This document shows positions 1 through 64,000 of a DNA stretch of 64,000 nt, piece by piece. Numbering within the stretch: the stretch's first letter is position 1; each line of letters starts with the position of its first letter. The stretch comes from Blattabacterium clevelandi (GTDB lineage: Bacteria; Bacteroidota; Bacteroidia; Flavobacteriales; Blattabacteriaceae), in NCBI RefSeq assembly GCF_003268615.1, contig NZ_CP029844.1:434001-498000 (forward strand), given 5' to 3'. Both the position numbers and the translations under genes were made by a program. The notes under the pieces are model-generated. The model did no database searches. It was not told the origin of the DNA and worked only from the letters and a program-made list of their open reading frames with translations.

Positions 1-971
1 TGGGTATTATGCTTAGAGCTAGTGCAGGAAAAGACTTTCATTTTGAGGAAAATTTTTGTTTACAAGGAAGAAATTTTTCTAATAAAATATGGAATGCTTT
101 TCGTTTGATACAAAGTTGGGAAATAAAAGAAAATCATAATCTATATTATGATGATATTCCTAAAGTATCTAATATGGCACTTATATGGTTTGAAAATCGT
201 TTTTATTATGTATTAGAACTTTTTGAGATTTATTTCAATAAATATAAATTTGATGAATCGTTAATGATTTTATATAAATTCATTTGGAATGATTTTTGTT
301 CATTATTTCTTGAAATTATTAAACCGATTTCTGGAAAGTTTATATCAAAAACTGTGTATTTAAAGACTGTTAAATGGTTTGAAAATATTTTAAAATTATT
401 ACATCCATATATGCCTTTTATTTCAGAAGAAATTTGGAGTCTTCTTAAAAAGAGAACGGAAAAAGAAGCTTTAATTATTTCTTCTTGGCCTAAAAAAAAA
501 TCATATAATTGGAATTTATTAGTTTCTTTTGAAAGAGCTATTCAAATTGTATCTAAAATACGTAATATCAGAAATCAAATACATCTTCCTCATAAGACAA
601 GTTTAGTTTTATTTTCTGTAAAAAATAAAGAAGAATATCATCCAGTGATATTAAAATTAGCAAATTTATCTCAAATTATTGAAATCTTAAAAAGACCTAA
701 AAAAGGACGATTTTTTTCTTTTTTTATTGGAACGGATAGATACTTTTTATCTTTAGATAGAAAGTATCATTTAGATAAAAATGATTCATTTAATATTGAA
801 AAAAAAATTCAGTATTTTCATAATTTTTTATCTATCATTCGTAAAAATTTATCAAACGATAAATATGTAAAATCGGTTCCAAAACACCTCCTTTTAAAGG
901 AAAAAAAAAAAGAAAGTGATACTTTGAAAAAAATAGTTTATCTTAAAGAGATTTTAAAAAAAATGAATTAA
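1..971 (+). CDS. valS: Valyl-tRNA synthetase, C-terminal part (5' end outside window)
   Basis: Class I aminoacyl-tRNA synthetase that charges tRNA-Val in the cytoplasm. The reading frame is open from base 3, so the ATG at 9 is internal; the Rossmann catalytic and editing domains lie upstream of the window. What is visible starts just after the catalytic core (GIMLRASAGKDFHFEE), runs through the helical anticodon-binding domain with the family motif HPYMPFISEEIW, and ends in the C-terminal coiled-coil tRNA-binding arm, recognisable from KNLSNDKYVKSVPKHLLLKE. The arm is rich in Lys and Ile, as expected from AT bias. It converges with the TPM-domain gene one base away. Confidence 0.93.
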   Translation, partial: GIMLRASAGKDFHFEENFCLQGRNFSNKIWNAFRLIQSWEIKENHNLYYDDIPKVSNMALIWFENRFYYVLELFEIYFNKYKFDESLMILYKFIWNDFCSLFLEIIKPISGKFISKTVYLKTVKWFENILKLLHPYMPFISEEIWSLLKKRTEKEALIISSWPKKKSYNWNLLVSFERAIQIVSKIRNIRNQIHLPHKTSLVLFSVKNKEEYHPVILKLANLSQIIEILKRPKKGRFFSFFIGTDRYFLSLDRKYHLDKNDSFNIEKKIQYFHNFLSIIRKNLSNDKYVKSVPKHLLLKEKKKESDTLKKIVYLKEILKKMN

Positions 972-972
972 A

Positions 973-1728
973 TTACCAGTTTCCACTAGATCCTCCACCT
1001 CCAAAGGTTCCTCCTTCTCCAAATCCGTCAAAATTATCTTCATGGTTATGATCGTTTGGATTTTTTATAGATCTATTTTTGAATAGAATACTTGTTAAAA
1101 ATAATGTATTTAATAATGAAGGGTCAATCCTTTTTTTTTGAAATAAAAAAAACATAATAAAAAAGATACTAATAGGAATAAAAAATTTCCATATATAAAA
1201 AGGGTTTTTATTATATTTTTTTTTGTATTCATATTTATTTTTTAAAATTTTAAATATTTCTTGAATACCGATATCTATAGCCTTATAATAAAGATTATTT
1301 TTTAAAAAAGGTTTTATTTTTTTGATTATATTTTGAGTTGAAAAATCTGTCAGATATGGCTCAATTCCGTATCCATTTTGGATAGATATTTTTTTATCTT
1401 TTATAGATAATAAAATAATAATTCCATTATTTTTATCTTTTTTTCCAATATTCCATTTTTCTCCCCATTTGGAAGCTAAAAAATTAGAATCTTCTCCATG
1501 TATATCTTGAACGATAGGAATTAAAATTTCTGTTGAGGTAATTTTCGAATATTGAATAAGTTTTTTATTTAATTTTTCTATTTGAATATGAGATAGTACT
1601 CCTGCATAATCATTAACAGGATATATTTTTTTTGGAGGGTCAGGTATATTGAATTGTCCTTGTACGATATTTGTAAAAAATAGTAAAATAAATAATGAGT
1701 TAAAAACTTTTTTTATGAAATTTTTCAT
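973..1728 (-). CDS. TPM-domain (DUF477/YgcG-like) exported protein
   Basis: About 251 residues: an N-terminal signal peptide (KVFNSLFILLFFTNIVQGQ), a TPM domain of roughly 130 residues beginning at PVNDYAGVLS and including GEKWNIGKKDKNNGIIILLS and NGYGIEPYLTD, one membrane segment (WKFFIPISIFFIMFFLF), and a glycine-rich tail ending GGGGSSGNW. TPM proteins are membrane-associated with no firmly established function; members have been linked to photosystem repair and phosphatase activity. I start at the ATG ending at 1728 because it places the signal peptide at the N terminus and avoids overlap with lemA; an in-frame ATG at 1767 would add 13 residues. The LemA-TPM pairing is a recurrent bacterial gene pair, and here lemA lies immediately upstream. 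Confidence 0.8.
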   Translation of the reverse strand: MKNFIKKVFNSLFILLFFTNIVQGQFNIPDPPKKIYPVNDYAGVLSHIQIEKLNKKLIQYSKITSTEILIPIVQDIHGEDSNFLASKWGEKWNIGKKDKNNGIIILLSIKDKKISIQNGYGIEPYLTDFSTQNIIKKIKPFLKNNLYYKAIDIGIQEIFKILKNKYEYKKKYNKNPFYIWKFFIPISIFFIMFFLFQKKRIDPSLLNTLFLTSILFKNRSIKNPNDHNHEDNFDGFGEGGTFGGGGSSGNW

Positions 1729-1753
1729 TCCTAATTTTTTCAATTTAACCCTA

Positions 1754-2359
1754 TCATGAATTATCAAAATCTACAATAGGTGCTTTTTCCGATCCTATTT
1801 GAGATTTAAAATATCCTTTTTCTCTAAATTGAGAAAAAAAATTTGAGATGATAATTTTTGGAAATTTATTTCTATAAGTATTAAAATTATTGACTTTATC
1901 ATTAAATCTATTTCTTTCCACATTAATACGATTTTCTGTCCCTTCCAATTGATTTTGTAATTCGGAAAAATTTTGTGTAGATTTTAAATTAGGATAATTT
2001 TCTACAATTAAGAGTAACCTATTGATAGAGTTATTTAATCCTTCTTGTGATTTTTGAAATCTACTTACTTGATTTTGATTTAAATTATCTGGATTTATAT
2101 TTATAGAGGTTGCTTTTGCTCTTGCTTCTATTACTTGATTCAAGGTATTTTTTTCGAAATTAGAAGATCCCTTAACTATATTTACTAAATTTGGGATTAA
2201 ATCGGATCTTCGTTGATAAGAATTTTCTACTTGACTCCATTGTGTTTTTATATTTTCGTTGAGTTGAACTAATTGATTATATGTTCCAGTAATCCAAAAA
2301 AAAATTAAAAATATCACTATAAAAATAGTAGAAATCGAAATTAAAAAACCTTTTTTCAT
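1754..2359 (-). CDS. lemA: LemA family protein
   Basis: 201 residues, the usual size of the family. A single N-terminal membrane helix (residues about 5-25, FLISISTIFIVIFLIFFWITG) is followed by the LemA signature YNQLVQLNENIKTQWSQVEN and YQRRSDLIPNLVNIVKG, then a long helical, coiled-coil-prone region. LemA proteins are membrane-anchored with the helical domain outside; their biochemical role is unknown. The gene is first in a two-gene unit with the TPM-domain gene 25 bases downstream. The about 87-bp region upstream is very AT-rich and I see no clear promoter element in it. Confidence 0.88.
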   Translation of the reverse strand: MKKGFLISISTIFIVIFLIFFWITGTYNQLVQLNENIKTQWSQVENSYQRRSDLIPNLVNIVKGSSNFEKNTLNQVIEARAKATSININPDNLNQNQVSRFQKSQEGLNNSINRLLLIVENYPNLKSTQNFSELQNQLEGTENRINVERNRFNDKVNNFNTYRNKFPKIIISNFFSQFREKGYFKSQIGSEKAPIVDFDNS

Positions 2360-2446
2360 TTTTAATTAAGTATTTTTTTACAAAATACAAATTTTTTGTA
2401 ATGTTTAATTCTTATATTTTTTTTAATTAATAATTAAGTATTTTAT

Positions 2447-2884
2447 TTAAAAACCTTCTTTTAAGAATATTTCTATATCAGAAAAATAAAATCGACATTC
2501 TCTAAAAGCATTCTTATTGCTATCTGATCCATGAATAGCATTTTTTTCTAAAGAACTTGCATATAACTTACGTATAGTTCCTACTTTGGATTTTATTGGA
2601 TTTTTATTTCCTATTAAAGTTCTAAAATCTTTTACTGCATTTTCCTTTTCTAGGATTATCAATACTATCGGTCCAGAAGACATGAATTTCACTAAAGATT
2701 CGAAAAATAAACTTTTTTTATGTTCATAATAAAATTTTTTAGCTAATTTTTTGGAAATTTCCATCATTTTAATTGCTCTTATAAAAAATCCAGCATTAAT
2801 AATATGAAATAAAATAGGTCCTATATATCCGTTTTCAACAGCATCAGGTTTTATAATAGCTAATGTTATTTTTCCTATTATCAT
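2447..2884 (-). CDS. ndk: Nucleoside diphosphate kinase
   Basis: 145 residues, normal for Ndk. It transfers the gamma phosphate between nucleoside tri- and diphosphates through a phosphohistidine. The start TLAIIKPDAVENGYIG is the family N terminus, and the active-site block is NAIHGSDSNKNAFRECRFYF with the catalytic His at position 118. The gene stands alone, 90-110 bp from its neighbours, and diverges from the E1 gene. It complements the purine cluster, prs and thyA in this window by interconverting nucleotides. Only the first two residues of the start are in doubt. Confidence 0.95.
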   Translation of the reverse strand: MIIGKITLAIIKPDAVENGYIGPILFHIINAGFFIRAIKMMEISKKLAKKFYYEHKKSLFFESLVKFMSSGPIVLIILEKENAVKDFRTLIGNKNPIKSKVGTIRKLYASSLEKNAIHGSDSNKNAFRECRFYFSDIEIFLKEGF

Positions 2885-2993
2885 ATTTTTATATGAAAAA
2901 TCATTATAATTGTATTTTTTTTAATTTAAATAATTCTAAAATTAGAAATAAATAAAATGAAAATTACTGTATTTTAAAAAAAAATTAGTATTC

Positions 2994-5438
2994 ATGATCA
3001 TGAATAAAAAAAAAAAGAACAATAAATTTAATTTTAAAAGTTTTGGAGTTTCCTCTTTTTATTTATTTCAGAAAATGATTTTAAATGATTATAAATTAGC
3101 AAAAATAAGTCGTGAAATAAGCATTTTAGGACGTAAAGAAGTTTTAAATGGTAGAGCTAAGTTTGGAATATTTGGAGATGGAAAAGAAATTCCTCAAATA
3201 GCTATGTCTAAAATTTTTAAAAATGGAGATTTTAGATCTGGATATTATAGAGATCAAACTTTTATGATTGCCATTGGTGTTTTAAATGTAAGAAGTTTTT
3301 TTTCTCAGTTATATGCACATTCTGATTTAGAGGAAGAACCGGTTTCTTCTGGTAGAATGATGACATCTCATTTTGGGACACGTCTACTCCATTATGATGG
3401 GAATTGGAAAAATTTAATGAACCAAAAAAATTCTAGTGCAGATATTTCTTCTACAGCTTCTCAAATGCCAAGATTATTAGGGTTAGCTCAAGCTTCCAAA
3501 ATTTATAAAAATTTAAAAAATTTAAAAAAAACACATAAAATATTTTCTAATAATGGAAATGAAGTTGCTTTTGGAACTATTGGTAACGCAAGTGTTTCTG
3601 AAGGATTATTTTGGGAAACAGTGAATGCCTCTTCAGTATTACAAATACCAATCATTATTTCTATTTGGGATGATGAATATGGGATATCTGTTCCTAATAG
3701 ATATCAATTTTCAAAAAAAAATATTAGTGATATTTTATATGGATTTCAAAGAACTAAAAAAGAAAATGGAATAGAAATTATTCGTGTAAATGGATCCAAT
3801 TACATAGATCTTACAAAGACTTATATTAAAGCAGATAAAATAGCACGTTATGAACATATTCCTGTAATAATACATGTTACTGATTTAACTCAGCCACAAG
3901 GACATTCTACTTCTTCATCACATGAAAGATATAAATCCAAAGAACGTTTAGAATGGGAAAAAAAAAATGATGGAATAAAGAAATTTAGAGATTGGATTTT
4001 GAATTTTAGGATTGAAAATGAACCAGGAATATTTCATAATATTTCAGATATGCATTCTTTAGATAAAATAGATATAGAAGCAAAAGAATATGTTCATTCT
4101 GAACAAAAAAAGGCTTGGGAATCTTTTCAAAAACCTATTGAAGAAATAAAAAATGAAGCTATAACTATTTTAGAAAAGTTGCAAAATGCATTTCCTTGTA
4201 AAAAATGGATAAAAAAACAGATCAAAGAATTACATATAAATAAACATTTATATACTAAAAAATTTATATTTTGTATTATTCGAAGATCTTTATATTTACT
4301 TACTGAAAAAGAATTTTATCAAAAAAATTTTCTGATAAAATGGTTAAAAGAAAAATTCAATAAAGAAAAAGAAAATTATTCTTCAAATTTATATAGCATT
4401 TCTGAAAAATCATCAATAAAAATAACCGAAATTAAACCAATTTATTCTGATTATGAGGTAGATGGAAGAATAATTTTAAGAGATAATTTTGATAAATTAT
4501 TAGAACTATATCCGGATCTTTTAATTTTTGGAGAAGATGTTGGTAAAATTGGAGATGTCAATCAAGGATTAGAAGGACTTCAAAATAAATACGGAGAAAT
4601 ACGTATTTTTGATACTGGAATTCGAGAATCTACAATACTTGGACAAGGTATAGGTCTTGCAATGAGAGGACTTCGTCCCATAGTTGAAATTCAATATATA
4701 GATTATATTCTTTATGCTTTGCAAATCATGAGTGATGATTTAGCTACTTTGCAATATAGAACCAAAGGAGGACAAAAAGCCCCCGTTATTATTAGAACTA
4801 GGGGTCATCGTTTAGAAGGAATCTGGCATTCTGGATCTCCTATGGGAGGAATTATTAATTATTTAAGAGGAATTTTGATTCTTGTTCCAAGAAATATGGT
4901 AAAAGCAGCTGGTTTTTATAATACTTTGTTATATGGAGACGATCCAGCTTTAGTAATTGAGTGTTTAAATGGTTATAGAATAAAGGAAAAATTACCAAAA
5001 AATTTAGGTTATTTTAGAATTCCAATTGGAATAGTAGAAGTTACTAGGATAGGAAAAGATATAACTATAGTTACTTATGGTTCTACATGGAGAATTGTTA
5101 ATGAAGCAGCAAATGAATTATCTAAAATGAATATAGAAACTGAAGTAATTGATATTCAATCATTATTACCTTTTGATCTTCGAAAAGATATTGAAAAAAG
5201 TTTAAAAAAAACAAATCGATTATTAATTATTGATGAGGATGTTCCAGGTGGGGCATCTGCTTATATCTTACAAAAGATATTAGAAGAACAAAAGGGATAC
5301 TATTATTTGGATTGTCCACCTATTACAATTACGGCTAAAGAACATCGTCCACCTTATGGATCAGATGGAGATTATTTTTCCAAACCATCTATTGAAGATA
5401 TTGTAGAAAAAGTATTGAAAATAATGCATAATAATTAA
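2994..5438 (+). CDS. Fused alpha/beta E1 component of a 2-oxoacid dehydrogenase complex
   Basis: 814 residues combining an E1-alpha half (about 1-400) and an E1-beta half (about 480-814), normally separate subunits in branched-chain and pyruvate dehydrogenases. The alpha half has GYYRDQTFMIAIG, MTSHFGTRLLHYDG and a modified ThDP site: GNASVSEG replaces GDGxxxEG and WDDEYGIS replaces the usual NN motif. The beta half has LIFGEDVGKIGDVNQG, FDTGIRESTILGQGIGLAMRG and the C-terminal EHRPPYGSDGDYF. The complex decarboxylates pyruvate or branched-chain 2-oxoacids and passes the acyl group to lipoyl-E2; lipA in this window supplies the lipoyl group. Substrate preference cannot be read from the sequence. 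Start may be 2994 or the second ATG at 3000. Confidence 0.85.
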   Translation: MIMNKKKKNNKFNFKSFGVSSFYLFQKMILNDYKLAKISREISILGRKEVLNGRAKFGIFGDGKEIPQIAMSKIFKNGDFRSGYYRDQTFMIAIGVLNVRSFFSQLYAHSDLEEEPVSSGRMMTSHFGTRLLHYDGNWKNLMNQKNSSADISSTASQMPRLLGLAQASKIYKNLKNLKKTHKIFSNNGNEVAFGTIGNASVSEGLFWETVNASSVLQIPIIISIWDDEYGISVPNRYQFSKKNISDILYGFQRTKKENGIEIIRVNGSNYIDLTKTYIKADKIARYEHIPVIIHVTDLTQPQGHSTSSSHERYKSKERLEWEKKNDGIKKFRDWILNFRIENEPGIFHNISDMHSLDKIDIEAKEYVHSEQKKAWESFQKPIEEIKNEAITILEKLQNAFPCKKWIKKQIKELHINKHLYTKKFIFCIIRRSLYLLTEKEFYQKNFLIKWLKEKFNKEKENYSSNLYSISEKSSIKITEIKPIYSDYEVDGRIILRDNFDKLLELYPDLLIFGEDVGKIGDVNQGLEGLQNKYGEIRIFDTGIRESTILGQGIGLAMRGLRPIVEIQYIDYILYALQIMSDDLATLQYRTKGGQKAPVIIRTRGHRLEGIWHSGSPMGGIINYLRGILILVPRNMVKAAGFYNTLLYGDDPALVIECLNGYRIKEKLPKNLGYFRIPIGIVEVTRIGKDITIVTYGSTWRIVNEAANELSKMNIETEVIDIQSLLPFDLRKDIEKSLKKTNRLLIIDEDVPGGASAYILQKILEEQKGYYYLDCPPITITAKEHRPPYGSDGDYFSKPSIEDIVEKVLKIMHNN

Positions 5439-5457
5439 TTAGTGAATAGTAGTATAT

Positions 5458-5495
5458 ATAATAATTTTATTAAGTAGTAGTAATAAAATTATTAT
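5458..5495. repeat. Perfect 15-bp AT inverted repeat between the E1 gene and ilvE
   Basis: Arms at 5458-5472 and 5481-5495 are exact reverse complements made only of A and T, with an 8-base loop agtagtag. It lies 20 bp past the E1 stop and its right arm overlaps the putative promoter TATCTTTG. It could be a weak terminator of the E1 transcript, or an operator or cruciform upstream of ilvE. A chance palindrome is less likely at this length even in AT-rich DNA. Confidence 0.45.
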
Positions 5496-5500
5496 CTTTG
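5493..5500 (+). promoter_or_regulatory. Putative Bacteroidota -7 promoter element for ilvE
   Basis: TATCTTTG matches the TAnnTTTG -7 consensus of the Bacteroidota housekeeping sigma factor and lies 33 bp before the ilvE ATG. No convincing -33 TTTG is seen. Confidence 0.4.
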
Positions 5501-5532
5501 AATTATCAAAAAGATTCAGTTTTATTTTTATT

Positions 5533-6594
5533 ATGAAAATAGTAAGAAGCTTGCATTCAAGAATCAAAAAAATGGATTTCGAAAATATTTCTTTTGGAAA
5601 TCACTATTCGGATCATATGTATTATTCAGAATTTCGAAATGGAAAGTGGATAAATTCTATTATTAAACCATTTGGAAATATTATGTTTTCTCCTGGATCT
5701 CTTGTTTTTCACTACGGTCAATCTGTTTTCGAAGGGATGAAAGCATATAAAGATAAACATGAAGAAGTATTTTTATTCCGTCCAAAAGAAAATTTAAAAA
5801 GAATGAATCAATCTGCTCTACGTTTAGAAATGACTACTATTCCAGAATATATTTTTATGAATGGATTAAAAAATTTAATAGATATAGATAGAGATTGGGT
5901 TCCCAAAAAGTATGGACAATCTTTATATATTCGTCCTATTTTAATTGCAATAGATAAATGTTTGTCGGCAAAGCCCTCTAATGATTATCTATTTATGATT
6001 ATATCTACACCTGCAGATTATTATTATAAAAAACCTTTAAAAATCAAGATAGAAGAAAAATATAGTCGTTCTGCATCTGGAGGTGTTGGTTTTACTAAAG
6101 CTGCTGGTAATTATGCTTCTTCATTTTATCCTACTAGATTAGCTAAAGAAGAGGGATTTGATCAGATATTATGGACAGATTCTTCTACTCACACAATAAT
6201 TGAAGAATCTGGAACTATGAATGTATTTTTTTGGTTAAAAAATAAACTCATTACTCCATTAGCTAATGAGAATATATTAAGCGGAATCACCTGTAAAAGT
6301 CTTCTTTCTTTAGCTAAAAAAGAAGGATTAAAGATAGAGGAAAGGAAATTAAAGGTTTCAGAAATTATAAATGGATTGAAAAATAAGATCTTAAAAGAAG
6401 CTTTTGGTTGTGGTACAGCAGTAGTTGTTGCTTATTTTGAAACAATTAGTTATAAAGGTAAAAAATTTTTTCTCCCGGATCTTTCAGATAAAGAAAGGAT
6501 ATCAATTCGATTAAGAAAAAGACTATTAGATATACAACATAATTTATCGGAAGATCCTTTTGGATGGAGGTTAAAATTAAAAAGTATTTTGTAA
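5533..6594 (+). CDS. ilvE: Branched-chain amino acid aminotransferase
   Basis: 353 residues, class IV PLP-dependent fold. It interconverts Leu, Ile and Val with their 2-oxoacids using glutamate. Visible motifs are FHYGQSVFEGMKAYK, LYIRPILIA, and the PLP-lysine block GGVGFTKAAGNYASSF with Lys189 as the likely Schiff-base residue, followed by FDQILWTD and EESGTMNVFFWL. A second ATG 13 codons in (before DFENISFGN) is an alternative start. It ends 5 bp before the preferred argS start. Upstream is the E1 gene, which can use the same 2-oxoacids, though function-based co-regulation is not shown. Confidence 0.93.
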   Translation: MKIVRSLHSRIKKMDFENISFGNHYSDHMYYSEFRNGKWINSIIKPFGNIMFSPGSLVFHYGQSVFEGMKAYKDKHEEVFLFRPKENLKRMNQSALRLEMTTIPEYIFMNGLKNLIDIDRDWVPKKYGQSLYIRPILIAIDKCLSAKPSNDYLFMIISTPADYYYKKPLKIKIEEKYSRSASGGVGFTKAAGNYASSFYPTRLAKEEGFDQILWTDSSTHTIIEESGTMNVFFWLKNKLITPLANENILSGITCKSLLSLAKKEGLKIEERKLKVSEIINGLKNKILKEAFGCGTAVVVAYFETISYKGKKFFLPDLSDKERISIRLRKRLLDIQHNLSEDPFGWRLKLKSIL

Positions 6595-6599
6595 TATCT

Positions 6600-8360
6600 A
6601 TGAATGAAGAATTTCAATCCATAGAAAAAATAACCAAACAATCTTTATTTATTTTATATAAATTAAAACCTTGTCCCAGTTTGAATTTTCAATATACTAA
6701 GAAAGAATATCCAGGAGATATTACTTTGATTTTATTTCCTTTATCTGAAAAATTAAAAAAACCTGTAGAAAAAATTGGTAAGGATATTGGAAATTATGTA
6801 AAGAGTCAATTAGGAGATCTTATCACTTTTTCTATTATAGGAGGTTTTTTAAATTTTATTTTTAAGGATAGTTATTATCTTCATATTCTTAAAAGAATGT
6901 TGAATAACAATTTTTATAATTTAAAATTACCATCTAAAAATATCATAGTGGAATACTCTTCTCCTAACGCAAATAAACCTCTTCATTTAGGTCATATTAG
7001 AAATAGCCTTATTGGACATTCTATATCCGAAATACTGAAAATAGTTGGACATAAAATAACTAAAATTCAAATTATTAATGATAGAGGAATACATATATGT
7101 AAATCTATGATCGCTTGGAAAAAATTAGGTAAAGGAGAAACCCCTCATAGTTCAAAAATGAAAGGAGATCACTTTGTAGGTAAATATTATAGTCTATTCG
7201 ATCAAATTTATCATAAGGAAATTCACGATTATTCCAAAAAAAATAAAGATTACAATGATCAAAATATTCCTATTCTCAAACAGGCAAGAATTTTATTAAA
7301 AAAATGGGAATCTGGACATCATGAAACTATAAGTATTTGGAAAAAAATGAACAAATGGGTTTATGAAGGATTTAAAGAAACTTATAAAAAATTGGGAGTC
7401 AATTTTGATCAAATAGAATATGAAAGTCATGTTTATGAATTTGGAAAAAATATTGTCAAAAATGGTCTAAAAAAAGGTCTCTTTTTTAAAAAAGAAGATG
7501 GATCTATTTGGGTTAATTTGGAAAAAGAAGGATTTGATCAAAAACTTTTATTACGATCAGATGAAACTTCTGTTTATATTACCCAAGATATAGGAACTGC
7601 TGTAGCACGTTTTAAAAAATATTGTATAGATAGGTTAATCTATATTGTAGGAAAAGAACAAGATTATCATTTTCAAGTACTTTTTAGTATATTAAAACGT
7701 TTAGGATATATATGGGTAAAAAAATTATCTCATCTTTCTTATGGAATGGTTGATTTACCAAGTGGTAAAATGAAATCTAGAATGGGTAATATTATAGATG
7801 CTGATAGTTTTATATTAGAAATGTATTCCATTGTAAAAAAAAAATTTTTAAAAAATATTCCCAAGATGGAAAAAGAAAAATATTCTGAAATAATAGGATT
7901 AGGAGCTATAAAATATTACTTTCTTCAAGTAGATCCTAGAAAAAGGATTCTTTTTCATCCAGAAAAATCTATAGATTTTAAAGGTAAAACAGGAACATAT
8001 ATTCAATACGCTTATTCTAGAATTCGTTCTTTAGAACGAAATTTTTTAAATTTATGTTCATTAACTAATGAGGATTGGTCAAATATAAAATTTGATCTTT
8101 ATGAAAAAAAAATGATTAAAATTCTTCAAAAATATCCATTAATATTAAAAAAATCAGCAATGTATTTGAATCCTTCTTTAGTAGCAAATTATGTTTATGA
8201 AGTTTCTAAAATTTTTAACCATCTCTATCAAAATAAAAGATTAATAGATCCTTTAAATGTTATTCATAGTAATATTAGAATAAATATTATTCATGTTACA
8301 GGAAATATTTTAAAATCAGGAATGAGTTTATTAGGAATAAAAATGCTTGATCGTATGTAA
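6600..8360 (+). CDS. argS: Arginyl-tRNA synthetase
   Basis: 586 residues from the ATG at 6600, close to the family length; an in-frame ATG at 6564 would overlap ilvE by 31 bp and add an unrelated leader. Class I synthetase. The N-terminal Add-1 domain is followed by the HIGH-type motif in ANKPLHLGHIRNSLIGHS, the KMSKS-type segment LPSGKMKSRMGNIIDA, and a C-terminal DALR anticodon-binding domain ending LLGIKMLDRM. The gene sits in a tight ilvE-argS-ffh run. Confidence 0.95.
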   Translation: MNEEFQSIEKITKQSLFILYKLKPCPSLNFQYTKKEYPGDITLILFPLSEKLKKPVEKIGKDIGNYVKSQLGDLITFSIIGGFLNFIFKDSYYLHILKRMLNNNFYNLKLPSKNIIVEYSSPNANKPLHLGHIRNSLIGHSISEILKIVGHKITKIQIINDRGIHICKSMIAWKKLGKGETPHSSKMKGDHFVGKYYSLFDQIYHKEIHDYSKKNKDYNDQNIPILKQARILLKKWESGHHETISIWKKMNKWVYEGFKETYKKLGVNFDQIEYESHVYEFGKNIVKNGLKKGLFFKKEDGSIWVNLEKEGFDQKLLLRSDETSVYITQDIGTAVARFKKYCIDRLIYIVGKEQDYHFQVLFSILKRLGYIWVKKLSHLSYGMVDLPSGKMKSRMGNIIDADSFILEMYSIVKKKFLKNIPKMEKEKYSEIIGLGAIKYYFLQVDPRKRILFHPEKSIDFKGKTGTYIQYAYSRIRSLERNFLNLCSLTNEDWSNIKFDLYEKKMIKILQKYPLILKKSAMYLNPSLVANYVYEVSKIFNHLYQNKRLIDPLNVIHSNIRINIIHVTGNILKSGMSLLGIKMLDRM

Positions 8361-8375
8361 TAAATAAACACACTT

Positions 8376-9713
8376 ATGTTTGAATATTTACAAAAAAAAT
8401 TAGATAAAGCTCTTCATATTTTCAAAGGAAATAGTAGAATAAACGAAATCAATATAGCAGAAACACTGAAAGATATTCGTAAAGCTCTTATTGATGCAGA
8501 TGTTCATTATAAGATAGCTAAAATATTTGTTCAAAAGGTTAAAGAAAAATCTATTGGTAAAAAAGTACTCAATTCTTTAAATCCAAAACAATTAATTATA
8601 AAAATAATATATGATGAATTAGTTTCCTTAATGGGAAAAAAAAACATAGAAATCAATATTTCTAATAATCCTTCTATTATATTAATTTGTGGATTACAAG
8701 GTAGTGGAAAAACTTCTTTTTCTTCTAAACTTTCTTTTTTTTTAAAAAAAAAAAAGAAAGAACCTTTATTAGTAGCCGCAGATATTCATCGTCCTGCAGC
8801 TATAGATCAACTAAAAATTATAGCAGAAAAAGATAATCTTCCCGTTTTTTTCTTAAAAAAAAGTAAAAATATCATAGAAATTTTTGACAAATCTCTTATT
8901 TATGCTTCTGAAAAAAAATGCAATGTCATTATTATTGATACTGCAGGTAGATTAGCTATTGATAAAATTATGATGGATGAAATTCAAAAAATTTATCAAT
9001 ATTCTAAACCAGATGAAACTTTATTCGTTGTAGATTCAATGACTGGACAAGATGCTATAAATACTGTTCAAAGTTTTTCAAAATTTTTGAATATTGATGG
9101 AATAGTCATGACTAAATTAGACGGAGATAGTAGAGGGGGAGCAGCTATTACTATGTCTAGCGTTATTGGAAAACCTATTAAATTTATTAGTAATGGAGAA
9201 AAGATAGAAAATCTAGAAATTTTTTATCCAGAAAGAATAGCTAATAGAATTTTAGGAATGGGAGATATAGTTTCTTTAGTAGAAAAAGTTCAGGAACAAT
9301 TTGATGAGGAGAAAACTAAAAAAATTTATAAAAAAATCTCAAAAAATAGTTTTGATTTTGAAGACTTATTAGAGCAGATTCAACAAGTAAAAAAAATAGG
9401 AAGTATTAAAAATATTGTTTCCATGATTCCTGGTATGGAAAAAATGATTGATAATAAAAAGGAAAAAAAAGATTCTTTCAAAGAAATAGAATCTATGATT
9501 TTATCCATGACTCCTTATGAAAGGAATAATCCGAAAATACTTACTGATATAAAAAGAAAAAAAAGAATATCAAATGGATGTGGAATTTCATTAAAAGAGA
9601 TAGATCTTTTATTAAAACAATTTTATAACATAAGTAAAATCATGAAAACCATTAAGGGGAATTCAGGAAAAGAAATTATAAAAAATTTTTTATCAAAAAT
9701 TATTAATAAATAA
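8376..9713 (+). CDS. ffh: Signal recognition particle protein Ffh (SRP54)
   Basis: 445 residues with the N, G and M domains in order. It binds 4.5S RNA and signal sequences and delivers ribosomes to FtsY at the inner membrane. GTPase motifs are GLQGSGKTSFS (about residue 106), DTAGRL and TKLDGDSRGGA (about 246). The M domain carries the Met-rich SIPGMEKM-like stretch. Odd: the codons after SFFL contain nine T followed by twelve A (8735-8755), a slippage-prone run inside an essential gene. It begins 15 bp after argS and a hairpin follows the stop. Confidence 0.96.
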   Translation: MFEYLQKKLDKALHIFKGNSRINEINIAETLKDIRKALIDADVHYKIAKIFVQKVKEKSIGKKVLNSLNPKQLIIKIIYDELVSLMGKKNIEINISNNPSIILICGLQGSGKTSFSSKLSFFLKKKKKEPLLVAADIHRPAAIDQLKIIAEKDNLPVFFLKKSKNIIEIFDKSLIYASEKKCNVIIIDTAGRLAIDKIMMDEIQKIYQYSKPDETLFVVDSMTGQDAINTVQSFSKFLNIDGIVMTKLDGDSRGGAAITMSSVIGKPIKFISNGEKIENLEIFYPERIANRILGMGDIVSLVEKVQEQFDEEKTKKIYKKISKNSFDFEDLLEQIQQVKKIGSIKNIVSMIPGMEKMIDNKKEKKDSFKEIESMILSMTPYERNNPKILTDIKRKKRISNGCGISLKEIDLLLKQFYNISKIMKTIKGNSGKEIIKNFLSKIINK

Positions 9714-9745
9714 AATATAATATAAAAAGTTATTGGATTAACTTT

Positions 9746-9765
9746 AATAAAAGTTTTCTTTTATT
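9746..9765. terminator. Possible terminator hairpin after ffh
   Basis: AATAAAAG and CTTTTATT form a perfect 8-bp stem around a TTTT loop, 33 bp past the ffh stop, followed by an A/T-rich tail. The stem is AT-rich and weak, so termination is only plausible. Confidence 0.35.
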
Positions 9766-9776
9766 GAAAATATTTT

Positions 9777-9784
9777 TAATTTTG
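9777..9784 (+). promoter_or_regulatory. Putative -7 promoter element for the glp operon
   Basis: TAATTTTG fits TAnnTTTG. It lies in the 152-bp gap between ffh and glpD, just past the hairpin and 82 bp before the glpD ATG. No clear -33 element. Confidence 0.35.
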
Positions 9785-9865
9785 TTCGTTATATGTTTCA
9801 ATATTCCAATAATAATAGAGGATGGTGGTGGATATTTCGTTTTGAATAATATGAATGAGTAAATC

Positions 9866-11470
9866 ATGATGAAAGGTTTTTTAAATAGAGATAAATTTTT
9901 AAGAATTTTAGAAAATATAAATATTTGGGATATTGTTATTGTTGGAGGAGGAGCAACAGGGTTAGGAATAGCATTAGATTCAGCTTCTAGAGGATTCAAA
10001 ACTTTACTTTTAGAACAAAATGATTTTTCTAAAGGAACTTCTAGTCGTAGTACGAAATTGATTCACGGTGGTATAAGATATTTAGCTCAAGGAAATATAA
10101 AATTAGTTTATGAAGCTTTGCAAGAAAGGGGGTATTTGTTACAAAATGCTCCTCATTTGGTGAAAAAAAAACGATTTATTATTCCTATTTTTAATTGGAA
10201 AATGGGTATTTTGTATTGGACTGGTTTAAAAATTTATGAATGGTTATCTGGATCCTTGAGTTTTGGAAACTCTCAATTTTTATCTAAAAATGAAATACTA
10301 AAAATGTTTCCTGAAATTAGACCAAATAATTTAAAAGGAGGTATTTTATATTATGATGGACAATTTGATGATGCTCGTTTAGCTATTGATTTAGCACAAA
10401 CTTGTGTTCAACAAGGAGGAGTATTATTAAATTATTTTCAAGTGAAAAATCTTATCAAAAAAATAGAAAATAAAATAACTGGAGTAATAGCTTATGATCT
10501 TGAAACTAAAAAAAAATATTCTATTTATTCAAAAATAGTTATTAATGCAACTGGAGTTTTTGCCGATACTATTTTAAAAATGGATGATTCCACATCTACT
10601 ATATTGATAAAGCCTAGTCAAGGAACGCATATTGTATTAAAAAAATATTTTTTTAGTAGTTCAGATGCTATAGTAATTCCAAAAACTTCGGATGGAAGAA
10701 TTCTATTTAGTGTTCCATGGTATGATCATGTTTTAGTAGGAACTACAGATACATTTTTGGAAAAAAGTGTTCTTGAACCCAAACCTTTAGAAAAAGAAAT
10801 AGATTTTATTTTAAAAACTTTTAACCAATATTTTTTATATAATCCGAATAAAAAAGACATTTTAAGTGCTTTTTCTGGGTTACGTCCTCTTTTCGTTCCT
10901 CCTAATTTATCTTATTCTTCTACTAAAGATATTTCTAGATCTCATAAATTGATGATTAGTCCTTCTGGTCTAATAACTATTATAGGGGGGAAATGGACTA
11001 CATATAGAAAAATGGCAGTAGAAACTGTAAATAAAGCTATTGAAATAGGAAAATTAAATAAAATTTCTTCTGGAACCAAAAATCTTAAGATTTTTGGTTC
11101 CAGAACTTCTTCTTCTTCATGTAAAAATTATAATAATTGGGGGTATAAATATGGAGAAGAAGAAATTTATATTCAAAAATTAATTGAGGAAAATCCTTTA
11201 TGGGGGGATCCATTAATTTCTCAATATCCTTATTATTGTACAAAAGCAGAAGTTATATGGATGGTACGTTATGAAATGGCTAGAACAATTGAAGATGTTT
11301 TAGCAAGAAGATTTCGTTTATTATTTTTAAATGCTAAAATAGCAATAGATATAGCACCAATAATAGCATCATTAATGGCAAAAGAACTTTCTCGAGATAA
11401 AAAATGGGAAGAATCACAGATAGCTTCTTTCAAAGAGTTAGCCATGCAATATTATTATCCATTAGTTTAA
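9866..11470 (+). CDS. glpD: Glycerol-3-phosphate dehydrogenase (FAD, aerobic type)
   Basis: 534 residues. It oxidises glycerol-3-phosphate to dihydroxyacetone phosphate and passes electrons to the quinone pool at the inner membrane. The FAD-binding dinucleotide motif is [15 protein letters not shown] near residue 25, followed by [23 protein letters not shown] and the GGKWTTYR block, with a C-terminal DAO_C-type region ([15 protein letters not shown]). It heads glpD-glpK-glpF, 37 bp before glpK. Either of two adjacent ATGs (9866, 9869) may start it. The product feeds triose phosphate to aldolase and glycolysis. Confidence 0.94.
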
Positions 11471-11507
11471 TTTTTTTTTAAGGAGAAAAGTTTTTGTAAT
11501 TATTTAT

Positions 11508-13004
11508 ATGTTTATGAAAAAATATGTGCTATCGTTAGATCAAGGAACTACTAGTTCTAGAGCTATTATTTTTGATCAAATTGGAAATATTATTTCCGTA
11601 GCTCAAAGAGAGTTTACACAAATTTATCCTTATCCTGGATGGGTAGAACATAATGCAGAAGAAATATGGTCTACACAAGCTTCAGTTGCTTTAGAAGCTA
11701 TTTTAAAAGCAAATTTAGAAGGGGGAAATATTATTTCGATAGGAATCACTAATCAAAGAGAAACTACTGTAGTATGGGATAAAAAAACGGGAGAACCAAT
11801 TTTTAATGCTATAGTTTGGCAAGATAGACGAACATCTAATTATTGTGATAAAATCAAGTATGATGGACTAACTGAAATGATTAGAAAAAAAACTGGTCTT
11901 GTTATAGATCCATATTTTTCTGCTACTAAAATAAAATGGATATTAGAAAATATTCCAGGAGCTAAGAAAAAAGCTGATTCTGGATATTTAGCTTTTGGTA
12001 CTATAGATTCATGGTTAATATGGAATTTAACCGGAAAAAAAATTCACGTCACGGATGTCACTAATGCCTCTCGTACTATGCTTTTCAACATTCATACTCT
12101 TAGTTGGGATCAAGATTTAATAAATTTATTTGATATTCCAAAAACAATGCTACCAGAAGTCAAATCATCTAGTGAAATTTTTGGTTACACAACAGGTCAT
12201 ATCCTTTCTAATAAGATTCCTATATCTGGAATTGCTGGAGATCAACAGTCCGCACTTTTTGGTCAAATGTGTACAAAAATTGGAATGGTAAAAAATACTT
12301 ATGGAACTGGTTGTTTTATGTTAATGAATGTAGGAGAAAATCCAGTTTTTTCTCAAAATAATTTAATAACTACTATTGCTTGGAAAATTAAAGATAAAGT
12401 TCAATATGCTTTAGAAGGTAGTGTTTTTATTGCAGGTGCCGTTGTACAATGGCTTAGGGATGGATTAGGGTTACTTTTATCTTCAAGTGAAGCCGAAATA
12501 CTTGCATCTTCAGTAGAAAATACAGAAGGTATGTATATGGTTCCAGCTTTTTCTGGGTTAGGGGCTCCTTATTGGGATCAAAGAGCTAGAGGGACTATTG
12601 TTGGAATTACTAGGGGGACCTCTTCTGCTCATTTTGTTCGTGCTGCTTTGGAAAGTATTGCTTTTCAAAATATGGATGTACTAAAAGCAATGGAAGCAGA
12701 TTCCGGTATTTCTATTAAAGAAATTCGTGTAGATGGAGGTGCTACAGTAAATAAATTATTAATGCAATTTCAATCTGATATTTTAAATGTAAAAGTTGTT
12801 AAATCTAAAATTTCTGAACTTACAGCAGCAGGAGCAGCTTATTTAGCTGGATTAGCTGTAAATTATTGGAATAGTCTTGAAGAAATTCAAGATAACTGGA
12901 AAATGGAACAGGTTTTTGAACCAAAAGGGATGTCAAGTCGTTTGGAAAGAATTCAAGGGTGGAAAAAAGCGATCAAAACCACCCGTACTTGGTCTAGTAA
13001 GTAA
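11508..13004 (+). CDS. glpK: Glycerol kinase
   Basis: 498 residues, FGGY kinase family. It phosphorylates incoming glycerol to glycerol-3-phosphate using ATP. Evident motifs are [14 protein letters not shown] at the N terminus, [42 protein letters not shown] and the C-terminal FGGY signature region containing [17 protein letters not shown]. Start is 11508 or the ATG two codons later. A purine-rich AAGGAG lies 22 bp before the ATG, too far to act as a normal Shine-Dalgarno site. It is the middle gene of the glycerol operon. Confidence 0.96.
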
Positions 13005-13030
13005 AATTTTTTTATAAAAATGAAAATAAA

Positions 13031-13747
13031 ATGACAAAAATATATGCCGAGATTATAGGAACTATGATTTTAGTATTTTTAGGAAATGGAGTAGTAGCTA
13101 ACGTACTTTTGTCAAAAACAAAAGGTAATGGTGGAGGATGGTTAACTATTACTGTAGGATGGGCTTTGGCCGTTTTTATAGGTATTTTAGTTTCTTATCC
13201 TTATAGTGGAGGGCATTTAAATCCATCTGTAACAATAGGGTTTGCCATAACTGGTAAGTTAAATTGGAATCTTGTTCCTTTTTATATTTTTGCTCAATTT
13301 ATTGGAGCAATGTTAGGGGCTTTATTAGTATGGATTTTCTATAAAGATCATTTTTTAGAAACTAAGAAAGAACAAGATAAATTATCTGTTTTCAGTACAG
13401 GCCCTACTATAAAAAATTTTTTTTCTAACTTTTTGAGCGAAGTATTGGCTACATTTATTTTTATGTTGGTGAATTGTTACCTTACAAAAAAATATCCTAT
13501 TGTAGGATTAGGTATTTTAGGGGCTTTTTTATCCTCTTTAGTTGTGTTGGGAATTGGATTATCTTTAGGTGGAACTACTGGTTGTGCAATTAATCCTGCT
13601 CGTGATTTAGGTCCAAGGATTATATATTCTATAATTCCAATTCCTGGAAAAGGGAAAAGTAACTGGGATTACGCTTTTATTCCTGTTTTAGGCCCTATTG
13701 TAGGTAGTTCAGGAGCTGCTGTATTATATTTATTGTTATTCTCATAA
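13031..13747 (+). CDS. glpF: Glycerol facilitator (MIP/aquaglyceroporin family)
   Basis: 238 residues with six hydrophobic segments and two half-helix loops. The second loop keeps the classic NPAR at residues 188-191 (CAINPARDLGPR), while the first reads GGHLNPSVT, with Ser at position 66 instead of the usual Ala. The protein lets glycerol cross the inner membrane by diffusion, trapped afterwards by the kinase encoded 26 bp upstream. The operon context supports glycerol rather than water as substrate. Confidence 0.93.
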   Translation: MTKIYAEIIGTMILVFLGNGVVANVLLSKTKGNGGGWLTITVGWALAVFIGILVSYPYSGGHLNPSVTIGFAITGKLNWNLVPFYIFAQFIGAMLGALLVWIFYKDHFLETKKEQDKLSVFSTGPTIKNFFSNFLSEVLATFIFMLVNCYLTKKYPIVGLGILGAFLSSLVVLGIGLSLGGTTGCAINPARDLGPRIIYSIIPIPGKGKSNWDYAFIPVLGPIVGSSGAAVLYLLLFS

Positions 13748-13774
13748 TAAAAAAACTTGTAACTTTTTTTTATT
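13746..13774. terminator. Possible AT-rich terminator after glpF
   Basis: AATAAAAAAA (13746-13755) and TTTTTTTATT (13765-13774) are exact reverse complements around a 9-base loop, overlapping the glpF stop region. The stem contains only A-T pairs, so strength is doubtful. Confidence 0.3.
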
Positions 13775-13836
13775 AAGTGTATATATAAATAATGGATAAT
13801 AAATATTTGATCCCTTTTTTTTAATAAGATTCCAAT

Positions 13837-15039
13837 ATGGATCACATAAAAATAGGAAAAAAACTGAAATTTTTTATTTTTTCTGATAGAGTTGGATCAG
13901 GATTACCATTATGGTTGCCTAGAGGAACAATTTTAAGAAAAAATTTAGAAAATTTTTTAACCGATATTCAAAAAAAATCCGGATATGAGATGATTATTAC
14001 TCCACATATTGGACATAAAAAATTATATGTTATAAGTGGACATTGGAATAAATATGGAAAAGATAGTTTTAAACCTATTCAAACTCCTCATTCAGAAGAA
14101 GAATTTCTTTTAAAACCGATGAATTGTCCTCATCATTGTGAAATTTATCGTTCACAGAAATGGTCCTATCGGGATCTTCCTAAACGTTTTGCAGAATTTG
14201 GGACCGTATATCGTTATGAGAAAAGTGGTGAACTTCATGGACTTACAAGGGTAAGAGGATTTACTCAAGATGATGCACATATTTTTTGTACTTATGATCA
14301 GCTATTGGAAGAATTTAAAAAAGTAATAAATTTATTTTTTTATGTATTTCGTCGTTTAGGTTTTTTAGAATATACAGTTAGAGTATCACTTAGAGATCCA
14401 AAAAAAATAAATAATTATATTGGATCTGAAAAAAATTGGAAACAAGCTGAAGAAGCTATACTTATAGCGGTAAAAGAAGAAAAAATAGAATCTACTATTC
14501 ATTATGGAGAAGCTGCTTTTTATGGTCCTAAACTGGATTTTCTTATTAAAGATTCTTTGGGAAGAAATTGGCAATTAGGAACTATTCAAGTAGATTATAA
14601 TTTACCTGAAAGGTTTGATTTATATTATAGAGGTAAAAATAATGAAAAAGAACGTCCAGTAATGATACACAGAGCTCCATTTGGTTCTTTAGAACGTATT
14701 ATAGCAATTCTTATAGAACATACAAAGGGAAACCTTCCATTATGGATGGTTCCTAATCAAGCGGTAATACTTCCTATAAGTGATAAATATATAGTTTATG
14801 CAAAAAAAATTTTAAATTTGATGTTAAATTATAATATTCGTGTTTTTATTGATAAAAGAAACGAGAAAATTGATAAAAAAATCAGAGATTCGGAAGAAAA
14901 TAAAATTCCTTATATGATTATTTTAGGGGAAAAAGAAGTAATAACTAAAACTATTTCATTACGAAAACATGGTTTAGGTCATATAGGTATATTATCCATT
15001 TCCAACGGAATAGACACTATTTTTAAAGAAATTCATTAA
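13837..15039 (+). CDS. thrS: Threonyl-tRNA synthetase lacking the TGS and editing domains
   Basis: 400 residues against about 640 in typical bacterial ThrRS. The protein begins at MDHIKIGKKLKFFIFSD, the exact position where the class II catalytic domain starts in full-length enzymes. Catalytic and zinc-binding elements are present: LLKPMNCPHHCEIY (Cys ligand), FTQDDAHIFCTYDQL (His ligand), VMIHRAPFGSLERI (His ligand). The C-terminal anticodon-binding domain is intact, starting near WMVPNQAVILPISD. The glpF stop is only 89 bp upstream, so the N-terminal about 240 residues are absent rather than missed. The enzyme should charge tRNA-Thr but lacks the domain that removes mis-attached serine. It heads the thrS-infC-rpmI-rplT block. 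Confidence 0.93.
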   Translation: MDHIKIGKKLKFFIFSDRVGSGLPLWLPRGTILRKNLENFLTDIQKKSGYEMIITPHIGHKKLYVISGHWNKYGKDSFKPIQTPHSEEEFLLKPMNCPHHCEIYRSQKWSYRDLPKRFAEFGTVYRYEKSGELHGLTRVRGFTQDDAHIFCTYDQLLEEFKKVINLFFYVFRRLGFLEYTVRVSLRDPKKINNYIGSEKNWKQAEEAILIAVKEEKIESTIHYGEAAFYGPKLDFLIKDSLGRNWQLGTIQVDYNLPERFDLYYRGKNNEKERPVMIHRAPFGSLERIIAILIEHTKGNLPLWMVPNQAVILPISDKYIVYAKKILNLMLNYNIRVFIDKRNEKIDKKIRDSEENKIPYMIILGEKEVITKTISLRKHGLGHIGILSISNGIDTIFKEIH

Positions 15040-15051
15040 ATTTATAAAATT

Positions 15052-15627
15052 ATTATCATAAAAAAAAAATTTTCAAGGGTAAATAAAAAAAAGAGAATAT
15101 ATCGTTCATTTATCAAAAAAAAGGAGGAACATCGTATTAATGCTCATATAAATTCTAATAAAGTTCGTTTAGTTGGTGATTCTATCAAAACTGGAATTTT
15201 TTCCATTCAAGATGCTATTCAATTATCTATAGATAAAGGATTAGATTTAGTGGAGATCAATCCGAAAGTAGATCCTCCAGTATGTAAAATATTGGATTAT
15301 AAAAAATTTCTATATGAACAAAAGAAAAAAAAGAAGCAATTTAAAGCAAAACAAATTAAGGTAAATACTAAAGAAATCCGATTTGGACCACAAATAGGAG
15401 ATCATGATGGAAAAGTTAAAATAAAGAGTGCTGAAAAATTTTTAATGAGAGGGGATAAAGTAAAAGTTTTTGTTTTTTTCAAAGGTCGTTCTATAGTATA
15501 TAAAGACCAAGGAAAAATAAAATTGTTAAAATTTGCAGAAGAAATTGAAGAATATGGAAAAGTAGAACAAATGCCAGTTATGGAAGGAAAAAGAATGTAC
15601 ATGATATTAGCCCCAAAAAAAATTTAG
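15052..15627 (+). CDS. infC: Translation initiation factor IF-3, non-AUG start
   Basis: The frame is open from the codon after the thrS stop. The IF3-N domain is [19 protein letters not shown] through [21 protein letters not shown]; the C domain includes [17 protein letters not shown] and ends [10 protein letters not shown]. No ATG, GTG or TTG occurs before the GTG at 15250, which would remove most of the N domain. The start must therefore be a rare codon: ATT at 15049 or 15052, ATC at 15055 or ATA at 15058. I use 15052 (191 residues). IF3 rejects non-canonical start codons, and an AUU start allows autoregulation in enterobacteria. ATT at 15136, eight bases after AAGGAGG, is another option. 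Confidence 0.88.
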
Positions 15628-15628
15628 T

Positions 15629-15817
15629 ATGCCAAAATTAAAAACAAAATCAGGATCTAAAAAAAGATTTAAAAAAACCGCTAATGGATATATAAAAAAA
15701 AAACATGCATTTAAAAATCATCTTTTAACGAAAAAATCAAAAAAAAGAAAACGGAAACTTTCTACATTTTCTCTATTGAAGAAGTCTGATAAAAAGAATA
15801 TAAAAAAACAATTCTAA
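15629..15817 (+). CDS. rpmI: 50S ribosomal protein bL35
   Basis: 62 residues, very basic, starting [20 protein letters not shown], the standard L35 N terminus, followed by [20 protein letters not shown]. It starts one base after the infC stop, in the conserved infC-rpmI-rplT order, so all three are probably co-transcribed and under translational control linked to IF3 and L20. Confidence 0.95.
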
Positions 15818-15830
15818 ATTATAGAAAATA

Positions 15831-16178
15831 ATGCCAAGATCTACAAATTCTGTTTACTCAAGAAGAAAAAGAAAAAAAATACTTAAATTAGCAAAAGGTT
15901 TTTATGGAGCTAGAAGTAAGGTTTATACAATTGCTAAAAATGCTGTAGAAAAATCTTTTAGTTATGCTTTTTCAGGAAGGAAAAAAAAGAAAAAATATTT
16001 TAAATCTCTTTGGATTCAACGTATTAATGCTGGATCACGTAGATATGGAATTTCCTACTCAAAGTTTATGAAAAAATTATCTGATAAAAGTATTAAAATT
16101 AATAGAAAATTTCTTTCAGATTTTTCTATGAATCATCCAGATGTTTTCAAGAAAATAGTGGATTATATTACCTTATAA
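15831..16178 (+). CDS. rplT: 50S ribosomal protein bL20
   Basis: 115 residues. It starts MPRSTNSVYSRRKRKKILKL and contains AKGFYGARSKVYTIAKNAVEKS and WIQRINAGSRRYGISYSKFM, the conserved rRNA-binding blocks. L20 binds 23S rRNA early in assembly and represses the rpmI-rplT messenger in other bacteria. It follows rpmI by 13 bp and its last 11 bp overlap the convergent def gene. Confidence 0.96.
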   Translation: MPRSTNSVYSRRKRKKILKLAKGFYGARSKVYTIAKNAVEKSFSYAFSGRKKKKKYFKSLWIQRINAGSRRYGISYSKFMKKLSDKSIKINRKFLSDFSMNHPDVFKKIVDYITL

Positions 16179-16710
16179 ATAATTTTTTACTTTTCAAAAA
16201 AATTATTAATTTTTTTTTTATTAATTTTTTTTTCATGGAAGAAAAATAATCTATAAAAAGTTTACCTTCAATATGATCATATTCATGTTGGATCACTCTT
16301 GAACAAATTCCTTTTAAAGTTTTTTGTTTTTTATTCCAGTTATTATCGTAATATTCTATTAATATATGAGATTTTCTTTTGACATATTCCATGATTCCAG
16401 GAAAGCTTAGACACCCTTCATTGAATTCACATTCTTCTCCATATATTTTCAATATTTTAGCGTTAATAAAAACTTCTTGATAATTATCATTTACCTTTTT
16501 TGATAGATAAGGCGTTTTTACTATAAACAATCGTATATTTTTACCAATTTGAGGTGCTGCTAATCCTATTCCATTTACTTTATGTAAAGTTTCAAACATA
16601 TCTTTGATCAATTGATTAATTCGATTATCTTTGTAATAGATATTTATATCTATATCTATACATTTTTTTCTCAAAATAGGATTTCCATAAAGTATTATAG
16701 GTAAGATCAT
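16168..16710 (-). CDS. def: Peptide deformylase
   Basis: 180 residues. It removes the formyl group from nascent polypeptides. The three family motifs are all present: GIGLAAPQIG, EGCLSFPG (Cys metal ligand) and QHEYDHIEG (two His ligands and the catalytic Glu). It is encoded 3 bp downstream of ruvX on the same strand, a pairing common in Bacteroidota, and its 3' end overlaps rplT tail to tail. Confidence 0.96.
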   Translation of the reverse strand: MILPIILYGNPILRKKCIDIDINIYYKDNRINQLIKDMFETLHKVNGIGLAAPQIGKNIRLFIVKTPYLSKKVNDNYQEVFINAKILKIYGEECEFNEGCLSFPGIMEYVKRKSHILIEYYDNNWNKKQKTLKGICSRVIQHEYDHIEGKLFIDYFSSMKKKLIKKKLIIFLKSKKLFIR

Positions 16711-16713
16711 AGA

Positions 16714-17136
16714 TTAATTTTTTTTCTTTTTTTTTGCAAGATAAGATTGTAAAATGAGGGTAGCACTAATTTGATTTAAAATATTTTTTTTTCTTCTTTT
16801 TTTTTTTTTTATACCTAATTCGATCATAGTATAAAAAGCAATTTTAGATGTAAAACGTTCATCCAATCTATCTATTAATATTTTAGGGTGTTTTCTATGA
16901 AATTTAAAAATAAATTTTTGAATAGATTTTTCTATTAAAGAATTTTTATTTTTTAATGTTTTAGGTAACCCTATAACAATTTTTTCGATCTGTTCGTTAA
17001 CTATAAAAATATCTAAAAAATTCATTAATTTCTTAGTTAGAATGGATTTTAATCCAAAAGAAAATACTTGTGAAGTATCTGATATAGACAACCCAGTTAT
17101 AATTTTTCCGTAATCTATCCCCAATATTTTTTTCAT
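16714..17136 (-). CDS. ruvX: Putative pre-16S rRNA nuclease / Holliday junction resolvase (YqgF)
   Basis: 140 residues, RNase H-like fold. KKILGIDYGKIITGLSISD carries the first catalytic Asp, followed by EKIVIGLPKTLKNK and the RLDERFTSKIA block. In E. coli, YqgF acts in 5' processing of 16S rRNA; a resolvase role is less secure. Codons for the Lys/Arg run near the C terminus contain fourteen consecutive A (T at 16797-16810 on the plus strand). It starts 58 bp from divergent dapD and precedes def. Confidence 0.9.
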   Translation of the reverse strand: MKKILGIDYGKIITGLSISDTSQVFSFGLKSILTKKLMNFLDIFIVNEQIEKIVIGLPKTLKNKNSLIEKSIQKFIFKFHRKHPKILIDRLDERFTSKIAFYTMIELGIKKKKRRKKNILNQISATLILQSYLAKKKKKN

Positions 17137-17165
17137 TATTGTAACAAATATATTTATATTATATA

Positions 17166-17173
17166 TATTTTTG
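17166..17173 (+). promoter_or_regulatory. Putative -7 promoter element for dapD
   Basis: TATTTTTG fits TAnnTTTG and ends 21 bp before the ATG at 17195. If used, transcription would start past the alternative TTG at 17171, supporting the ATG as start. Confidence 0.35.
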
Positions 17174-17194
17174 TCTTGGTTTGTATCAATTTTT

Positions 17195-18022
17195 ATGAAA
17201 GTAAATCAACTAAAATTAGAAATAGAAAATTACTGGGATAAAAAAAAAGAAGTATGGTCTACAAATAATAGTATCAAAAAACTAGTGATCCATGTTATTG
17301 ATTATGTAGAACAAGGATCAATAAGAGTTTCGGAGTTTATAAATGGAAAATGGAGAGTCAATGAATGGATAAAAAAAGCTATAATTATGTATTTTTCTAT
17401 AAAAAAAATGAAGACTATAGAATTTGGTCCATTCGAATTTTATGATAAAATACCAATAAAAAATAAATTTAAAAAGAAAGGAATTCGCGTAGTTCCTCAT
17501 GCTATAGTACGTTATGGTTCTTATATTTCTCCTGGAGTGATCCTAATGCCTTCTTATGTAAATATAGGATCTTATATAGGAAAGGGAACCATGATAGATA
17601 CATGGGCAACTATAGGAAGCTGTGCTCAAATTGGAAAAAGAGTCCATATAAGTGGAGGAGTTGGAATAGGAGGAGTTTTAGAACCAATACAAGATAATCC
17701 TGTAATTATTGAAGATAATGTTTTTATCGGATCTAGGTGTATTTTAGTAGAAGGAGTCCTTATAGAAAAAGAATCCGTATTAGGAGCAAATGTTGTTATA
17801 ACTTCCTCTACTAAAATTTTTGATGTAACAAATAAAAAACCTATAGAAATGAAAGGTGTAGTTCCTAAATATTCTGTAGTAATCCCTGGATCCTACCCAA
17901 AAAAATTTCCTTCAGGAATATATCATATTCCATGTGCAATGATTATAGGAAAAAGAAAAGAAAGCACTAATAAAAAAACATCTTTAAATGAAGCTTTGAG
18001 AACGCATCATCTTGTTTTGTAA
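17195..18022 (+). CDS. dapD: Tetrahydrodipicolinate N-succinyltransferase
   Basis: 275 residues, matching E. coli DapD (274). It succinylates tetrahydrodipicolinate in the meso-diaminopimelate/lysine pathway. The N-terminal helical part is followed by left-handed beta-helix hexapeptide repeats (GSYISPGVILMPSYVNIGSYIG is typical) and the conserved IGGVLEPIQDNPVIIEDN. An in-frame TTG at 17171 would add eight residues; the ATG fits the family better. With the aspartokinase at 58-60 kb it indicates retained lysine and peptidoglycan precursor synthesis. It starts a plus-strand run dapD-tsaC-cca-nrnA. Confidence 0.95.
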   Translation: MKVNQLKLEIENYWDKKKEVWSTNNSIKKLVIHVIDYVEQGSIRVSEFINGKWRVNEWIKKAIIMYFSIKKMKTIEFGPFEFYDKIPIKNKFKKKGIRVVPHAIVRYGSYISPGVILMPSYVNIGSYIGKGTMIDTWATIGSCAQIGKRVHISGGVGIGGVLEPIQDNPVIIEDNVFIGSRCILVEGVLIEKESVLGANVVITSSTKIFDVTNKKPIEMKGVVPKYSVVIPGSYPKKFPSGIYHIPCAMIIGKRKESTNKKTSLNEALRTHHLVL

Positions 18023-18037
18023 TTTTTTTTACTTATC

Positions 18038-18622
18038 ATGTATTTTTATGAAGAAATAGAAAAAAGTGTAAAAATTTTGAAAAGAGGAAAATGTTTATTA
18101 TACCCTACAGATACTGTATGGGGATTGGGATGTGATGCTTTTAATTTAAATTCTGTAGAAAAAATATATAAAATAAAAAATAGAAATATTTCTAAATCTA
18201 TGATTATTTTAGTAGAAAATATAAATCGTTTATACGAATTAATAGAGTATATTCCTAACTTAGTTAAGAAAATTATTAAGGATAATTATATAAAAAAAGA
18301 GAAACCTATTACTATAGTATATCAAAAACCTCGTAAAATAGTTTCTAATTTATTGATAAATAGTATAGATAACACTTTAGCTATCAGATTAACCAACGAT
18401 CCTTTTTGTTCTCATTTAATTAAAACATTAGATAGACCTATTATATCTACTTCTGCAAATTTATCAGGATTTCCAACTCCTCAATCCTTTTCTGAAATTA
18501 GTTATTCTATATTAAGTAAAATAGATTATTCTGTTAATTTTCGTAGAAGTGAAAAATCTCGCTATAATAGTTCTTCTATACTAAAAATTAGTTCAAATAA
18601 AATTAAAATATTACGTATGTAA
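18038..18622 (+). CDS. tsaC: Threonylcarbamoyl-AMP synthase (Sua5/YciO/YrdC family)
   Basis: 194 residues. It makes threonylcarbamoyl-AMP from threonine, bicarbonate and ATP for the t6A37 modification of ANN-decoding tRNAs. The family signature is LKRGKCLLYPTDTVWGLGCDA, followed by IYKIKNRNISKSMIILVEN and PIISTSANLSG. The short length matches YrdC-type proteins without the Sua5 C-terminal domain. It lies 15 bp after dapD and 5 bp before cca, a run of tRNA-related genes. Confidence 0.92.
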   Translation: MYFYEEIEKSVKILKRGKCLLYPTDTVWGLGCDAFNLNSVEKIYKIKNRNISKSMIILVENINRLYELIEYIPNLVKKIIKDNYIKKEKPITIVYQKPRKIVSNLLINSIDNTLAIRLTNDPFCSHLIKTLDRPIISTSANLSGFPTPQSFSEISYSILSKIDYSVNFRRSEKSRYNSSSILKISSNKIKILRM

Positions 18623-18627
18623 TTTAC

Positions 18628-20055
18628 ATGAATTTAGTTTCTGCTATTCATAGGGATATATTTCGTATTATTAGTAATTCTGCTAAAAAAATACAACAAG
18701 ATTGTTATGTAGTAGGAGGTTATGTTCGGGATTTTTTACTTGGTAAAAATCTTTCCCAAGATTTAGATATTTTAACAATAGGAGAAGGGATTAAATTAGC
18801 TAAAGAAGTTTCTAAACAGATCAACCCCTCTCCTAGAATAAATATATTTAAACGTTTTGGAACTGCTATGTTAGAATTTGATAATCAAAAAATAGAATTT
18901 GTTAGTTCTAGAAAAGAATCGTATCATTTCTACAGTAGAAATCCTATCATTGATTTTGGAACATTGCAAGATGATCAAAATAGAAGAGATTTTACAATTA
19001 ATGCTTTAGCTATTAGTTTAAATAAAAATAATTATGGAAAATTGATTGATCCATTTGGAGGGGTATTAGATTTGAAAAAAAAAATTTTAAGGAATCCATT
19101 AAATTCAGATATTACTTATTCTGATGATCCATTACGAATGATGAGAGCTATAAGATTTGCAACTCAACTTCAATTTATCATAGATAAATCTTCATTTCAA
19201 TCTATTCAGAAAAATAAAAATAGAATCAGTATTGTTTCTATAGAAAGAATTACAGAAGAATTTAATAAAATACTTCTATCTAAAAGGCCTTCTATAGGAT
19301 TATTTTTATTATCTAAATCTGGATTATTATCAATAATATTACCGGAATTAGTTTTATTACAAGGAATAGAAGAAAAAAATGGATATAAGCACAAAGATAA
19401 TTTTTATCATACTTTACAAGTAGTGGATAATATTAGTAAAGAAGAAAATAATTCTCTATGGTTAAGATGGGCAGCTTTGCTACACGACATAGGAAAACCT
19501 AATACGAAAAAATTTTTACCAAAAATTGGTTGGTCTTTTCATGCACATGAGTTTGTAGGATCTAAAATGAGTTCAAATATATTTCAACGTTTAAAGCTTC
19601 CAAAAGGAAAATATATAAAATACGTAAAAAAAATAATCCAGAATAGCTATAGACCGGTTTCTTTAATCGAACATAATTCTAGTGATTCAGCTATACGTAG
19701 ATTATTATTTGATATGGGAGAATATATGGAAGATTTAATAAAACTATGTATAGCGGATATTACGACAAAAAATATAGAAAAAAAAAATAACTATAAAAAA
19801 AATTTTTTTCTTTTAATGGAAAGAATGAAAAAATTGGAAGAGAAAGATCGTCTCCAAAAATGGAAACCTCCTATATCCGGAAACGATATTATGAATGCTT
19901 TTCATATTAATCCATGTAAAGAAATAGGAATAATAAAAAATTTTATTAAGGAGTCTATTTTAGAAGGAAAAATATCTAATGAATTTCATTCTGCCTATTT
20001 TCTTATGTTAAAAAAAGGAAAAGAATTAGGATTGAAAAAAATAATTAAAAATTAA
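18628..20055 (+). CDS. cca: CCA tRNA nucleotidyltransferase with HD domain
   Basis: 475 residues, class II nucleotidyltransferase fold plus HD phosphohydrolase domain. Motifs are VVGGYVRDFLLGK and QDLDILTIG at the N terminus, RRDFTINALAISL, DPLRMMRAIRFATQL, then RWAALLHDIGKP (HD domain, about residue 287). It adds or repairs the 3' CCA of tRNAs. The tRNA-Leu gene in this window does not encode CCA, so this activity is needed. It could formally be a poly(A) polymerase-like paralogue, but context favours CCA addition. Confidence 0.92.
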   Translation: MNLVSAIHRDIFRIISNSAKKIQQDCYVVGGYVRDFLLGKNLSQDLDILTIGEGIKLAKEVSKQINPSPRINIFKRFGTAMLEFDNQKIEFVSSRKESYHFYSRNPIIDFGTLQDDQNRRDFTINALAISLNKNNYGKLIDPFGGVLDLKKKILRNPLNSDITYSDDPLRMMRAIRFATQLQFIIDKSSFQSIQKNKNRISIVSIERITEEFNKILLSKRPSIGLFLLSKSGLLSIILPELVLLQGIEEKNGYKHKDNFYHTLQVVDNISKEENNSLWLRWAALLHDIGKPNTKKFLPKIGWSFHAHEFVGSKMSSNIFQRLKLPKGKYIKYVKKIIQNSYRPVSLIEHNSSDSAIRRLLFDMGEYMEDLIKLCIADITTKNIEKKNNYKKNFFLLMERMKKLEEKDRLQKWKPPISGNDIMNAFHINPCKEIGIIKNFIKESILEGKISNEFHSAYFLMLKKGKELGLKKIIKN

Positions 20056-20058
20056 TAT

Positions 20059-21066
20059 ATGTTTTTTGATAGCATTAACGGAAAAGAAAAAAAAAAAATT
20101 GTATTATTACCACATAATAATCCCGATGGAGATGCTTTAGGTTCTTCTTTAGCTCTATTATTTTATTTAAGAAAACTTAAACATGATGTAGATTTAATAT
20201 CTCCTACAGAATATTCCGAATCTTTTAGATGGCTTCCTGGAAGTAAGGATATTATTATTTTTTCTAAAAAAACTCAATCTTTGATAAAAAAGAAAATTAT
20301 AGATTCCGATTATATTTTTTTTATAGATTTTAATAATTTATCAAGAATAGAAATTTTGAAAAAATTACTTTCATTTTCTAAAGCAAAAAAAATATTAATA
20401 GATCATCATCCTTATCCTTTTTATTTTGATTTTATGTTTTCAGATCAAACGGTAGCAGCTACTAGTATTTTAGTATTTAGATTGATATCTAAAATGAATA
20501 ATTTAGATAAAATAGATAAAAAAATAGCTACATGTTTATACGTAGGGTTAATGACAGATACTGGAAATTTTCGTTTTCCTTCCGTCACATCGGAAACCCA
20601 TTTTATTGCTGGTAAATTGATAGAAAATGGAATAAACGTAGAAAATATATATAATCATTTACACGAAAAATATAACGAAAATAGGTTGAAAATTTTGTCT
20701 AAAGCTTTGGGTAAATTGAAAGTAATCGAAAAATATCGTACAGCTTATACCAGTATTAATGCTTATGATATAGATTTATATCCTTATAAAAAAGGGGATA
20801 CCGAAGGTATTATTTCCTATGGATTAGGAATAAAAAATATTGTTTTTTCAGTATTTTTTTTTGAAGAAAAAGAACAATATCCAATTAAAATTTCTTTTCG
20901 TTCAAGAGGAAATTTTGATGTAAATATGTTTTCTAGAAAATATTTTGGAGGAGGGGGACATAAAAATGCAGCTGGGGGGATATTAGAAAAAAGTTTATCC
21001 GAAACGATTGAATACTTTTTAAAAATTATTCCTAATTATCATAAACATCTTATTTTTTCCATTTAA
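20059..21066 (+). CDS. nrnA: DHH-family oligoribonuclease / pAp phosphatase (NrnA-like)
   Basis: 335 residues with DHH and DHHA1 domains. Metal-binding motifs are LLPHNNPDGDALGSS, FIDFNNLSR, LIDHHPYPF and LMTDTGNFRFPS; the substrate-binding glycine loop is FGGGGHKNAAGG near the end. Such proteins degrade very short RNAs and dephosphorylate 3'-phosphoadenosine 5'-phosphate. It starts 3 bp after cca and its last 17 bp overlap the convergent thioredoxin-like gene. Confidence 0.9.
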   Translation: MFFDSINGKEKKKIVLLPHNNPDGDALGSSLALLFYLRKLKHDVDLISPTEYSESFRWLPGSKDIIIFSKKTQSLIKKKIIDSDYIFFIDFNNLSRIEILKKLLSFSKAKKILIDHHPYPFYFDFMFSDQTVAATSILVFRLISKMNNLDKIDKKIATCLYVGLMTDTGNFRFPSVTSETHFIAGKLIENGINVENIYNHLHEKYNENRLKILSKALGKLKVIEKYRTAYTSINAYDIDLYPYKKGDTEGIISYGLGIKNIVFSVFFFEEKEQYPIKISFRSRGNFDVNMFSRKYFGGGGHKNAAGGILEKSLSETIEYFLKIIPNYHKHLIFSI

Positions 21067-21616
21067 TATTACATCCGTAACTTGGTTTTTTTATTGGATA
21101 TATTTTTTTTACACCATCATCCTCTAAAATAGAGTTTAATATTTTTCTCACATCGTATCCTGTAACTTGAATTCCATTTTTTGGTCTAGAATCATCTAAT
21201 TGTCCATGATAATATAAATCTCCTATACCATTAAATATAAAAAATTCAGGGGTACATTGAGCTCCATAATATTTAGCTACTTCTTGTTTTTCATCAAAAA
21301 AATAAGGAAATATATAACCTAATTTATGAGATATTTTTTTCATATTTTCAGGAGAATCTTCTGGATATTTTTCGATATCATTTGAATTGATAGCTAAAAA
21401 TGAAATTCCTTTAGGAAGATAATCATTAGTTAAACGTACTAATTCTGGATTTATATGTTTAACATACGGACAGTGATTGCAAATAAACATAATCACAGTT
21501 GCTATATCAGAAAAAAAATCTTGAATAGATTTTTTTTCCCCTGATAAGGATTCTAATAATTTAAAATTTTTGATTTTTATTTTTTTAATTTCATTGGAAG
21601 AATAGGTTATTACCAT
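21050..21616 (-). CDS. Thioredoxin-like / AhpC-TSA-type redox protein
   Basis: 188 residues with a thioredoxin fold. The redox site is ICNHCPYVKHI, a CxxC pair in the order Cys-Asn-His-Cys, followed by FLAINSNDIEKYPEDSP and the cis-proline segment GAQCTPEFFIFN. No signal peptide is visible, so the protein is probably cytoplasmic. It resembles uncharacterised thioredoxin-family proteins widespread in Bacteroidota; its substrate is unknown. It overlaps nrnA by 17 bp tail to tail and lies downstream of the coiled-coil gene on the same strand. Confidence 0.82.
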   Translation of the reverse strand: MVITYSSNEIKKIKIKNFKLLESLSGEKKSIQDFFSDIATVIMFICNHCPYVKHINPELVRLTNDYLPKGISFLAINSNDIEKYPEDSPENMKKISHKLGYIFPYFFDEKQEVAKYYGAQCTPEFFIFNGIGDLYYHGQLDDSRPKNGIQVTGYDVRKILNSILEDDGVKKIYPIKKPSYGCNIKWKK

Positions 21617-21650
21617 AATTATTTTTTTTTACCAATGTAATAAAATTAGT

Positions 21651-22448
21651 TTATTTTTTCTTTTTTTTTGAAAAAAAAACAAAATATTTTTTTTTTTCTT
21701 CTTCAGCTAATTCCTCGTCTATTAATATTCTTCCACTATTTTCATCTATTAAAAGTTTATTACGTTGTATTAGTTCGGAGTATTTTTGTGGGGTAATTGC
21801 AAGATAAGATCCTAACGGTGCTCCTCTTTGTACAGGAGCAATAGCTACTCCATTTTTAACTCTATTTCTTATTTTTTGATAAATTTTTAATAAATTATTA
21901 TCGATTTTTTTAGAAAAATCTCTAGATCTTTCTAGTAAAAATTTTTCTTCTTTTTCATTTTCTGAAAAAATTTGATTTAATTCTTTTTTTTTATGAAAAA
22001 TATGTTCTTTTTGATTTAAAAAAAGATCTTCTTTTTTTTTTAGAATTTCTTCATTTTGATGAATGTTTAAATTCATTTGTTGAATCCTTTTTTTAGATAA
22101 TTTAATTTCTAGTTTTTGATAATCAATTTCTTTTTCTAGAAAATAGAATTCTTTATTATTTCTTATATTTTCTTTCTGTTTTTCATATTTTTTTATCAAA
22201 TTTTCTGAATATTTAATTTCTTTATTTTTTTGATTGAGATCCTCTTTTATAGAAATAATTTCCTCATGAATATTTTTCAATCTTTTTTTCATTTTTTCAA
22301 GTTCTTCTTCCAAAGAATTGATTTCTATAGGAATATTTTTACGAAAATTTTCTATTTCATCTATACGAGAATCTATTAGTTGAAGATGATATAAAACTCT
22401 TAATTTATCTACTATTGTAATAGCTACTTTTATTTTATTATTTTCCAT
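21651..22448 (-). CDS. Coiled-coil protein of the C4 zinc-ribbon (DUF164) family without its cysteines
   Basis: 265 residues. A long Lys/Glu-rich coiled coil (about 15-190) is followed by the family's C-terminal segment VAIAPVQRGAPLGSYLAI and LIDENSGRILIDEELAEE. In zinc-ribbon members the equivalent positions are GACGGC and CEHCGR; here all four cysteines are replaced and the whole protein has no Cys. Function in the family is unresolved, with nucleic-acid binding suggested. It sits 8 bp after the Nif3-like gene, a frequent pairing in Bacteroidota, so the two are likely one unit. Confidence 0.8.
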   Translation of the reverse strand: MENNKIKVAITIVDKLRVLYHLQLIDSRIDEIENFRKNIPIEINSLEEELEKMKKRLKNIHEEIISIKEDLNQKNKEIKYSENLIKKYEKQKENIRNNKEFYFLEKEIDYQKLEIKLSKKRIQQMNLNIHQNEEILKKKEDLFLNQKEHIFHKKKELNQIFSENEKEEKFLLERSRDFSKKIDNNLLKIYQKIRNRVKNGVAIAPVQRGAPLGSYLAITPQKYSELIQRNKLLIDENSGRILIDEELAEEEKKKYFVFFSKKKKK

Positions 22449-22456
22449 AATATTTT

Positions 22457-23560
22457 TTAATAAAAATATTTAACTGGATTAGTATGAATTTCTGATTCAT
22501 AAACAGGTATATGAGTAAATTTTTTATCTAAAAAAGATTTAAGAAGATTTTTATTTAATTTTTCAGATTCATAATGTCCTATATCTACAATCAATATTTT
22601 TTTTTCAGATTTGAAAAAATCATGATATTTAAAATCAGACGATATAAAAACATGGGCTTTTTCTTTTATAGCTTTTTCAATCCCAAAACTTCCGGACCCT
22701 GCTATCATAGCTATTTTTTTAATTTTTTTTCCTATGAATATAGAATGTCTAATACACAATAAATTCATTCTATTCCTTAAATAAAGAAGAAAATCATATT
22801 CATTCATTTCCTCTATTAAAAATCCTATGATTCCTATTCCAATATAGGGATTAATATTTTCAATATTATAAATTTCATATGGAACTTCTTCATAAGGATG
22901 ACTTTTAAAAAGTGCTTCTTTAATTAGATTCAATTTATGGGATGAAAAAACTACATTAATACAAGTTTCTTTTTCCATATGAAAATGTCCTTTTTTTCCA
23001 AAAAAAGGTTTTGATTTTTCGTTCCCCATAAAGCTTCCAAAACCATCAAAATTATAACTACAACGACTGTAATTAGATATTTTTCCAGCTCCTGCATTAA
23101 ATAAAGAATTTCTAACTTTATCAGAATAAGAAATTGGAACATAAGTGGTTAATTTTTTTATAGTCCCCTTTTTAGGAAATAAAGATTTTTCTCTTTTTAA
23201 CTGCAAAAGTTTGGATATATAAGAATGAGTTCCTTTCCATGTGACATCCAGATTAGTATGAATTACATAAATAGATATATCATTTTTTAATGCAGAAATT
23301 ACGATTCTTTCTGAAAAAGTTTTTCCAGTTAAACTTTTTATTGATTTAAAAATGACAGGATGAAATGATATAATAAGATTACAGTTTTTATGTATAGACT
23401 CTGAAAATACATCCTCAGTAAGATCTAAAGTTATCAATATTTTTTTTACTTTTTGAAAATAAGATCCCACTATAAGTCCTATATTATCATAGGATTCTGC
23501 ATATTCCCTAGGAGCTAAATTTTCTAACTCTTCAGCGATATCTCTGACTAAGACTTCCAT
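22457..23560 (-). CDS. Nif3-like dinuclear metal-centre protein
   Basis: 367 residues from the ATG ending at 23560; an upstream ATG at 23590 would add a hydrophobic ten-residue leader absent from the family and would lie close to the expected transcription start. Family motifs are PREYAESYDNIGLIVGS, LIISFHPVIFKSIKSLTG, YVIHTNLDVTWKG and, near the end, ISSDFKYHDFF and DIGHYESE, which supply His/Asp/Glu metal ligands. The middle insertion is typical of long Nif3 proteins. The family is linked to GTP cyclohydrolase-type reactions, but cellular function is not established. Possibly co-transcribed with the coiled-coil gene downstream. Confidence 0.87.
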   Translation of the reverse strand: MEVLVRDIAEELENLAPREYAESYDNIGLIVGSYFQKVKKILITLDLTEDVFSESIHKNCNLIISFHPVIFKSIKSLTGKTFSERIVISALKNDISIYVIHTNLDVTWKGTHSYISKLLQLKREKSLFPKKGTIKKLTTYVPISYSDKVRNSLFNAGAGKISNYSRCSYNFDGFGSFMGNEKSKPFFGKKGHFHMEKETCINVVFSSHKLNLIKEALFKSHPYEEVPYEIYNIENINPYIGIGIIGFLIEEMNEYDFLLYLRNRMNLLCIRHSIFIGKKIKKIAMIAGSGSFGIEKAIKEKAHVFISSDFKYHDFFKSEKKILIVDIGHYESEKLNKNLLKSFLDKKFTHIPVYESEIHTNPVKYFY

Positions 23561-23587
23561 TAAAAAAATATAAAAGAAAAAGTATGA

Positions 23588-23595
23588 CAAATTTA
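23588..23595 (-). promoter_or_regulatory. Putative -7 promoter element for the Nif3-like gene
   Basis: TAAATTTG on the minus strand fits TAnnTTTG and lies 27 bp upstream of the preferred ATG at 23560, too close for use of the alternative ATG at 23590. Confidence 0.35.
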
Positions 23596-23677
23596 TAAAA
23601 AAAATTGATTTTATTATATTTATTTATATATATAAAATCTATATCAAATTCTATTTTTAAAATAAAAAAAAATAATC

Positions 23678-24532
23678 ATGAATTTAATTCAAAAAAAACC
23701 TAATTGGATAAGAGTGAAATTCCCGATTGGAAAAAATTATAAGAATTTACAACAATTAGTTTCTTTACACAAACTGAATACAATTTGTCAGAGTGGTAGT
23801 TGTCCTAATATAGGAGAATGTTGGGAAAAAGGAGTTGCCACTTTTATGATATTAGGTAACGTTTGTACAAGATCTTGTAGATTTTGTGGAGTCAAAACAG
23901 GACGTCCTGAAAATATAGATTGGAAAGAACCAAAAAAAGTGGCTCAATCAATTAAAATATTGAAAATTAAACATGCTGTTATCACTTCTGTGAATAGAGA
24001 TGATTTAAAAGATATGGGGGTTTCTATATGGATAGAAACCATCAAACTTACCAGACAGATAAATCCAGGGATAACAATCGAAACATTGATTCCGGATTTT
24101 AAAGGAGAAAAAAAAATTATAGATCAAATAATAGATCTTAATCCAGAAGTTATTTCTCATAATGTAGAGACTATCCCTAGGTTAACAAAGAAAATACGTA
24201 TTCAAGCAAAATACGATCGTAGTCTGAAAGTTTTACAATATATTAAGGAAAAAAATAAAAATATTCGGACAAAAACGGGAATTATGTTAGGATTGGGAGA
24301 AAAAAAAGAAGAAATATTAGAAACGATGAAAGATATCAAAGACTCTAAAGTAGATATTTTAACCATAGGACAATATTTACAACCTTCTTTAAAACACTTT
24401 TCCGTACGTTTTTTTGTTTTACCGGAAGAATTTCAAGAATTGAAAAAAATTGGATTAAAAATAGGATTTAAATATGTAGAAAGTGGACCTTTGGTTCGTT
24501 CTTCTTATCATGCAGAAAAACATGTAAAATAA
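23678..24532 (+). CDS. lipA: Lipoyl synthase
   Basis: 284 residues, radical SAM enzyme that inserts two sulfurs into octanoyl groups on lipoyl domains. Both iron-sulfur motifs are complete: CQSGSCPNIGEC for the auxiliary cluster and CTRSCRFC for the SAM cluster. The C-terminal RSSYHAE motif is present. The product is needed by the 2-oxoacid dehydrogenase whose E1 component is encoded at 3-5.4 kb. Monocistronic by appearance, convergent with the helicase gene 12 bp away. Confidence 0.97.
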   Translation: MNLIQKKPNWIRVKFPIGKNYKNLQQLVSLHKLNTICQSGSCPNIGECWEKGVATFMILGNVCTRSCRFCGVKTGRPENIDWKEPKKVAQSIKILKIKHAVITSVNRDDLKDMGVSIWIETIKLTRQINPGITIETLIPDFKGEKKIIDQIIDLNPEVISHNVETIPRLTKKIRIQAKYDRSLKVLQYIKEKNKNIRTKTGIMLGLGEKKEEILETMKDIKDSKVDILTIGQYLQPSLKHFSVRFFVLPEEFQELKKIGLKIGFKYVESGPLVRSSYHAEKHVK

Positions 24533-24544
24533 AAAAAATATTTT

Positions 24545-27118
24545 TTAATAATTTTTTTGTTCTATTCCAAAAGAATACTGAAATATTTTATCATTCCATA
24601 ATTTTTTTTCATAGAGAAAATTTTTTAGATAAAACGATACAGATTTATCCTTTCCATATCTAGAAAAAATAATAAGTTGTTCCACAGGACGTGTAGTAGC
24701 TACATATAATAAATTTAGATTATCAATCCTTATTTTAGATAGATATTCTTCATAAATATTTATGAAAAAATGGTCATTTATATGTTTAAAATAAGGTTCT
24801 ATTTCTAGATAGATAGAATCCAACCCATGATATAAATCCGGACATACATCTATCCATATTCCTTCTTTTTTTTTTGAAAAAGCATTCCAATCTGTAAAAG
24901 GTAGAATTACTACAGGAAATTGTAATCCTTTAGATTTATGAATCGTCATAATACGAATAGCCTCTTTATTATCAGAAATAATGATACTTTCTTTTTCTTT
25001 TTTAGATTCCCAATATTCTAAAAAATCTACAATAGAATTTCCTACAATTTTCATAGAACGATGAACAAAGTCTAAAAAAGAATAGATAGATTCCGTATTA
25101 TATTGATTTAATAATCCAAATCCATCAATTACCTGTTCTACTATATTGTATATAGATTTATTATATAGAGATTTTAAATTTAATGTTTTTTTTGTAAAAA
25201 TTTTTTTTAACAAAAGATCAAATGGTAAAAAAATCGATTCTACAAGAAAGTCATGATCTTTTTGTTTGGTATGAATTAACTTATTTTTCAATAATAATAA
25301 AATTAAAGTAGCTCTTTTTTGATAACAATGAGGTTTTAAAAGTATATAAAAAAAATGTATAATGATTTCTATTTCCAAATGATTCTTTATAAGAAGAGAT
25401 ACGGAAGTATTTACAATAAATCCATCTTCTAAAAGTTTTTCAGATAAAAAATTTCCATCTTCGTTATTTCTAACTAATATAGCTATATCCGATAATTTAT
25501 ATTCCTGTTTTAACAATTTTTTTATTTTTTTTTGTATCTTACAGTAAAGTTCATGTTTGTAATTTTTTTGTTCTATAACAAAATTTAATTCTACATATCC
25601 TCCAGGTTTTTTAAATCCTTTTTGTTTGGATTCCTTATATATTTCTTTGTAAAGAGTAGAATTAAAAATTTTAGATACCGATTGATAAAGTGAATTGTTA
25701 AATTTTACAATTTCTTCATAACTACGAAAATTAGTACCTATAGTGATTATTTTTTTATAATAAGATTTAGATGAAGAAGAAATTAAATGAAGAAAAAGAT
25801 TATAATCTCCACCTCTCCAACGATATATAGATTGTTTAGGATCTCCTACAATCATAGCTGATCCATTTTCTGATAAAGCATTTTCAACTAAAATTCGAAT
25901 ATTATACCATTGTAAAAATGAAGTATCCTGAAATTCATCTATAAAATAATGTTTGTATTGTACCCCTAGTTTTTCATAAATTAGGGGTATGGGATCTTGA
26001 ATAATTCTTTCATGAAGTATTTTATTTAATTCTGCGTTTAAAAGAATTTTTTTTTCTTCTTTTAAAGATAGAAATTCTTTTTCTATTTCCTGTATTATAG
26101 ATAAAAGATGAAAATTTTTAAAAAAAAGTTTATCTAAAATATAGGATGAAATATATTTTTTATATATAAATTTTGTTTCTTTATACAAAGAAAGTATTTT
26201 TTTTTTATTCCTTTCTATCAATATTTTTTGATCCATATTTTTGGTAGAATTTTTACTACTATATAATACTTCTTTTTGAATAGATTTTTCAATACGTTGA
26301 TGAAAAGGATTTAAAATTATGTCTTTTACACGTAATTTTTGAAAAAGTTTTGGAAAATCTGAATAATAGAATGAATGTTTTTGAATAGATGTTTTTTTTA
26401 AAAATTTAAAAAATTTTTCTCCTTGTTTTTTACATTTTTTTTCAAATTTTTTCGTTCTTTTTAACAATTTTTTTTTTAGTATTATCCAATCATCAAAAGA
26501 TTGCAATCTAATTTTTTTCATAGAAAAAAAACTATTTTCCTCTACTATGAGACTAGCTATTTTAAATAGTTCTTTTCTAATATCCCAATTTTTTCCTTTC
26601 TTTAATCTTTCTAAAGAAAATTGGATCAAAATATGAGACCATTTTTCTGAACTTTGTAATCTATTATATAAATTATCTACAACTTCCCATAAAAATTTAT
26701 GGGTATCCATTTCTATATATATTTTTTTATTAGAAAAAAAAGATCGAATGATCCGATAAGTAAATTTATCGATAGTACTTATAGATAAAGAAGAAAAATC
26801 GTATAAAATTTCAGATAATATTTTTTTAGCGCGTTCAGATAGTTGACTTTTTGTTAATTTTAAATCTTTTATAATAGAATTGTACAAAGAATGATATTCC
26901 TTACTAATTTTTTGATTAGAAAATTCTTTTATACATTGTAATATCCTTTTTTTAATTTCTTCAGTAGCTTTATTGGTAAAAGTTAAAGCTAAAATTCGTT
27001 TAAATTCGTCACAATGAGGACTTTTAAAAAGAATAAAAAGGTAATTTTTTACCAAAAAAAAAGTTTTTCCAGATCCTGCTGAAGCGTTGTATATTTTTAA
27101 TGTAGCTGGAATCAACAT
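24545..27118 (-). CDS. RecB/AddA-like UvrD-family helicase without nuclease domain
   Basis: 857 residues from ATG 27118; an ATG at 27133 would add five residues. Superfamily 1 helicase motifs are NASAGSGKTFFLVKNYL (I), ILALTFTNKATEEI (Ia), KHYFIDEFQDTSFLQWYN (II), VGDPKQSIYRWRGGDY (III), TNFRSYEEIVKFNNSLY (IV), MTIHKSKGLQFPVVILP (V) and LLYVATTRPVEQL (VI). Full-length Bacteroidota homologues continue with a PD-(D/E)XK nuclease domain; this protein stops about 45 residues after motif VI, ending QYSFGIEQKNY. It probably unwinds DNA ends for repair, but would need another protein for nuclease activity. No AddB/RecC partner is next to it. Divergent from tamL. Confidence 0.88.
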   Translation of the reverse strand: MLIPATLKIYNASAGSGKTFFLVKNYLFILFKSPHCDEFKRILALTFTNKATEEIKKRILQCIKEFSNQKISKEYHSLYNSIIKDLKLTKSQLSERAKKILSEILYDFSSLSISTIDKFTYRIIRSFFSNKKIYIEMDTHKFLWEVVDNLYNRLQSSEKWSHILIQFSLERLKKGKNWDIRKELFKIASLIVEENSFFSMKKIRLQSFDDWIILKKKLLKRTKKFEKKCKKQGEKFFKFLKKTSIQKHSFYYSDFPKLFQKLRVKDIILNPFHQRIEKSIQKEVLYSSKNSTKNMDQKILIERNKKKILSLYKETKFIYKKYISSYILDKLFFKNFHLLSIIQEIEKEFLSLKEEKKILLNAELNKILHERIIQDPIPLIYEKLGVQYKHYFIDEFQDTSFLQWYNIRILVENALSENGSAMIVGDPKQSIYRWRGGDYNLFLHLISSSSKSYYKKIITIGTNFRSYEEIVKFNNSLYQSVSKIFNSTLYKEIYKESKQKGFKKPGGYVELNFVIEQKNYKHELYCKIQKKIKKLLKQEYKLSDIAILVRNNEDGNFLSEKLLEDGFIVNTSVSLLIKNHLEIEIIIHFFYILLKPHCYQKRATLILLLLKNKLIHTKQKDHDFLVESIFLPFDLLLKKIFTKKTLNLKSLYNKSIYNIVEQVIDGFGLLNQYNTESIYSFLDFVHRSMKIVGNSIVDFLEYWESKKEKESIIISDNKEAIRIMTIHKSKGLQFPVVILPFTDWNAFSKKKEGIWIDVCPDLYHGLDSIYLEIEPYFKHINDHFFINIYEEYLSKIRIDNLNLLYVATTRPVEQLIIFSRYGKDKSVSFYLKNFLYEKKLWNDKIFQYSFGIEQKNY

Positions 27119-27120
27119 AA

Positions 27121-27128
27121 TAAATTTG
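27121..27128 (+). promoter_or_regulatory. Putative -7 promoter element for the TamL gene
   Basis: TAAATTTG fits TAnnTTTG, 46 bp before the preferred ATG at 27175, in the 56-bp divergent gap with the helicase gene. Confidence 0.4.
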
Positions 27129-27174
27129 ATCAATGATTCTTTTAAATATAAAACGAAATAAGAAAAAAATTAGA

Positions 27175-29268
27175 ATGATAAAAAAAATTGGGGAAAAAAC
27201 ATATTTAATTAATATATTATTTCTCGTTTCTTTTTTCGTATTTTTTTTTGTATCGTGTAATATTATAAAAAAAGTACCGAAAGAAAAATATATACAAAAA
27301 AATAAGTATATAAAAAGTATTTATTGTAATTATTTTCGTTTTAAAAACGGAGAAAAATCTATAAAAATTGAATCCCCTTATTTAAAAAAAAAATCTGTAA
27401 AAAATTTTAATTCAAAAGTATTTTTTGAGGATAATATAAATTTTTCTATTCTTAGAAAAAAGAAAAAAACAGGAAAAATAACTTATAATAATATTCATCC
27501 TAGTGGAAGACCTTATTTTATCAACGAAATTATTTACAATTTTCAAGAAAAAGACTTAAAGGATATTTATATAAATAATATTCATTCTAGTTTAATTAAA
27601 AAAAGAGAACAATACAGTGAAAAAAAAATAATATTTGAAATAGAAAGGATGAAAAAAATGTATGAAAATCATGGTTATTATAATTTTCATGTATCAGATA
27701 TTAAGTTTCATGTAAATTCTATAGAAAATCAAAAAATAAATTTATATATGGAAGTAAAAAATTTCCATAATCATAAAAAATATTTTTTCAATAAAATTGT
27801 GATAAGAATTAATAATGAAAATAAGAATTTCTTCATTTACAATGGATATAAATTTTTTGTTCCTACCGATAAAAAATTAAATCCAAAAATTATCACGGAT
27901 ATTTTAACTATTTTTCCTGGATCTTTGTATAAGAAAAATGAGGTTTTAAAGACTCAAAAAAATATTTATTCTTTGCATCATTTTGATATTAATCAATTTA
28001 AAGTAGAAGAAGAAAAAAAAACTAATTTAAATTCAAAAATAGCCTTTTTAAATGCCAAAATTTTTTTAAAAACTTTAAGAAGTAATGAATTTAAATTTTA
28101 TTTAGTAAATTCTATATCCAAAAAAATGGATATAACAATCAATCCAAAAATTACTTTACTAAGTAGAAATATACTACAACAAAATGGTGCAAATTTTATG
28201 TTTTCTATAAATGGAAGTTTAAATTATTCTCCCAAAGAAATTTTTAACCTATCTAAAATTTCCTTGAAAGGAAATTTGATATATCCAGGATTTACAACCA
28301 ATTTTATCTCATCTATGAGTCCTAAATATTCCTTATATAGGACTCATACTTCTATTTTTTTTCAAATAAAAAATAAAAAAAATATGGATATAAAAAAATA
28401 CATATTTTCCAATTTTATTAATTATGAATGGAAGGTCACCCCTTATAGAAAACATAAAATAAAAATGATCACTTTTAAAGTGATCAAAAAAATGATTAAT
28501 TCTAAAAATTTTAAAAAAAAAAATAATGATCATTTTGATTCAAAAAATCCTATACAAAAAAAACAAATTAATAGGATAAAGGATAATTTTATCAATTCTA
28601 TTATTTATAATTATGAGATGAATCAATTTTTTGATCATAGTAAAAAATATCCTATTGCATTACGTGGAAATATCAATATTTCTGTCAATATTTTATATTA
28701 TTTATTTCAAAGATTTTTTTTTCCTAATAAGTTATTGAATAATATTTTTTTGGTTAAATACAATTTAGATTTCAAACAATCTTTTTCTTTATCTAAAAAT
28801 GATTTTCTAATATCAAGATTATTTATTGAAAAGAATTTTAATTATGAAAAAATTCCAAAAAATTTTTTTTCAGGAATATCTGAATTTTGTAAAAATGGTA
28901 GAAAATTGAATAGTATTCATCTAAATGTAGATAAAAATTCATCATTTAATAAAATTTTATTAGTCAATGAATATAGAAATCAAATACTTTCTAATTTATT
29001 TTCAGTTATTTTTTTGTACTTAGAAAATAGAGAACTGTTAAATAAAGAAAATAATAATTCAAAAAAAATAGAAAAGTTGATATGGAACCCTTTTTATAAA
29101 GAATTTTTATTAGAAGGAGGAATAGGAGTTCGATATGATCTTAAATTTTTTGTTTTTTTTGTAGATTTTGTATATAAATTGTATGATTCATCTCAAAAGG
29201 GATGGATCATAAATTATATAAAATTAAAAAAACCATTGATCAATTTTGGAATTGACCCACCTTTTTAG
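27175..29268 (+). CDS. tamL: TamA-like outer-membrane assembly lipoprotein (TamL type)
   Basis: 697 residues from ATG 27175; ATG 27133 would place 14 basic residues before the signal peptide. The N terminus is a lipoprotein signal (INILFLVSFFVFFFVSC) with Cys as the probable lipidated residue. POTRA-like repeats follow, including MYENHGYYNFHVSDIKFHV and the segment around PKIITDILTIFPGSLYKKNEVL, then a beta-barrel domain ending FGIDPPF with terminal Phe. Bacteroidota carry this lipidated TamA variant, thought to work with TamB in outer-membrane assembly. The barrel is unusually rich in Lys and Asn. BamA is the main alternative but the lipobox argues against it. Confidence 0.78.
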   Translation: MIKKIGEKTYLINILFLVSFFVFFFVSCNIIKKVPKEKYIQKNKYIKSIYCNYFRFKNGEKSIKIESPYLKKKSVKNFNSKVFFEDNINFSILRKKKKTGKITYNNIHPSGRPYFINEIIYNFQEKDLKDIYINNIHSSLIKKREQYSEKKIIFEIERMKKMYENHGYYNFHVSDIKFHVNSIENQKINLYMEVKNFHNHKKYFFNKIVIRINNENKNFFIYNGYKFFVPTDKKLNPKIITDILTIFPGSLYKKNEVLKTQKNIYSLHHFDINQFKVEEEKKTNLNSKIAFLNAKIFLKTLRSNEFKFYLVNSISKKMDITINPKITLLSRNILQQNGANFMFSINGSLNYSPKEIFNLSKISLKGNLIYPGFTTNFISSMSPKYSLYRTHTSIFFQIKNKKNMDIKKYIFSNFINYEWKVTPYRKHKIKMITFKVIKKMINSKNFKKKNNDHFDSKNPIQKKQINRIKDNFINSIIYNYEMNQFFDHSKKYPIALRGNINISVNILYYLFQRFFFPNKLLNNIFLVKYNLDFKQSFSLSKNDFLISRLFIEKNFNYEKIPKNFFSGISEFCKNGRKLNSIHLNVDKNSSFNKILLVNEYRNQILSNLFSVIFLYLENRELLNKENNNSKKIEKLIWNPFYKEFLLEGGIGVRYDLKFFVFFVDFVYKLYDSSQKGWIINYIKLKKPLINFGIDPPF
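28466..28486. repeat. 10-bp inverted repeat inside tamL
   Basis: TGATCACTTT and AAAGTGATCA flank a single T. It lies wholly in coding sequence (residues KMITFKVIKK). It may be a chance palindrome or an RNA hairpin. Confidence 0.5.
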
Positions 29269-29322
29269 AAAAAAATTCTTTTTTTTACATTTTTTAATTC
29301 TTAATTAAATAAAAAAAAACAT

Positions 29323-30390
29323 ATGTCTAAAAAATTTCCTTCTGGGGTTATTACCGGTAGTATTATCCAAGAAATATTTGAATATGCTAGGGAAAAAGTA
29401 TTTTCCATACCTGCTGTAAATGTTATTGGATCTAATACTATGAATGCAGCAATGGAAACTGCTGCAGAGGTTAATTCCCCTATCATTATTCAAATATCAA
29501 ATGGTGGAGCTATTTTTAACGCAGGAAAAGGATTAAGTAATCACGAACAAAAAGCAGCTATTCAAGGGTCTATAGCTTGTGCAAAACATATCCATGAACT
29601 AGCTAAATTGTATAAATCTACTGTAATTCTTCATACAGATCATTGTTCTAAACAATCTCTATCATGGATAGATGGGTTAATGATTGCTAATGAAAAAAAT
29701 TATAAACGTTTTGGTAAAACGTTATTTAGTTCTCATATGTTAGATTTATCTCAAGAATCTTTAGAAGAAAATATGAGTACTTGTGAAAGATACTTTGAAA
29801 GAATGAATAAAATTCAAATGACCATTGAAATAGAACTTGGAGTAACGGGTGGGGAAGAAGATGGTATAGATAATTCTAATATAGAAAATAATAAACTTTA
29901 TACTCAACCAAAAGAAGTTTCGTATGCTTATGAAAGATTAATCAAAATAAGCAAAGAATTTATTATAGCGGCTTCTTTTGGAAATGTACACGGAGTATAT
30001 AAATCTGGTAATATTATTTTACGTCCGGTTATTTTGAAAGAATCTCAAAAGTACATACAAAAAAAATTTAATACCAAAGAAAAACCAGTTTTTTTTGTTT
30101 TCCATGGAGGATCTGGGTCTTCCATAAAAGAAATTCAAGAATCTATTAGTTATGGGGTTGTTAAAATGAATGTAGATACAGATTTACAATATGCTTTTAC
30201 CTGTGGAATAAGAGATTATATGAGTAAAAATAAGGAATACTTGGATAAACAAATCGGAAATCCAGAAGGTAAATATCTTCCAAATAAAAACTATTATGAT
30301 CCTAGAATATGGCTTAGAAAAGGAGAAAAATCATTCAAAAATTTACTAAAAAAATATTTTGAATTAATGAATAATATTAACACTTTATAA
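29323..30390 (+). CDS. fbaA: Class II fructose-bisphosphate aldolase
   Basis: 355 residues, zinc-dependent aldolase joining or splitting dihydroxyacetone phosphate and glyceraldehyde-3-phosphate. The zinc-site motif is [13 protein letters not shown], followed by [24 protein letters not shown] and VFHGGSGSS and [14 protein letters not shown], all as in FbaA of the longer class IIA. It links glycerol-derived triose phosphates to gluconeogenesis or glycolysis. It begins 54 bp after tamL and is followed by accD after 4 bp, suggesting co-transcription. Confidence 0.95.
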
Positions 30391-30394
30391 AACC

Positions 30395-31234
30395 ATGGCA
30401 TGGTTTTTAAGAAAGAAAAAAAATATTATTACCCCTATAAAAGATAGAAAAGATTTACCTAAAGGGCTTTGGTACAGAACTCCAAATGGAAAAATTATAG
30501 ATACGGATGAACTAAAAAAAAATGCATATGTGAGTCCGGAAGATGGATATCATGTAAGAATTCAGAGCAAGGAATATTTTGATATTCTTTTTGATAATGG
30601 AAATTTTTCAGAAATAAATGTTAAAATGATTAGTAAAGATCCTATAAAATGGATAGATAGAAAAAAATATACAGATAGAATTGAGGAAGCAAAAAAAAAA
30701 ACAAATTTATATGATGCTATTAGAACAGGAGTTGGAAAAATAAATGGGATTAACATGGTTATTTCTTGTATGGATTTTTCTTTTATAGGAGGATCTATGG
30801 GATCTGTAGTAGGAGAAAAAATATCTAGAGCTATAAAACATTGTATTGAAAAAAAATTTCCATATGTATTGATATCTAAATCGGGAGGGGCAAGAATCAT
30901 GGAATCTTCTTTTTCTTTAATGCAAATGGCTAAAACAATAGCTAGATTGACTCAATTACGTGATTCAAGAATTCCTTATCTATCCATTCTTACAGATCCA
31001 ACTACAGGAGGCGTTACAGCATCTTATGCCTTACTTGGAGATATAAATATAGCAGAACCAGGTGCTCTAATTGGATTTGCTGGACCTAGAGTAATTAGAG
31101 AAACTATTGGAAAAAATCTTCCAGATGGATTTCAAACTTCAGAATTTCTTCTAGAACATGGATTTATAGATTTAATTTCTTCTAGAATTAATTTAAAAAA
31201 AAATATATCCAATCTTGTTTCTATGATGATGTAA
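30395..31234 (+). CDS. accD: Acetyl-CoA carboxylase carboxyltransferase subunit beta
   Basis: 279 residues. It forms the carboxyltransferase with AccA and makes malonyl-CoA for fatty acids. The N terminus [19 protein letters not shown] matches AccD, and the crotonase-like core has [28 protein letters not shown] and [12 protein letters not shown]. The zinc-ribbon positions that hold two CxxC pairs in E. coli read [10 protein letters not shown] and VSPEDGYH here, so the four zinc cysteines are absent. As far as I recall this is also true of flavobacterial AccD, so it is probably ancestral. Convergent with guaA 9 bp away. Confidence 0.94.
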
Positions 31235-31243
31235 AAAAAAAAA

Positions 31244-32803
31244 TTATTCCCATTCTATAGTTGATGGAGGTTTGGAAGTAATATCGTATACTAAACGATT
31301 AATTCCATTCACTTCATTAATTATTCTACTAGAAATTTTTTCTAAAAAATTATAAGGTAAATGTGAAAAAGTAGCAGTCATAAAATCTTCCGTATTTGTA
31401 ACACGTAATACAGCAACATATTCATAGGTTCGTTTATCCCCCATTACTCCTACGGATTTTATAGGTAATAATACTATAAAAGCTTGACTTACAGATTTGT
31501 AAAGATTATAATTTTTTAATTCTTGCAAAAGAATTATTTCCGCTTCTTTAAGAAGAGAAATTTTTTTTTTATTTACTTCTCCAATAATACGAATGCTTAA
31601 TCCAGGACCTGGAAATGGATGTCGATATAAAATTTCTTGTGGAATTCCTAAATATTTTCCTATTTTTCGTACTTCATCTTTAAATAATTCTTTTAATGGT
31701 TCCAGAAGTTTTAATTTCATTAAATTAGGTAATCCTCCTACATTATGATGAGATTTAATAAAAACAGTCTTTTTTAATAATTTTGAGGAAGAATATGTAG
31801 AAGATTCAATTACATCTGAATATATAGTTCCCTGCGCTAAAAATTCTACATTTTTAATTTTTTCTGATTCTTCTTGAAAAATAGAAATAAATTCTTTTCC
31901 GATAATTTTTCTTTTCATTTCAGGATCAATAATTCCAATTAAACTAGATAAAAAACGTTTTTGAGCATCTATTATTTTAATCAATAAATTCATTTTTTTA
32001 CACAAAAAAGATATTTTTTTTGTTTCTTCTTTGAGAAGGAAACCAGTATCAACGAAAATGCAATATAAGGATGACCCAATAGCTTTATGAATGATATAAG
32101 CTGCTACAAAAGAATCTACACCTCCTGAAAATCCTAATATTACTTTTTTATTATCTACACGTTTTCTTATTTTTTCTATATTTTCTTGTACAAAATGATT
32201 GAGTTTCCAATTTGGATAACATTTACAAATCTTAAGGATAAAGTTTTTCATGATCGGAACTCCAAATTCAGTATGATTCACTTCTGGATGAAATTGTACG
32301 GCATAAATATCTTTATTTTTATGAATTAAAGCAGCAATAGCACAAGAAGAAGTATGTCCGATCGATTTGAATTCTTTTGGAATCTTTTTGATTTCATCAA
32401 AATGACTCATCCAAACAATAGATTTTTTAGGAATTCCGTTTAATAAATCATTTTTACAATGATCTATCATAAAAATGGATTTTCCATATTCTTTATACTT
32501 TGATCTTTCTATTATTCCTCCAAAAAGAAAAGAAATTAGTTGCATTCCATAACAAATTCCAAGTATAGGAATATTCAATTGAAATATATTTTTAGATATT
32601 AATGGAGGATTTTCGTCATAAACAGAAAAAGGACTTCCTGATAAAACAATCCCTTTTGGTTTTTTTGATAAAATATTATGAATAGAAATATCATAAGGAT
32701 ATAAATGTGCATATACTCCTATATCTCGAATTCTTCGTGAAATCATCTTGCTATATTGGGAACCGAAATCTAATACTAAAATAGAGTCTTTTTTCATTAT
32801 CAT
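31244..32803 (-). CDS. guaA: GMP synthase (glutamine-hydrolysing)
   Basis: 519 residues. An N-terminal class I glutamine amidotransferase (SILVLDFGSQYSKMISRRIR, GICYGMQLISF with catalytic Cys, VQFHPEVNHT with catalytic His) is fused to the ATP pyrophosphatase domain (VILGFSGGVDSFVAAYII) and ends in the dimerisation region DITSKPPSTIEWE. It converts XMP to GMP. It is the last gene of the purine cluster, 33 bp after purD. IMP dehydrogenase, needed to make XMP, is not in this window. The start could be 32797, two codons in. Confidence 0.97.
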   Translation of the reverse strand: MIMKKDSILVLDFGSQYSKMISRRIRDIGVYAHLYPYDISIHNILSKKPKGIVLSGSPFSVYDENPPLISKNIFQLNIPILGICYGMQLISFLFGGIIERSKYKEYGKSIFMIDHCKNDLLNGIPKKSIVWMSHFDEIKKIPKEFKSIGHTSSCAIAALIHKNKDIYAVQFHPEVNHTEFGVPIMKNFILKICKCYPNWKLNHFVQENIEKIRKRVDNKKVILGFSGGVDSFVAAYIIHKAIGSSLYCIFVDTGFLLKEETKKISFLCKKMNLLIKIIDAQKRFLSSLIGIIDPEMKRKIIGKEFISIFQEESEKIKNVEFLAQGTIYSDVIESSTYSSSKLLKKTVFIKSHHNVGGLPNLMKLKLLEPLKELFKDEVRKIGKYLGIPQEILYRHPFPGPGLSIRIIGEVNKKKISLLKEAEIILLQELKNYNLYKSVSQAFIVLLPIKSVGVMGDKRTYEYVAVLRVTNTEDFMTATFSHLPYNFLEKISSRIINEVNGINRLVYDITSKPPSTIEWE

Positions 32804-32836
32804 TTCTTTTGTATCATTGGAATTTTTTAAAAAAAA

Positions 32837-34072
32837 CTATAATCCAATATCTTTCCTAAAATACAAGTTTTCAAAATGAACTTTTTTTACCTTATTATAA
32901 GCTATTTTTATAGCCTCATCGACTGTCCCCCCTATTCCTACTATATTTAAAACTCGTCCATGTGATGTCATCCATTTTTCTTTTTCTTTTTTAGCACCAG
33001 CAATATAAAAAGGTTCTTTTAAAGAATTTAATCCATTTATAATTTTTCCACTTTCATATTGTTCAGGATATCCTTTTGAAGATAGGACGATACAACAAGA
33101 ACATAATTTTTTCCAAGAAATAGATATTTCTTTTTGAAGAAAAACCGACTGTATTATCTGAAAAAAATTACTTTCCATTAATGGCAATAAAGTTTGAGTT
33201 TCAGGATCTCCCATACGAGTATTGTATTCTAATAAGTATACACTATTTGAAGTGATCATTAATCCGAAATAAATAAATCCCAAAAAAGTTAATTTTTCTA
33301 AAAAAAGGCCTTTTAAAGTTGGTTCCAATATATTTTTTTTAAAATCTATCCAAACTTCATTATTCATATAAGGATTAGGTGCTATCGTTCCCATTCCTCC
33401 AGTATTGCTGCCTGTTTCTTTTTCTCCAATTTTTTTGTAATCTTTAGCGGATAAAAAAGGAATAATCTCTTTTCCATTAAATATGGATATAATAGAGGAT
33501 TCCTTACCTTGCAAAAATTCTTCTATGATAACTTTATTTCCCGATTTTCCAAATTTATGATCTATCATAATAGAAGTCAAAGCCTTCTTTGCTTCGTTTT
33601 TATTTCTTACTAAGATTACTCCTTTACCTCCTGCTATACCACTTGTTTTGATAGCTACAGAATAATTTTTTTTTTCTAAAAAATCTACAGCTTTTTGATA
33701 AGAAGAAAAAACTTCGTATTTAGGAGTACGTACCCCATATTTTTTCATAAATGATTTAGAAAAAACACGATCACCTTCTAATCTAGCAGCAAGGTAATGT
33801 GGCCCCATAATTTTTAGTCCAAAATTTTGAAATACGTCTACAATTCCATCCAATAGAAAAGTTTCTGAACCAACAATAGTTATATCTATTGCATTTTTTT
33901 TAGCATATAAACATAAATCTAATGTTGTATAAGTATTTTTAATATTTTTTCCTATTTGATCTGTGCCTCCATTACCAGGATAAAAATAAAGATCTATAGT
34001 AGGAAAATCTTTTAAAAATTTTTTTCCCATAGCATGTTCACGTCCTCCATTTCCGAGAATTAAAACTTTCAT
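32837..34072 (-). CDS. purD: Phosphoribosylamine-glycine ligase
   Basis: 411 residues, ATP-grasp enzyme making GAR, step 2 of purine synthesis. Start MKVLILGNGGREHAMGKKF is diagnostic, followed by MGPHYLAARLEGDRVFSK, KTSGIAGGKGVILV, EEFLQGKESSIIS and EYNTRMGDPETQTLLPLM. Eleven bp separate it from the upstream purH stop. Intact by length. Confidence 0.97.
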   Translation of the reverse strand: MKVLILGNGGREHAMGKKFLKDFPTIDLYFYPGNGGTDQIGKNIKNTYTTLDLCLYAKKNAIDITIVGSETFLLDGIVDVFQNFGLKIMGPHYLAARLEGDRVFSKSFMKKYGVRTPKYEVFSSYQKAVDFLEKKNYSVAIKTSGIAGGKGVILVRNKNEAKKALTSIMIDHKFGKSGNKVIIEEFLQGKESSIISIFNGKEIIPFLSAKDYKKIGEKETGSNTGGMGTIAPNPYMNNEVWIDFKKNILEPTLKGLFLEKLTFLGFIYFGLMITSNSVYLLEYNTRMGDPETQTLLPLMESNFFQIIQSVFLQKEISISWKKLCSCCIVLSSKGYPEQYESGKIINGLNSLKEPFYIAGAKKEKEKWMTSHGRVLNIVGIGGTVDEAIKIAYNKVKKVHFENLYFRKDIGL

Positions 34073-34083
34073 AATATTTTTTT

Positions 34084-35601
34084 TTAATGTTTAAAATGTC
34101 TTTTTCCCGTAAAAGCCATAGCTATTCCATGTTCATCACAAGCTTGGATAGATTCTTTATCCCGTATAGATCCTCCTGGTTGAAGAATGGCTCTTATTTT
34201 ACCGGATATAGCCGCTTCATCTACGACATCCCTAAAAGGGAAAAAAGCATCAGAAACAAGGACTAAATCTTCTTTTCTTTTTTCTAAAGCTCTTTCTATA
34301 GCTTGACGAGCTGCCCAAATTCTATTTGTTTGACCTCCAGAAATCCCTAAAGTTTGTGTCCCTTTAGCTACAACAATAGCGTTAGATTTTACATATTTTA
34401 CTACTTTTTGAGCAAAAAATAAAGATCTTATTTCTTGATAAGAAAATTGTTTTTTGGTTACTATTTGATAATCATAAGATAAAGTAGGATCTACTTGTTG
34501 TACCAATATTCCTCCATCTATTTTTACATATTCCAATGTATCAGAAATAGGGTTTTTTATCCTAATGATTCTTATATTTTTTTTTTTTTTTAAAATACTT
34601 AATCCATCTTTTTCATAACTAGGAGATAAAATAACTTCTAAAAATAGACTATTCATTTTATTCGCTAATTCTTTTGTTATTGGAACATTTACGGCCATAA
34701 TTCCTCCAAAAGAAGAAATGGAATCCGCATAATAAGTTTTTTTAAATGCATCTATAACATTTTTTCCTAATGCAACACTACAAGGTGTTGCATGTTTAAC
34801 AGTACAACAAGCTGGTTCAGAAAATTGAGATACTACTTTCCAAGCTATATCCATATCTCTTAAATTGTTAAAAGAAAGCTTTTTACCATGTAATTGATTA
34901 AAATTACACATTGCTCCATTATGAATAGTACTAATATAATAAGCGGCTTCCTGATGAGGATTTTCCCCATAACGAAGATTCATTTTTTTTTCATAAGAAA
35001 AATGTAAATAAGTAGGAAAATTTTCTTCCATTAAAAGATATTGAGAAATTGCAGAATCATAAGCAGAAGTAAGATTAAATACTTTACCTGCTAATTTTTT
35101 TCTCAACTTTAATGAAGTATTACCATAGTTTTCAATTTCATTTTTTACTAAAATATAATCTTTTTTATCTGTAATAGGGGTTACATGAAAAAAATTTTTA
35201 GCTGCTGCTCGCAACATAGATGGTCCTCCTATATCAATAAATTCAATTATAGAATTAATTGATTTTTTATTGAATTTATCAAAAAATGGGTAAAAATTTA
35301 CCAATACAATATCAATAGGATTAATTCCGTAAAAATGAATACTTTTCATATGTTTATCAATAGAACGATTAGCAAGAATTCCCCCATAAATAGATGGATG
35401 AATAGTTTTTATTCTTCCATCTAAAATTTCAGGAAATGAAATGATATTTTCTATTTTTAGAATATTAGATATTCCATTTTTTTTTAAGTATTGATAAGTC
35501 CCACAAGTAGAAATAATTTGATATTCTTTTTTATTTAAAAAAAAGACAAAATCGAATAATTCTTCATTTTTTTCATAAACACTAATCAAAGCTCTTTTCA
35601 T
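34084..35601 (-). CDS. purH: Bifunctional AICAR transformylase / IMP cyclohydrolase
   Basis: 505 residues, catalysing the last two steps to IMP. The N-terminal MGS-like cyclohydrolase begins RALISVYEKNEELFDF with GGRIKTIHPSIYGGIL-like residues, and the C-terminal transformylase has RYGENPHQEAAYY, TVKHATPCSVALG and a terminal AFTGKRHFKH. The gene contains a run of fifteen A codon bases (T at 34577-34591 on the plus strand) coding for ILKKKKNI, so the frame depends on faithful copying of a long homopolymer. It is preceded by a 65-bp gap after purN. Confidence 0.96.
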   Translation of the reverse strand: MKRALISVYEKNEELFDFVFFLNKKEYQIISTCGTYQYLKKNGISNILKIENIISFPEILDGRIKTIHPSIYGGILANRSIDKHMKSIHFYGINPIDIVLVNFYPFFDKFNKKSINSIIEFIDIGGPSMLRAAAKNFFHVTPITDKKDYILVKNEIENYGNTSLKLRKKLAGKVFNLTSAYDSAISQYLLMEENFPTYLHFSYEKKMNLRYGENPHQEAAYYISTIHNGAMCNFNQLHGKKLSFNNLRDMDIAWKVVSQFSEPACCTVKHATPCSVALGKNVIDAFKKTYYADSISSFGGIMAVNVPITKELANKMNSLFLEVILSPSYEKDGLSILKKKKNIRIIRIKNPISDTLEYVKIDGGILVQQVDPTLSYDYQIVTKKQFSYQEIRSLFFAQKVVKYVKSNAIVVAKGTQTLGISGGQTNRIWAARQAIERALEKRKEDLVLVSDAFFPFRDVVDEAAISGKIRAILQPGGSIRDKESIQACDEHGIAMAFTGKRHFKH

Positions 35602-35666
35602 ATATATACAATAATTAAAGAATTCTAAATTTTTTTATATCCTATAAAAAAAAATAATATAATAGG

Positions 35667-36230
35667 TCAAATATTTTTTAAATATTGAATGAGGATCTCT
35701 TTTTCTATGATAGATATTTTTTTAGATAACGATATTGGAGTTTCTTTTGAAGAAAGATTACATGATTTTTTTAAAATTATATTTCCTGAATCAATATTTT
35801 TGGTTACATAATGAATTGTAGCACCTGATATTTTTTCTTTATGATTAATAACTTTTTGATGTACTCTCATGCCATACATCCCTTTCCCTCCATATTTAGG
35901 TAAAAGAGATGGATGAATATTGATAATTTTCCCATCCCATTTATCACAAAATTCCGAATCAAGTATGGAAAGAAAACCACAAAGTACTATAATATCTGGA
36001 ATTTTTTTTAGAAAAATATTATCTATCTCTTTAGATAAAAGTATTTTTTTAGTATTTTTTAAAGAAAAAGTTGAAATATTTTCTTTCGATGCATATTGAA
36101 TAGCTCTACAAGATCTATCAGAAATAACTGTATCTATCTTAACTTTAGAAAGTTTTCCATTTGAAATAGATTCTAGAATATGCTGCATATTGGTCCCTGT
36201 TCCAGAAACCAAAATAGATAGTTTTTTCAT
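35667..36230 (-). CDS. purN: Phosphoribosylglycinamide formyltransferase
   Basis: 187 residues, folate-dependent GAR transformylase, step 3. KKLSILVSGTGTNMQHILESI is the N terminus; the active-site block is INIHPSLLPKYGGKGMYGMRVHQ with the conserved His, then GATIHYVTKNIDSG with the catalytic Asp. It lies 10 bp after purM. No purT is seen, so formyl-tetrahydrofolate is required. Confidence 0.95.
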   Translation of the reverse strand: MKKLSILVSGTGTNMQHILESISNGKLSKVKIDTVISDRSCRAIQYASKENISTFSLKNTKKILLSKEIDNIFLKKIPDIIVLCGFLSILDSEFCDKWDGKIINIHPSLLPKYGGKGMYGMRVHQKVINHKEKISGATIHYVTKNIDSGNIILKKSCNLSSKETPISLSKKISIIEKEILIQYLKNI

Positions 36231-36240
36231 GAAAATATTT

Positions 36241-37227
36241 TTATTTCAAAAATACTTTTTTATCTCCTTTAAGGATATTTCCAAATACAAAAGGATTTTC
36301 TCCTAGAAAACGTAATCTATCAAAAATTTGACCTTGATCTTTAATAGAAACTATTATAATCATTCCAACTCCCATATTAAAAGTATTCCACATTTTTTGG
36401 TCGGATAAAAAACCTTTTTCCTGAATATAATGAAAAATAGGTGTAATAGGAATTTTTTTTTTCTCTACTATAGCTAATAAATTTTCTGGAAGAACACGAA
36501 ATAAATTATCGTATATCCCCCCTCCAGTAACATGAACTAATCCGTGTATTACAAACTCTTTTAATAAAAGATGAATAGTAGAATAATAAATTCTAGTTGG
36601 AATTAAAAGAGTTTCATAAAATGGTTTTTTTTGGAATTTTTTCATCAATAAATCTTCTGTATAAAAAATATTTCGAATTAAAGAAAAACCATTGCTATGT
36701 ACACCTGAAGATGGGATCCCAATTAAAATATCTCCTTCTTTAATGTTTTTTTTTCCATCTATAACCTTTTTTTTCTCTACAATCCCTACACAAAATCCTG
36801 CTATATCATAATCTTTTTTTTTGTAAATACCTGGCATTTCTGCTATTTCTCCTCCAATAAGACATGTATTCGTCTTTTTACAGGAGGTAGCTATACCTTG
36901 TATAATTTTTTCTGCAATATTAGAATCAAGTTTTCCACAAGCTAAATAATCTAGAAAAAATAATGGATTTGCTCCATGACATAATACATCATTTACACAC
37001 ATAGCAAAACAATCTTCTCCAATTAGATCATATTTTTTGTAATGAATAGCTAAAAGAAGTTTAGTCCCAACCCCATCAACTCCAGATACCAAAACAGGTT
37101 CTTTATATTCATAGTAAGGCATTTTATAAAGTGCGGCAAAATTATCTAATGTACTAATTACCTTATTATTATAAGTTTTTTCTAAAATTGAACTAATTTT
37201 AGATATGGTACGATGACTTTCTTTCAT
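36241..37227 (-). CDS. purM: Phosphoribosylformylglycinamidine cyclo-ligase (AIR synthetase)
   Basis: 328 residues from the ATG ending at 37227; an ATG at 37245 would overlap purF by 13 bp. It closes the imidazole ring of AIR. Motifs are VSGVDGVGTKLLLAI, GEDCFAMCVNDVLCHGANPLFFLDYLA region, CLIGGEIAEMPG, GIPSSGVHSNGFSL and HVTGGGIYDNLFRVLP. Follows purF almost without a gap. Confidence 0.96.
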   Translation of the reverse strand: MKESHRTISKISSILEKTYNNKVISTLDNFAALYKMPYYEYKEPVLVSGVDGVGTKLLLAIHYKKYDLIGEDCFAMCVNDVLCHGANPLFFLDYLACGKLDSNIAEKIIQGIATSCKKTNTCLIGGEIAEMPGIYKKKDYDIAGFCVGIVEKKKVIDGKKNIKEGDILIGIPSSGVHSNGFSLIRNIFYTEDLLMKKFQKKPFYETLLIPTRIYYSTIHLLLKEFVIHGLVHVTGGGIYDNLFRVLPENLLAIVEKKKIPITPIFHYIQEKGFLSDQKMWNTFNMGVGMIIIVSIKDQGQIFDRLRFLGENPFVFGNILKGDKKVFLK

Positions 37228-37232
37228 TATTA

Positions 37233-38675
37233 CTATAATATACAATCATTTTTTTTATGAATGGGATAATTTCCAGTAAAACAACCGAAACAGTAATTCT
37301 TACTTCCAAGAATATCGATTAAATTAGCCATACTTAAAAATTCTAAACTATCTACATCTAAAAACTTAGCTATATTTTCCTTATCTATATTGAATGAAAT
37401 TAGATCTTTTTGAGTAGGAGTATCTATCCCTAAATAACATGGAGCTATAATAGGTGGAGAAGCACTTCTAAAATGAATTTCTTTTGCTCCTGATTTTCTT
37501 AAAATATAAACTAATCTACGGCTCGTAGTCCCACGAACAATCGAGTCATCAATAATGACAATACGTTTCCCTCTAATTTCATTTAAAATAGAATTTAGTT
37601 TTAAATTCACCATTTTTTCACGCATTTCTTGTTTTGGTAAAATAAAAGATCTTCCAATATATTTATTTTTCACTAAAATGGGTTTGAAAGGGATTCCGGA
37701 TGCTTTGGAATATCCAATAGATGCTGGTACACCAGAATCTGGGACCCCAATAACGACATCAGCTTCTACTGGATGTTGTTCATAAAGAACTTCTCCACTT
37801 TTTTCACGAACTGCATAAACGTTTATATTTTCAATGAAAGAATCAGGACGGGAAAAATAAATATATTCAAAGGAACATATTCTTCGTTTTGTATACCTTT
37901 TTTTTCTAAGAAGATAAAATTGAATGGATTTTTGATCGACAATAGCTATTTCTCCTGGAAATAAATCTCTTACATAATATCCCCCTACAGAATCTATTCC
38001 ACAAGTTTCAGAACTAAATATATAAGTTTTTTCATTAAGCATCCCATAACATAAAGGTCTAATTCCATTTGGATCTCTAAAAGCAGCAATTTTATTATCC
38101 ATAAGAACTATTACAGAATATGCTCCTTGAATATCAAAAGTTGTTTTTTGAATAGCTATTTTTAGGTCATTATCATATTCTGATAAATATTTTTGTATTA
38201 AACGTAAAATTACTTCGGAATCCGAATCAGATGATATAAATGTAATTCCTTTCGATTCTAGATTTTTCCGAATTGTTTTAGCATTTATTAAATTTCCATT
38301 ATGGACAATAGAAATGATACTTTTACCATAGATATCTTCTCCAAAGAATGGTTGAATATTTTTTTGGCTTTGTCCTCCTTCTGTAGAATATCGTGTATGT
38401 CCAATAACCGCATTTCCATGATAACATTCAGAATTCGAAATTTTTCTAAATGAATCTAAAACAAGACCTTCACTTTTATGAGATAAAATAAATCCATCTC
38501 GTAAAACAGAAAAACCACATGCTTCTTGACCTCGGTGTTGTAAGGCAAATAAACCAAACTGAATGAGAGAAAATGTATCTATTTTATGAGTAGAATAAAT
38601 TCCAAAAACTCCGCATTCCTCATGAAATTTATCATAATAATTTTTTTTCTCTAGAATAGGAAATAATTGAGACAT
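37233..38675 (-). CDS. purF: Amidophosphoribosyltransferase
   Basis: 480 residues, first committed step, making phosphoribosylamine from PRPP and glutamine. The N-terminal nucleophile Cys follows a short propeptide (KFHEECGVFGIYS). The PRPP loop is VIIDDSIVRGTTSRRLV. Near the C terminus NYCFGCFTGNYP keeps cysteines typical of the iron-sulfur form seen in Bacillus. It follows purC by 47 bp. Allosteric inhibition by AMP and GMP is usual for the family. Confidence 0.97.
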   Translation of the reverse strand: MSQLFPILEKKNYYDKFHEECGVFGIYSTHKIDTFSLIQFGLFALQHRGQEACGFSVLRDGFILSHKSEGLVLDSFRKISNSECYHGNAVIGHTRYSTEGGQSQKNIQPFFGEDIYGKSIISIVHNGNLINAKTIRKNLESKGITFISSDSDSEVILRLIQKYLSEYDNDLKIAIQKTTFDIQGAYSVIVLMDNKIAAFRDPNGIRPLCYGMLNEKTYIFSSETCGIDSVGGYYVRDLFPGEIAIVDQKSIQFYLLRKKRYTKRRICSFEYIYFSRPDSFIENINVYAVREKSGEVLYEQHPVEADVVIGVPDSGVPASIGYSKASGIPFKPILVKNKYIGRSFILPKQEMREKMVNLKLNSILNEIRGKRIVIIDDSIVRGTTSRRLVYILRKSGAKEIHFRSASPPIIAPCYLGIDTPTQKDLISFNIDKENIAKFLDVDSLEFLSMANLIDILGSKNYCFGCFTGNYPIHKKNDCIL

Positions 38676-38722
38676 CCTCTTTTTTTTTTCTGGAAAAAGA
38701 AAATATTTGTCCCTTAAATGGA

Positions 38723-39457
38723 TTAACCTGCATTGAGCCTTTTTAATATTTCCATATAAGTATCTATTACCTCTTCCTTATCATTAAATTCATTTCTAAA
38801 TCTGTCTTTATCAAGTTTTTTCATTGTTTTTTTATCCCAAAGACGACATGTATCAGGACTAATTTCATCAGAAAGTAAAATTTGATTTTTTTTATTTTTT
38901 CCAAATTCTATTTTAAAATCTACCAATATAATATTTTTATCTAAAAAATATTTTTTCAGAATATTGTTAATATTTGAGACAATTCGATTAACTTTATTTA
39001 ATTCTTCATAAGCAATTAGATCTAAGAATACAGCATGATGGTGGTTTAACCATGGATCTTTTAATCCATCATTCTTGTAAAATATTTCAATAATTGGATT
39101 ATCTATAGTCATCCCTTCTTTTATATCTAAACGTCTAGAAAGATTTCCAGCAACAATATTTCGAACTACAAATTCTAATGGAAACATATCCACCTTATGA
39201 CATAATTGTTCTCGATTATTTATCTTACGAATAAAATGATTTTTTACTCCATAATCTTTAAGAAATTTAAATATTAATGTTGTTATTTCATTATTTAAAA
39301 TTCCTTTATCATGTAATAATTCCTTTTTTAATCCATCTAAAGAAGTTATACTATCTTTATAATGAATAATAATTTCATCTGGATTATCTGTAGAATAGAT
39401 TTTTTTTGTTTTTCCTTCTAATAAATACTTTTTTTTAGTTATACTGCTCATAATCAT
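38723..39457 (-). CDS. purC: SAICAR synthetase
   Basis: 244 residues. It joins CAIR and aspartate with ATP. Motifs: YLLEGKTKKIYSTD, FPLEFVVRNIVAGNLSRRL, VDFKIEFGK and DEISPDTCRLWDKKT. It overlaps purE by four bases (ATGA), implying translational coupling. Start is the first of two nearby ATGs, one of which is used for the overlap. Confidence 0.96.
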   Translation of the reverse strand: MIMSSITKKKYLLEGKTKKIYSTDNPDEIIIHYKDSITSLDGLKKELLHDKGILNNEITTLIFKFLKDYGVKNHFIRKINNREQLCHKVDMFPLEFVVRNIVAGNLSRRLDIKEGMTIDNPIIEIFYKNDGLKDPWLNHHHAVFLDLIAYEELNKVNRIVSNINNILKKYFLDKNIILVDFKIEFGKNKKNQILLSDEISPDTCRLWDKKTMKKLDKDRFRNEFNDKEEVIDTYMEILKRLNAG

Positions 39458-39942
39458 AAATATTTATCTATTTCATTCATTAATTTTTCTTTTTTTTTCA
39501 TTCGAAATTTTAATAATAATTTTTTTATTTCGTTATATTTTATAGCTAATATATGAACGGATAATAAAGCCGCGTTGTATGCATTATTGATTCCTACTGT
39601 AGCAACAGGAACATCTTTAGGCATTTGAACAATAGAAAAAAGAGCGTCAATTCCACCTAATAATCCATTATTAGCATAAAGAGGAACTCCTATAACGGGT
39701 ATAATAGTTCTTGAAGCTATTATTCCAGGTAAATGAGCAGATAAACCAGATCCTGCAATAATAATTTCCACACCTTCTTCTAAAGATTCTATTTTTTTTA
39801 TTGTTTTTGATAATATATCTGGTAAACGATGTGCAGATATAACATAAGTTTGGTTTTTTATATTAAATATATTTAGTATATCTTCCGATATTTTCATCGT
39901 TGGTTTATCAGATATACTTCCACAAAATATAGCTACTTTCAT
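39454..39942 (-). CDS. purE: N5-carboxyaminoimidazole ribonucleotide mutase / AIR carboxylase
   Basis: 162 residues. Start KVAIFCGSISDKPTMKISE, then ISAHRLPDILS, IAGSGLSAHLPGIIA and IGVPL. The family holds class I enzymes, which depend on PurK, and class II enzymes, which use CO2 directly. No purK is seen in this cluster, so the route depends on PurK elsewhere, a class II activity or spontaneous carboxylation. Nine bp after purL, overlapping purC. Confidence 0.94.
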   Translation of the reverse strand: MKVAIFCGSISDKPTMKISEDILNIFNIKNQTYVISAHRLPDILSKTIKKIESLEEGVEIIIAGSGLSAHLPGIIASRTIIPVIGVPLYANNGLLGGIDALFSIVQMPKDVPVATVGINNAYNAALLSVHILAIKYNEIKKLLLKFRMKKKEKLMNEIDKYL

Positions 39943-39951
39943 ATAATTTTT

Positions 39952-42900
39952 TTATAAAAAATATTGCACAGCATTTCTAAAAATAGAATGCTCTTTAATA
40001 TCAGGTATATTTTTTAATAATCCATTATTATAACGCTCCGGATGAGTCATTCTTCCATAAATTTTTCCATTATGACTTAATAATCCTTCTACTGCTCCAA
40101 TAGATCCATTTGGATTAAAAGGAAAATCCATAGTAGGATTTCCTTTTAAATCTACATATAAAGCAGCTATTTGATTTTTTCTTAATAAAATATTAATCAT
40201 TTTTTCACTAGAATAAAACCGCCCTTCACTATGAGAGACGGGAATAGTATATACTTTATTTTTCATTCCTTTTAACCATGGAGATTGATCAGAAATAACT
40301 TTTATATGAACACATTGAGATATATGTTTTCCTATTTCATTATAGGTAAGTGTTGGAGATTTATGATTCCGCAAATTGATTTTACCGTCAGGTAATAAAC
40401 TAGATTTTATCAAGGCCTGAAATCCATTACAGATACCTAAAATTAATCCATCATGATCAAGAAAATATTCAATAGAATCTTTGATATAGGGATTATGTAA
40501 CATAGACGTTATAAATTTTGCAGAACCATCTGGTTCATCTCCAGCACTAAATCCTCCACAAAGCATAAATATTTGTACAGATTTTATATATTTTACCATT
40601 TTAGATATGGATTGAATAAGATCTTGATCTCTTAAATTTCTCAATACAAAAGTTTTTATTATTGCTCCTTCTTTTTCAAAAGCATGAATTGATTCAAATT
40701 CACAATTTGTTCCAGGAAATATTGGAATAAATACACGTGGTATTCCTTTTTTAATTGATTTACATTTTAATGTAATTTTTTTATGGAATTTTATACTTTT
40801 TCGTAGTATATGTTTTTTAGGATATTTGAGATCTCGATTATTATGATTTATAGAATATATAGGAGTTAAAGTTTTTATCCAATTTTCGATGGATTCATCT
40901 ATATCAATAGTAATACCATTAAAATTTAAATTTTGAGATGCAACCACTTCTCCTATTAAGATGAAATCTTCTGAAAGTGAAGATGAGGATTCTATAATTA
41001 ATGAACCTATATTTGTTTCAAGTAAATGATTATTATATTGAATAACAACACCTAAACGATTTCCAAAAGACATTTTTGCAATAGCAATGGAAATCCCTCC
41101 ATCTTTTATAGTTTTCACAGACACTATTTTACCGGAACAAATCCCTTCATAAACTTTATCATATGCCTTTTTCAGAGAATCGAAATCTGGCATTTCATTT
41201 TTTAATGGTTTATGATGATATAAGTATATTCTATTTCCTATTTTTTTAAATTCAGGTGATATAATATTCCAACAGGAACCTATGCTTACTCCAAAGGCTA
41301 TTAATGTTGGTGGAACGTGGATATTTTTATATGATCCCGACATGCTATCTTTTCCTCCAATAGAAGCTAATTCAAAAGCCATTTGTGCATGATAAGCTCC
41401 TAATAAAGAAGCAAATGGTTTCCCCCAATTTTTTGGATTTTTTCCTAATTTTTGATAATATTCTTGAAAACTAAAATAAGTATTTTTATAATTACCTCCC
41501 ATAGAAACAATTTTAGAAACACACTCTACTATCGCATAAGCCCCTCCATGAAGAGGACTCCAAGTAGATATATTTGGATGAAACCCCCAAGATGCTAAAC
41601 TTACTGTTGTTGTTTCTCCATTTAAAACAGGAATTTTTTGTACACTTCCTTCAGATGGCGTCATTTGATACTTTCCTCCAAAAGGCATCAATATAGTCCC
41701 CCCACCTATAGTACTATCAAACATTTCTACTAAACTTTTTTGAGATGCAATATTTAATTTAGAAATATTTTTTAAGAAAGTTTTTTTATTAAAAGTAATT
41801 TTTTGGGATTTTTTAAAAGGAGAAATAGAAGTTGGAGAACTTACCTGAACAATTTTTTTTTTATGAGATCCTCCTGTATTTAAAAAAGAACTTTTTAAGT
41901 TAAATATTTCTTTATTTTTATGATAAAAAATTATACGTTCATTATCCGTAATCCTAGCTATAGGAATGGATAGAATATTTTCTTCATGAGATAAATTAAT
42001 AAACTTTTTTACATCATAGGGATTTAAAACAACAGCCATACGTTCTTGAGATTCTGAAAGTGCTATTTCTATAGAATCTAAAGATGTATTTTTTATTGGT
42101 ATTTTATCTAAATAAAGGATCGAACTATTACTCAATTCCCCTATAGCTACTGAAGCTCCTCCTGCACCAAAATCATTGCATTTTTTGATCAAAGATATGG
42201 CTGCTTTTTTTCTAAAAAATCTTTGAATTTGTCGTTCTATTATTGGATTTCCTTTTTGTACTTGAATATTGTAAGATGTATTTTTGAAATTATATTCATA
42301 TTTCTTAGAAGACTCCGTTGCTCCTCCTATTCCATCTCTTCCTGTTAATCCACCAATTAACAAAATAATATCTCCTTTTTTGGGATTTTTTTGTTTTACA
42401 TAATCTACTGGAACGGCTCCAATAACCATTCCGACTTCCATCCTTTTAGCTTTATAACCTTTATGATATATTTCATGTATATGAGTAGTAGCCACTCCAA
42501 CTTGATTTCCATAAGAACTATACCCATTAGCCGCTTCACGGCATATTTTTCTTTGCTCTATTTTTCCATTTAATGTTTTTGTTTTAGTTGGATCATCCGC
42601 ACCACTTAATCGAATAGATTGATAAACAAAAGCTCTACCAGATAATGGATCACGAATTGCTCCACCTATACAAGTAGAAGCACCTCCAAACGGATCAATT
42701 TCTGTAGGATGATTGTGGGTTTCGTTTTTAAATAAAAGATACCATTTTTCCTTTTTTTTTCCTATAATATCTACGTCAATTCTCATTATACAAGAATTAC
42801 GTTCATTAGAAAATACATAGTTTTTCAATTTTCCTTTTTTAGAAAGAATTTGAGAAGGAAGATTAGATAAATCCATCAAATTTATAGGATCTTTTGATCT

Positions 42901-43677
42901 TCCTATTGAATCACGATCTTTTAAATATTTGTTAAAAATATTTTGATAGGTCTCTTTCAATATTCCATCAAAAGTGATATCTACCAATGTAGTCAAAAAA
43001 GTTCTATGTCGACAATGATCAGACCAATAAGCATCTAAAATCCGTAATTCTTCTTCTTTAGGATCACGATTTTCTTCAAAAAAGTATTTTTGAATAAACA
43101 GTAAATCCTTTATTTCTATAGAAAAATTCCATTTTTTATGAATTTTTTTGATTTCTTCATGAGTAAAATGAATAAATCCTTCTAGGATTTTCATCTTTTT
43201 TTCTACATATTTTATATTAGAAAAATATGGAGGAATCATTTCTTTAAGATTTTTTTCCTTACAAATATTTGGATTTATGCAATATTTTTTGATTTTAATA
43301 ATATCATTTTTTTGATTATTCAATCCTATTAATTCAATTAATTTCCCTGTTTTTATAAAAACTGTAGATATAGGATCTATAACTTTTAGACATTGCATAG
43401 CCGCTTCTGCACGTTGATCATATTTTCCTGGTAAATATTCTATAGAAAAATATGGATTTTTTAAATGTAATTTTTTACGATAAATATCTGTGACAGGATC
43501 CACAAAAATTTTATATAAACTATCTATAAAAACTTCTTGTTTTATTTGAAATATATCGTATATATGATAAATAATAACTTCAGATAACGATATATTCATA
43601 TCATTTAATTCTTGATATAATTTTCTAGAATAAATGTCGAAAAAATTTTTCTTTTGTATATAAATCCTTAAATTCAT
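39952..43677 (-). CDS. purL: Phosphoribosylformylglycinamidine synthase, large single-chain form
   Basis: 1241 residues, close to the 1295 of E. coli PurL, so synthetase and glutaminase are fused and no purQ or purS is needed. Segments include the linker block LDAYWSDHCRHRTFLT, FKNETHNHPTEIDPFGGASTC, GGASVAIGELSN and, in the C-terminal amidotransferase, CGGFSAGDEPDGSAKF, GICNGFQALI (catalytic Cys) and MTHPERYNNG. It makes FGAM from FGAR. Largest gene of the window, 49 bp after purB. Confidence 0.97.
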   Translation of the reverse strand: MNLRIYIQKKNFFDIYSRKLYQELNDMNISLSEVIIYHIYDIFQIKQEVFIDSLYKIFVDPVTDIYRKKLHLKNPYFSIEYLPGKYDQRAEAAMQCLKVIDPISTVFIKTGKLIELIGLNNQKNDIIKIKKYCINPNICKEKNLKEMIPPYFSNIKYVEKKMKILEGFIHFTHEEIKKIHKKWNFSIEIKDLLFIQKYFFEENRDPKEEELRILDAYWSDHCRHRTFLTTLVDITFDGILKETYQNIFNKYLKDRDSIGRSKDPINLMDLSNLPSQILSKKGKLKNYVFSNERNSCIMRIDVDIIGKKKEKWYLLFKNETHNHPTEIDPFGGASTCIGGAIRDPLSGRAFVYQSIRLSGADDPTKTKTLNGKIEQRKICREAANGYSSYGNQVGVATTHIHEIYHKGYKAKRMEVGMVIGAVPVDYVKQKNPKKGDIILLIGGLTGRDGIGGATESSKKYEYNFKNTSYNIQVQKGNPIIERQIQRFFRKKAAISLIKKCNDFGAGGASVAIGELSNSSILYLDKIPIKNTSLDSIEIALSESQERMAVVLNPYDVKKFINLSHEENILSIPIARITDNERIIFYHKNKEIFNLKSSFLNTGGSHKKKIVQVSSPTSISPFKKSQKITFNKKTFLKNISKLNIASQKSLVEMFDSTIGGGTILMPFGGKYQMTPSEGSVQKIPVLNGETTTVSLASWGFHPNISTWSPLHGGAYAIVECVSKIVSMGGNYKNTYFSFQEYYQKLGKNPKNWGKPFASLLGAYHAQMAFELASIGGKDSMSGSYKNIHVPPTLIAFGVSIGSCWNIISPEFKKIGNRIYLYHHKPLKNEMPDFDSLKKAYDKVYEGICSGKIVSVKTIKDGGISIAIAKMSFGNRLGVVIQYNNHLLETNIGSLIIESSSSLSEDFILIGEVVASQNLNFNGITIDIDESIENWIKTLTPIYSINHNNRDLKYPKKHILRKSIKFHKKITLKCKSIKKGIPRVFIPIFPGTNCEFESIHAFEKEGAIIKTFVLRNLRDQDLIQSISKMVKYIKSVQIFMLCGGFSAGDEPDGSAKFITSMLHNPYIKDSIEYFLDHDGLILGICNGFQALIKSSLLPDGKINLRNHKSPTLTYNEIGKHISQCVHIKVISDQSPWLKGMKNKVYTIPVSHSEGRFYSSEKMINILLRKNQIAALYVDLKGNPTMDFPFNPNGSIGAVEGLLSHNGKIYGRMTHPERYNNGLLKNIPDIKEHSIFRNAVQYFL

Positions 43678-43726
43678 TAAAAAAATAGAATTAGAATATT
43701 ATTTATGATATAAAAATAGAATTTTT

Positions 43727-45160
43727 CTAAATTTTAAGATTTCTATTTGAATTTGAATTTATCAAACGATGAAATCGATCCAAAATAGGATTTACTTTTT
43801 TATCAATAAATTCTAAAGATTGATCTGAAGAAAAACCTATAAAATTTTTAGGATCAAGCATTTTATTTAATTCTTTTTCATTAATCGGTATTTTTTCATC
43901 GTTTAAAATACGTTTTATAAAATCATTTTCTTTACCTTCTAATTTCATTTTAGAATTAGTTTTCATAGAATGAATTCGTAGTCTTTCATGGATTTCTTGT
44001 CTATCTGCTCCATTTTTTACGCTTTTTACAATAATAGATTCAGTAATTAAAAATGGAAGTTCTTGATAGATATTTTTTTCTATCATTTTAGGATATACTA
44101 CAATATTTTCTAATACATGATTCCAAATCATTAAAATAGCATCTGTAGCTAAGAAAGATTGTGCAATCACCAATCTTCTATTTGCTGAATCATCTAAAGT
44201 ACGTTCTAACCATTGAGTGGCTGCTACCATAGCTGAACTATTTGATAGAGAAATTACATATTTAGCTAAAGAGGCCATCCGTTCACTAAGGATTGGATTT
44301 CGTTTATATGCCATAGCACTGGATCCAATTTGTTCTTTATTAAATGGTTCTTCCATTTCTTTCAAATTTTGTAATAAACGTAAATCATTACTAAACTTAT
44401 GAGAAGATTGAGAAATATTGGATAATAAATTTAAGATTTGTGCATCTACTTTTCTATCATAAGTTTGACCAGTAACAGGAAAAATTTTTTGAAATCCAAA
44501 TTGTTGGGATAATTTTTTTTCCAGATATTTTACTTTTTTTAAATTTCCATTAAATAATTCTTTGAAACTAGCAGCTGTTCCTACAGTTCCTTTTACTCCT
44601 CTGAAACATAGATTTTGGAATCTAAATTCCAATTCTTCTATGTCCATTAGGATACTTTGTATCCACAAAGAAGAACGTTTTCCAACAGTAGTTAACTGAG
44701 CCGGTTGATAATGAGTAAATGCCAAAGTAGGAGTATTATGATATTCTAAGGTCAAATTTCTAAGACGAAAAAGAACATTAATTAATTTATTAAGGATAAT
44801 TTTTAATCCATCACGTAGGAGAATAAGATCCGTATTGTCTCCTAAAAAAGCACTTGTAGCACCTAAATGAATAATTGGTTTTGCTATAGTCGCTTTTTCT
44901 CCAAGTGCATATAAATGAGCTATTACATCATGATGAAATTTTTTTTCATAGAAAGAAACTCTATTCCAATCAATATCATCTAAATGTTTTTTTAAATCAT
45001 TAATTTGTTCTTCCTTAATATTTAAACCTAATTTTTTTTGGCATTCTGCTAAAGATAGCCAAAGTTTTCTCCATGTAGTAAATTTTTTTTCGGGAGAAAA
45101 ATTATACAACATTTCTTGACTACTGTATCGTTCTACTAAAGGATTTTTATATTCTTTCAC
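43727..45160 (-). CDS. purB: Adenylosuccinate lyase
   Basis: 477 residues, fumarase/aspartase superfamily. It acts twice, cleaving SAICAR and adenylosuccinate. Signature SSAMAYKRNPILSERM carries the flexible catalytic loop; IHLGATSAFLGDNTD and GVKGTVGTAASFKEL are also typical. It lies between purA and purL with gaps of 36 and 49 bp. Confidence 0.96.
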   Translation of the reverse strand: MKEYKNPLVERYSSQEMLYNFSPEKKFTTWRKLWLSLAECQKKLGLNIKEEQINDLKKHLDDIDWNRVSFYEKKFHHDVIAHLYALGEKATIAKPIIHLGATSAFLGDNTDLILLRDGLKIILNKLINVLFRLRNLTLEYHNTPTLAFTHYQPAQLTTVGKRSSLWIQSILMDIEELEFRFQNLCFRGVKGTVGTAASFKELFNGNLKKVKYLEKKLSQQFGFQKIFPVTGQTYDRKVDAQILNLLSNISQSSHKFSNDLRLLQNLKEMEEPFNKEQIGSSAMAYKRNPILSERMASLAKYVISLSNSSAMVAATQWLERTLDDSANRRLVIAQSFLATDAILMIWNHVLENIVVYPKMIEKNIYQELPFLITESIIVKSVKNGADRQEIHERLRIHSMKTNSKMKLEGKENDFIKRILNDEKIPINEKELNKMLDPKNFIGFSSDQSLEFIDKKVNPILDRFHRLINSNSNRNLKI

Positions 45161-45196
45161 AAAAGAATCATTTTTATAATAAATGGCAATATTTTT

Positions 45197-46501
45197 CTAA
45201 GAAAAAATTTTCAAAAAAGAAGATTTATTTTTAATAATATTTTGACTTCTTTCAGATCCTACAGAAATTAATACAATATCTAAATTTAAATAACTTTCTA
45301 TAAAGTTAACATATTTCTTGCAATTTTTAGGCAAATCCTCATATTCATGTATATGAGAAATATCTTTTTTCCAACCAGGAAAATCTATATAAATAGCTTC
45401 TATTTCTTTTTCTTCCAATTCTATATTAGATGGAAAATATTGTATATTTTTTCCATGAATTTGATATTTTACACATACTTTAATTAATTCTAATTCACTT
45501 AAAACATCCAATTTTGTAATGATTAAATAATTAATTCCATTAATCATACAGGAATATTTTAGAGATAAAAGATCTAACCATCCACATCTTCTTGACCGTT
45601 TGGTAGTTGAACCATATTCATTACCTTTTTTACGTATGATATCGCTCATTTTATTCCTAATCTCTGTAGGAAATGGGCCATATCCTACACGTGTACAGTA
45701 AGCTTTTGCTATTCCTATAAAATTTTTCAAAAAATTAGGAGGAATCCCAGTTCCTGTACATACCCCACCTGTAGAAGTTGAAGAAGGTGTTACATATGGA
45801 TATGTTCCATAATTTATATCTAATAACATAGCTTGAGCCCCTTCAAATAAAATTTTCTTTTTTTTATGAAAAGCATAATGAATTTCATGTACAGAATCAA
45901 TAATACGAGGAGAAAGAATCTTAGCATATTCGATATATTCTTCATATATTGATTTAAAATAAATAGGATTTTTTTTATATACTTTTGTAATAATCTTATT
46001 TTTATAATCTACGTTATCCTTTAATTTTTTATGAAATACTTTGAAATTCAAAAAATCTAATAAACGGATTCCTATACGGGCTATTTTATCTTCATAAGTA
46101 GGACCAATTCCACGATGTGTAGTTCCAATAGATCTAGAACCTAAAGCTTCTTCTTTATATTCATCTAGTAATCGATGATAAGGCATGGTTAGATGTGCAC
46201 GTTTTGCCAAAAAAACTCTAGAGGTATTTATTCCGATAGATTCTATTTTTTTAAATTCTTGAATCAAGGATTTAGGGTCAATAACCATTCCAGGTCCTAT
46301 AATACATTTAATAGCAGGATTAACTACTCCAGATGGAATTAAATGAAGAATAAAATAACGATTATTAATATGAATAGAATGACCCGAATTATTTCCTCCT
46401 TGATAACGAATTACATAATCTGAATTTTTAGAAAGTAAATCTGTTATTTTACCTTTTCCCTCGTCACCCCATTGGAGACCAACAATAACATTTGAAGGCA
46501 T
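45197..46501 (-). CDS. purA: Adenylosuccinate synthetase
   Basis: 434 residues. It commits IMP to AMP with GTP and aspartate. N-terminal VGLQWGDEGKGKITDLLS is the phosphate loop; GNNSGHSI, GTTHRGIGPTYEDKIAR, FEGAQAMLLDINYGTYPYVT and RRCGWLDL follow. First gene of the purine cluster, with the promoter-like TAACTTTG 28 bp upstream. Confidence 0.97.
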   Translation of the reverse strand: MPSNVIVGLQWGDEGKGKITDLLSKNSDYVIRYQGGNNSGHSIHINNRYFILHLIPSGVVNPAIKCIIGPGMVIDPKSLIQEFKKIESIGINTSRVFLAKRAHLTMPYHRLLDEYKEEALGSRSIGTTHRGIGPTYEDKIARIGIRLLDFLNFKVFHKKLKDNVDYKNKIITKVYKKNPIYFKSIYEEYIEYAKILSPRIIDSVHEIHYAFHKKKKILFEGAQAMLLDINYGTYPYVTPSSTSTGGVCTGTGIPPNFLKNFIGIAKAYCTRVGYGPFPTEIRNKMSDIIRKKGNEYGSTTKRSRRCGWLDLLSLKYSCMINGINYLIITKLDVLSELELIKVCVKYQIHGKNIQYFPSNIELEEKEIEAIYIDFPGWKKDISHIHEYEDLPKNCKKYVNFIESYLNLDIVLISVGSERSQNIIKNKSSFLKIFS

Positions 46502-46529
46502 GATTTTTTACAATTTTATACTTTTTCTA

Positions 46530-46537
46530 CAAAGTTA
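46530..46537 (-). promoter_or_regulatory. Putative -7 promoter element for the purine cluster
   Basis: TAACTTTG on the minus strand fits TAnnTTTG and lies 28 bp upstream of the purA ATG in the 64-bp gap to ruvB. I see no purine riboswitch or operator in this gap. ruvB, upstream on the same strand, could also read through. Confidence 0.4.
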
Positions 46538-46565
46538 GTTTTTTATAAATAGATAATAAAAAAAT

Positions 46566-47540
46566 CTAAATTTTTTTATTATTGCAAATAGGGCGTTTAA
46601 GATGTTGATAAGCTAACTTTGTTGCTATTCTCCCTCTAGGTGTTCTTATTAAATATCCTTCTTGAATAAGAAAAGGTTCATAAACCTCTTCTATTGTATC
46701 GGAATTTTCATTTACAGCTGTTGCTATATTATTAATTCCAACAGGCCCTCCTTTAAAGGAATCAATAATAGATGTAAGAATTCTATTATCCATTTCATCT
46801 AATCCATATTTATCTACATTAAGGGATTTTAATCCTAAATCACATATGTTACTATCTATAATTCCATCCCCTTTTATTTGAGCAAAATCACGAATTCTAC
46901 GAAGTAAAGAATTAGCTATCCGTGGAGTTCCACGACTTCTAGTGGCTATTTCATAAGAAGATTCTTCGGTTATTGGAATGTTTAATATTTTTGCACTACG
47001 TTCTATAATTATTTTTAATAATTCTTTTTGATAATAAGTTAAACGTAAATTAATTCCAAATCTAGAACGCATAGGTGCTGTCAATAATCCAGATCTTGTT
47101 GTTGCTCCTATTAAAGTAAAAGGAGATAAATCAATTTGTACTGATCGTGCATTAGATCCCGAATCTATTATAATATCAATTTTATAATTTTCCATAGCAG
47201 AATACAAATATTCTTCAACTATAGGAGAAAGACGATGAATTTCGTCTATAAATAGAACATCGTTCAAATTTAAATGAATAAGTATACCCGCTAAATCACC
47301 TGGTTTATCTAAAACGGATCCTGAAGTTACAGATATATTAACGCCCAATTCATTAGCAACAATATGAGAAAGAGTAGTTTTTCCTAATCCTGGAGGACCA
47401 TGAAAAAGAATATGATCTAAGGATTCTTTTCTTTTTTTAGCAGCTTGAATAAAAATTTTTAAATTTTCTAAAATATCACATTGCCCAACAAATTCTTGAA
47501 TTTTTTTTGGATTTAAAGTTACTTCTAAAATAGGTGACAC
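46566..47540 (-). CDS. ruvB: Holliday junction branch migration helicase RuvB
   Basis: 324 residues, AAA+ motor that migrates Holliday junctions with RuvA. Motifs: [35 protein letters not shown] (Walker A), [12 protein letters not shown] (Walker B), [19 protein letters not shown] and a winged-helix end with [17 protein letters not shown]. It follows surE by 18 bp on the same strand. RuvA and RuvC are not in the window. Confidence 0.97.
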
Positions 47541-47558
47541 TATATATAAATTTTTTAT

Positions 47559-48356
47559 TCATAATAGAGTATCCAAAAAAATAAATAATAATATCAAATT
47601 CCATGATTTCAAAATATTTAAAATTGGATAATCTGTTAAATCAAATTTTATAGGAACAATAGAAACGTATCCATTTTTTAAGGCCCATTCATCTGTATCC
47701 GATTTTTTATCAAAATTAATAAAATCTCCAATTAGCCAATAATAAGTTCTTCCTTTTGGGTTATAACGTTTATCAAAACTTTCTTTCCATTTAGATTCTG
47801 CCTGCCTGCATATTTTCATTCCTTTTATTTTTTTTTTTGGAATATTTACATTAAGACTAATACCCCCTTTTGGGATAGGATTATAAAGAATTTTTTTTAC
47901 AATTTTACATACATATTTTTTTGCTGGTTCAAAATCTGCATTCCAATCAAAATCCAAAAGAGAGAAACCAACAGAAGGGATCCCCTCAATTCCAGCTTCT
48001 ATTACTGCAGAAATTGTTCCAGAATACATAATATTTATGGAAGAATTCGATCCATGATTAATTCCAGAAACACAAATATCAGGTTTTCTTGGAAGTATAT
48101 TACTAATAGCTAATTTTACACAATCAACAGGAGTCCCTGAACATTCCCATTCTTTTTGACATCCATTGTCTATTCGTACAGAATCACAATATAAAATGGT
48201 ATCCATAGTTATGGCATGCCCTATTCCAGATTGAGGTTTATTTGGAGCAACAACATAAACTTCTCCTAAAGAATTCATAAAATTAACAAGAGCTCGAATA
48301 CCTGGAGCTATAATTCCATCATCGTTAGTCACTAAAATAATTGGTTTATTTTTCAT
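47559..48356 (-). CDS. surE: 5'/3'-nucleotidase SurE
   Basis: 265 residues. ILVTNDDGIIAPGIRAL carries the metal-binding Asp pair; VVAPNKPQSGIGHAIT, CSGTPVDCVKLAI and SGINHGSNSSINIMYSGTIS complete the family motifs. It dephosphorylates nucleoside monophosphates and helps balance nucleotide pools. Divergent from the processing protease, 56 bp apart. Confidence 0.94.
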   Translation of the reverse strand: MKNKPIILVTNDDGIIAPGIRALVNFMNSLGEVYVVAPNKPQSGIGHAITMDTILYCDSVRIDNGCQKEWECSGTPVDCVKLAISNILPRKPDICVSGINHGSNSSINIMYSGTISAVIEAGIEGIPSVGFSLLDFDWNADFEPAKKYVCKIVKKILYNPIPKGGISLNVNIPKKKIKGMKICRQAESKWKESFDKRYNPKGRTYYWLIGDFINFDKKSDTDEWALKNGYVSIVPIKFDLTDYPILNILKSWNLILLFIFLDTLL

Positions 48357-48412
48357 TTTTTCATAAAGGATATAAATATTTGTAATTTTATTATTTATTA
48401 ATCAGTATCAGA

Positions 48413-50509
48413 ATGATTGTAGATTTTAAATTTAAAAATATAATAATTGGTTTTATTTTTACTTTTTTATTAAGTTTTTGTTCTCCAAAAGGAGAAGTAG
48501 AAAATCATAGTATTATACTAAAAAAAATATACAAAATACTTTATTTTTTACATCCTAGTCCTATTAAAATTAATAATGATTTTTCTAAAAAAGTATATAA
48601 AAAATATTTTGAAAATTTAGATTTTCAAAAACGTTTTTTTCTGAAAAAAGATCTAGAATATCTATCTTACTATAGAGAAAAAATAGATGATTATTGGATC
48701 AATGGTGACCCGATATTTTTTAATATGACAATAAATCGTTTTGATCAAAGAATCAAAGAAGTAGAAAATTTTTGTTTTAAAATTTTAAAAAAACCTTTTG
48801 ATTTCAATAAAAAAGAAATATTTGTTCCTGGAGAATATAAATATTTTTATCCTAAAAATAAAGAAGAATGGATAGAAGAATGGAGAAAATATTTAAAATA
48901 TTTAACTCTTATGGAAATAGTAACTTCAATAAATACAAAGAAAAATTTTTGTAAAAATTACAAAAAGAATATTTGGAAGAATCTATTTATTCATAAAGAA
49001 AAAAAATCAAGAAAAAAAGTGGAAGAGGATATCCGTGAATATTTAAGAAAATTAAAAATGAAAAAAAAAATAGACTGGTTTTCTATGTACGTAAATACTA
49101 TTATATCTCATTATGATCCTCATACTATTTATTTTTCTACTAAAGAAAAGGAAAATTTTGATTTAAATATATCTGGTAAAACAGAAGGAATTGGTGCTGA
49201 ATTGCAAGATTATAAAGGTTATGCAACTGTTGTAAAACTTATCGTTGGTGGACCTGCATGGAAAAGTAAAAGGATAGATATAGGAGATAAAATTATTCGA
49301 GTAGCAAAAAATCTAAATTCAGAATCTAAAAATATTATAGGAATGTTATTAGAAAATTCCGTTCGTCTTATAAGAGGGAAAAAAGGAAGTAAAGTAAAAT
49401 TAACAATTCAAAAAAAAAATGGTTCTATAGAAGAAGTTATCATTATTAGGGATATAATTGAAAAAGAAGAAATTTTCGCAAAAAGTGTCATATTATTGGA
49501 TAATAATAAAAATAAATATGGTTTAATTCATTTGCCAGAATTTTATTTTAATCCTGAAAATAAAAATGGAAGAAATGCAGCTCAAGATATGAAAAAAATT
49601 ATTCAAAAATTAAAAAAAGAAAAAATTAAAGGTCTTCTTATTGATATAAGAAACAATGGAGGAGGATCTTTAGATACTGTTGTTCAAATTTCAGGTTTTT
49701 TTTTAGGAAAAGTTCCAATAGTACAAGTAAAACTATCTTCTGGAAAAAAGAAGATCATCAAAAATAATGAGGATAATATCCTTTGGAAAGGGCCTCTCGT
49801 TATTCTTGTCAACGAATTATCTGCTTCTGCATCAGAAATACTAGCGGCTACTATAGTAGATTATAAAAGAGGGATCATTGTTGGTAGCGATCAAACATAC
49901 GGTAAAGGGACTGTTCAAACATTTTATCCATTAAACTCATTTTTATTTTCTAATAATGAATTGGGTACTTTAAAATTTACTATGAATAAATTTTATCGCG
50001 TAAATGGAAGTTCTACTCAATTAAAAGGCGTAAATTCAGATATAGTTATCCCAAATAATAATATTTCTTTTTCCATAAAAAAAATGGAAAAAGAAAAACC
50101 TAACTCCATGAGATGGGATCGTATTGATTCTATTCCTTATAAACCTTGGAAAGGGAAAGTAGATTTGGAAAAAATAAAGTTAAAAAGCCTAAATCGTTTG
50201 AAAAAACATCAGGATATAAATACTATCTATAAAACTATACAATTATTCGAAAAAAAATTTATAAAACAAAGAAATTTTTCTTTAAATTGGAAAGATTTTT
50301 ATTATGATAATTTAAAAATAAAAAAAAGAAACGAAGCCTTTCAAAAGTTAAAAGATTACTTAAATATATATGGATTAAAAGCTTATACTCCATCTTACAA
50401 AATTATTTCAAAATATAAATCGGAAAAAAAAGAGTGGAAAAATAATTTATTGAAAGATTTTCATATAGCAGAATGTGTAAATATTTTACGAGATTTTAAT
50501 GAAAATTAA
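48413..50509 (+). CDS. C-terminal processing protease (tail-specific, S41 family)
   Basis: 698 residues. A lipoprotein-like signal (IGFIFTFLLSFCSP) targets it to the periplasm. The N-terminal helical region is followed by a PDZ domain (EGIGAELQDYKGYATVVKLI to IDIGDKIIRVA) and the S41 protease domain with IDIRNNGGGSLDTVVQIS, the catalytic Ser in NELSASASEILAATIVD and Lys in DQTYGKGTVQTFYPL. The C-terminal DUF3340-type helical region places it with E. coli Prc (Tsp). It degrades or trims periplasmic proteins. Its stop is 41 bp from the convergent gyrA stop, and the spacer consists of a copied piece of gyrA. Confidence 0.92.
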   Translation: MIVDFKFKNIIIGFIFTFLLSFCSPKGEVENHSIILKKIYKILYFLHPSPIKINNDFSKKVYKKYFENLDFQKRFFLKKDLEYLSYYREKIDDYWINGDPIFFNMTINRFDQRIKEVENFCFKILKKPFDFNKKEIFVPGEYKYFYPKNKEEWIEEWRKYLKYLTLMEIVTSINTKKNFCKNYKKNIWKNLFIHKEKKSRKKVEEDIREYLRKLKMKKKIDWFSMYVNTIISHYDPHTIYFSTKEKENFDLNISGKTEGIGAELQDYKGYATVVKLIVGGPAWKSKRIDIGDKIIRVAKNLNSESKNIIGMLLENSVRLIRGKKGSKVKLTIQKKNGSIEEVIIIRDIIEKEEIFAKSVILLDNNKNKYGLIHLPEFYFNPENKNGRNAAQDMKKIIQKLKKEKIKGLLIDIRNNGGGSLDTVVQISGFFLGKVPIVQVKLSSGKKKIIKNNEDNILWKGPLVILVNELSASASEILAATIVDYKRGIIVGSDQTYGKGTVQTFYPLNSFLFSNNELGTLKFTMNKFYRVNGSSTQLKGVNSDIVIPNNNISFSIKKMEKEKPNSMRWDRIDSIPYKPWKGKVDLEKIKLKSLNRLKKHQDINTIYKTIQLFEKKFIKQRNFSLNWKDFYYDNLKIKKRNEAFQKLKDYLNIYGLKAYTPSYKIISKYKSEKKEWKNNLLKDFHIAECVNILRDFNEN

Positions 50510-50516
50510 TAAAAAA

Positions 50517-50568
50517 AAATCATCTGGATCCTTTACATGTTTTATAGAAATTAAATGACCTGTTTTTT
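50517..50568. repeat. Copy B of a 52-bp perfect direct repeat (ctp-gyrA junction)
   Basis: Bases 50517-50568 are identical to 50705-50756 (starting AAATCATCTGGATCC and ending GACCTGTTTTTT). This copy fills nearly the whole ctp-gyrA spacer and covers the last codons and stop of gyrA, read in a frame shifted relative to copy A. Confidence 0.97.
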
Positions 50569-52992
50569 ATCAATTTTTTCTACATCAGCAATTTCATCCT
50601 TCTCTTTGAGATAGATTAATCTTACACCTTGTGTAGCCCTACCCATCACTCTTATATCCGATATTGGAATACGGATGATTATTCCAGACTTTTTAATAAT
50701 CATTAAATCATCTGGATCCTTTACATGTTTTATAGAAATTAAATGACCTGTTTTTTTAGTAATATTTATGGTTTTTATCCCTTTTCCTCCACGATTAGTA
50801 ATTCGATAATCTTTGATATTTGATCTTTTTCCAAATCCTTTATCCGAAACTACTAAAACATTTCCTTTTTCCTCTTCTTCTACGCATATCATTCCAATTA
50901 CAATATCATATTTTTTTAAATTTATCCCTATTACTCCAGAAGAAGTTCTTCCAGTTTTACGAACATTATTCTCTGAAAAACGAATAATTCTTCCACTTTT
51001 TACAGCAATCAAAACATGACTTTTACCCTTAGTTAGGATTGCTTCTAATAAGGAATCTCCCTCTCGAATGAGAATAGCCTTTATTCCATCTTTTCTAGGA
51101 CGTGAATAGTTCTCTAAAGAAGTTTTTTTAATAATTCCTTTTTTAGTAACCATCATAACATAATGATTCTGAACATATTTTGTATCTTTAAGATCTCTAG
51201 TTAATATATAGGCATTTACTTTATCATCTTTTTGTATCTGAATCATATTTTGTATAGCTCTTCCTTTAGAAATTTTTGATCCTTCTGGTATTTCATAGAC
51301 TCTTAACCAAAAACATTTCCCTTTTTCTGTAAAAAAAAGTAGATATTGATGATTAGTAGCAATGAGAAGATGATTTAAAAAATCTGATTCTCTAGTACTA
51401 GCCCCTCTATTCCCTACTCCTCCTCTTCCTTGACATTTGTATTCAGATAAAGAAGTCCTTTTTATATATCCAGCATGAGAGATAGTCAGTACTACCTGTT
51501 CGTCATCAATAAGATCTTCTATATGTACTTCATTTCCTAAGTAATCGATTTTTGTTCTACGTCCATCTTGATATTTTTCTTTGATATATAAAAGTTCTTT
51601 TTTAATAATTTGCATTCTGATAGAATGTTTTAATAAAACATTTTCCAAATGTTCTATATTTTTGACTAATTCTTCATATTCTCTTTTAATTTTATTAATT
51701 TCTAAAGAAGTAAGACTTTGCAAGCGAAGATCTAAAATAGATTTAGATTGATTTTTAGATAGTCTAAATTTTTTAATGAGTCTATCACAAGCTTCATGAT
51801 GATCTTTAGATTTTTTGATTAATTCAATCATTTTATCTAAATGATCTAATATTTTTAAAAAGCCCATCAAAGTATGAACTCTATCTTTATATTTTTTTAA
51901 TTCGTATTGAGTACGACGAATAATAACATCCTGACGATGATCTACAAAATGTTTTATCAGATCTTTAATATTTAGTTTAACTGGTTTTCCATTAACTAAT
52001 GCAATATTATTAACATTAAAGTAAGTTTGTAAAGAAGTATATTTGAATAAATTATTCAATAATACATTAGAATTTGTATTTTGTTTTAGCATATATACTA
52101 TGCGTAATCCATTCCTATCAGATTCATCACGAATTTGATAGATCCCATCCATCTTACCTTCTTTGATTAACTCTACAGTTCTATTAATCATTTCTGATTT
52201 ATTTACTTGATAAGGAATTTCATCTACAATGATACATTTTCTCCCCTGAATTTCTTCAAAATGAACTTTTGCGCGTAATACAATACGGCCTTTTCCAGTA
52301 TGAAATGCTTTCTTGACTCCATCGTATCCATAAATAATTCCTCCTGTAGGAAAATCTGGAGCTTTAATATATTCTATTATTTTTTCTATAGATATATTAT
52401 TATCATCAATATAAGCGCAAATTGCTTTAATAGTTTCTTTTAAATTATGAGGTGGAATATTGGTAGCCATTCCTACGGCTATTCCAGAAGAGCCATTAAT
52501 TAAAAGATTGGGGATTCGGGTAGGTAATACCGTAGGTTCTTCTAGAGAATCATCAAAATTAAGTTTCATATCCACCGTATCTTTTTTTATATCCGATAAC
52601 ATTTCTTCAGATATTTTTTTCATTCTAACTTCCGTATAACGCATTGCTGCAGGTGGATCCGCATCTAATGATCCGAAATTACCTTGTCCATCTATTAAAG
52701 GATAACGAAGTATCCATTTTTGAGACATACGAACCATAGTATCATAAACAGAAATATCTCCATGTGGATGGTATTTCCCTAGTACTTCTCCAACAATACG
52801 AGCCGATTTTTTATAAGTATTTTTAGAAAAAATTCCTAATTGGAACATTCCATATAGAACTCTCCTATGTACAGGTTTTAATCCATCTCTTGCATCAGGA
52901 AGAGCTCTGGATACAATAACAGACATAGAATAGTCTATGTAAGAAGATTTCATTTCGTCTTCAATATTAATAGGAATTAATTTTTCTCCCAT
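50551..52992 (-). CDS. gyrA: DNA gyrase subunit A
   Basis: 813 residues. It breaks and rejoins DNA in the gyrase tetramer, introducing negative supercoils. Motifs: [32 protein letters not shown] and [10 protein letters not shown] with catalytic Tyr119, then the tower/coiled-coil region and C-terminal beta-pinwheel with the GyrA-box-like [12 protein letters not shown]. Residue 80, equal to Ser83 of E. coli, is Ile (codon ATT, 52753-52755), a position where such changes reduce quinolone binding. The last five residues (KKQVI) are encoded by a 52-bp duplicated segment. Convergent with the protease gene. Confidence 0.97.
50705..50756. repeat. Copy A of the 52-bp direct repeat, inside gyrA
   Basis: Internal gyrA copy encoding part of [17 protein letters not shown] in the normal gyrA frame, 188 bp from copy B in the same orientation. 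Because it is in frame with a family-conserved region it is probably the source. Confidence 0.97.
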
Positions 52993-53086
52993 TTTATATA
53001 GTTGTATTATTTAGCTTCAGTATAATTAAAGGAATATCGATACTTAATATAAAAAATATTAATCAATTAAGAAAAAAAATAAATGT

Positions 53087-54151
53087 TTATTTTTTTTGTA
53101 AAAAACTTTCTTTGATTAAAGAATAAGGAACTTGACAGTTGTAAGAACAAATTCCTATTTTTTTTAATAAAGAAAATTGAATTTTATTTTTATCATTTTT
53201 TTTATCATGTTCCATAATAAAAAAAATTTGATCAAATTCTGAATTATATATTTTTTTAATTGGATACAATCTAGAAAGATTCGATTTTATTTCTTGATAA
53301 TCATTTATAGATAATCCATTTATTTTGTAAGAAATCCAAGATTCATATATCATTCCCATAGCGATCGCTATACCATGTAAAAGTTTTTCTTTTTTAGAAT
53401 CTAGAAAATAACTCTCTAAAGCATGACCGATAGTATGTCCAAAATTAAGAATTTTCCTTAATCCTTTTTCTTTAGGATCTTTTTCTACAATTTTATTTTT
53501 TATCAATATAGATTGATAGATTAAATCTTTCCATTTATTTTGATCCTTATTTATTTGGTATTTTTTCATATCAATCCAAAAATTTTCATCTGCTATTAAC
53601 CCATGTTTAAACATCTCTGCCATTCCTGAAATAAATTCTTTTTCAGGAAGAGTTTTTAAAAAAAAAGGATCAATGATTAAAAATTCTGGACAATAGAAAG
53701 AACCTATTTCATTTTTAATAGATTCTAAATTAATTCCAGTTTTATATCCTATAGATGCATCTACCATACCTAATAACGTTGTAGGAATATTAATAAACCG
53801 AATTCCTCTTTTAAACACAGAGGCAATAAATCCACCAATATCTGTAATAACTCCCCCTCCTAAATTAATAATTAAACTATTTCTAGTTGCCTTAAAATTT
53901 TCCAAATATTTCCATATTTGAATACATGTATAAATATTTTTTTCTTTTTCTCCTGGTTTAATTTGAATAATGTTAGATTTTTCTAAACAATTTATATGAT
54001 GGAAAAGAATTGGAAGACAATGAATATAGGTACAATAATCTACTAGAATAAATGTATTTTTGATGGAATCAATATGATGAAGTAGATAATTTTCTAATTT
54101 TTGATAAGCTTCTTCATTAAAAAATATAATTTTTTTATTATCACAAAACAT
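53087..54151 (-). CDS. aroB: 3-dehydroquinate synthase
   Basis: 354 residues, second step of the shikimate pathway. NAD-binding and active-site motifs: LGGGVITDIGGFIASVFKRG, IPTTLLGMVDASIGYKTGIN, GMAEMFKHGLIAD, LNFGHTIGHALES and HGIAIAMGM. It supports aromatic amino acid synthesis. Apparently transcribed alone from the gap upstream. Confidence 0.95.
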   Translation of the reverse strand: MFCDNKKIIFFNEEAYQKLENYLLHHIDSIKNTFILVDYCTYIHCLPILFHHINCLEKSNIIQIKPGEKEKNIYTCIQIWKYLENFKATRNSLIINLGGGVITDIGGFIASVFKRGIRFINIPTTLLGMVDASIGYKTGINLESIKNEIGSFYCPEFLIIDPFFLKTLPEKEFISGMAEMFKHGLIADENFWIDMKKYQINKDQNKWKDLIYQSILIKNKIVEKDPKEKGLRKILNFGHTIGHALESYFLDSKKEKLLHGIAIAMGMIYESWISYKINGLSINDYQEIKSNLSRLYPIKKIYNSEFDQIFFIMEHDKKNDKNKIQFSLLKKIGICSYNCQVPYSLIKESFLQKK

Positions 54152-54184
54152 AACAATAAAATCGTTTTTTTATACTTGATACAA

Positions 54185-54192
54185 CAAAATTA
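54185..54192 (-). promoter_or_regulatory. Putative -7 promoter element for aroB
   Basis: TAATTTTG on the minus strand fits TAnnTTTG, 33 bp upstream of the aroB ATG. Confidence 0.4.
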
Positions 54193-54249
54193 ACCAATTT
54201 ATTAATAGGAATAAAGATTATTATAATCCAGATCAATCCATAAAGTTTT

Positions 54250-54369
54250 TTAATCAATAAAGTAAAATATTTTGTATAACCAATAAGTTATAAAGATAAA
54301 AAAAACGATTATGAAAAATATATTTGGACCCCATCCTAAAATATTAATAAATTTGAATAAAAATTCCAT
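54250..54369 (-). CDS. Small single-pass membrane protein, 39 residues
   Basis: ATG at 54369 to TAA at 54250. The product begins MEFLFKFINILGWGPN and has one strongly hydrophobic segment, IFFIIVFFIFITYWLYKIF. It resembles the C-terminal half of a small flavobacterial membrane-protein family (DUF6341-like) in which a W-x-A-N segment precedes a single helix ending in YW; I judge this from memory, not from a search. It could be a shortened remnant of that family. There is no recognisable ribosome site, but Bacteroidota often lack one. It lies 98 bp upstream of aroB on the same strand. Confidence 0.5.
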   Translation of the reverse strand: MEFLFKFINILGWGPNIFFIIVFFIFITYWLYKIFYFID

Positions 54370-54489
54370 AAAAAAAATATCATGTTTTTCATTAAAAATA
54401 AATATTTTAAACTTTTATTGAAAGAAAAGAAATGGAAATATTTTATTTTTCTTTAAAGTTTATAAGAATATTATATTCAACATAATAAA

Positions 54490-55143
54490 ATGTCAGATAT
54501 TTGGGATTTTTTTCAGCATTTATTCAATCCTAGATGGATTTTTTTCTATTTTGGAAATACAGCTTTATTTATTCTTTTAGCCATTGTTTTTGCAGAAACA
54601 GGGTTTTTTATCGGTTTTTTTTTACCAGGAGATTCCTTATTATTCACTGCTGGAATATTCGGAGAAAATTTATGCAAAAATTTTTATAATGTTCCATTTT
54701 TCGTAATTATTTTAATTGTTGCATGTGTTGCTGTACTTGGTAATATACAAGGATATTGGCTTGGATATAAATCTGGAAATTTTTTGTATAAAAAGAAAGA
54801 TTCCTTTTTTTTTAAGAAAAAACATCTTATCATAGCAAAATTATTTTATAATAAATATAAAACAACGGCACTTATCATGAGTCGTTTTCTTCCAATACTT
54901 CGTACTTTTGCCCCAATTGTAGCTGGGGCAATACGTATTAACTTTAAAAAATTTATGATTTATAATATTATTGGAGCTCTTGCTTGGACTTTTTCGATCA
55001 TGTTAGCTGGGCATTACCTAGACAAAAGGTTCCCAGAATTAAAAAATCATCTGGAATGGATTATTTTGTTGATTGTTTTAATGACTACATTACCAATATT
55101 ACTTAAATTAAAAATAAGAAAAAAGAAAAAAATACTTCTATAA
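54490..55143 (+). CDS. DedA family membrane protein
   Basis: 217 residues with four to five hydrophobic segments. Family motifs: FAETGFFIGFFLPGDSLLF, YWLGYKSGNFL and SRFLPILRTFAPIVAGA, followed by a basic tail (KIRKKKKILL). DedA proteins are inner-membrane proteins needed for membrane homeostasis and some act in undecaprenyl-phosphate recycling. Alone on this strand, with tadA converging 9 bp away. Confidence 0.92.
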   Translation: MSDIWDFFQHLFNPRWIFFYFGNTALFILLAIVFAETGFFIGFFLPGDSLLFTAGIFGENLCKNFYNVPFFVIILIVACVAVLGNIQGYWLGYKSGNFLYKKKDSFFFKKKHLIIAKLFYNKYKTTALIMSRFLPILRTFAPIVAGAIRINFKKFMIYNIIGALAWTFSIMLAGHYLDKRFPELKNHLEWIILLIVLMTTLPILLKLKIRKKKKILL

Positions 55144-55152
55144 CTTACCTAC

Positions 55153-55608
55153 CTAAAATTGATGAATTCTTTTCAAGAAAAAAAATTTTTTTAGAAGATG
55201 ACTACATTGATTTTTCATAATTCCAGATAAAAATTTTGTTTTTGGATGTAATTTTATCCCTGTATATAAAAATCCTATTTTATAATTTTTTGCTCCACAA
55301 ACTACTCTCCCAATTTGAGATAAAAATAAGGCACCTGCACACATAATACAGGGTTCGATAGTTACATATAAAGTGCATTCTCGGATATATTTTTCCCCTA
55401 AATAATTAGATGCTAAGTGAATCCCTAACATTTCTGCATGTGCGGTGATATCACCTAAAGTTTCGGTTAAATTATGAGCTCTAGCTATGACTATATTTTT
55501 ATAGGTAATTGCAACTCCTATAGGAACTTCCTTTTCGTGAAAAGCAATCAAAGCTTCTTCAAGAGCAATTTTCATAAAATCAAGATCTCTTATTATCATT
55601 AGAATCAA
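55153..55608 (-). CDS. tadA: tRNA-specific adenosine deaminase
   Basis: 151 residues. It converts A34 of tRNA-Arg(ACG) to inosine. Zinc and catalytic motifs: ITAHAEMLGI (His ligand and proton-shuttle Glu) and EPCIMCAGAL (two Cys ligands). ATGs at 55608 and 55599 are possible; the later one at 55575 would cut into the first helix. Follows rplY by 4 bp, so it is probably the third gene of a prs-rplY-tadA unit. Confidence 0.92.
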   Translation of the reverse strand: MILMIIRDLDFMKIALEEALIAFHEKEVPIGVAITYKNIVIARAHNLTETLGDITAHAEMLGIHLASNYLGEKYIRECTLYVTIEPCIMCAGALFLSQIGRVVCGAKNYKIGFLYTGIKLHPKTKFLSGIMKNQCSHLLKKFFFLKRIHQF

Positions 55609-55612
55609 AACT

Positions 55613-56239
55613 TTATTTCTTTATATTCTTTTTTTTATTTTCTTCTTGAGATTCTTTTTTATTACTGATAGGATCCGTTTTTTTTTCTTCAGTAGCAGTA
55701 ATACGAGAGTGTTTTACTCTAGCTATAAGAGTATTTTTAGGATGTAAAATGGTATATCCTTTTGGATATATATCTTTCACTGTAATTTTTTCTCCTATAT
55801 CTAAATGGCTAATATCCAATTTTATATATTCTGGAAAAAAAGAAGGAATAGCTTTTATTTTTAATTTTCTAATCGTAGAATCATATTCTCCTCCTTTAGA
55901 AACCCCAATAGGTCTTCCAAAAGTTTTTACAGGAATTTCTAATATAATAGATTTTTTTTTATCAATTTTCCAAAAATCAGCATGCAATATTTTTTCACTA
56001 ATAGGATCGAATTGAATTTCTTTTTGAACTGCATTTATATTTTTTCCTTCTATTTGAATGTTAACCCAATGTATTTTTGATGTATATACTAAATTTTTGA
56101 AACTTTCTAATGAAGTAGAAAATGGAATGTTAATATTTTTTCCATATAAAATACAAGGAACTTCTCCGGAAGATCGAATTGATTCAATCTCTTTTTTTCC
56201 TATATTTCGTTTTTTTCCGTATATATTTATATATTGCAT
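55613..56239 (-). CDS. rplY: 50S ribosomal protein bL25 (general stress Ctc type)
   Basis: 208 residues. The N-terminal L25 domain (NIGKKEIESIRSSGEVPCIL, LYGKNINIPF-like strand and LHADFWKI) binds 5S rRNA, and the C-terminal TL5/Ctc beta domain (IPVKTFGRPIGVSKGGE, LDIGEKITVKDI) follows, ending in a Lys/Glu tail. It lies 6 bp after prs, the classic prs-ctc pairing. Confidence 0.95.
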   Translation of the reverse strand: MQYINIYGKKRNIGKKEIESIRSSGEVPCILYGKNINIPFSTSLESFKNLVYTSKIHWVNIQIEGKNINAVQKEIQFDPISEKILHADFWKIDKKKSIILEIPVKTFGRPIGVSKGGEYDSTIRKLKIKAIPSFFPEYIKLDISHLDIGEKITVKDIYPKGYTILHPKNTLIARVKHSRITATEEKKTDPISNKKESQEENKKKNIKK

Positions 56240-56245
56240 ATTAAA

Positions 56246-57178
56246 TTAAATTATAAATTTTTTACTTATAGATTCGTCATTATGTACAGATTTCATGACT
56301 TCTGCAAAAAGTGGTGCACAGGATAATATCTTTATTTTATATAGTTTATTTATTATTGGGATAGAATCAGTAATCACCAATTCTTCAAGATCTGAATTTC
56401 TTATTTTTTCATATGAATTTCCTGATAAAACTGGATGAGTTGCTATAGCACGTACACTTTTAGCTCCTTTTTTTTTGATTAAATTTGCTGCTTCTGTTAA
56501 AGTTCCAGCTGTATCTACCATATCATCTATGAGTATGATATTTTTTTCTTTCACATTTCCAATAAGATTCATAAATTCTATTTCATTTGCTTTTTTTCTT
56601 TCTTTATAACAGATAACGACATCTGTTCCTAAATAACCAGCATAACTCCTAGCTCTTTTGGCACCTCCCATATCTGGAGAAGCAATGGTTAATTGGTCCA
56701 TATTTAATTTTCTAATATAATCAATAAATATTCTAGATGCATACAAATGATCTACAGGAATATCAAAAAATCCCTGAATTTGATCTGCATGAAGATCCAT
56801 AGTCATAACTCTAGTAGCTCCTGAAGCAACCATTAAATTAGCTACAAGTTTTGCTGCAATAGGAGTTCTTGGTTTATCTTTATGATCTTGTCGGGCCCAT
56901 CCAAAATAGGGGACAACAAGTGTTATATTATGAGCAGATGCCCTACGTGCTGCATCACACATTAAAAGTAATTCCATCAAATTATCTACTGGAGGGAAAG
57001 TAGATCCAATCAAAAAAACTCTTGATCCACGAACAGATTGTTCAAAACATGGGGTATATTCTCTATCACTAAATTCCAAAAAACGAATTTTACCAAGTAA
57101 ATTACCATAATAATAGGCTATTTTTTCTGATAGTTTTAATCCACTTCTTGTAGAAAAGAAGAGTACCTTTTGATTCAT
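56246..57178 (-). CDS. prs: Ribose-phosphate pyrophosphokinase
   Basis: 310 residues. It makes PRPP from ribose-5-phosphate and ATP, feeding the purine cluster 10 kb away as well as pyrimidine, His and Trp pathways. Motifs: FSDREYTPCFEQSVRG, LVVPYFGWARQDHKDKPR, MTMDLHADQIQGFFDIPVDH, ASPDMGGAKRARSYA and IILIDDMVDTAGTLTEAA (PRPP loop). Divergent from thyA. Confidence 0.97.
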   Translation of the reverse strand: MNQKVLFFSTRSGLKLSEKIAYYYGNLLGKIRFLEFSDREYTPCFEQSVRGSRVFLIGSTFPPVDNLMELLLMCDAARRASAHNITLVVPYFGWARQDHKDKPRTPIAAKLVANLMVASGATRVMTMDLHADQIQGFFDIPVDHLYASRIFIDYIRKLNMDQLTIASPDMGGAKRARSYAGYLGTDVVICYKERKKANEIEFMNLIGNVKEKNIILIDDMVDTAGTLTEAANLIKKKGAKSVRAIATHPVLSGNSYEKIRNSDLEELVITDSIPIINKLYKIKILSCAPLFAEVMKSVHNDESISKKFII

Positions 57179-57195
57179 AATTATATTTTTTTATG

Positions 57196-57203
57196 CAAAA
57201 ATA
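57196..57203 (-). promoter_or_regulatory. Putative -7 promoter element for prs
   Basis: TATTTTTG on the minus strand fits TAnnTTTG, 17 bp upstream of the prs ATG in the 35-bp divergent gap with thyA. It leaves little leader RNA. Confidence 0.3.
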
Positions 57204-57213
57204 CTTTTTAAAG

Positions 57214-58008
57214 ATGAAACAATATTTAAATTTATTAAGAAACGTATTAAAAAATGGAATAAATAAAATGGATCGTACTGGTATAGGTACGAAAAGCATA
57301 TTTGGATATCAGATGAAATTTGATTTGAAAAAAGGATTTCCTCTTTTAACTACCAAAAAATTAAATATACGGTCTATTATCTATGAATTATTATGGTTTT
57401 TGAAAGGAGATACAAATATAAAGTATTTAAAAAAAAATAAAGTATCTATTTGGAATGAATGGGCTGATAAAAATGGAGATCTAGGTCCAATATATGGATT
57501 ACAATGGCGTAAATGGCCTACTTATGATGGTCATTATATTGATCAGATAGTTAATCTTATAGAAGAAATAAAATTAAATCCTAATTCAAGACGTTTAATA
57601 GTTTCTTCTTGGAATGTAGGAATGATTCCAAATATGGCATTACCTCCCTGTCATTTACTTTTTCAATTTTATGTTTATGAAAAAAAATTATCGTTGCAAT
57701 TATATCAAAGAAGTGCAGATATTTTTCTTGGATTACCTTTTAATATAGCTTCTTATGCTCTATTTCTTACTATGATAGCTAGAACGCTAAATTTTAGAGA
57801 AAAAGAATTAATTCACACTATAGGAGATGCCCATGTATATAATAATCATATAGAACAAATTCAACTTCAAATCCGTCGTACCCCAAAACCATTGCCAAAA
57901 ATTATTTTAAATTCTTCTGTTAAAAATATTTTTCAATTTAATTTCGAAGACTTTGAATTAAAAAATTACCATCCTGATCCTCATATCAAAGGTAACGTAG
58001 CTATTTGA
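57214..58008 (+). CDS. thyA: Thymidylate synthase
   Basis: 264 residues from ATG 57214, identical in length to E. coli ThyA and aligning at [15 protein letters not shown]; an upstream ATG at 57193 would add seven residues and overlap the putative prs promoter. It methylates dUMP to dTMP with methylene-tetrahydrofolate. Motifs: [35 protein letters not shown] with the catalytic Cys, [20 protein letters not shown] and [12 protein letters not shown]. Together with the dCMP deaminase at 63 kb it gives a dTMP route. Confidence 0.97.
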
Positions 58009-58023
58009 TCCGTTTTTTAGTAA

Positions 58024-59952
58024 CTAATTTTGAAAATAATCGTAATGATTGGACATAGATATATTTTTTATTTTTTCTGAATTTAAAAAAATAACATCTA
58101 TTTTTTTTATTTTATCTCCAATGTTTATAAGATCGTTAATAGTGCTAATAACTGGAATATATACTCCTACATTTGTTTTGAATAAAAATGGATATTTTAA
58201 CAAATAGCTAGAAATCGTTTTTAATTTTTGATAATGATTATAATCAGAAGAACCAGTTATTTTTTCAATAGCTGTATTATCTAAAAATAAACTATTTCTT
58301 AAATTAAATTTCCATTTTTTTTCCATCAATGAATAGATCTTCATTTTAAGACCCTTTTTATTCATAAAATTGGATTTACATGGAGATAAATGGATTCCAT
58401 TTTTATTATCAAAATATATTCTTTGAATATTATTTGATAATCCAATTATTCTCATTTTAAGTTTTAATTTTTCAAGAAAATAATTTTTTTTTTGATCTAT
58501 TTTTTCAAGTAATTTATTTTCTACTTTTCCAACTCTACAAATAAAAAGATTAATTTGTTTTGGATTTTTTTCAAAAAAGGTTTCATGTAAGGTATTCAAA
58601 GCTTTTTTAAAATCTTTTTTTTGAATAACGGCTGATATATTTTTTTCCGTAGGACCTTGTGAAATAGCTCTTACCTTAATTCTATTTTTTCCTAAAGAAG
58701 AAAACATTTTTCCACTGGGGCCATGAATATTTTTCATATTGTATCCTACTAGAGCAATGATACAAAGATCATATTCTATTTTTAATGGATCGATATATTT
58801 TTGATATATTTCTTGAGAAAATTCACTATTTATTACCTTTTTTGCTTTAATGATATCCATTTCATGAATACCTGTGGTAATGAAATTTTCTGAAGAATTT
58901 TGGGTTATGAAAATTACATTTATTTTTTCACGTGATAAAACTTTAAATAAACGTTTTGAATACATTGATATACATATTATTAAACGAATTTTAAGAGTTA
59001 ACAAAGCTAAATTCTGAATTCCAGAAATTCCAGTAACTGGTTGACGGTTTTTTGTTTTTTTGTTACTAATATGAATTAAAGTTCCTGGATCTATTGGATA
59101 AAAGGTATTTTTAATTTTTATAGGAATATTCTTTTTCATAGCTGGTTTTATCGTTGGAGGATAAATGACTTTTGCTCCAAAATGCGATAATTCCATTGCC
59201 TCTTCATAAGAAATTTCTTTTATAGGAAATGCTTGATGAACCATTTTTGGATTTGCTGTCATCATACCACTAACATCCGTCCATATTTCAAGTAAACTAG
59301 CAGATATAGCAGAAGCTAAAATAGCTGCAGTATAATCAGATCCTCCTCTTCCAAGAGTAGTTGTTTGGTTTTGAAAATTTGATCCTATGAACCCTGGTAA
59401 AACCACATATTCTGATTTTTCTTTACGAAAAAATTGAAGAATATGGTGATTACTTTTAATAAAATCTACTTTTGCACATCCAAATTTGGAGTCTGTAATA
59501 ATTAAGTCCCTACTATCTTTGAAAATTGCATTTAATCCGGATTTTTTTAGTTTTTTTGCAATAAGAAAAGAAGAAAAAAGTTCACCAAAACTCATAATTT
59601 TATCTAAAGTACGTTTAGAAAGTTCTTTTACTTGAAAAATACCGTTACATAAACTTTCTAAATCATTGATATTTTTTTTTATCCAACTAATTAAATTACT
59701 TTGATAGTAGATAGGAAATAATTCTCTGATAATATGAAAATGCCTAATTTTTATTTTTTCTATAATATTTTTATAAACATTATTTCTTTCAGAAGCTAAT
59801 TGACCACATTGGATTAATTGATCGGTTATATTTCCTAATGCTGATACCACGATCGCATATTTTCCTTTTGGTTTTTTTTCTAATAAAGAACAAATACGTT
59901 TTATGGAATCAGAATGAGCTACGGAACTCCCCCCAAATTTTAAAACTTGCAT
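58024..59952 (-). CDS. thrA: Aspartokinase with truncated, degenerate homoserine dehydrogenase domain
   Basis: 642 residues against about 820 for aspartokinase-homoserine dehydrogenase fusions. The kinase domain (1 to about 280) is intact: MQVLKFGGSSVAHSDSIKR, LGRGGSDYTAAILASAISA, EIWTDVSGMMTANPK and ELSHFGAKVIYPPT. ACT domains span about 300-460. The dehydrogenase remnant starts near NLFICRVGKVENKLL, where GxGxxG is lost, lacks the TPNK-type segment that should precede DYNHYQKLK, reads TNVGVYIPVISTI for TNVGAGLPVI, and stops at the point where the catalytic core should begin. It should make aspartyl phosphate for lysine and diaminopimelate, but not homoserine. Confidence 0.88.
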   Translation of the reverse strand: MQVLKFGGSSVAHSDSIKRICSLLEKKPKGKYAIVVSALGNITDQLIQCGQLASERNNVYKNIIEKIKIRHFHIIRELFPIYYQSNLISWIKKNINDLESLCNGIFQVKELSKRTLDKIMSFGELFSSFLIAKKLKKSGLNAIFKDSRDLIITDSKFGCAKVDFIKSNHHILQFFRKEKSEYVVLPGFIGSNFQNQTTTLGRGGSDYTAAILASAISASLLEIWTDVSGMMTANPKMVHQAFPIKEISYEEAMELSHFGAKVIYPPTIKPAMKKNIPIKIKNTFYPIDPGTLIHISNKKTKNRQPVTGISGIQNLALLTLKIRLIICISMYSKRLFKVLSREKINVIFITQNSSENFITTGIHEMDIIKAKKVINSEFSQEIYQKYIDPLKIEYDLCIIALVGYNMKNIHGPSGKMFSSLGKNRIKVRAISQGPTEKNISAVIQKKDFKKALNTLHETFFEKNPKQINLFICRVGKVENKLLEKIDQKKNYFLEKLKLKMRIIGLSNNIQRIYFDNKNGIHLSPCKSNFMNKKGLKMKIYSLMEKKWKFNLRNSLFLDNTAIEKITGSSDYNHYQKLKTISSYLLKYPFLFKTNVGVYIPVISTINDLINIGDKIKKIDVIFLNSEKIKNISMSNHYDYFQN

Positions 59953-60310
59953 TTTTTAATGAATTAGTTAATAATTTTTACCTTTTATTTTAAATGTTAA
60001 AGATGATGACAAAAATAATGATAAAAAATAGGAGTAATTTTTTTTAAAAACTATTTGATTCATTTATAATTCCTATTTATTAAACTTTTTTTTCCATAAA
60101 AATATTCCATAAAATTAGAAAATATAAAATTCTCAAATACAATATATAATAAACATTTTTTTAATAAGGATTTTTATATTTTTAATAAAAATAGTGGAAT
60201 TTGTATATGACTCTATTATTTTTTTTTTTTCAAAATGATAAATAAATATATTACTTTAAATTTGTAGAATGTTCGTTTTTTATAAATATGAATCAAAATA
60301 TAAAAAAAGT
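59953..60310. other. 358-bp divergent gap between aspartokinase and urease genes
   Basis: Very AT-rich. It holds the urease promoter-like element at 60257-60264 and a 12-T run (60219-60230). A 31-codon minus-strand frame (59968-60063, starting MNQIVFKKNYSYF) ends 15 bp before the aspartokinase start but has no Thr, Ile or Lys codon run or hairpin that would mark an attenuator. I see no other feature. Confidence 0.5.
60257..60264 (+). promoter_or_regulatory. Putative -7 promoter element for the urease operon
   Basis: TAAATTTG fits TAnnTTTG. It lies 46 bp before the preferred ureAB ATG at 60311 and only 4 bp before the alternative ATG at 60269, favouring the later start. Confidence 0.45.
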
Positions 60311-60940
60311 ATGCACTTAACTTTTTATGAAAAGGAAAAAATTATTCTACATATGGCTGGAGAATTAGCAAAAAAACGTTTAAAAAGAGGATTAAAATTG
60401 AATTATCCTGAATCTGTAGCTTTTATCACTCATTATGTTATGGAAGGTGCACGTGATGGAAAAACTGTGAAAGAACTTATGTATGAAGCTGGAAATATTC
60501 TTCACGATGGTCAAGTTATGGATGGAGTATATGAATTGCTTAATAATATTCAAATAGAAGCCACTTTTCCTGATGGTACAAAATTAGTAACTATACACAA
60601 TCCTATTAAAAAAATACTTAAAAAAAAATCAAATTTTATTCCAGGACAATATGAACTTCTTCAAGATGATATTTTTTTATTACCTGGTAGATCTCGTATA
60701 AAAAGAATAGTTTCTAATACGGGAGATCGTCCTATACAAGTAGGATCTCATTTTCATTTTTATGAAACTAATATTGCTCTTCATTTTGATAGAAATGGAA
60801 CTAAAGGATATAGACTCGATATTCCTTCTGGTAGGTCTATCCGTTTTGAACCAGGAGAAACAAAAGAAATTTTTTTGGTAAAAATAGGAGGTATAAAAAA
60901 AATTTATGGTTTTTCGGTAAAAGAAAATACGAAAATATGA
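60311..60940 (+). CDS. ureAB: Urease gamma-beta fusion subunit
   Basis: 209 residues from ATG 60311, where [20 protein letters not shown] matches the start of UreA; an ATG at 60269 would add 14 unrelated residues. The gamma part (1 to about 100, [23 protein letters not shown] region, then [12 protein letters not shown]) is joined to the beta part ([54 protein letters not shown]). Both are non-catalytic structural chains. Fusion of UreA and UreB occurs in several lineages, Blattabacterium among them. The stop overlaps the ureC start by four bases (ATGA). Confidence 0.96.
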
Positions 60941-62643
60941 AAAAAATAGATAGAGAATCTTATGCAAGTATGTATGGACCGACAAAAGGAGATAAAATTC
61001 GTTTAGGAGATACGTCTTTGTGGATTGAAATTGAAAAAGATTATACCATTTATGGAGATGAATGTATTTTTGGAGCAGGAAAAGTTATCCGAGATGGAAT
61101 GGGACAACATCCATTAGCGACAAATAATGAAGGAGTTTTAGATTTAGTCTTAACTAATGCCATTATTATTGATTATTGGGGAATCGTAAAAGCAGATATT
61201 GGAATAAAAAATGGAGTAATTGTTGGTATTGGAAAAGCAGGAAATCCATATGTTATGGATGGAGTAACTCCAAATATGTATATTGGAGTGGGGACTGAAG
61301 TAATCTCTTCAGAAAAGATGATTGTGACAGCTGGAAGTGTAGATAGTCATGTTCATTTTATATGTCCTCAATTATTTGAAGTAGCATTAGAAAATGGAAC
61401 AACCACTATTATTGGTGGGGGATCAGGTCCAACTACAGGAACTATAGCAACTAATTGTACTTCTGGAGTATGGAATATTCAAAGAATGTTAAAAAGTACA
61501 GATCACATTCCTATAAACTTTGTTTTTCTTGCGAGTGGGAGCAGTTCTAATCCTGAAGCTTTAATTGAACAAATCAAGGCTGGTGCAGGTGGATTAAAAA
61601 TTCATGAAGATTGGGGAAGTACTCCATCTGTGATAGATCATTGTTTAGAAGTATCGGAAAAATTAGATGTACAAGTAAATATTCATACAGATTCCTTAAA
61701 CGAATCAGGTTATGTCGAGGATACCTTAAAAATATTTCAAAATAGAACAATTCATACTTATCATACAGAAGGAGCTGGTGGGGGACATTCTCCTGATTTA
61801 TTGAAAGTTATATCTTATTTTAATATTTTACCATCATCTACAAGTCCAACTATGCCTTATACTTATAACACTGTTGATGAGCATTTAGATATGTTAATGA
61901 TATGTCATCATTTAGATTCTAATATTCCAGAAGATATTGCGTTTGCAAAATCACGTATTAGATCTGAAACGATTAGTGCAGAGGGGGTATTACATGACAT
62001 AGGAGCTATTAGTATGATCAATTCTGATTCTCAAGCTATGGGAAGAATTGGAGAGATAATCAAACGTACTTGGCAGACTGCTGATAAAATGAAAAAACAG
62101 AGAGGATCTTTAAATAATGATTCTCATAAGAATGATAATTTTAGAGTAAAAAGATATATATCTAAATATACCATCAATCCTGCTATTACTCATGGGATTT
62201 CAGAGTATGTTGGATCAATTAATCTTGGAAAAATGGCAGATTTAGTTTTATGGAAACCTTCTTTTTTTGGAGTAAAACCGGAATTAGTAATCAAAAGTGG
62301 AATGATTGTATACGCAAGCATGGGAGATCCTAATGCTACTATTCCTACCCCTCAACCATTTATGTATCGTAAAATGTTTGGTTTTTTTGAACCAAAATTG
62401 AGTAGTCTTTTTATTTCAATACATGCGATAAACGATGGTTTCATAGAAAAAAATGAAATACAAAAGCGACTTAAGATAGTAAAAGGATGTCGTATTTTAT
62501 CTAAAAAAGATATGATATTAAATGGAGAGACTCCAGATATAAAGATAGATCCAAAAACCTATAGCGTTTATATAGATGGAGAAAAAATAAGATCTAATCC
62601 ATCGTATATGTTACCTCTTTCTCAAAGATATTTTTTATTCTAA
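60937..62643 (+). CDS. ureC: Urease alpha (catalytic) subunit
   Basis: 568 residues, matching other UreC proteins. It hydrolyses urea to ammonia and carbamate at a dinickel site. Ligands are visible: HVHFICPQ (His138, His140), [12 protein letters not shown] with Lys221 for carbamylation, [26 protein letters not shown], and the flap MICHHLD with Cys323 and His324-325; [12 protein letters not shown] provides the Asp ligand. All active-site residues appear intact. Accessory genes ureD, ureE, ureF and ureG for nickel insertion are not adjacent and not in this window. In cockroach symbionts urease recycles host nitrogen. Confidence 0.98.
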
Positions 62644-62668
62644 ATTTTATGAATAGATCATAAACAAA

Positions 62669-62751
62669 TACCCAGAGCGGGATTCGAACCCGCATGATTT
62701 AAAATCACTGGATTTTGAGTCTAGCGCGTCTACCTATTCCGCCATCTGGAT
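62669..62751 (-). tRNA. tRNA-Leu (anticodon CAA)
   Basis: 83 nt, read on the minus strand. Acceptor stem ATCCAGA pairs with TCTGGGT (one T-G wobble), D arm GCG...CGC with GGTAGA, anticodon loop CTCAAAA (CAA at 62715-62717, decoding UUG), a long variable arm TGATTT...AAATCA typical of Leu, and T arm GCGGG-TTCGAAT-CCCGC. CCA is not encoded. The anticodon stem CTAGA/TCCAG has an A-C mismatch at 29-41, where G-C is expected. It lies 25 bp after ureC on the opposite strand. Confidence 0.94.
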
Positions 62752-62878
62752 TCTTTGATATCTATTCAAAATATTGTTAGTCAATTTTTTTTGTCATTTT
62801 TTTATACATACTATAACTATATGATATTAAATTAACATAATAATATCAAAATAGTTCGTATGAATGATCGAATGATCT

Positions 62879-63304
62879 TTAATAAATAAGTTTATGTATT
62901 ATAATTTTTGATTTTTTCAAAAAATTTAATCCCTCATTTTTTTCTGAATATTTATGTAAATATACCACTCTTTTAATTTTAGATTGATAAATCAATTTAC
63001 TACATTCTTTGCATGGAGAATGTGTAATATATAAATACGAATCTTTACAAGATTTTGAAGAAAAAGCCATTTTTAATATAGCATTTGCTTCTGCATGTAA
63101 AACATACCATTTAGTTTTTCCATTTTGATCTTCACATATATTATCAAATCCACTTGGAGTTTCGTTATATCCATCGGATATAATCCGATTATTTTTTACT
63201 ATAATAGCTCCTACTTTTTTATTTTTGCAATAAGATAATTTAGAACATTTTATGGCTTTATTCATATAAATTATGTCCTTTTTTTTATAAATTTCACAAT
63301 TCAT
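62879..63304 (-). CDS. dCMP deaminase family protein
   Basis: 141 residues, cytidine/deoxycytidylate deaminase fold. Zinc-site motifs are YVLHAEANAILKM (His ligand, catalytic Glu) and THSPCKECSKLI (two Cys ligands); NETPSGFDNICED and KTKWYVLHAEAN are typical of dCMP deaminases (ComEB-like). It would provide dUMP for ThyA. An internal ATG at 63262 is possible, but the first ATG gives the usual N terminus. Divergent from the methyltransferase, 13 bp apart. Confidence 0.9.
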   Translation of the reverse strand: MNCEIYKKKDIIYMNKAIKCSKLSYCKNKKVGAIIVKNNRIISDGYNETPSGFDNICEDQNGKTKWYVLHAEANAILKMAFSSKSCKDSYLYITHSPCKECSKLIYQSKIKRVVYLHKYSEKNEGLNFLKKSKIIIHKLIY

Positions 63305-63317
63305 TATAAAATATTTT

Positions 63318-64000
63318 ATGGAAAAAATACATGGATTACGTAATATAAAAATTAAAAATTTAATAAAGATTTATAAAAAAAAAAAGGATAATAAAATGTT
63401 CCTTGTTGAAGGAGTCAAAGAATTTGAAATGGCTATAATAGGAAATTATAGACCAATAGGAATATTTATATGTAAAAATATTTTTTATCAAAATAATATG
63501 ATTAAATCCTTTCATCACATTGTATTTTTTATTAATATAAAAACTTTTCAACAATTAGCATGTAGAAAAAATTCAGGTGGAATCATTGCCTTTTTTAAGG
63601 AAAAAAAATTTTCTAGTCTAGAAAGTATAAAAATTCCTAAAAATCCTTTTATTCTTATATTGGATGGAATAGAAAAACCTGGAAATTTAGGATCTATATT
63701 CAGGACTGCTGATGCTGCAGGAGTACATTTTATTATATTATGTAATACGAAAACATATATTTTTAATCCTAATGTAATTAGATGTAGTGTAGGATGCGTT
63801 TTTACAAAAAAAATTTTTATAGAAAAAATAAAATCAATTATTTCTTGGTTACAAGAAAAAAACATAGAAATTGCAGTAACAGGATTCCATAATAAAAAAT
63901 CTAAAAAATTATATCAAACTAAATTTTCTTCACATTTAGCTATTGTTTTAGGTTCCGAAAGCAAAGGAGTATCCAATATATGGTTTAATATATCCGATAA
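63318..64000 (+). CDS. SpoU/TrmH-family RNA 2'-O-methyltransferase, 5' part (runs off window)
   Basis: ATG at 63318, open through 227 codons to the window end. The N-terminal substrate-binding domain begins MEKIHGLRNIKIKNLIKIY and has KMFLVEGVKEFEMAI; the SPOUT domain follows with PFILILDGIEKPGNLGSIFR (NxGxxxR motif 1) and AIVLGSESKGVSNIW (motif 2). The third motif with the knot Ser/Asn should lie just beyond the window. The family methylates ribose 2'-OH in rRNA or tRNA (RlmB or TrmL-like); which target cannot be told. Starts 13 bp from the divergent dCMP deaminase start. Confidence 0.9.
   Translation, partial: MEKIHGLRNIKIKNLIKIYKKKKDNKMFLVEGVKEFEMAIIGNYRPIGIFICKNIFYQNNMIKSFHHIVFFINIKTFQQLACRKNSGGIIAFFKEKKFSSLESIKIPKNPFILILDGIEKPGNLGSIFRTADAAGVHFIILCNTKTYIFNPNVIRCSVGCVFTKKIFIEKIKSIISWLQEKNIEIAVTGFHNKKSKKLYQTKFSSHLAIVLGSESKGVSNIWFNISD

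Follow-up and report, generated by a model that had tools for sequence, protein, structure and literature searches.

Probable reduction of a bifunctional ThrA to an aspartokinase carrying a thrC-fused homoserine dehydrogenase remnant in a Blattabacterium of the Cryptocercus clade

An open reading frame over a decayed enzyme

The window analysed here, a 64,000-nucleotide stretch of the chromosome of a Blattabacterium strain from the clade of Cryptocercus symbionts (G000), contains an aspartokinase gene fused to a dead homoserine dehydrogenase (HSD) in a frame that is still open. What happened to the second enzyme, and why was the first one kept? The ORF at 58024-59952 on the minus strand was found to run for 642 codons without interruption, as the first-pass annotation had reported. 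The Pfam AA_kinase and ACT models matched the 642-aa protein, and PF00742, the HSD domain, had no match in it. The aspartokinase catalytic domain occupied residues 1-300 (59053..59952, minus strand; PF00696, E 1.3e-41, 143 bits), and its motifs KFGGSS, GRGGSDY and WTDVSG were all present in the alignment. It was followed, on the same strand, by the ACT1 effector domain (residues 313-385, 58798..59016), the ACT2 domain (residues 386-461, 58570..58797, PF22468 match), an HSD remnant (residues 465-615, 58108..58560) and a C-terminal tail with a TAG stop (58024..58107).

The ThrA model NF006959 was the best whole-protein model (residues 1-622) at 584.4 bits, below its cut-off of 726, while the intact 817-aa ThrA of the C. 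kyebangensis symbiont (G013) scored 995 bits. The aspartokinase subfamily domain TIGR00657 scored 370 bits, above its cut-off of 208.7. AlphaFold confidence, about 90 in the kinase, dropped across the HSD remnant to about 63 and then 48 and reached about 33 in the tail; the region of the G013 protein matching the remnant was modelled near 80.

Loss of the HSD domain

The HSD remnant, about 150 residues long, ended at the expected start of the HSD catalytic part. The window protein was aligned with E. coli ThrA and with the proteins of nine further Blattabacterium strains. The NAD(P)-binding GxGxxG motif, GVGKVG in intact strains, read RVGKVE in the window protein, confirming the reported loss of its glycines (two of three). 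A 60-bp in-frame deletion had removed 20 residues including ITCN of the TCNK segment, so that the equivalent of the TPNK-type segment was indeed lost, with its lysine remaining. The claim that the TNVGAGLPV block had disappeared was overstated, as TNVG was retained and the block was altered to TNVGVYIPV, compared with TNVGASLPV in intact strains. HSD sequence beyond about residue 615 was missing. PF00742 found no match anywhere in the 620,771-base genome and matched in 14 of 14 control genomes; with GxGxxG broken and the catalytic part absent, this agrees with the earlier description of the HSD as dead. A missed frameshift could not restore the C terminus, since thyA ends 15 bp past the stop and about 190 HSD codons are absent from the DNA; no HSD C-terminal DNA remains between stop and thyA.

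Origin of the C-terminal tail

In intact strains the gene order is thrA-thrB-thrC, followed by a convergent thyA. In the window, thyA (57193..58008, plus strand, PF00303) lies just beyond the site from which thrB-thrC was deleted. The window sequence ran GGAGATAAAATAAAAAAAATAGA and then switched to GTTATTTTTTTAAATTCAGAAAAAATAAAAAATATATCTATGTCC, which matched the thrC 3' end of G013 and of the intact strain G031. The last approximately 27 codons (58027-58107) were the in-frame 3' end of thrC, that is, the ThrC C-terminus (KKLEVLLNSEKSEKKISMSNNYDMFQNW vs KKIDVIFLNSEKIKNISMSNHYDYFQN-stop in thrC's own frame). The local alignment score of the tail was 114 against the G013 thrC end and 32-39 against HSD or thrB, while the maximum in 500 shuffles was 48. 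The earlier statement that HSD was cut before its catalytic core was right about the absent catalytic part; a plain truncation was ruled out by the match to thrC.

Relative to the intact operon, the deletion of about 2.76 kb had taken out the C-terminal core of HSD together with thrB and the greater part of thrC. Its parent sites lie 2,764 bp apart in G031, are both A-rich and contain TAGAAG, and A-rich homopolymers border the junction at 58,095-58,108. The fusion stop TAG sits at the position of TGG in thrC. As this TAG in the thrC tail was common to the C. punctulatus symbiont Cpu (G007), whose HSD remnant is shorter, the simplest reading would be one deletion in the common ancestor of the two strains followed by further loss in G007.

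The kinase-domain tree placed the strains as G013,(G000,G007) with a support of 0.999. In G013, with its intact ThrA, thrB and thrC were pseudogenes; G007 had a 530-aa ORF and lacked thrB and thrC. In another strain, G026, the thrA ORF retained the kinase and ended at 494 aa. The genome of the window strain consisted of a chromosome of 617,422 bp and a second contig (plasmid) of 3,349 bp, the latter sharing 94-97% identity with Cryptocercus symbiont plasmids. As side observations, NC_017925.1 (L151), a plasmid of the Blaberus giganteus symbiont, carried the same five protein accessions as pCPUml, NZ_CP029809.1 (L152), of the C. punctulatus symbiont, an identity that may reflect a mislabelled record, a sample mix-up or a very recent transfer. 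Also, no ORF of at least 100 aa was found at L141:11433-12455 (about 551.4-552.5 kb of the G000 chromosome, C1), where G013 has a hemC-like ORF, judged from its start to be a putative hydroxymethylbilane synthase.

Constraint on the kinase, ACT and HSD domains

Of the positions that never varied among all the other intact strains, the window strain had changed 3 of 152 in the kinase, 7 of 37 in ACT1, 5 of 55 in ACT2 and 15 of 72 in the HSD remnant; the same count in G013 gave 2/154, 0/37, 0/55 and 3/85. Fisher p values against the kinase were 5e-4 for ACT1 and 5e-6 for the HSD remnant, and are descriptive only, as neither the columns nor the related strains are independent of one another. Between G000 and G007, dN/dS was 0.26 for the kinase and 1.1 for ACT1, and HSD had 25 nonsynonymous changes to 1 synonymous change. 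On branches assigned by parsimony, HSD differed from the kinase (46:5 vs 30:14, p 0.01) and ACT1 did not (p 0.27), so the case for ACT1 decay draws mainly on the invariant columns. ACT1 positions of this kind were also changed in G007 (8/37), G026 (7/37) and the Mastotermes darwiniensis strain G036 (8/45), with 0-1 changed in G015, G009 and G010.

The kinase domain is thus well conserved and under purifying selection, and the HSD remnant shows relaxed constraint relative to intact relatives, as does a decaying gene in the reduced genome of an endosymbiont. Comparison with strains keeping full ThrA bore out both the loss of HSD motifs and the constraint on the kinase. The description of the ACT domains as intact did not hold, given the changes counted above, mild in ACT2. 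The ACT1 loop EGSGMIG-IPGYS had become KIRLIIC-ISMYS in the window strain; two glutamines (in QNSSE and QGPTE) were retained despite this altered effector loop. The residue aligned to S345 of E. coli ThrA, a known feedback-resistance site, was N in all six Blattabacterium compared and is therefore uninformative on feedback in the window strain.

Threonine, methionine and lysine pathway genes

A search of the whole genome of the window strain turned up no separate HSD gene, no thrB and no thrC, and the PF01053 enzyme was missing as well. metE was intact (open frame 778, above cut-off), whereas G007 has a pseudogene of it and G026 lacks it. No ilvA-type match was listed at E 0.001 for this strain or for G007, G013, G036, G015, G009, G010 and G026, and most strains that make threonine had such a match at around 100 kb, confirmed in G031 as a threonine ammonia-lyase. 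Of the proposed loss of homoserine, threonine and methionine synthesis, the first two stood with HSD, thrB and thrC gone, but methionine did not as stated. The loss concerns any route from homoserine to methionine; with metE intact, homocysteine could still be methylated. Supply of threonine and methionine by other partners is an inference published for the sister strains (PMC9603385).

The fused gene was the single aspartokinase gene, no second aspartokinase being found in the genome. Both asd and dapA were present, and dapD was confirmed in the window (17171..18022, plus strand; PF14805 and hexapeptide repeats). As the sole aspartokinase, under purifying selection and with asd, dapA and dapD present, the kinase was likely retained to supply aspartate semialdehyde for diaminopimelate. 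This upholds half of the suggestion that it was kept for lysine and diaminopimelate; lysine was not secured, because lysA was not detected in the genome with TIGR01048. The lone match to that model was a 466-aa protein (C1:59201-60385) with arginine decarboxylase as its best NCBIfam model, which makes cell-wall diaminopimelate the safer reason for retention. Lysine is listed as made in the Cp and Md strains (PMC9603385, Table 1).

Pattern across the genus

Among 49 Blattabacterium genomes, HSD was dead only in G000, G007 and G026. It was dead in three of the five genomes that had lost thrB, thrC and the PF01053 enzyme together, and in none of the other 44 (Fisher p 5e-4, with ancestry ignored). 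The PF01053 enzyme was full-length in 43 of the 49, missing from G000, G007, G013, G036 and G026, and broken in G064, where the gene (C1:84826-85460) was fragmented with stops and thrA, thrB, thrC and metE were intact. The M. darwiniensis strain, which also lacked thrB, thrC and the PF01053 gene, kept HSD in an intact 819-aa ORF (L128:6550-9009) with ACT1 eroded, leaving an orphan HSD and homoserine without a known use.

G015, G009 and G010 lacked thrB and thrC and had both the PF01053 gene and an intact HSD, with a dN/dS of 0.15 for HSD between G009 and G010. A constrained HSD and a PF01053 gene kept despite the loss of thrB and thrC suggest that homoserine is still used in these strains, plausibly for methionine. 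The best model for the PF01053 gene was cystathionine gamma-lyase/homocysteine desulfhydrase, below that model's cut-off, so the gene might encode a lyase acting in reverse rather than a cystathionine gamma-synthase. Among the 49 genomes the HTS model had no match, and the MetX model gave weak partial matches, none above a cut-off that the controls failed to reach as well. A methionine-pathway gap common to other Flavobacteriales is reported (PMC9603385).

We tentatively propose, at somewhat less than even odds, that HSD is kept while either threonine synthesis or the PF01053 methionine route remains, and that once both are gone decay sets in, repeatedly and in separate lineages, in HSD and in the ACT feedback site. 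If so, the genus would have an acyltransferase that has escaped recognition, or some other step that uses homoserine, as HSD and PF01053 are kept and no known homoserine acyltransferase was recognisable in the 49 genomes.

Meaning of the open frame

In a neutral simulation with about 42 changes, the 136 aligned codons of the HSD remnant stayed open in 6% of cases. The remnant's small length changes were +3, +3, -60 and +3, all multiples of three, the junction was also in-frame, and the HSD length change in G007 was -39. By contrast, six of nine length changes in the thrB pseudogene of G013 were non-triplet, as counted in a whole-region alignment that put the thrC end in the wrong place and served for the thrB part only. 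These figures hint at pressure to keep the frame open. The remnant and tail might then be held in frame for a structural job, such as stabilising the kinase oligomer, with only catalysis dispensable. We consider this improbable, since at 25:1 the remnant is changing at the pace of neutral DNA and is modelled with low confidence, G007 and G026 stop soon after ACT2 with the kinase kept in both, and the open frame is itself the reason this case was selected. The same 25:1 excess could be read as a new function acquired by the remnant, a far less probable idea, because several nonsynonymous sites exist for each synonymous one, the ratio is near neutral expectation, the catalytic part is gone and model confidence is low.

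An intact HSD broken by an assembly or sequencing error, to which the A-rich homopolymers flanking the junction might lend some weight, is just as hard to credit: the independent genome G007 has lost HSD at this locus too and carries the identical TAG in its thrC tail, the remnant contains many separate changes, and thrB and thrC are absent from the whole of an assembly that is 99.5% complete. We prefer decay of the remnant as the best explanation, with two counterpoints: an open stretch with triplet-only changes is more orderly than free decay, and lysA was not detected.

Proposed history and comparison with known systems

From the observed sequence anatomy, gene absences and relative constraint, we infer, with a probability of roughly 0.88, that a formerly bifunctional ThrA has in effect been reduced to a monofunctional aspartokinase whose HSD is a dead stump fused to thrC. 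Under this decay reading, thrB and thrC would first have lost their usefulness and decayed, as in the pseudogenes of the C. kyebangensis symbiont. The deletion, between sites that share a short stretch rich in A, would then have joined mid-HSD to the end of thrC in frame, after which the remaining HSD drifted. The kinase, presumably still active, would have been kept to feed aspartate semialdehyde to cell-wall diaminopimelate, whether or not the tail is made. ACT1, normally the end-product sensor, would also have drifted once no threonine was made to be sensed, and the kinase has probably lost feedback control as a result.

Such decay is ordinary in kind for reduced symbiont genomes; the added detail is specific and testable. 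It proceeds domain by domain within one fused protein, where the kinase is held while the HSD and the feedback sensor are let go. At least two Blattabacterium lineages show this independently, namely G026 and the Cryptocercus pair G000/G007, and ACT1 has decayed in the M. darwiniensis strain as well. The pattern predicts an aspartokinase free of feedback and offers a natural test for the homoserine-to-methionine step, the gap reported across Flavobacteriales (PMC9603385).

Threonine and methionine synthesis is lost and lysine kept in the Blattabacterium of Cpu and M. darwiniensis (PMC9603385, Table 1). The window strain shares their threonine pathway outcome and their clade, but differs in that its residual gene is a longer open fusion and its metE has stayed intact. 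That sister strains have lost threonine synthesis was already published; the thrC fusion, the ACT1 decay and the order of losses are added here. Like ThrA (aspartokinase/homoserine dehydrogenase I, NF006959), the window protein has a kinase and two ACT domains in identical order, but it lacks the HSD catalytic part and NAD-binding glycines, and its tail comes from thrC. Monofunctional aspartokinases (LysC; TIGR00656, NF006570) likewise combine a kinase with two ACT domains, whereas the window protein is a ThrA descendant with an eroded ACT1 and scores below the cut-offs of those models.
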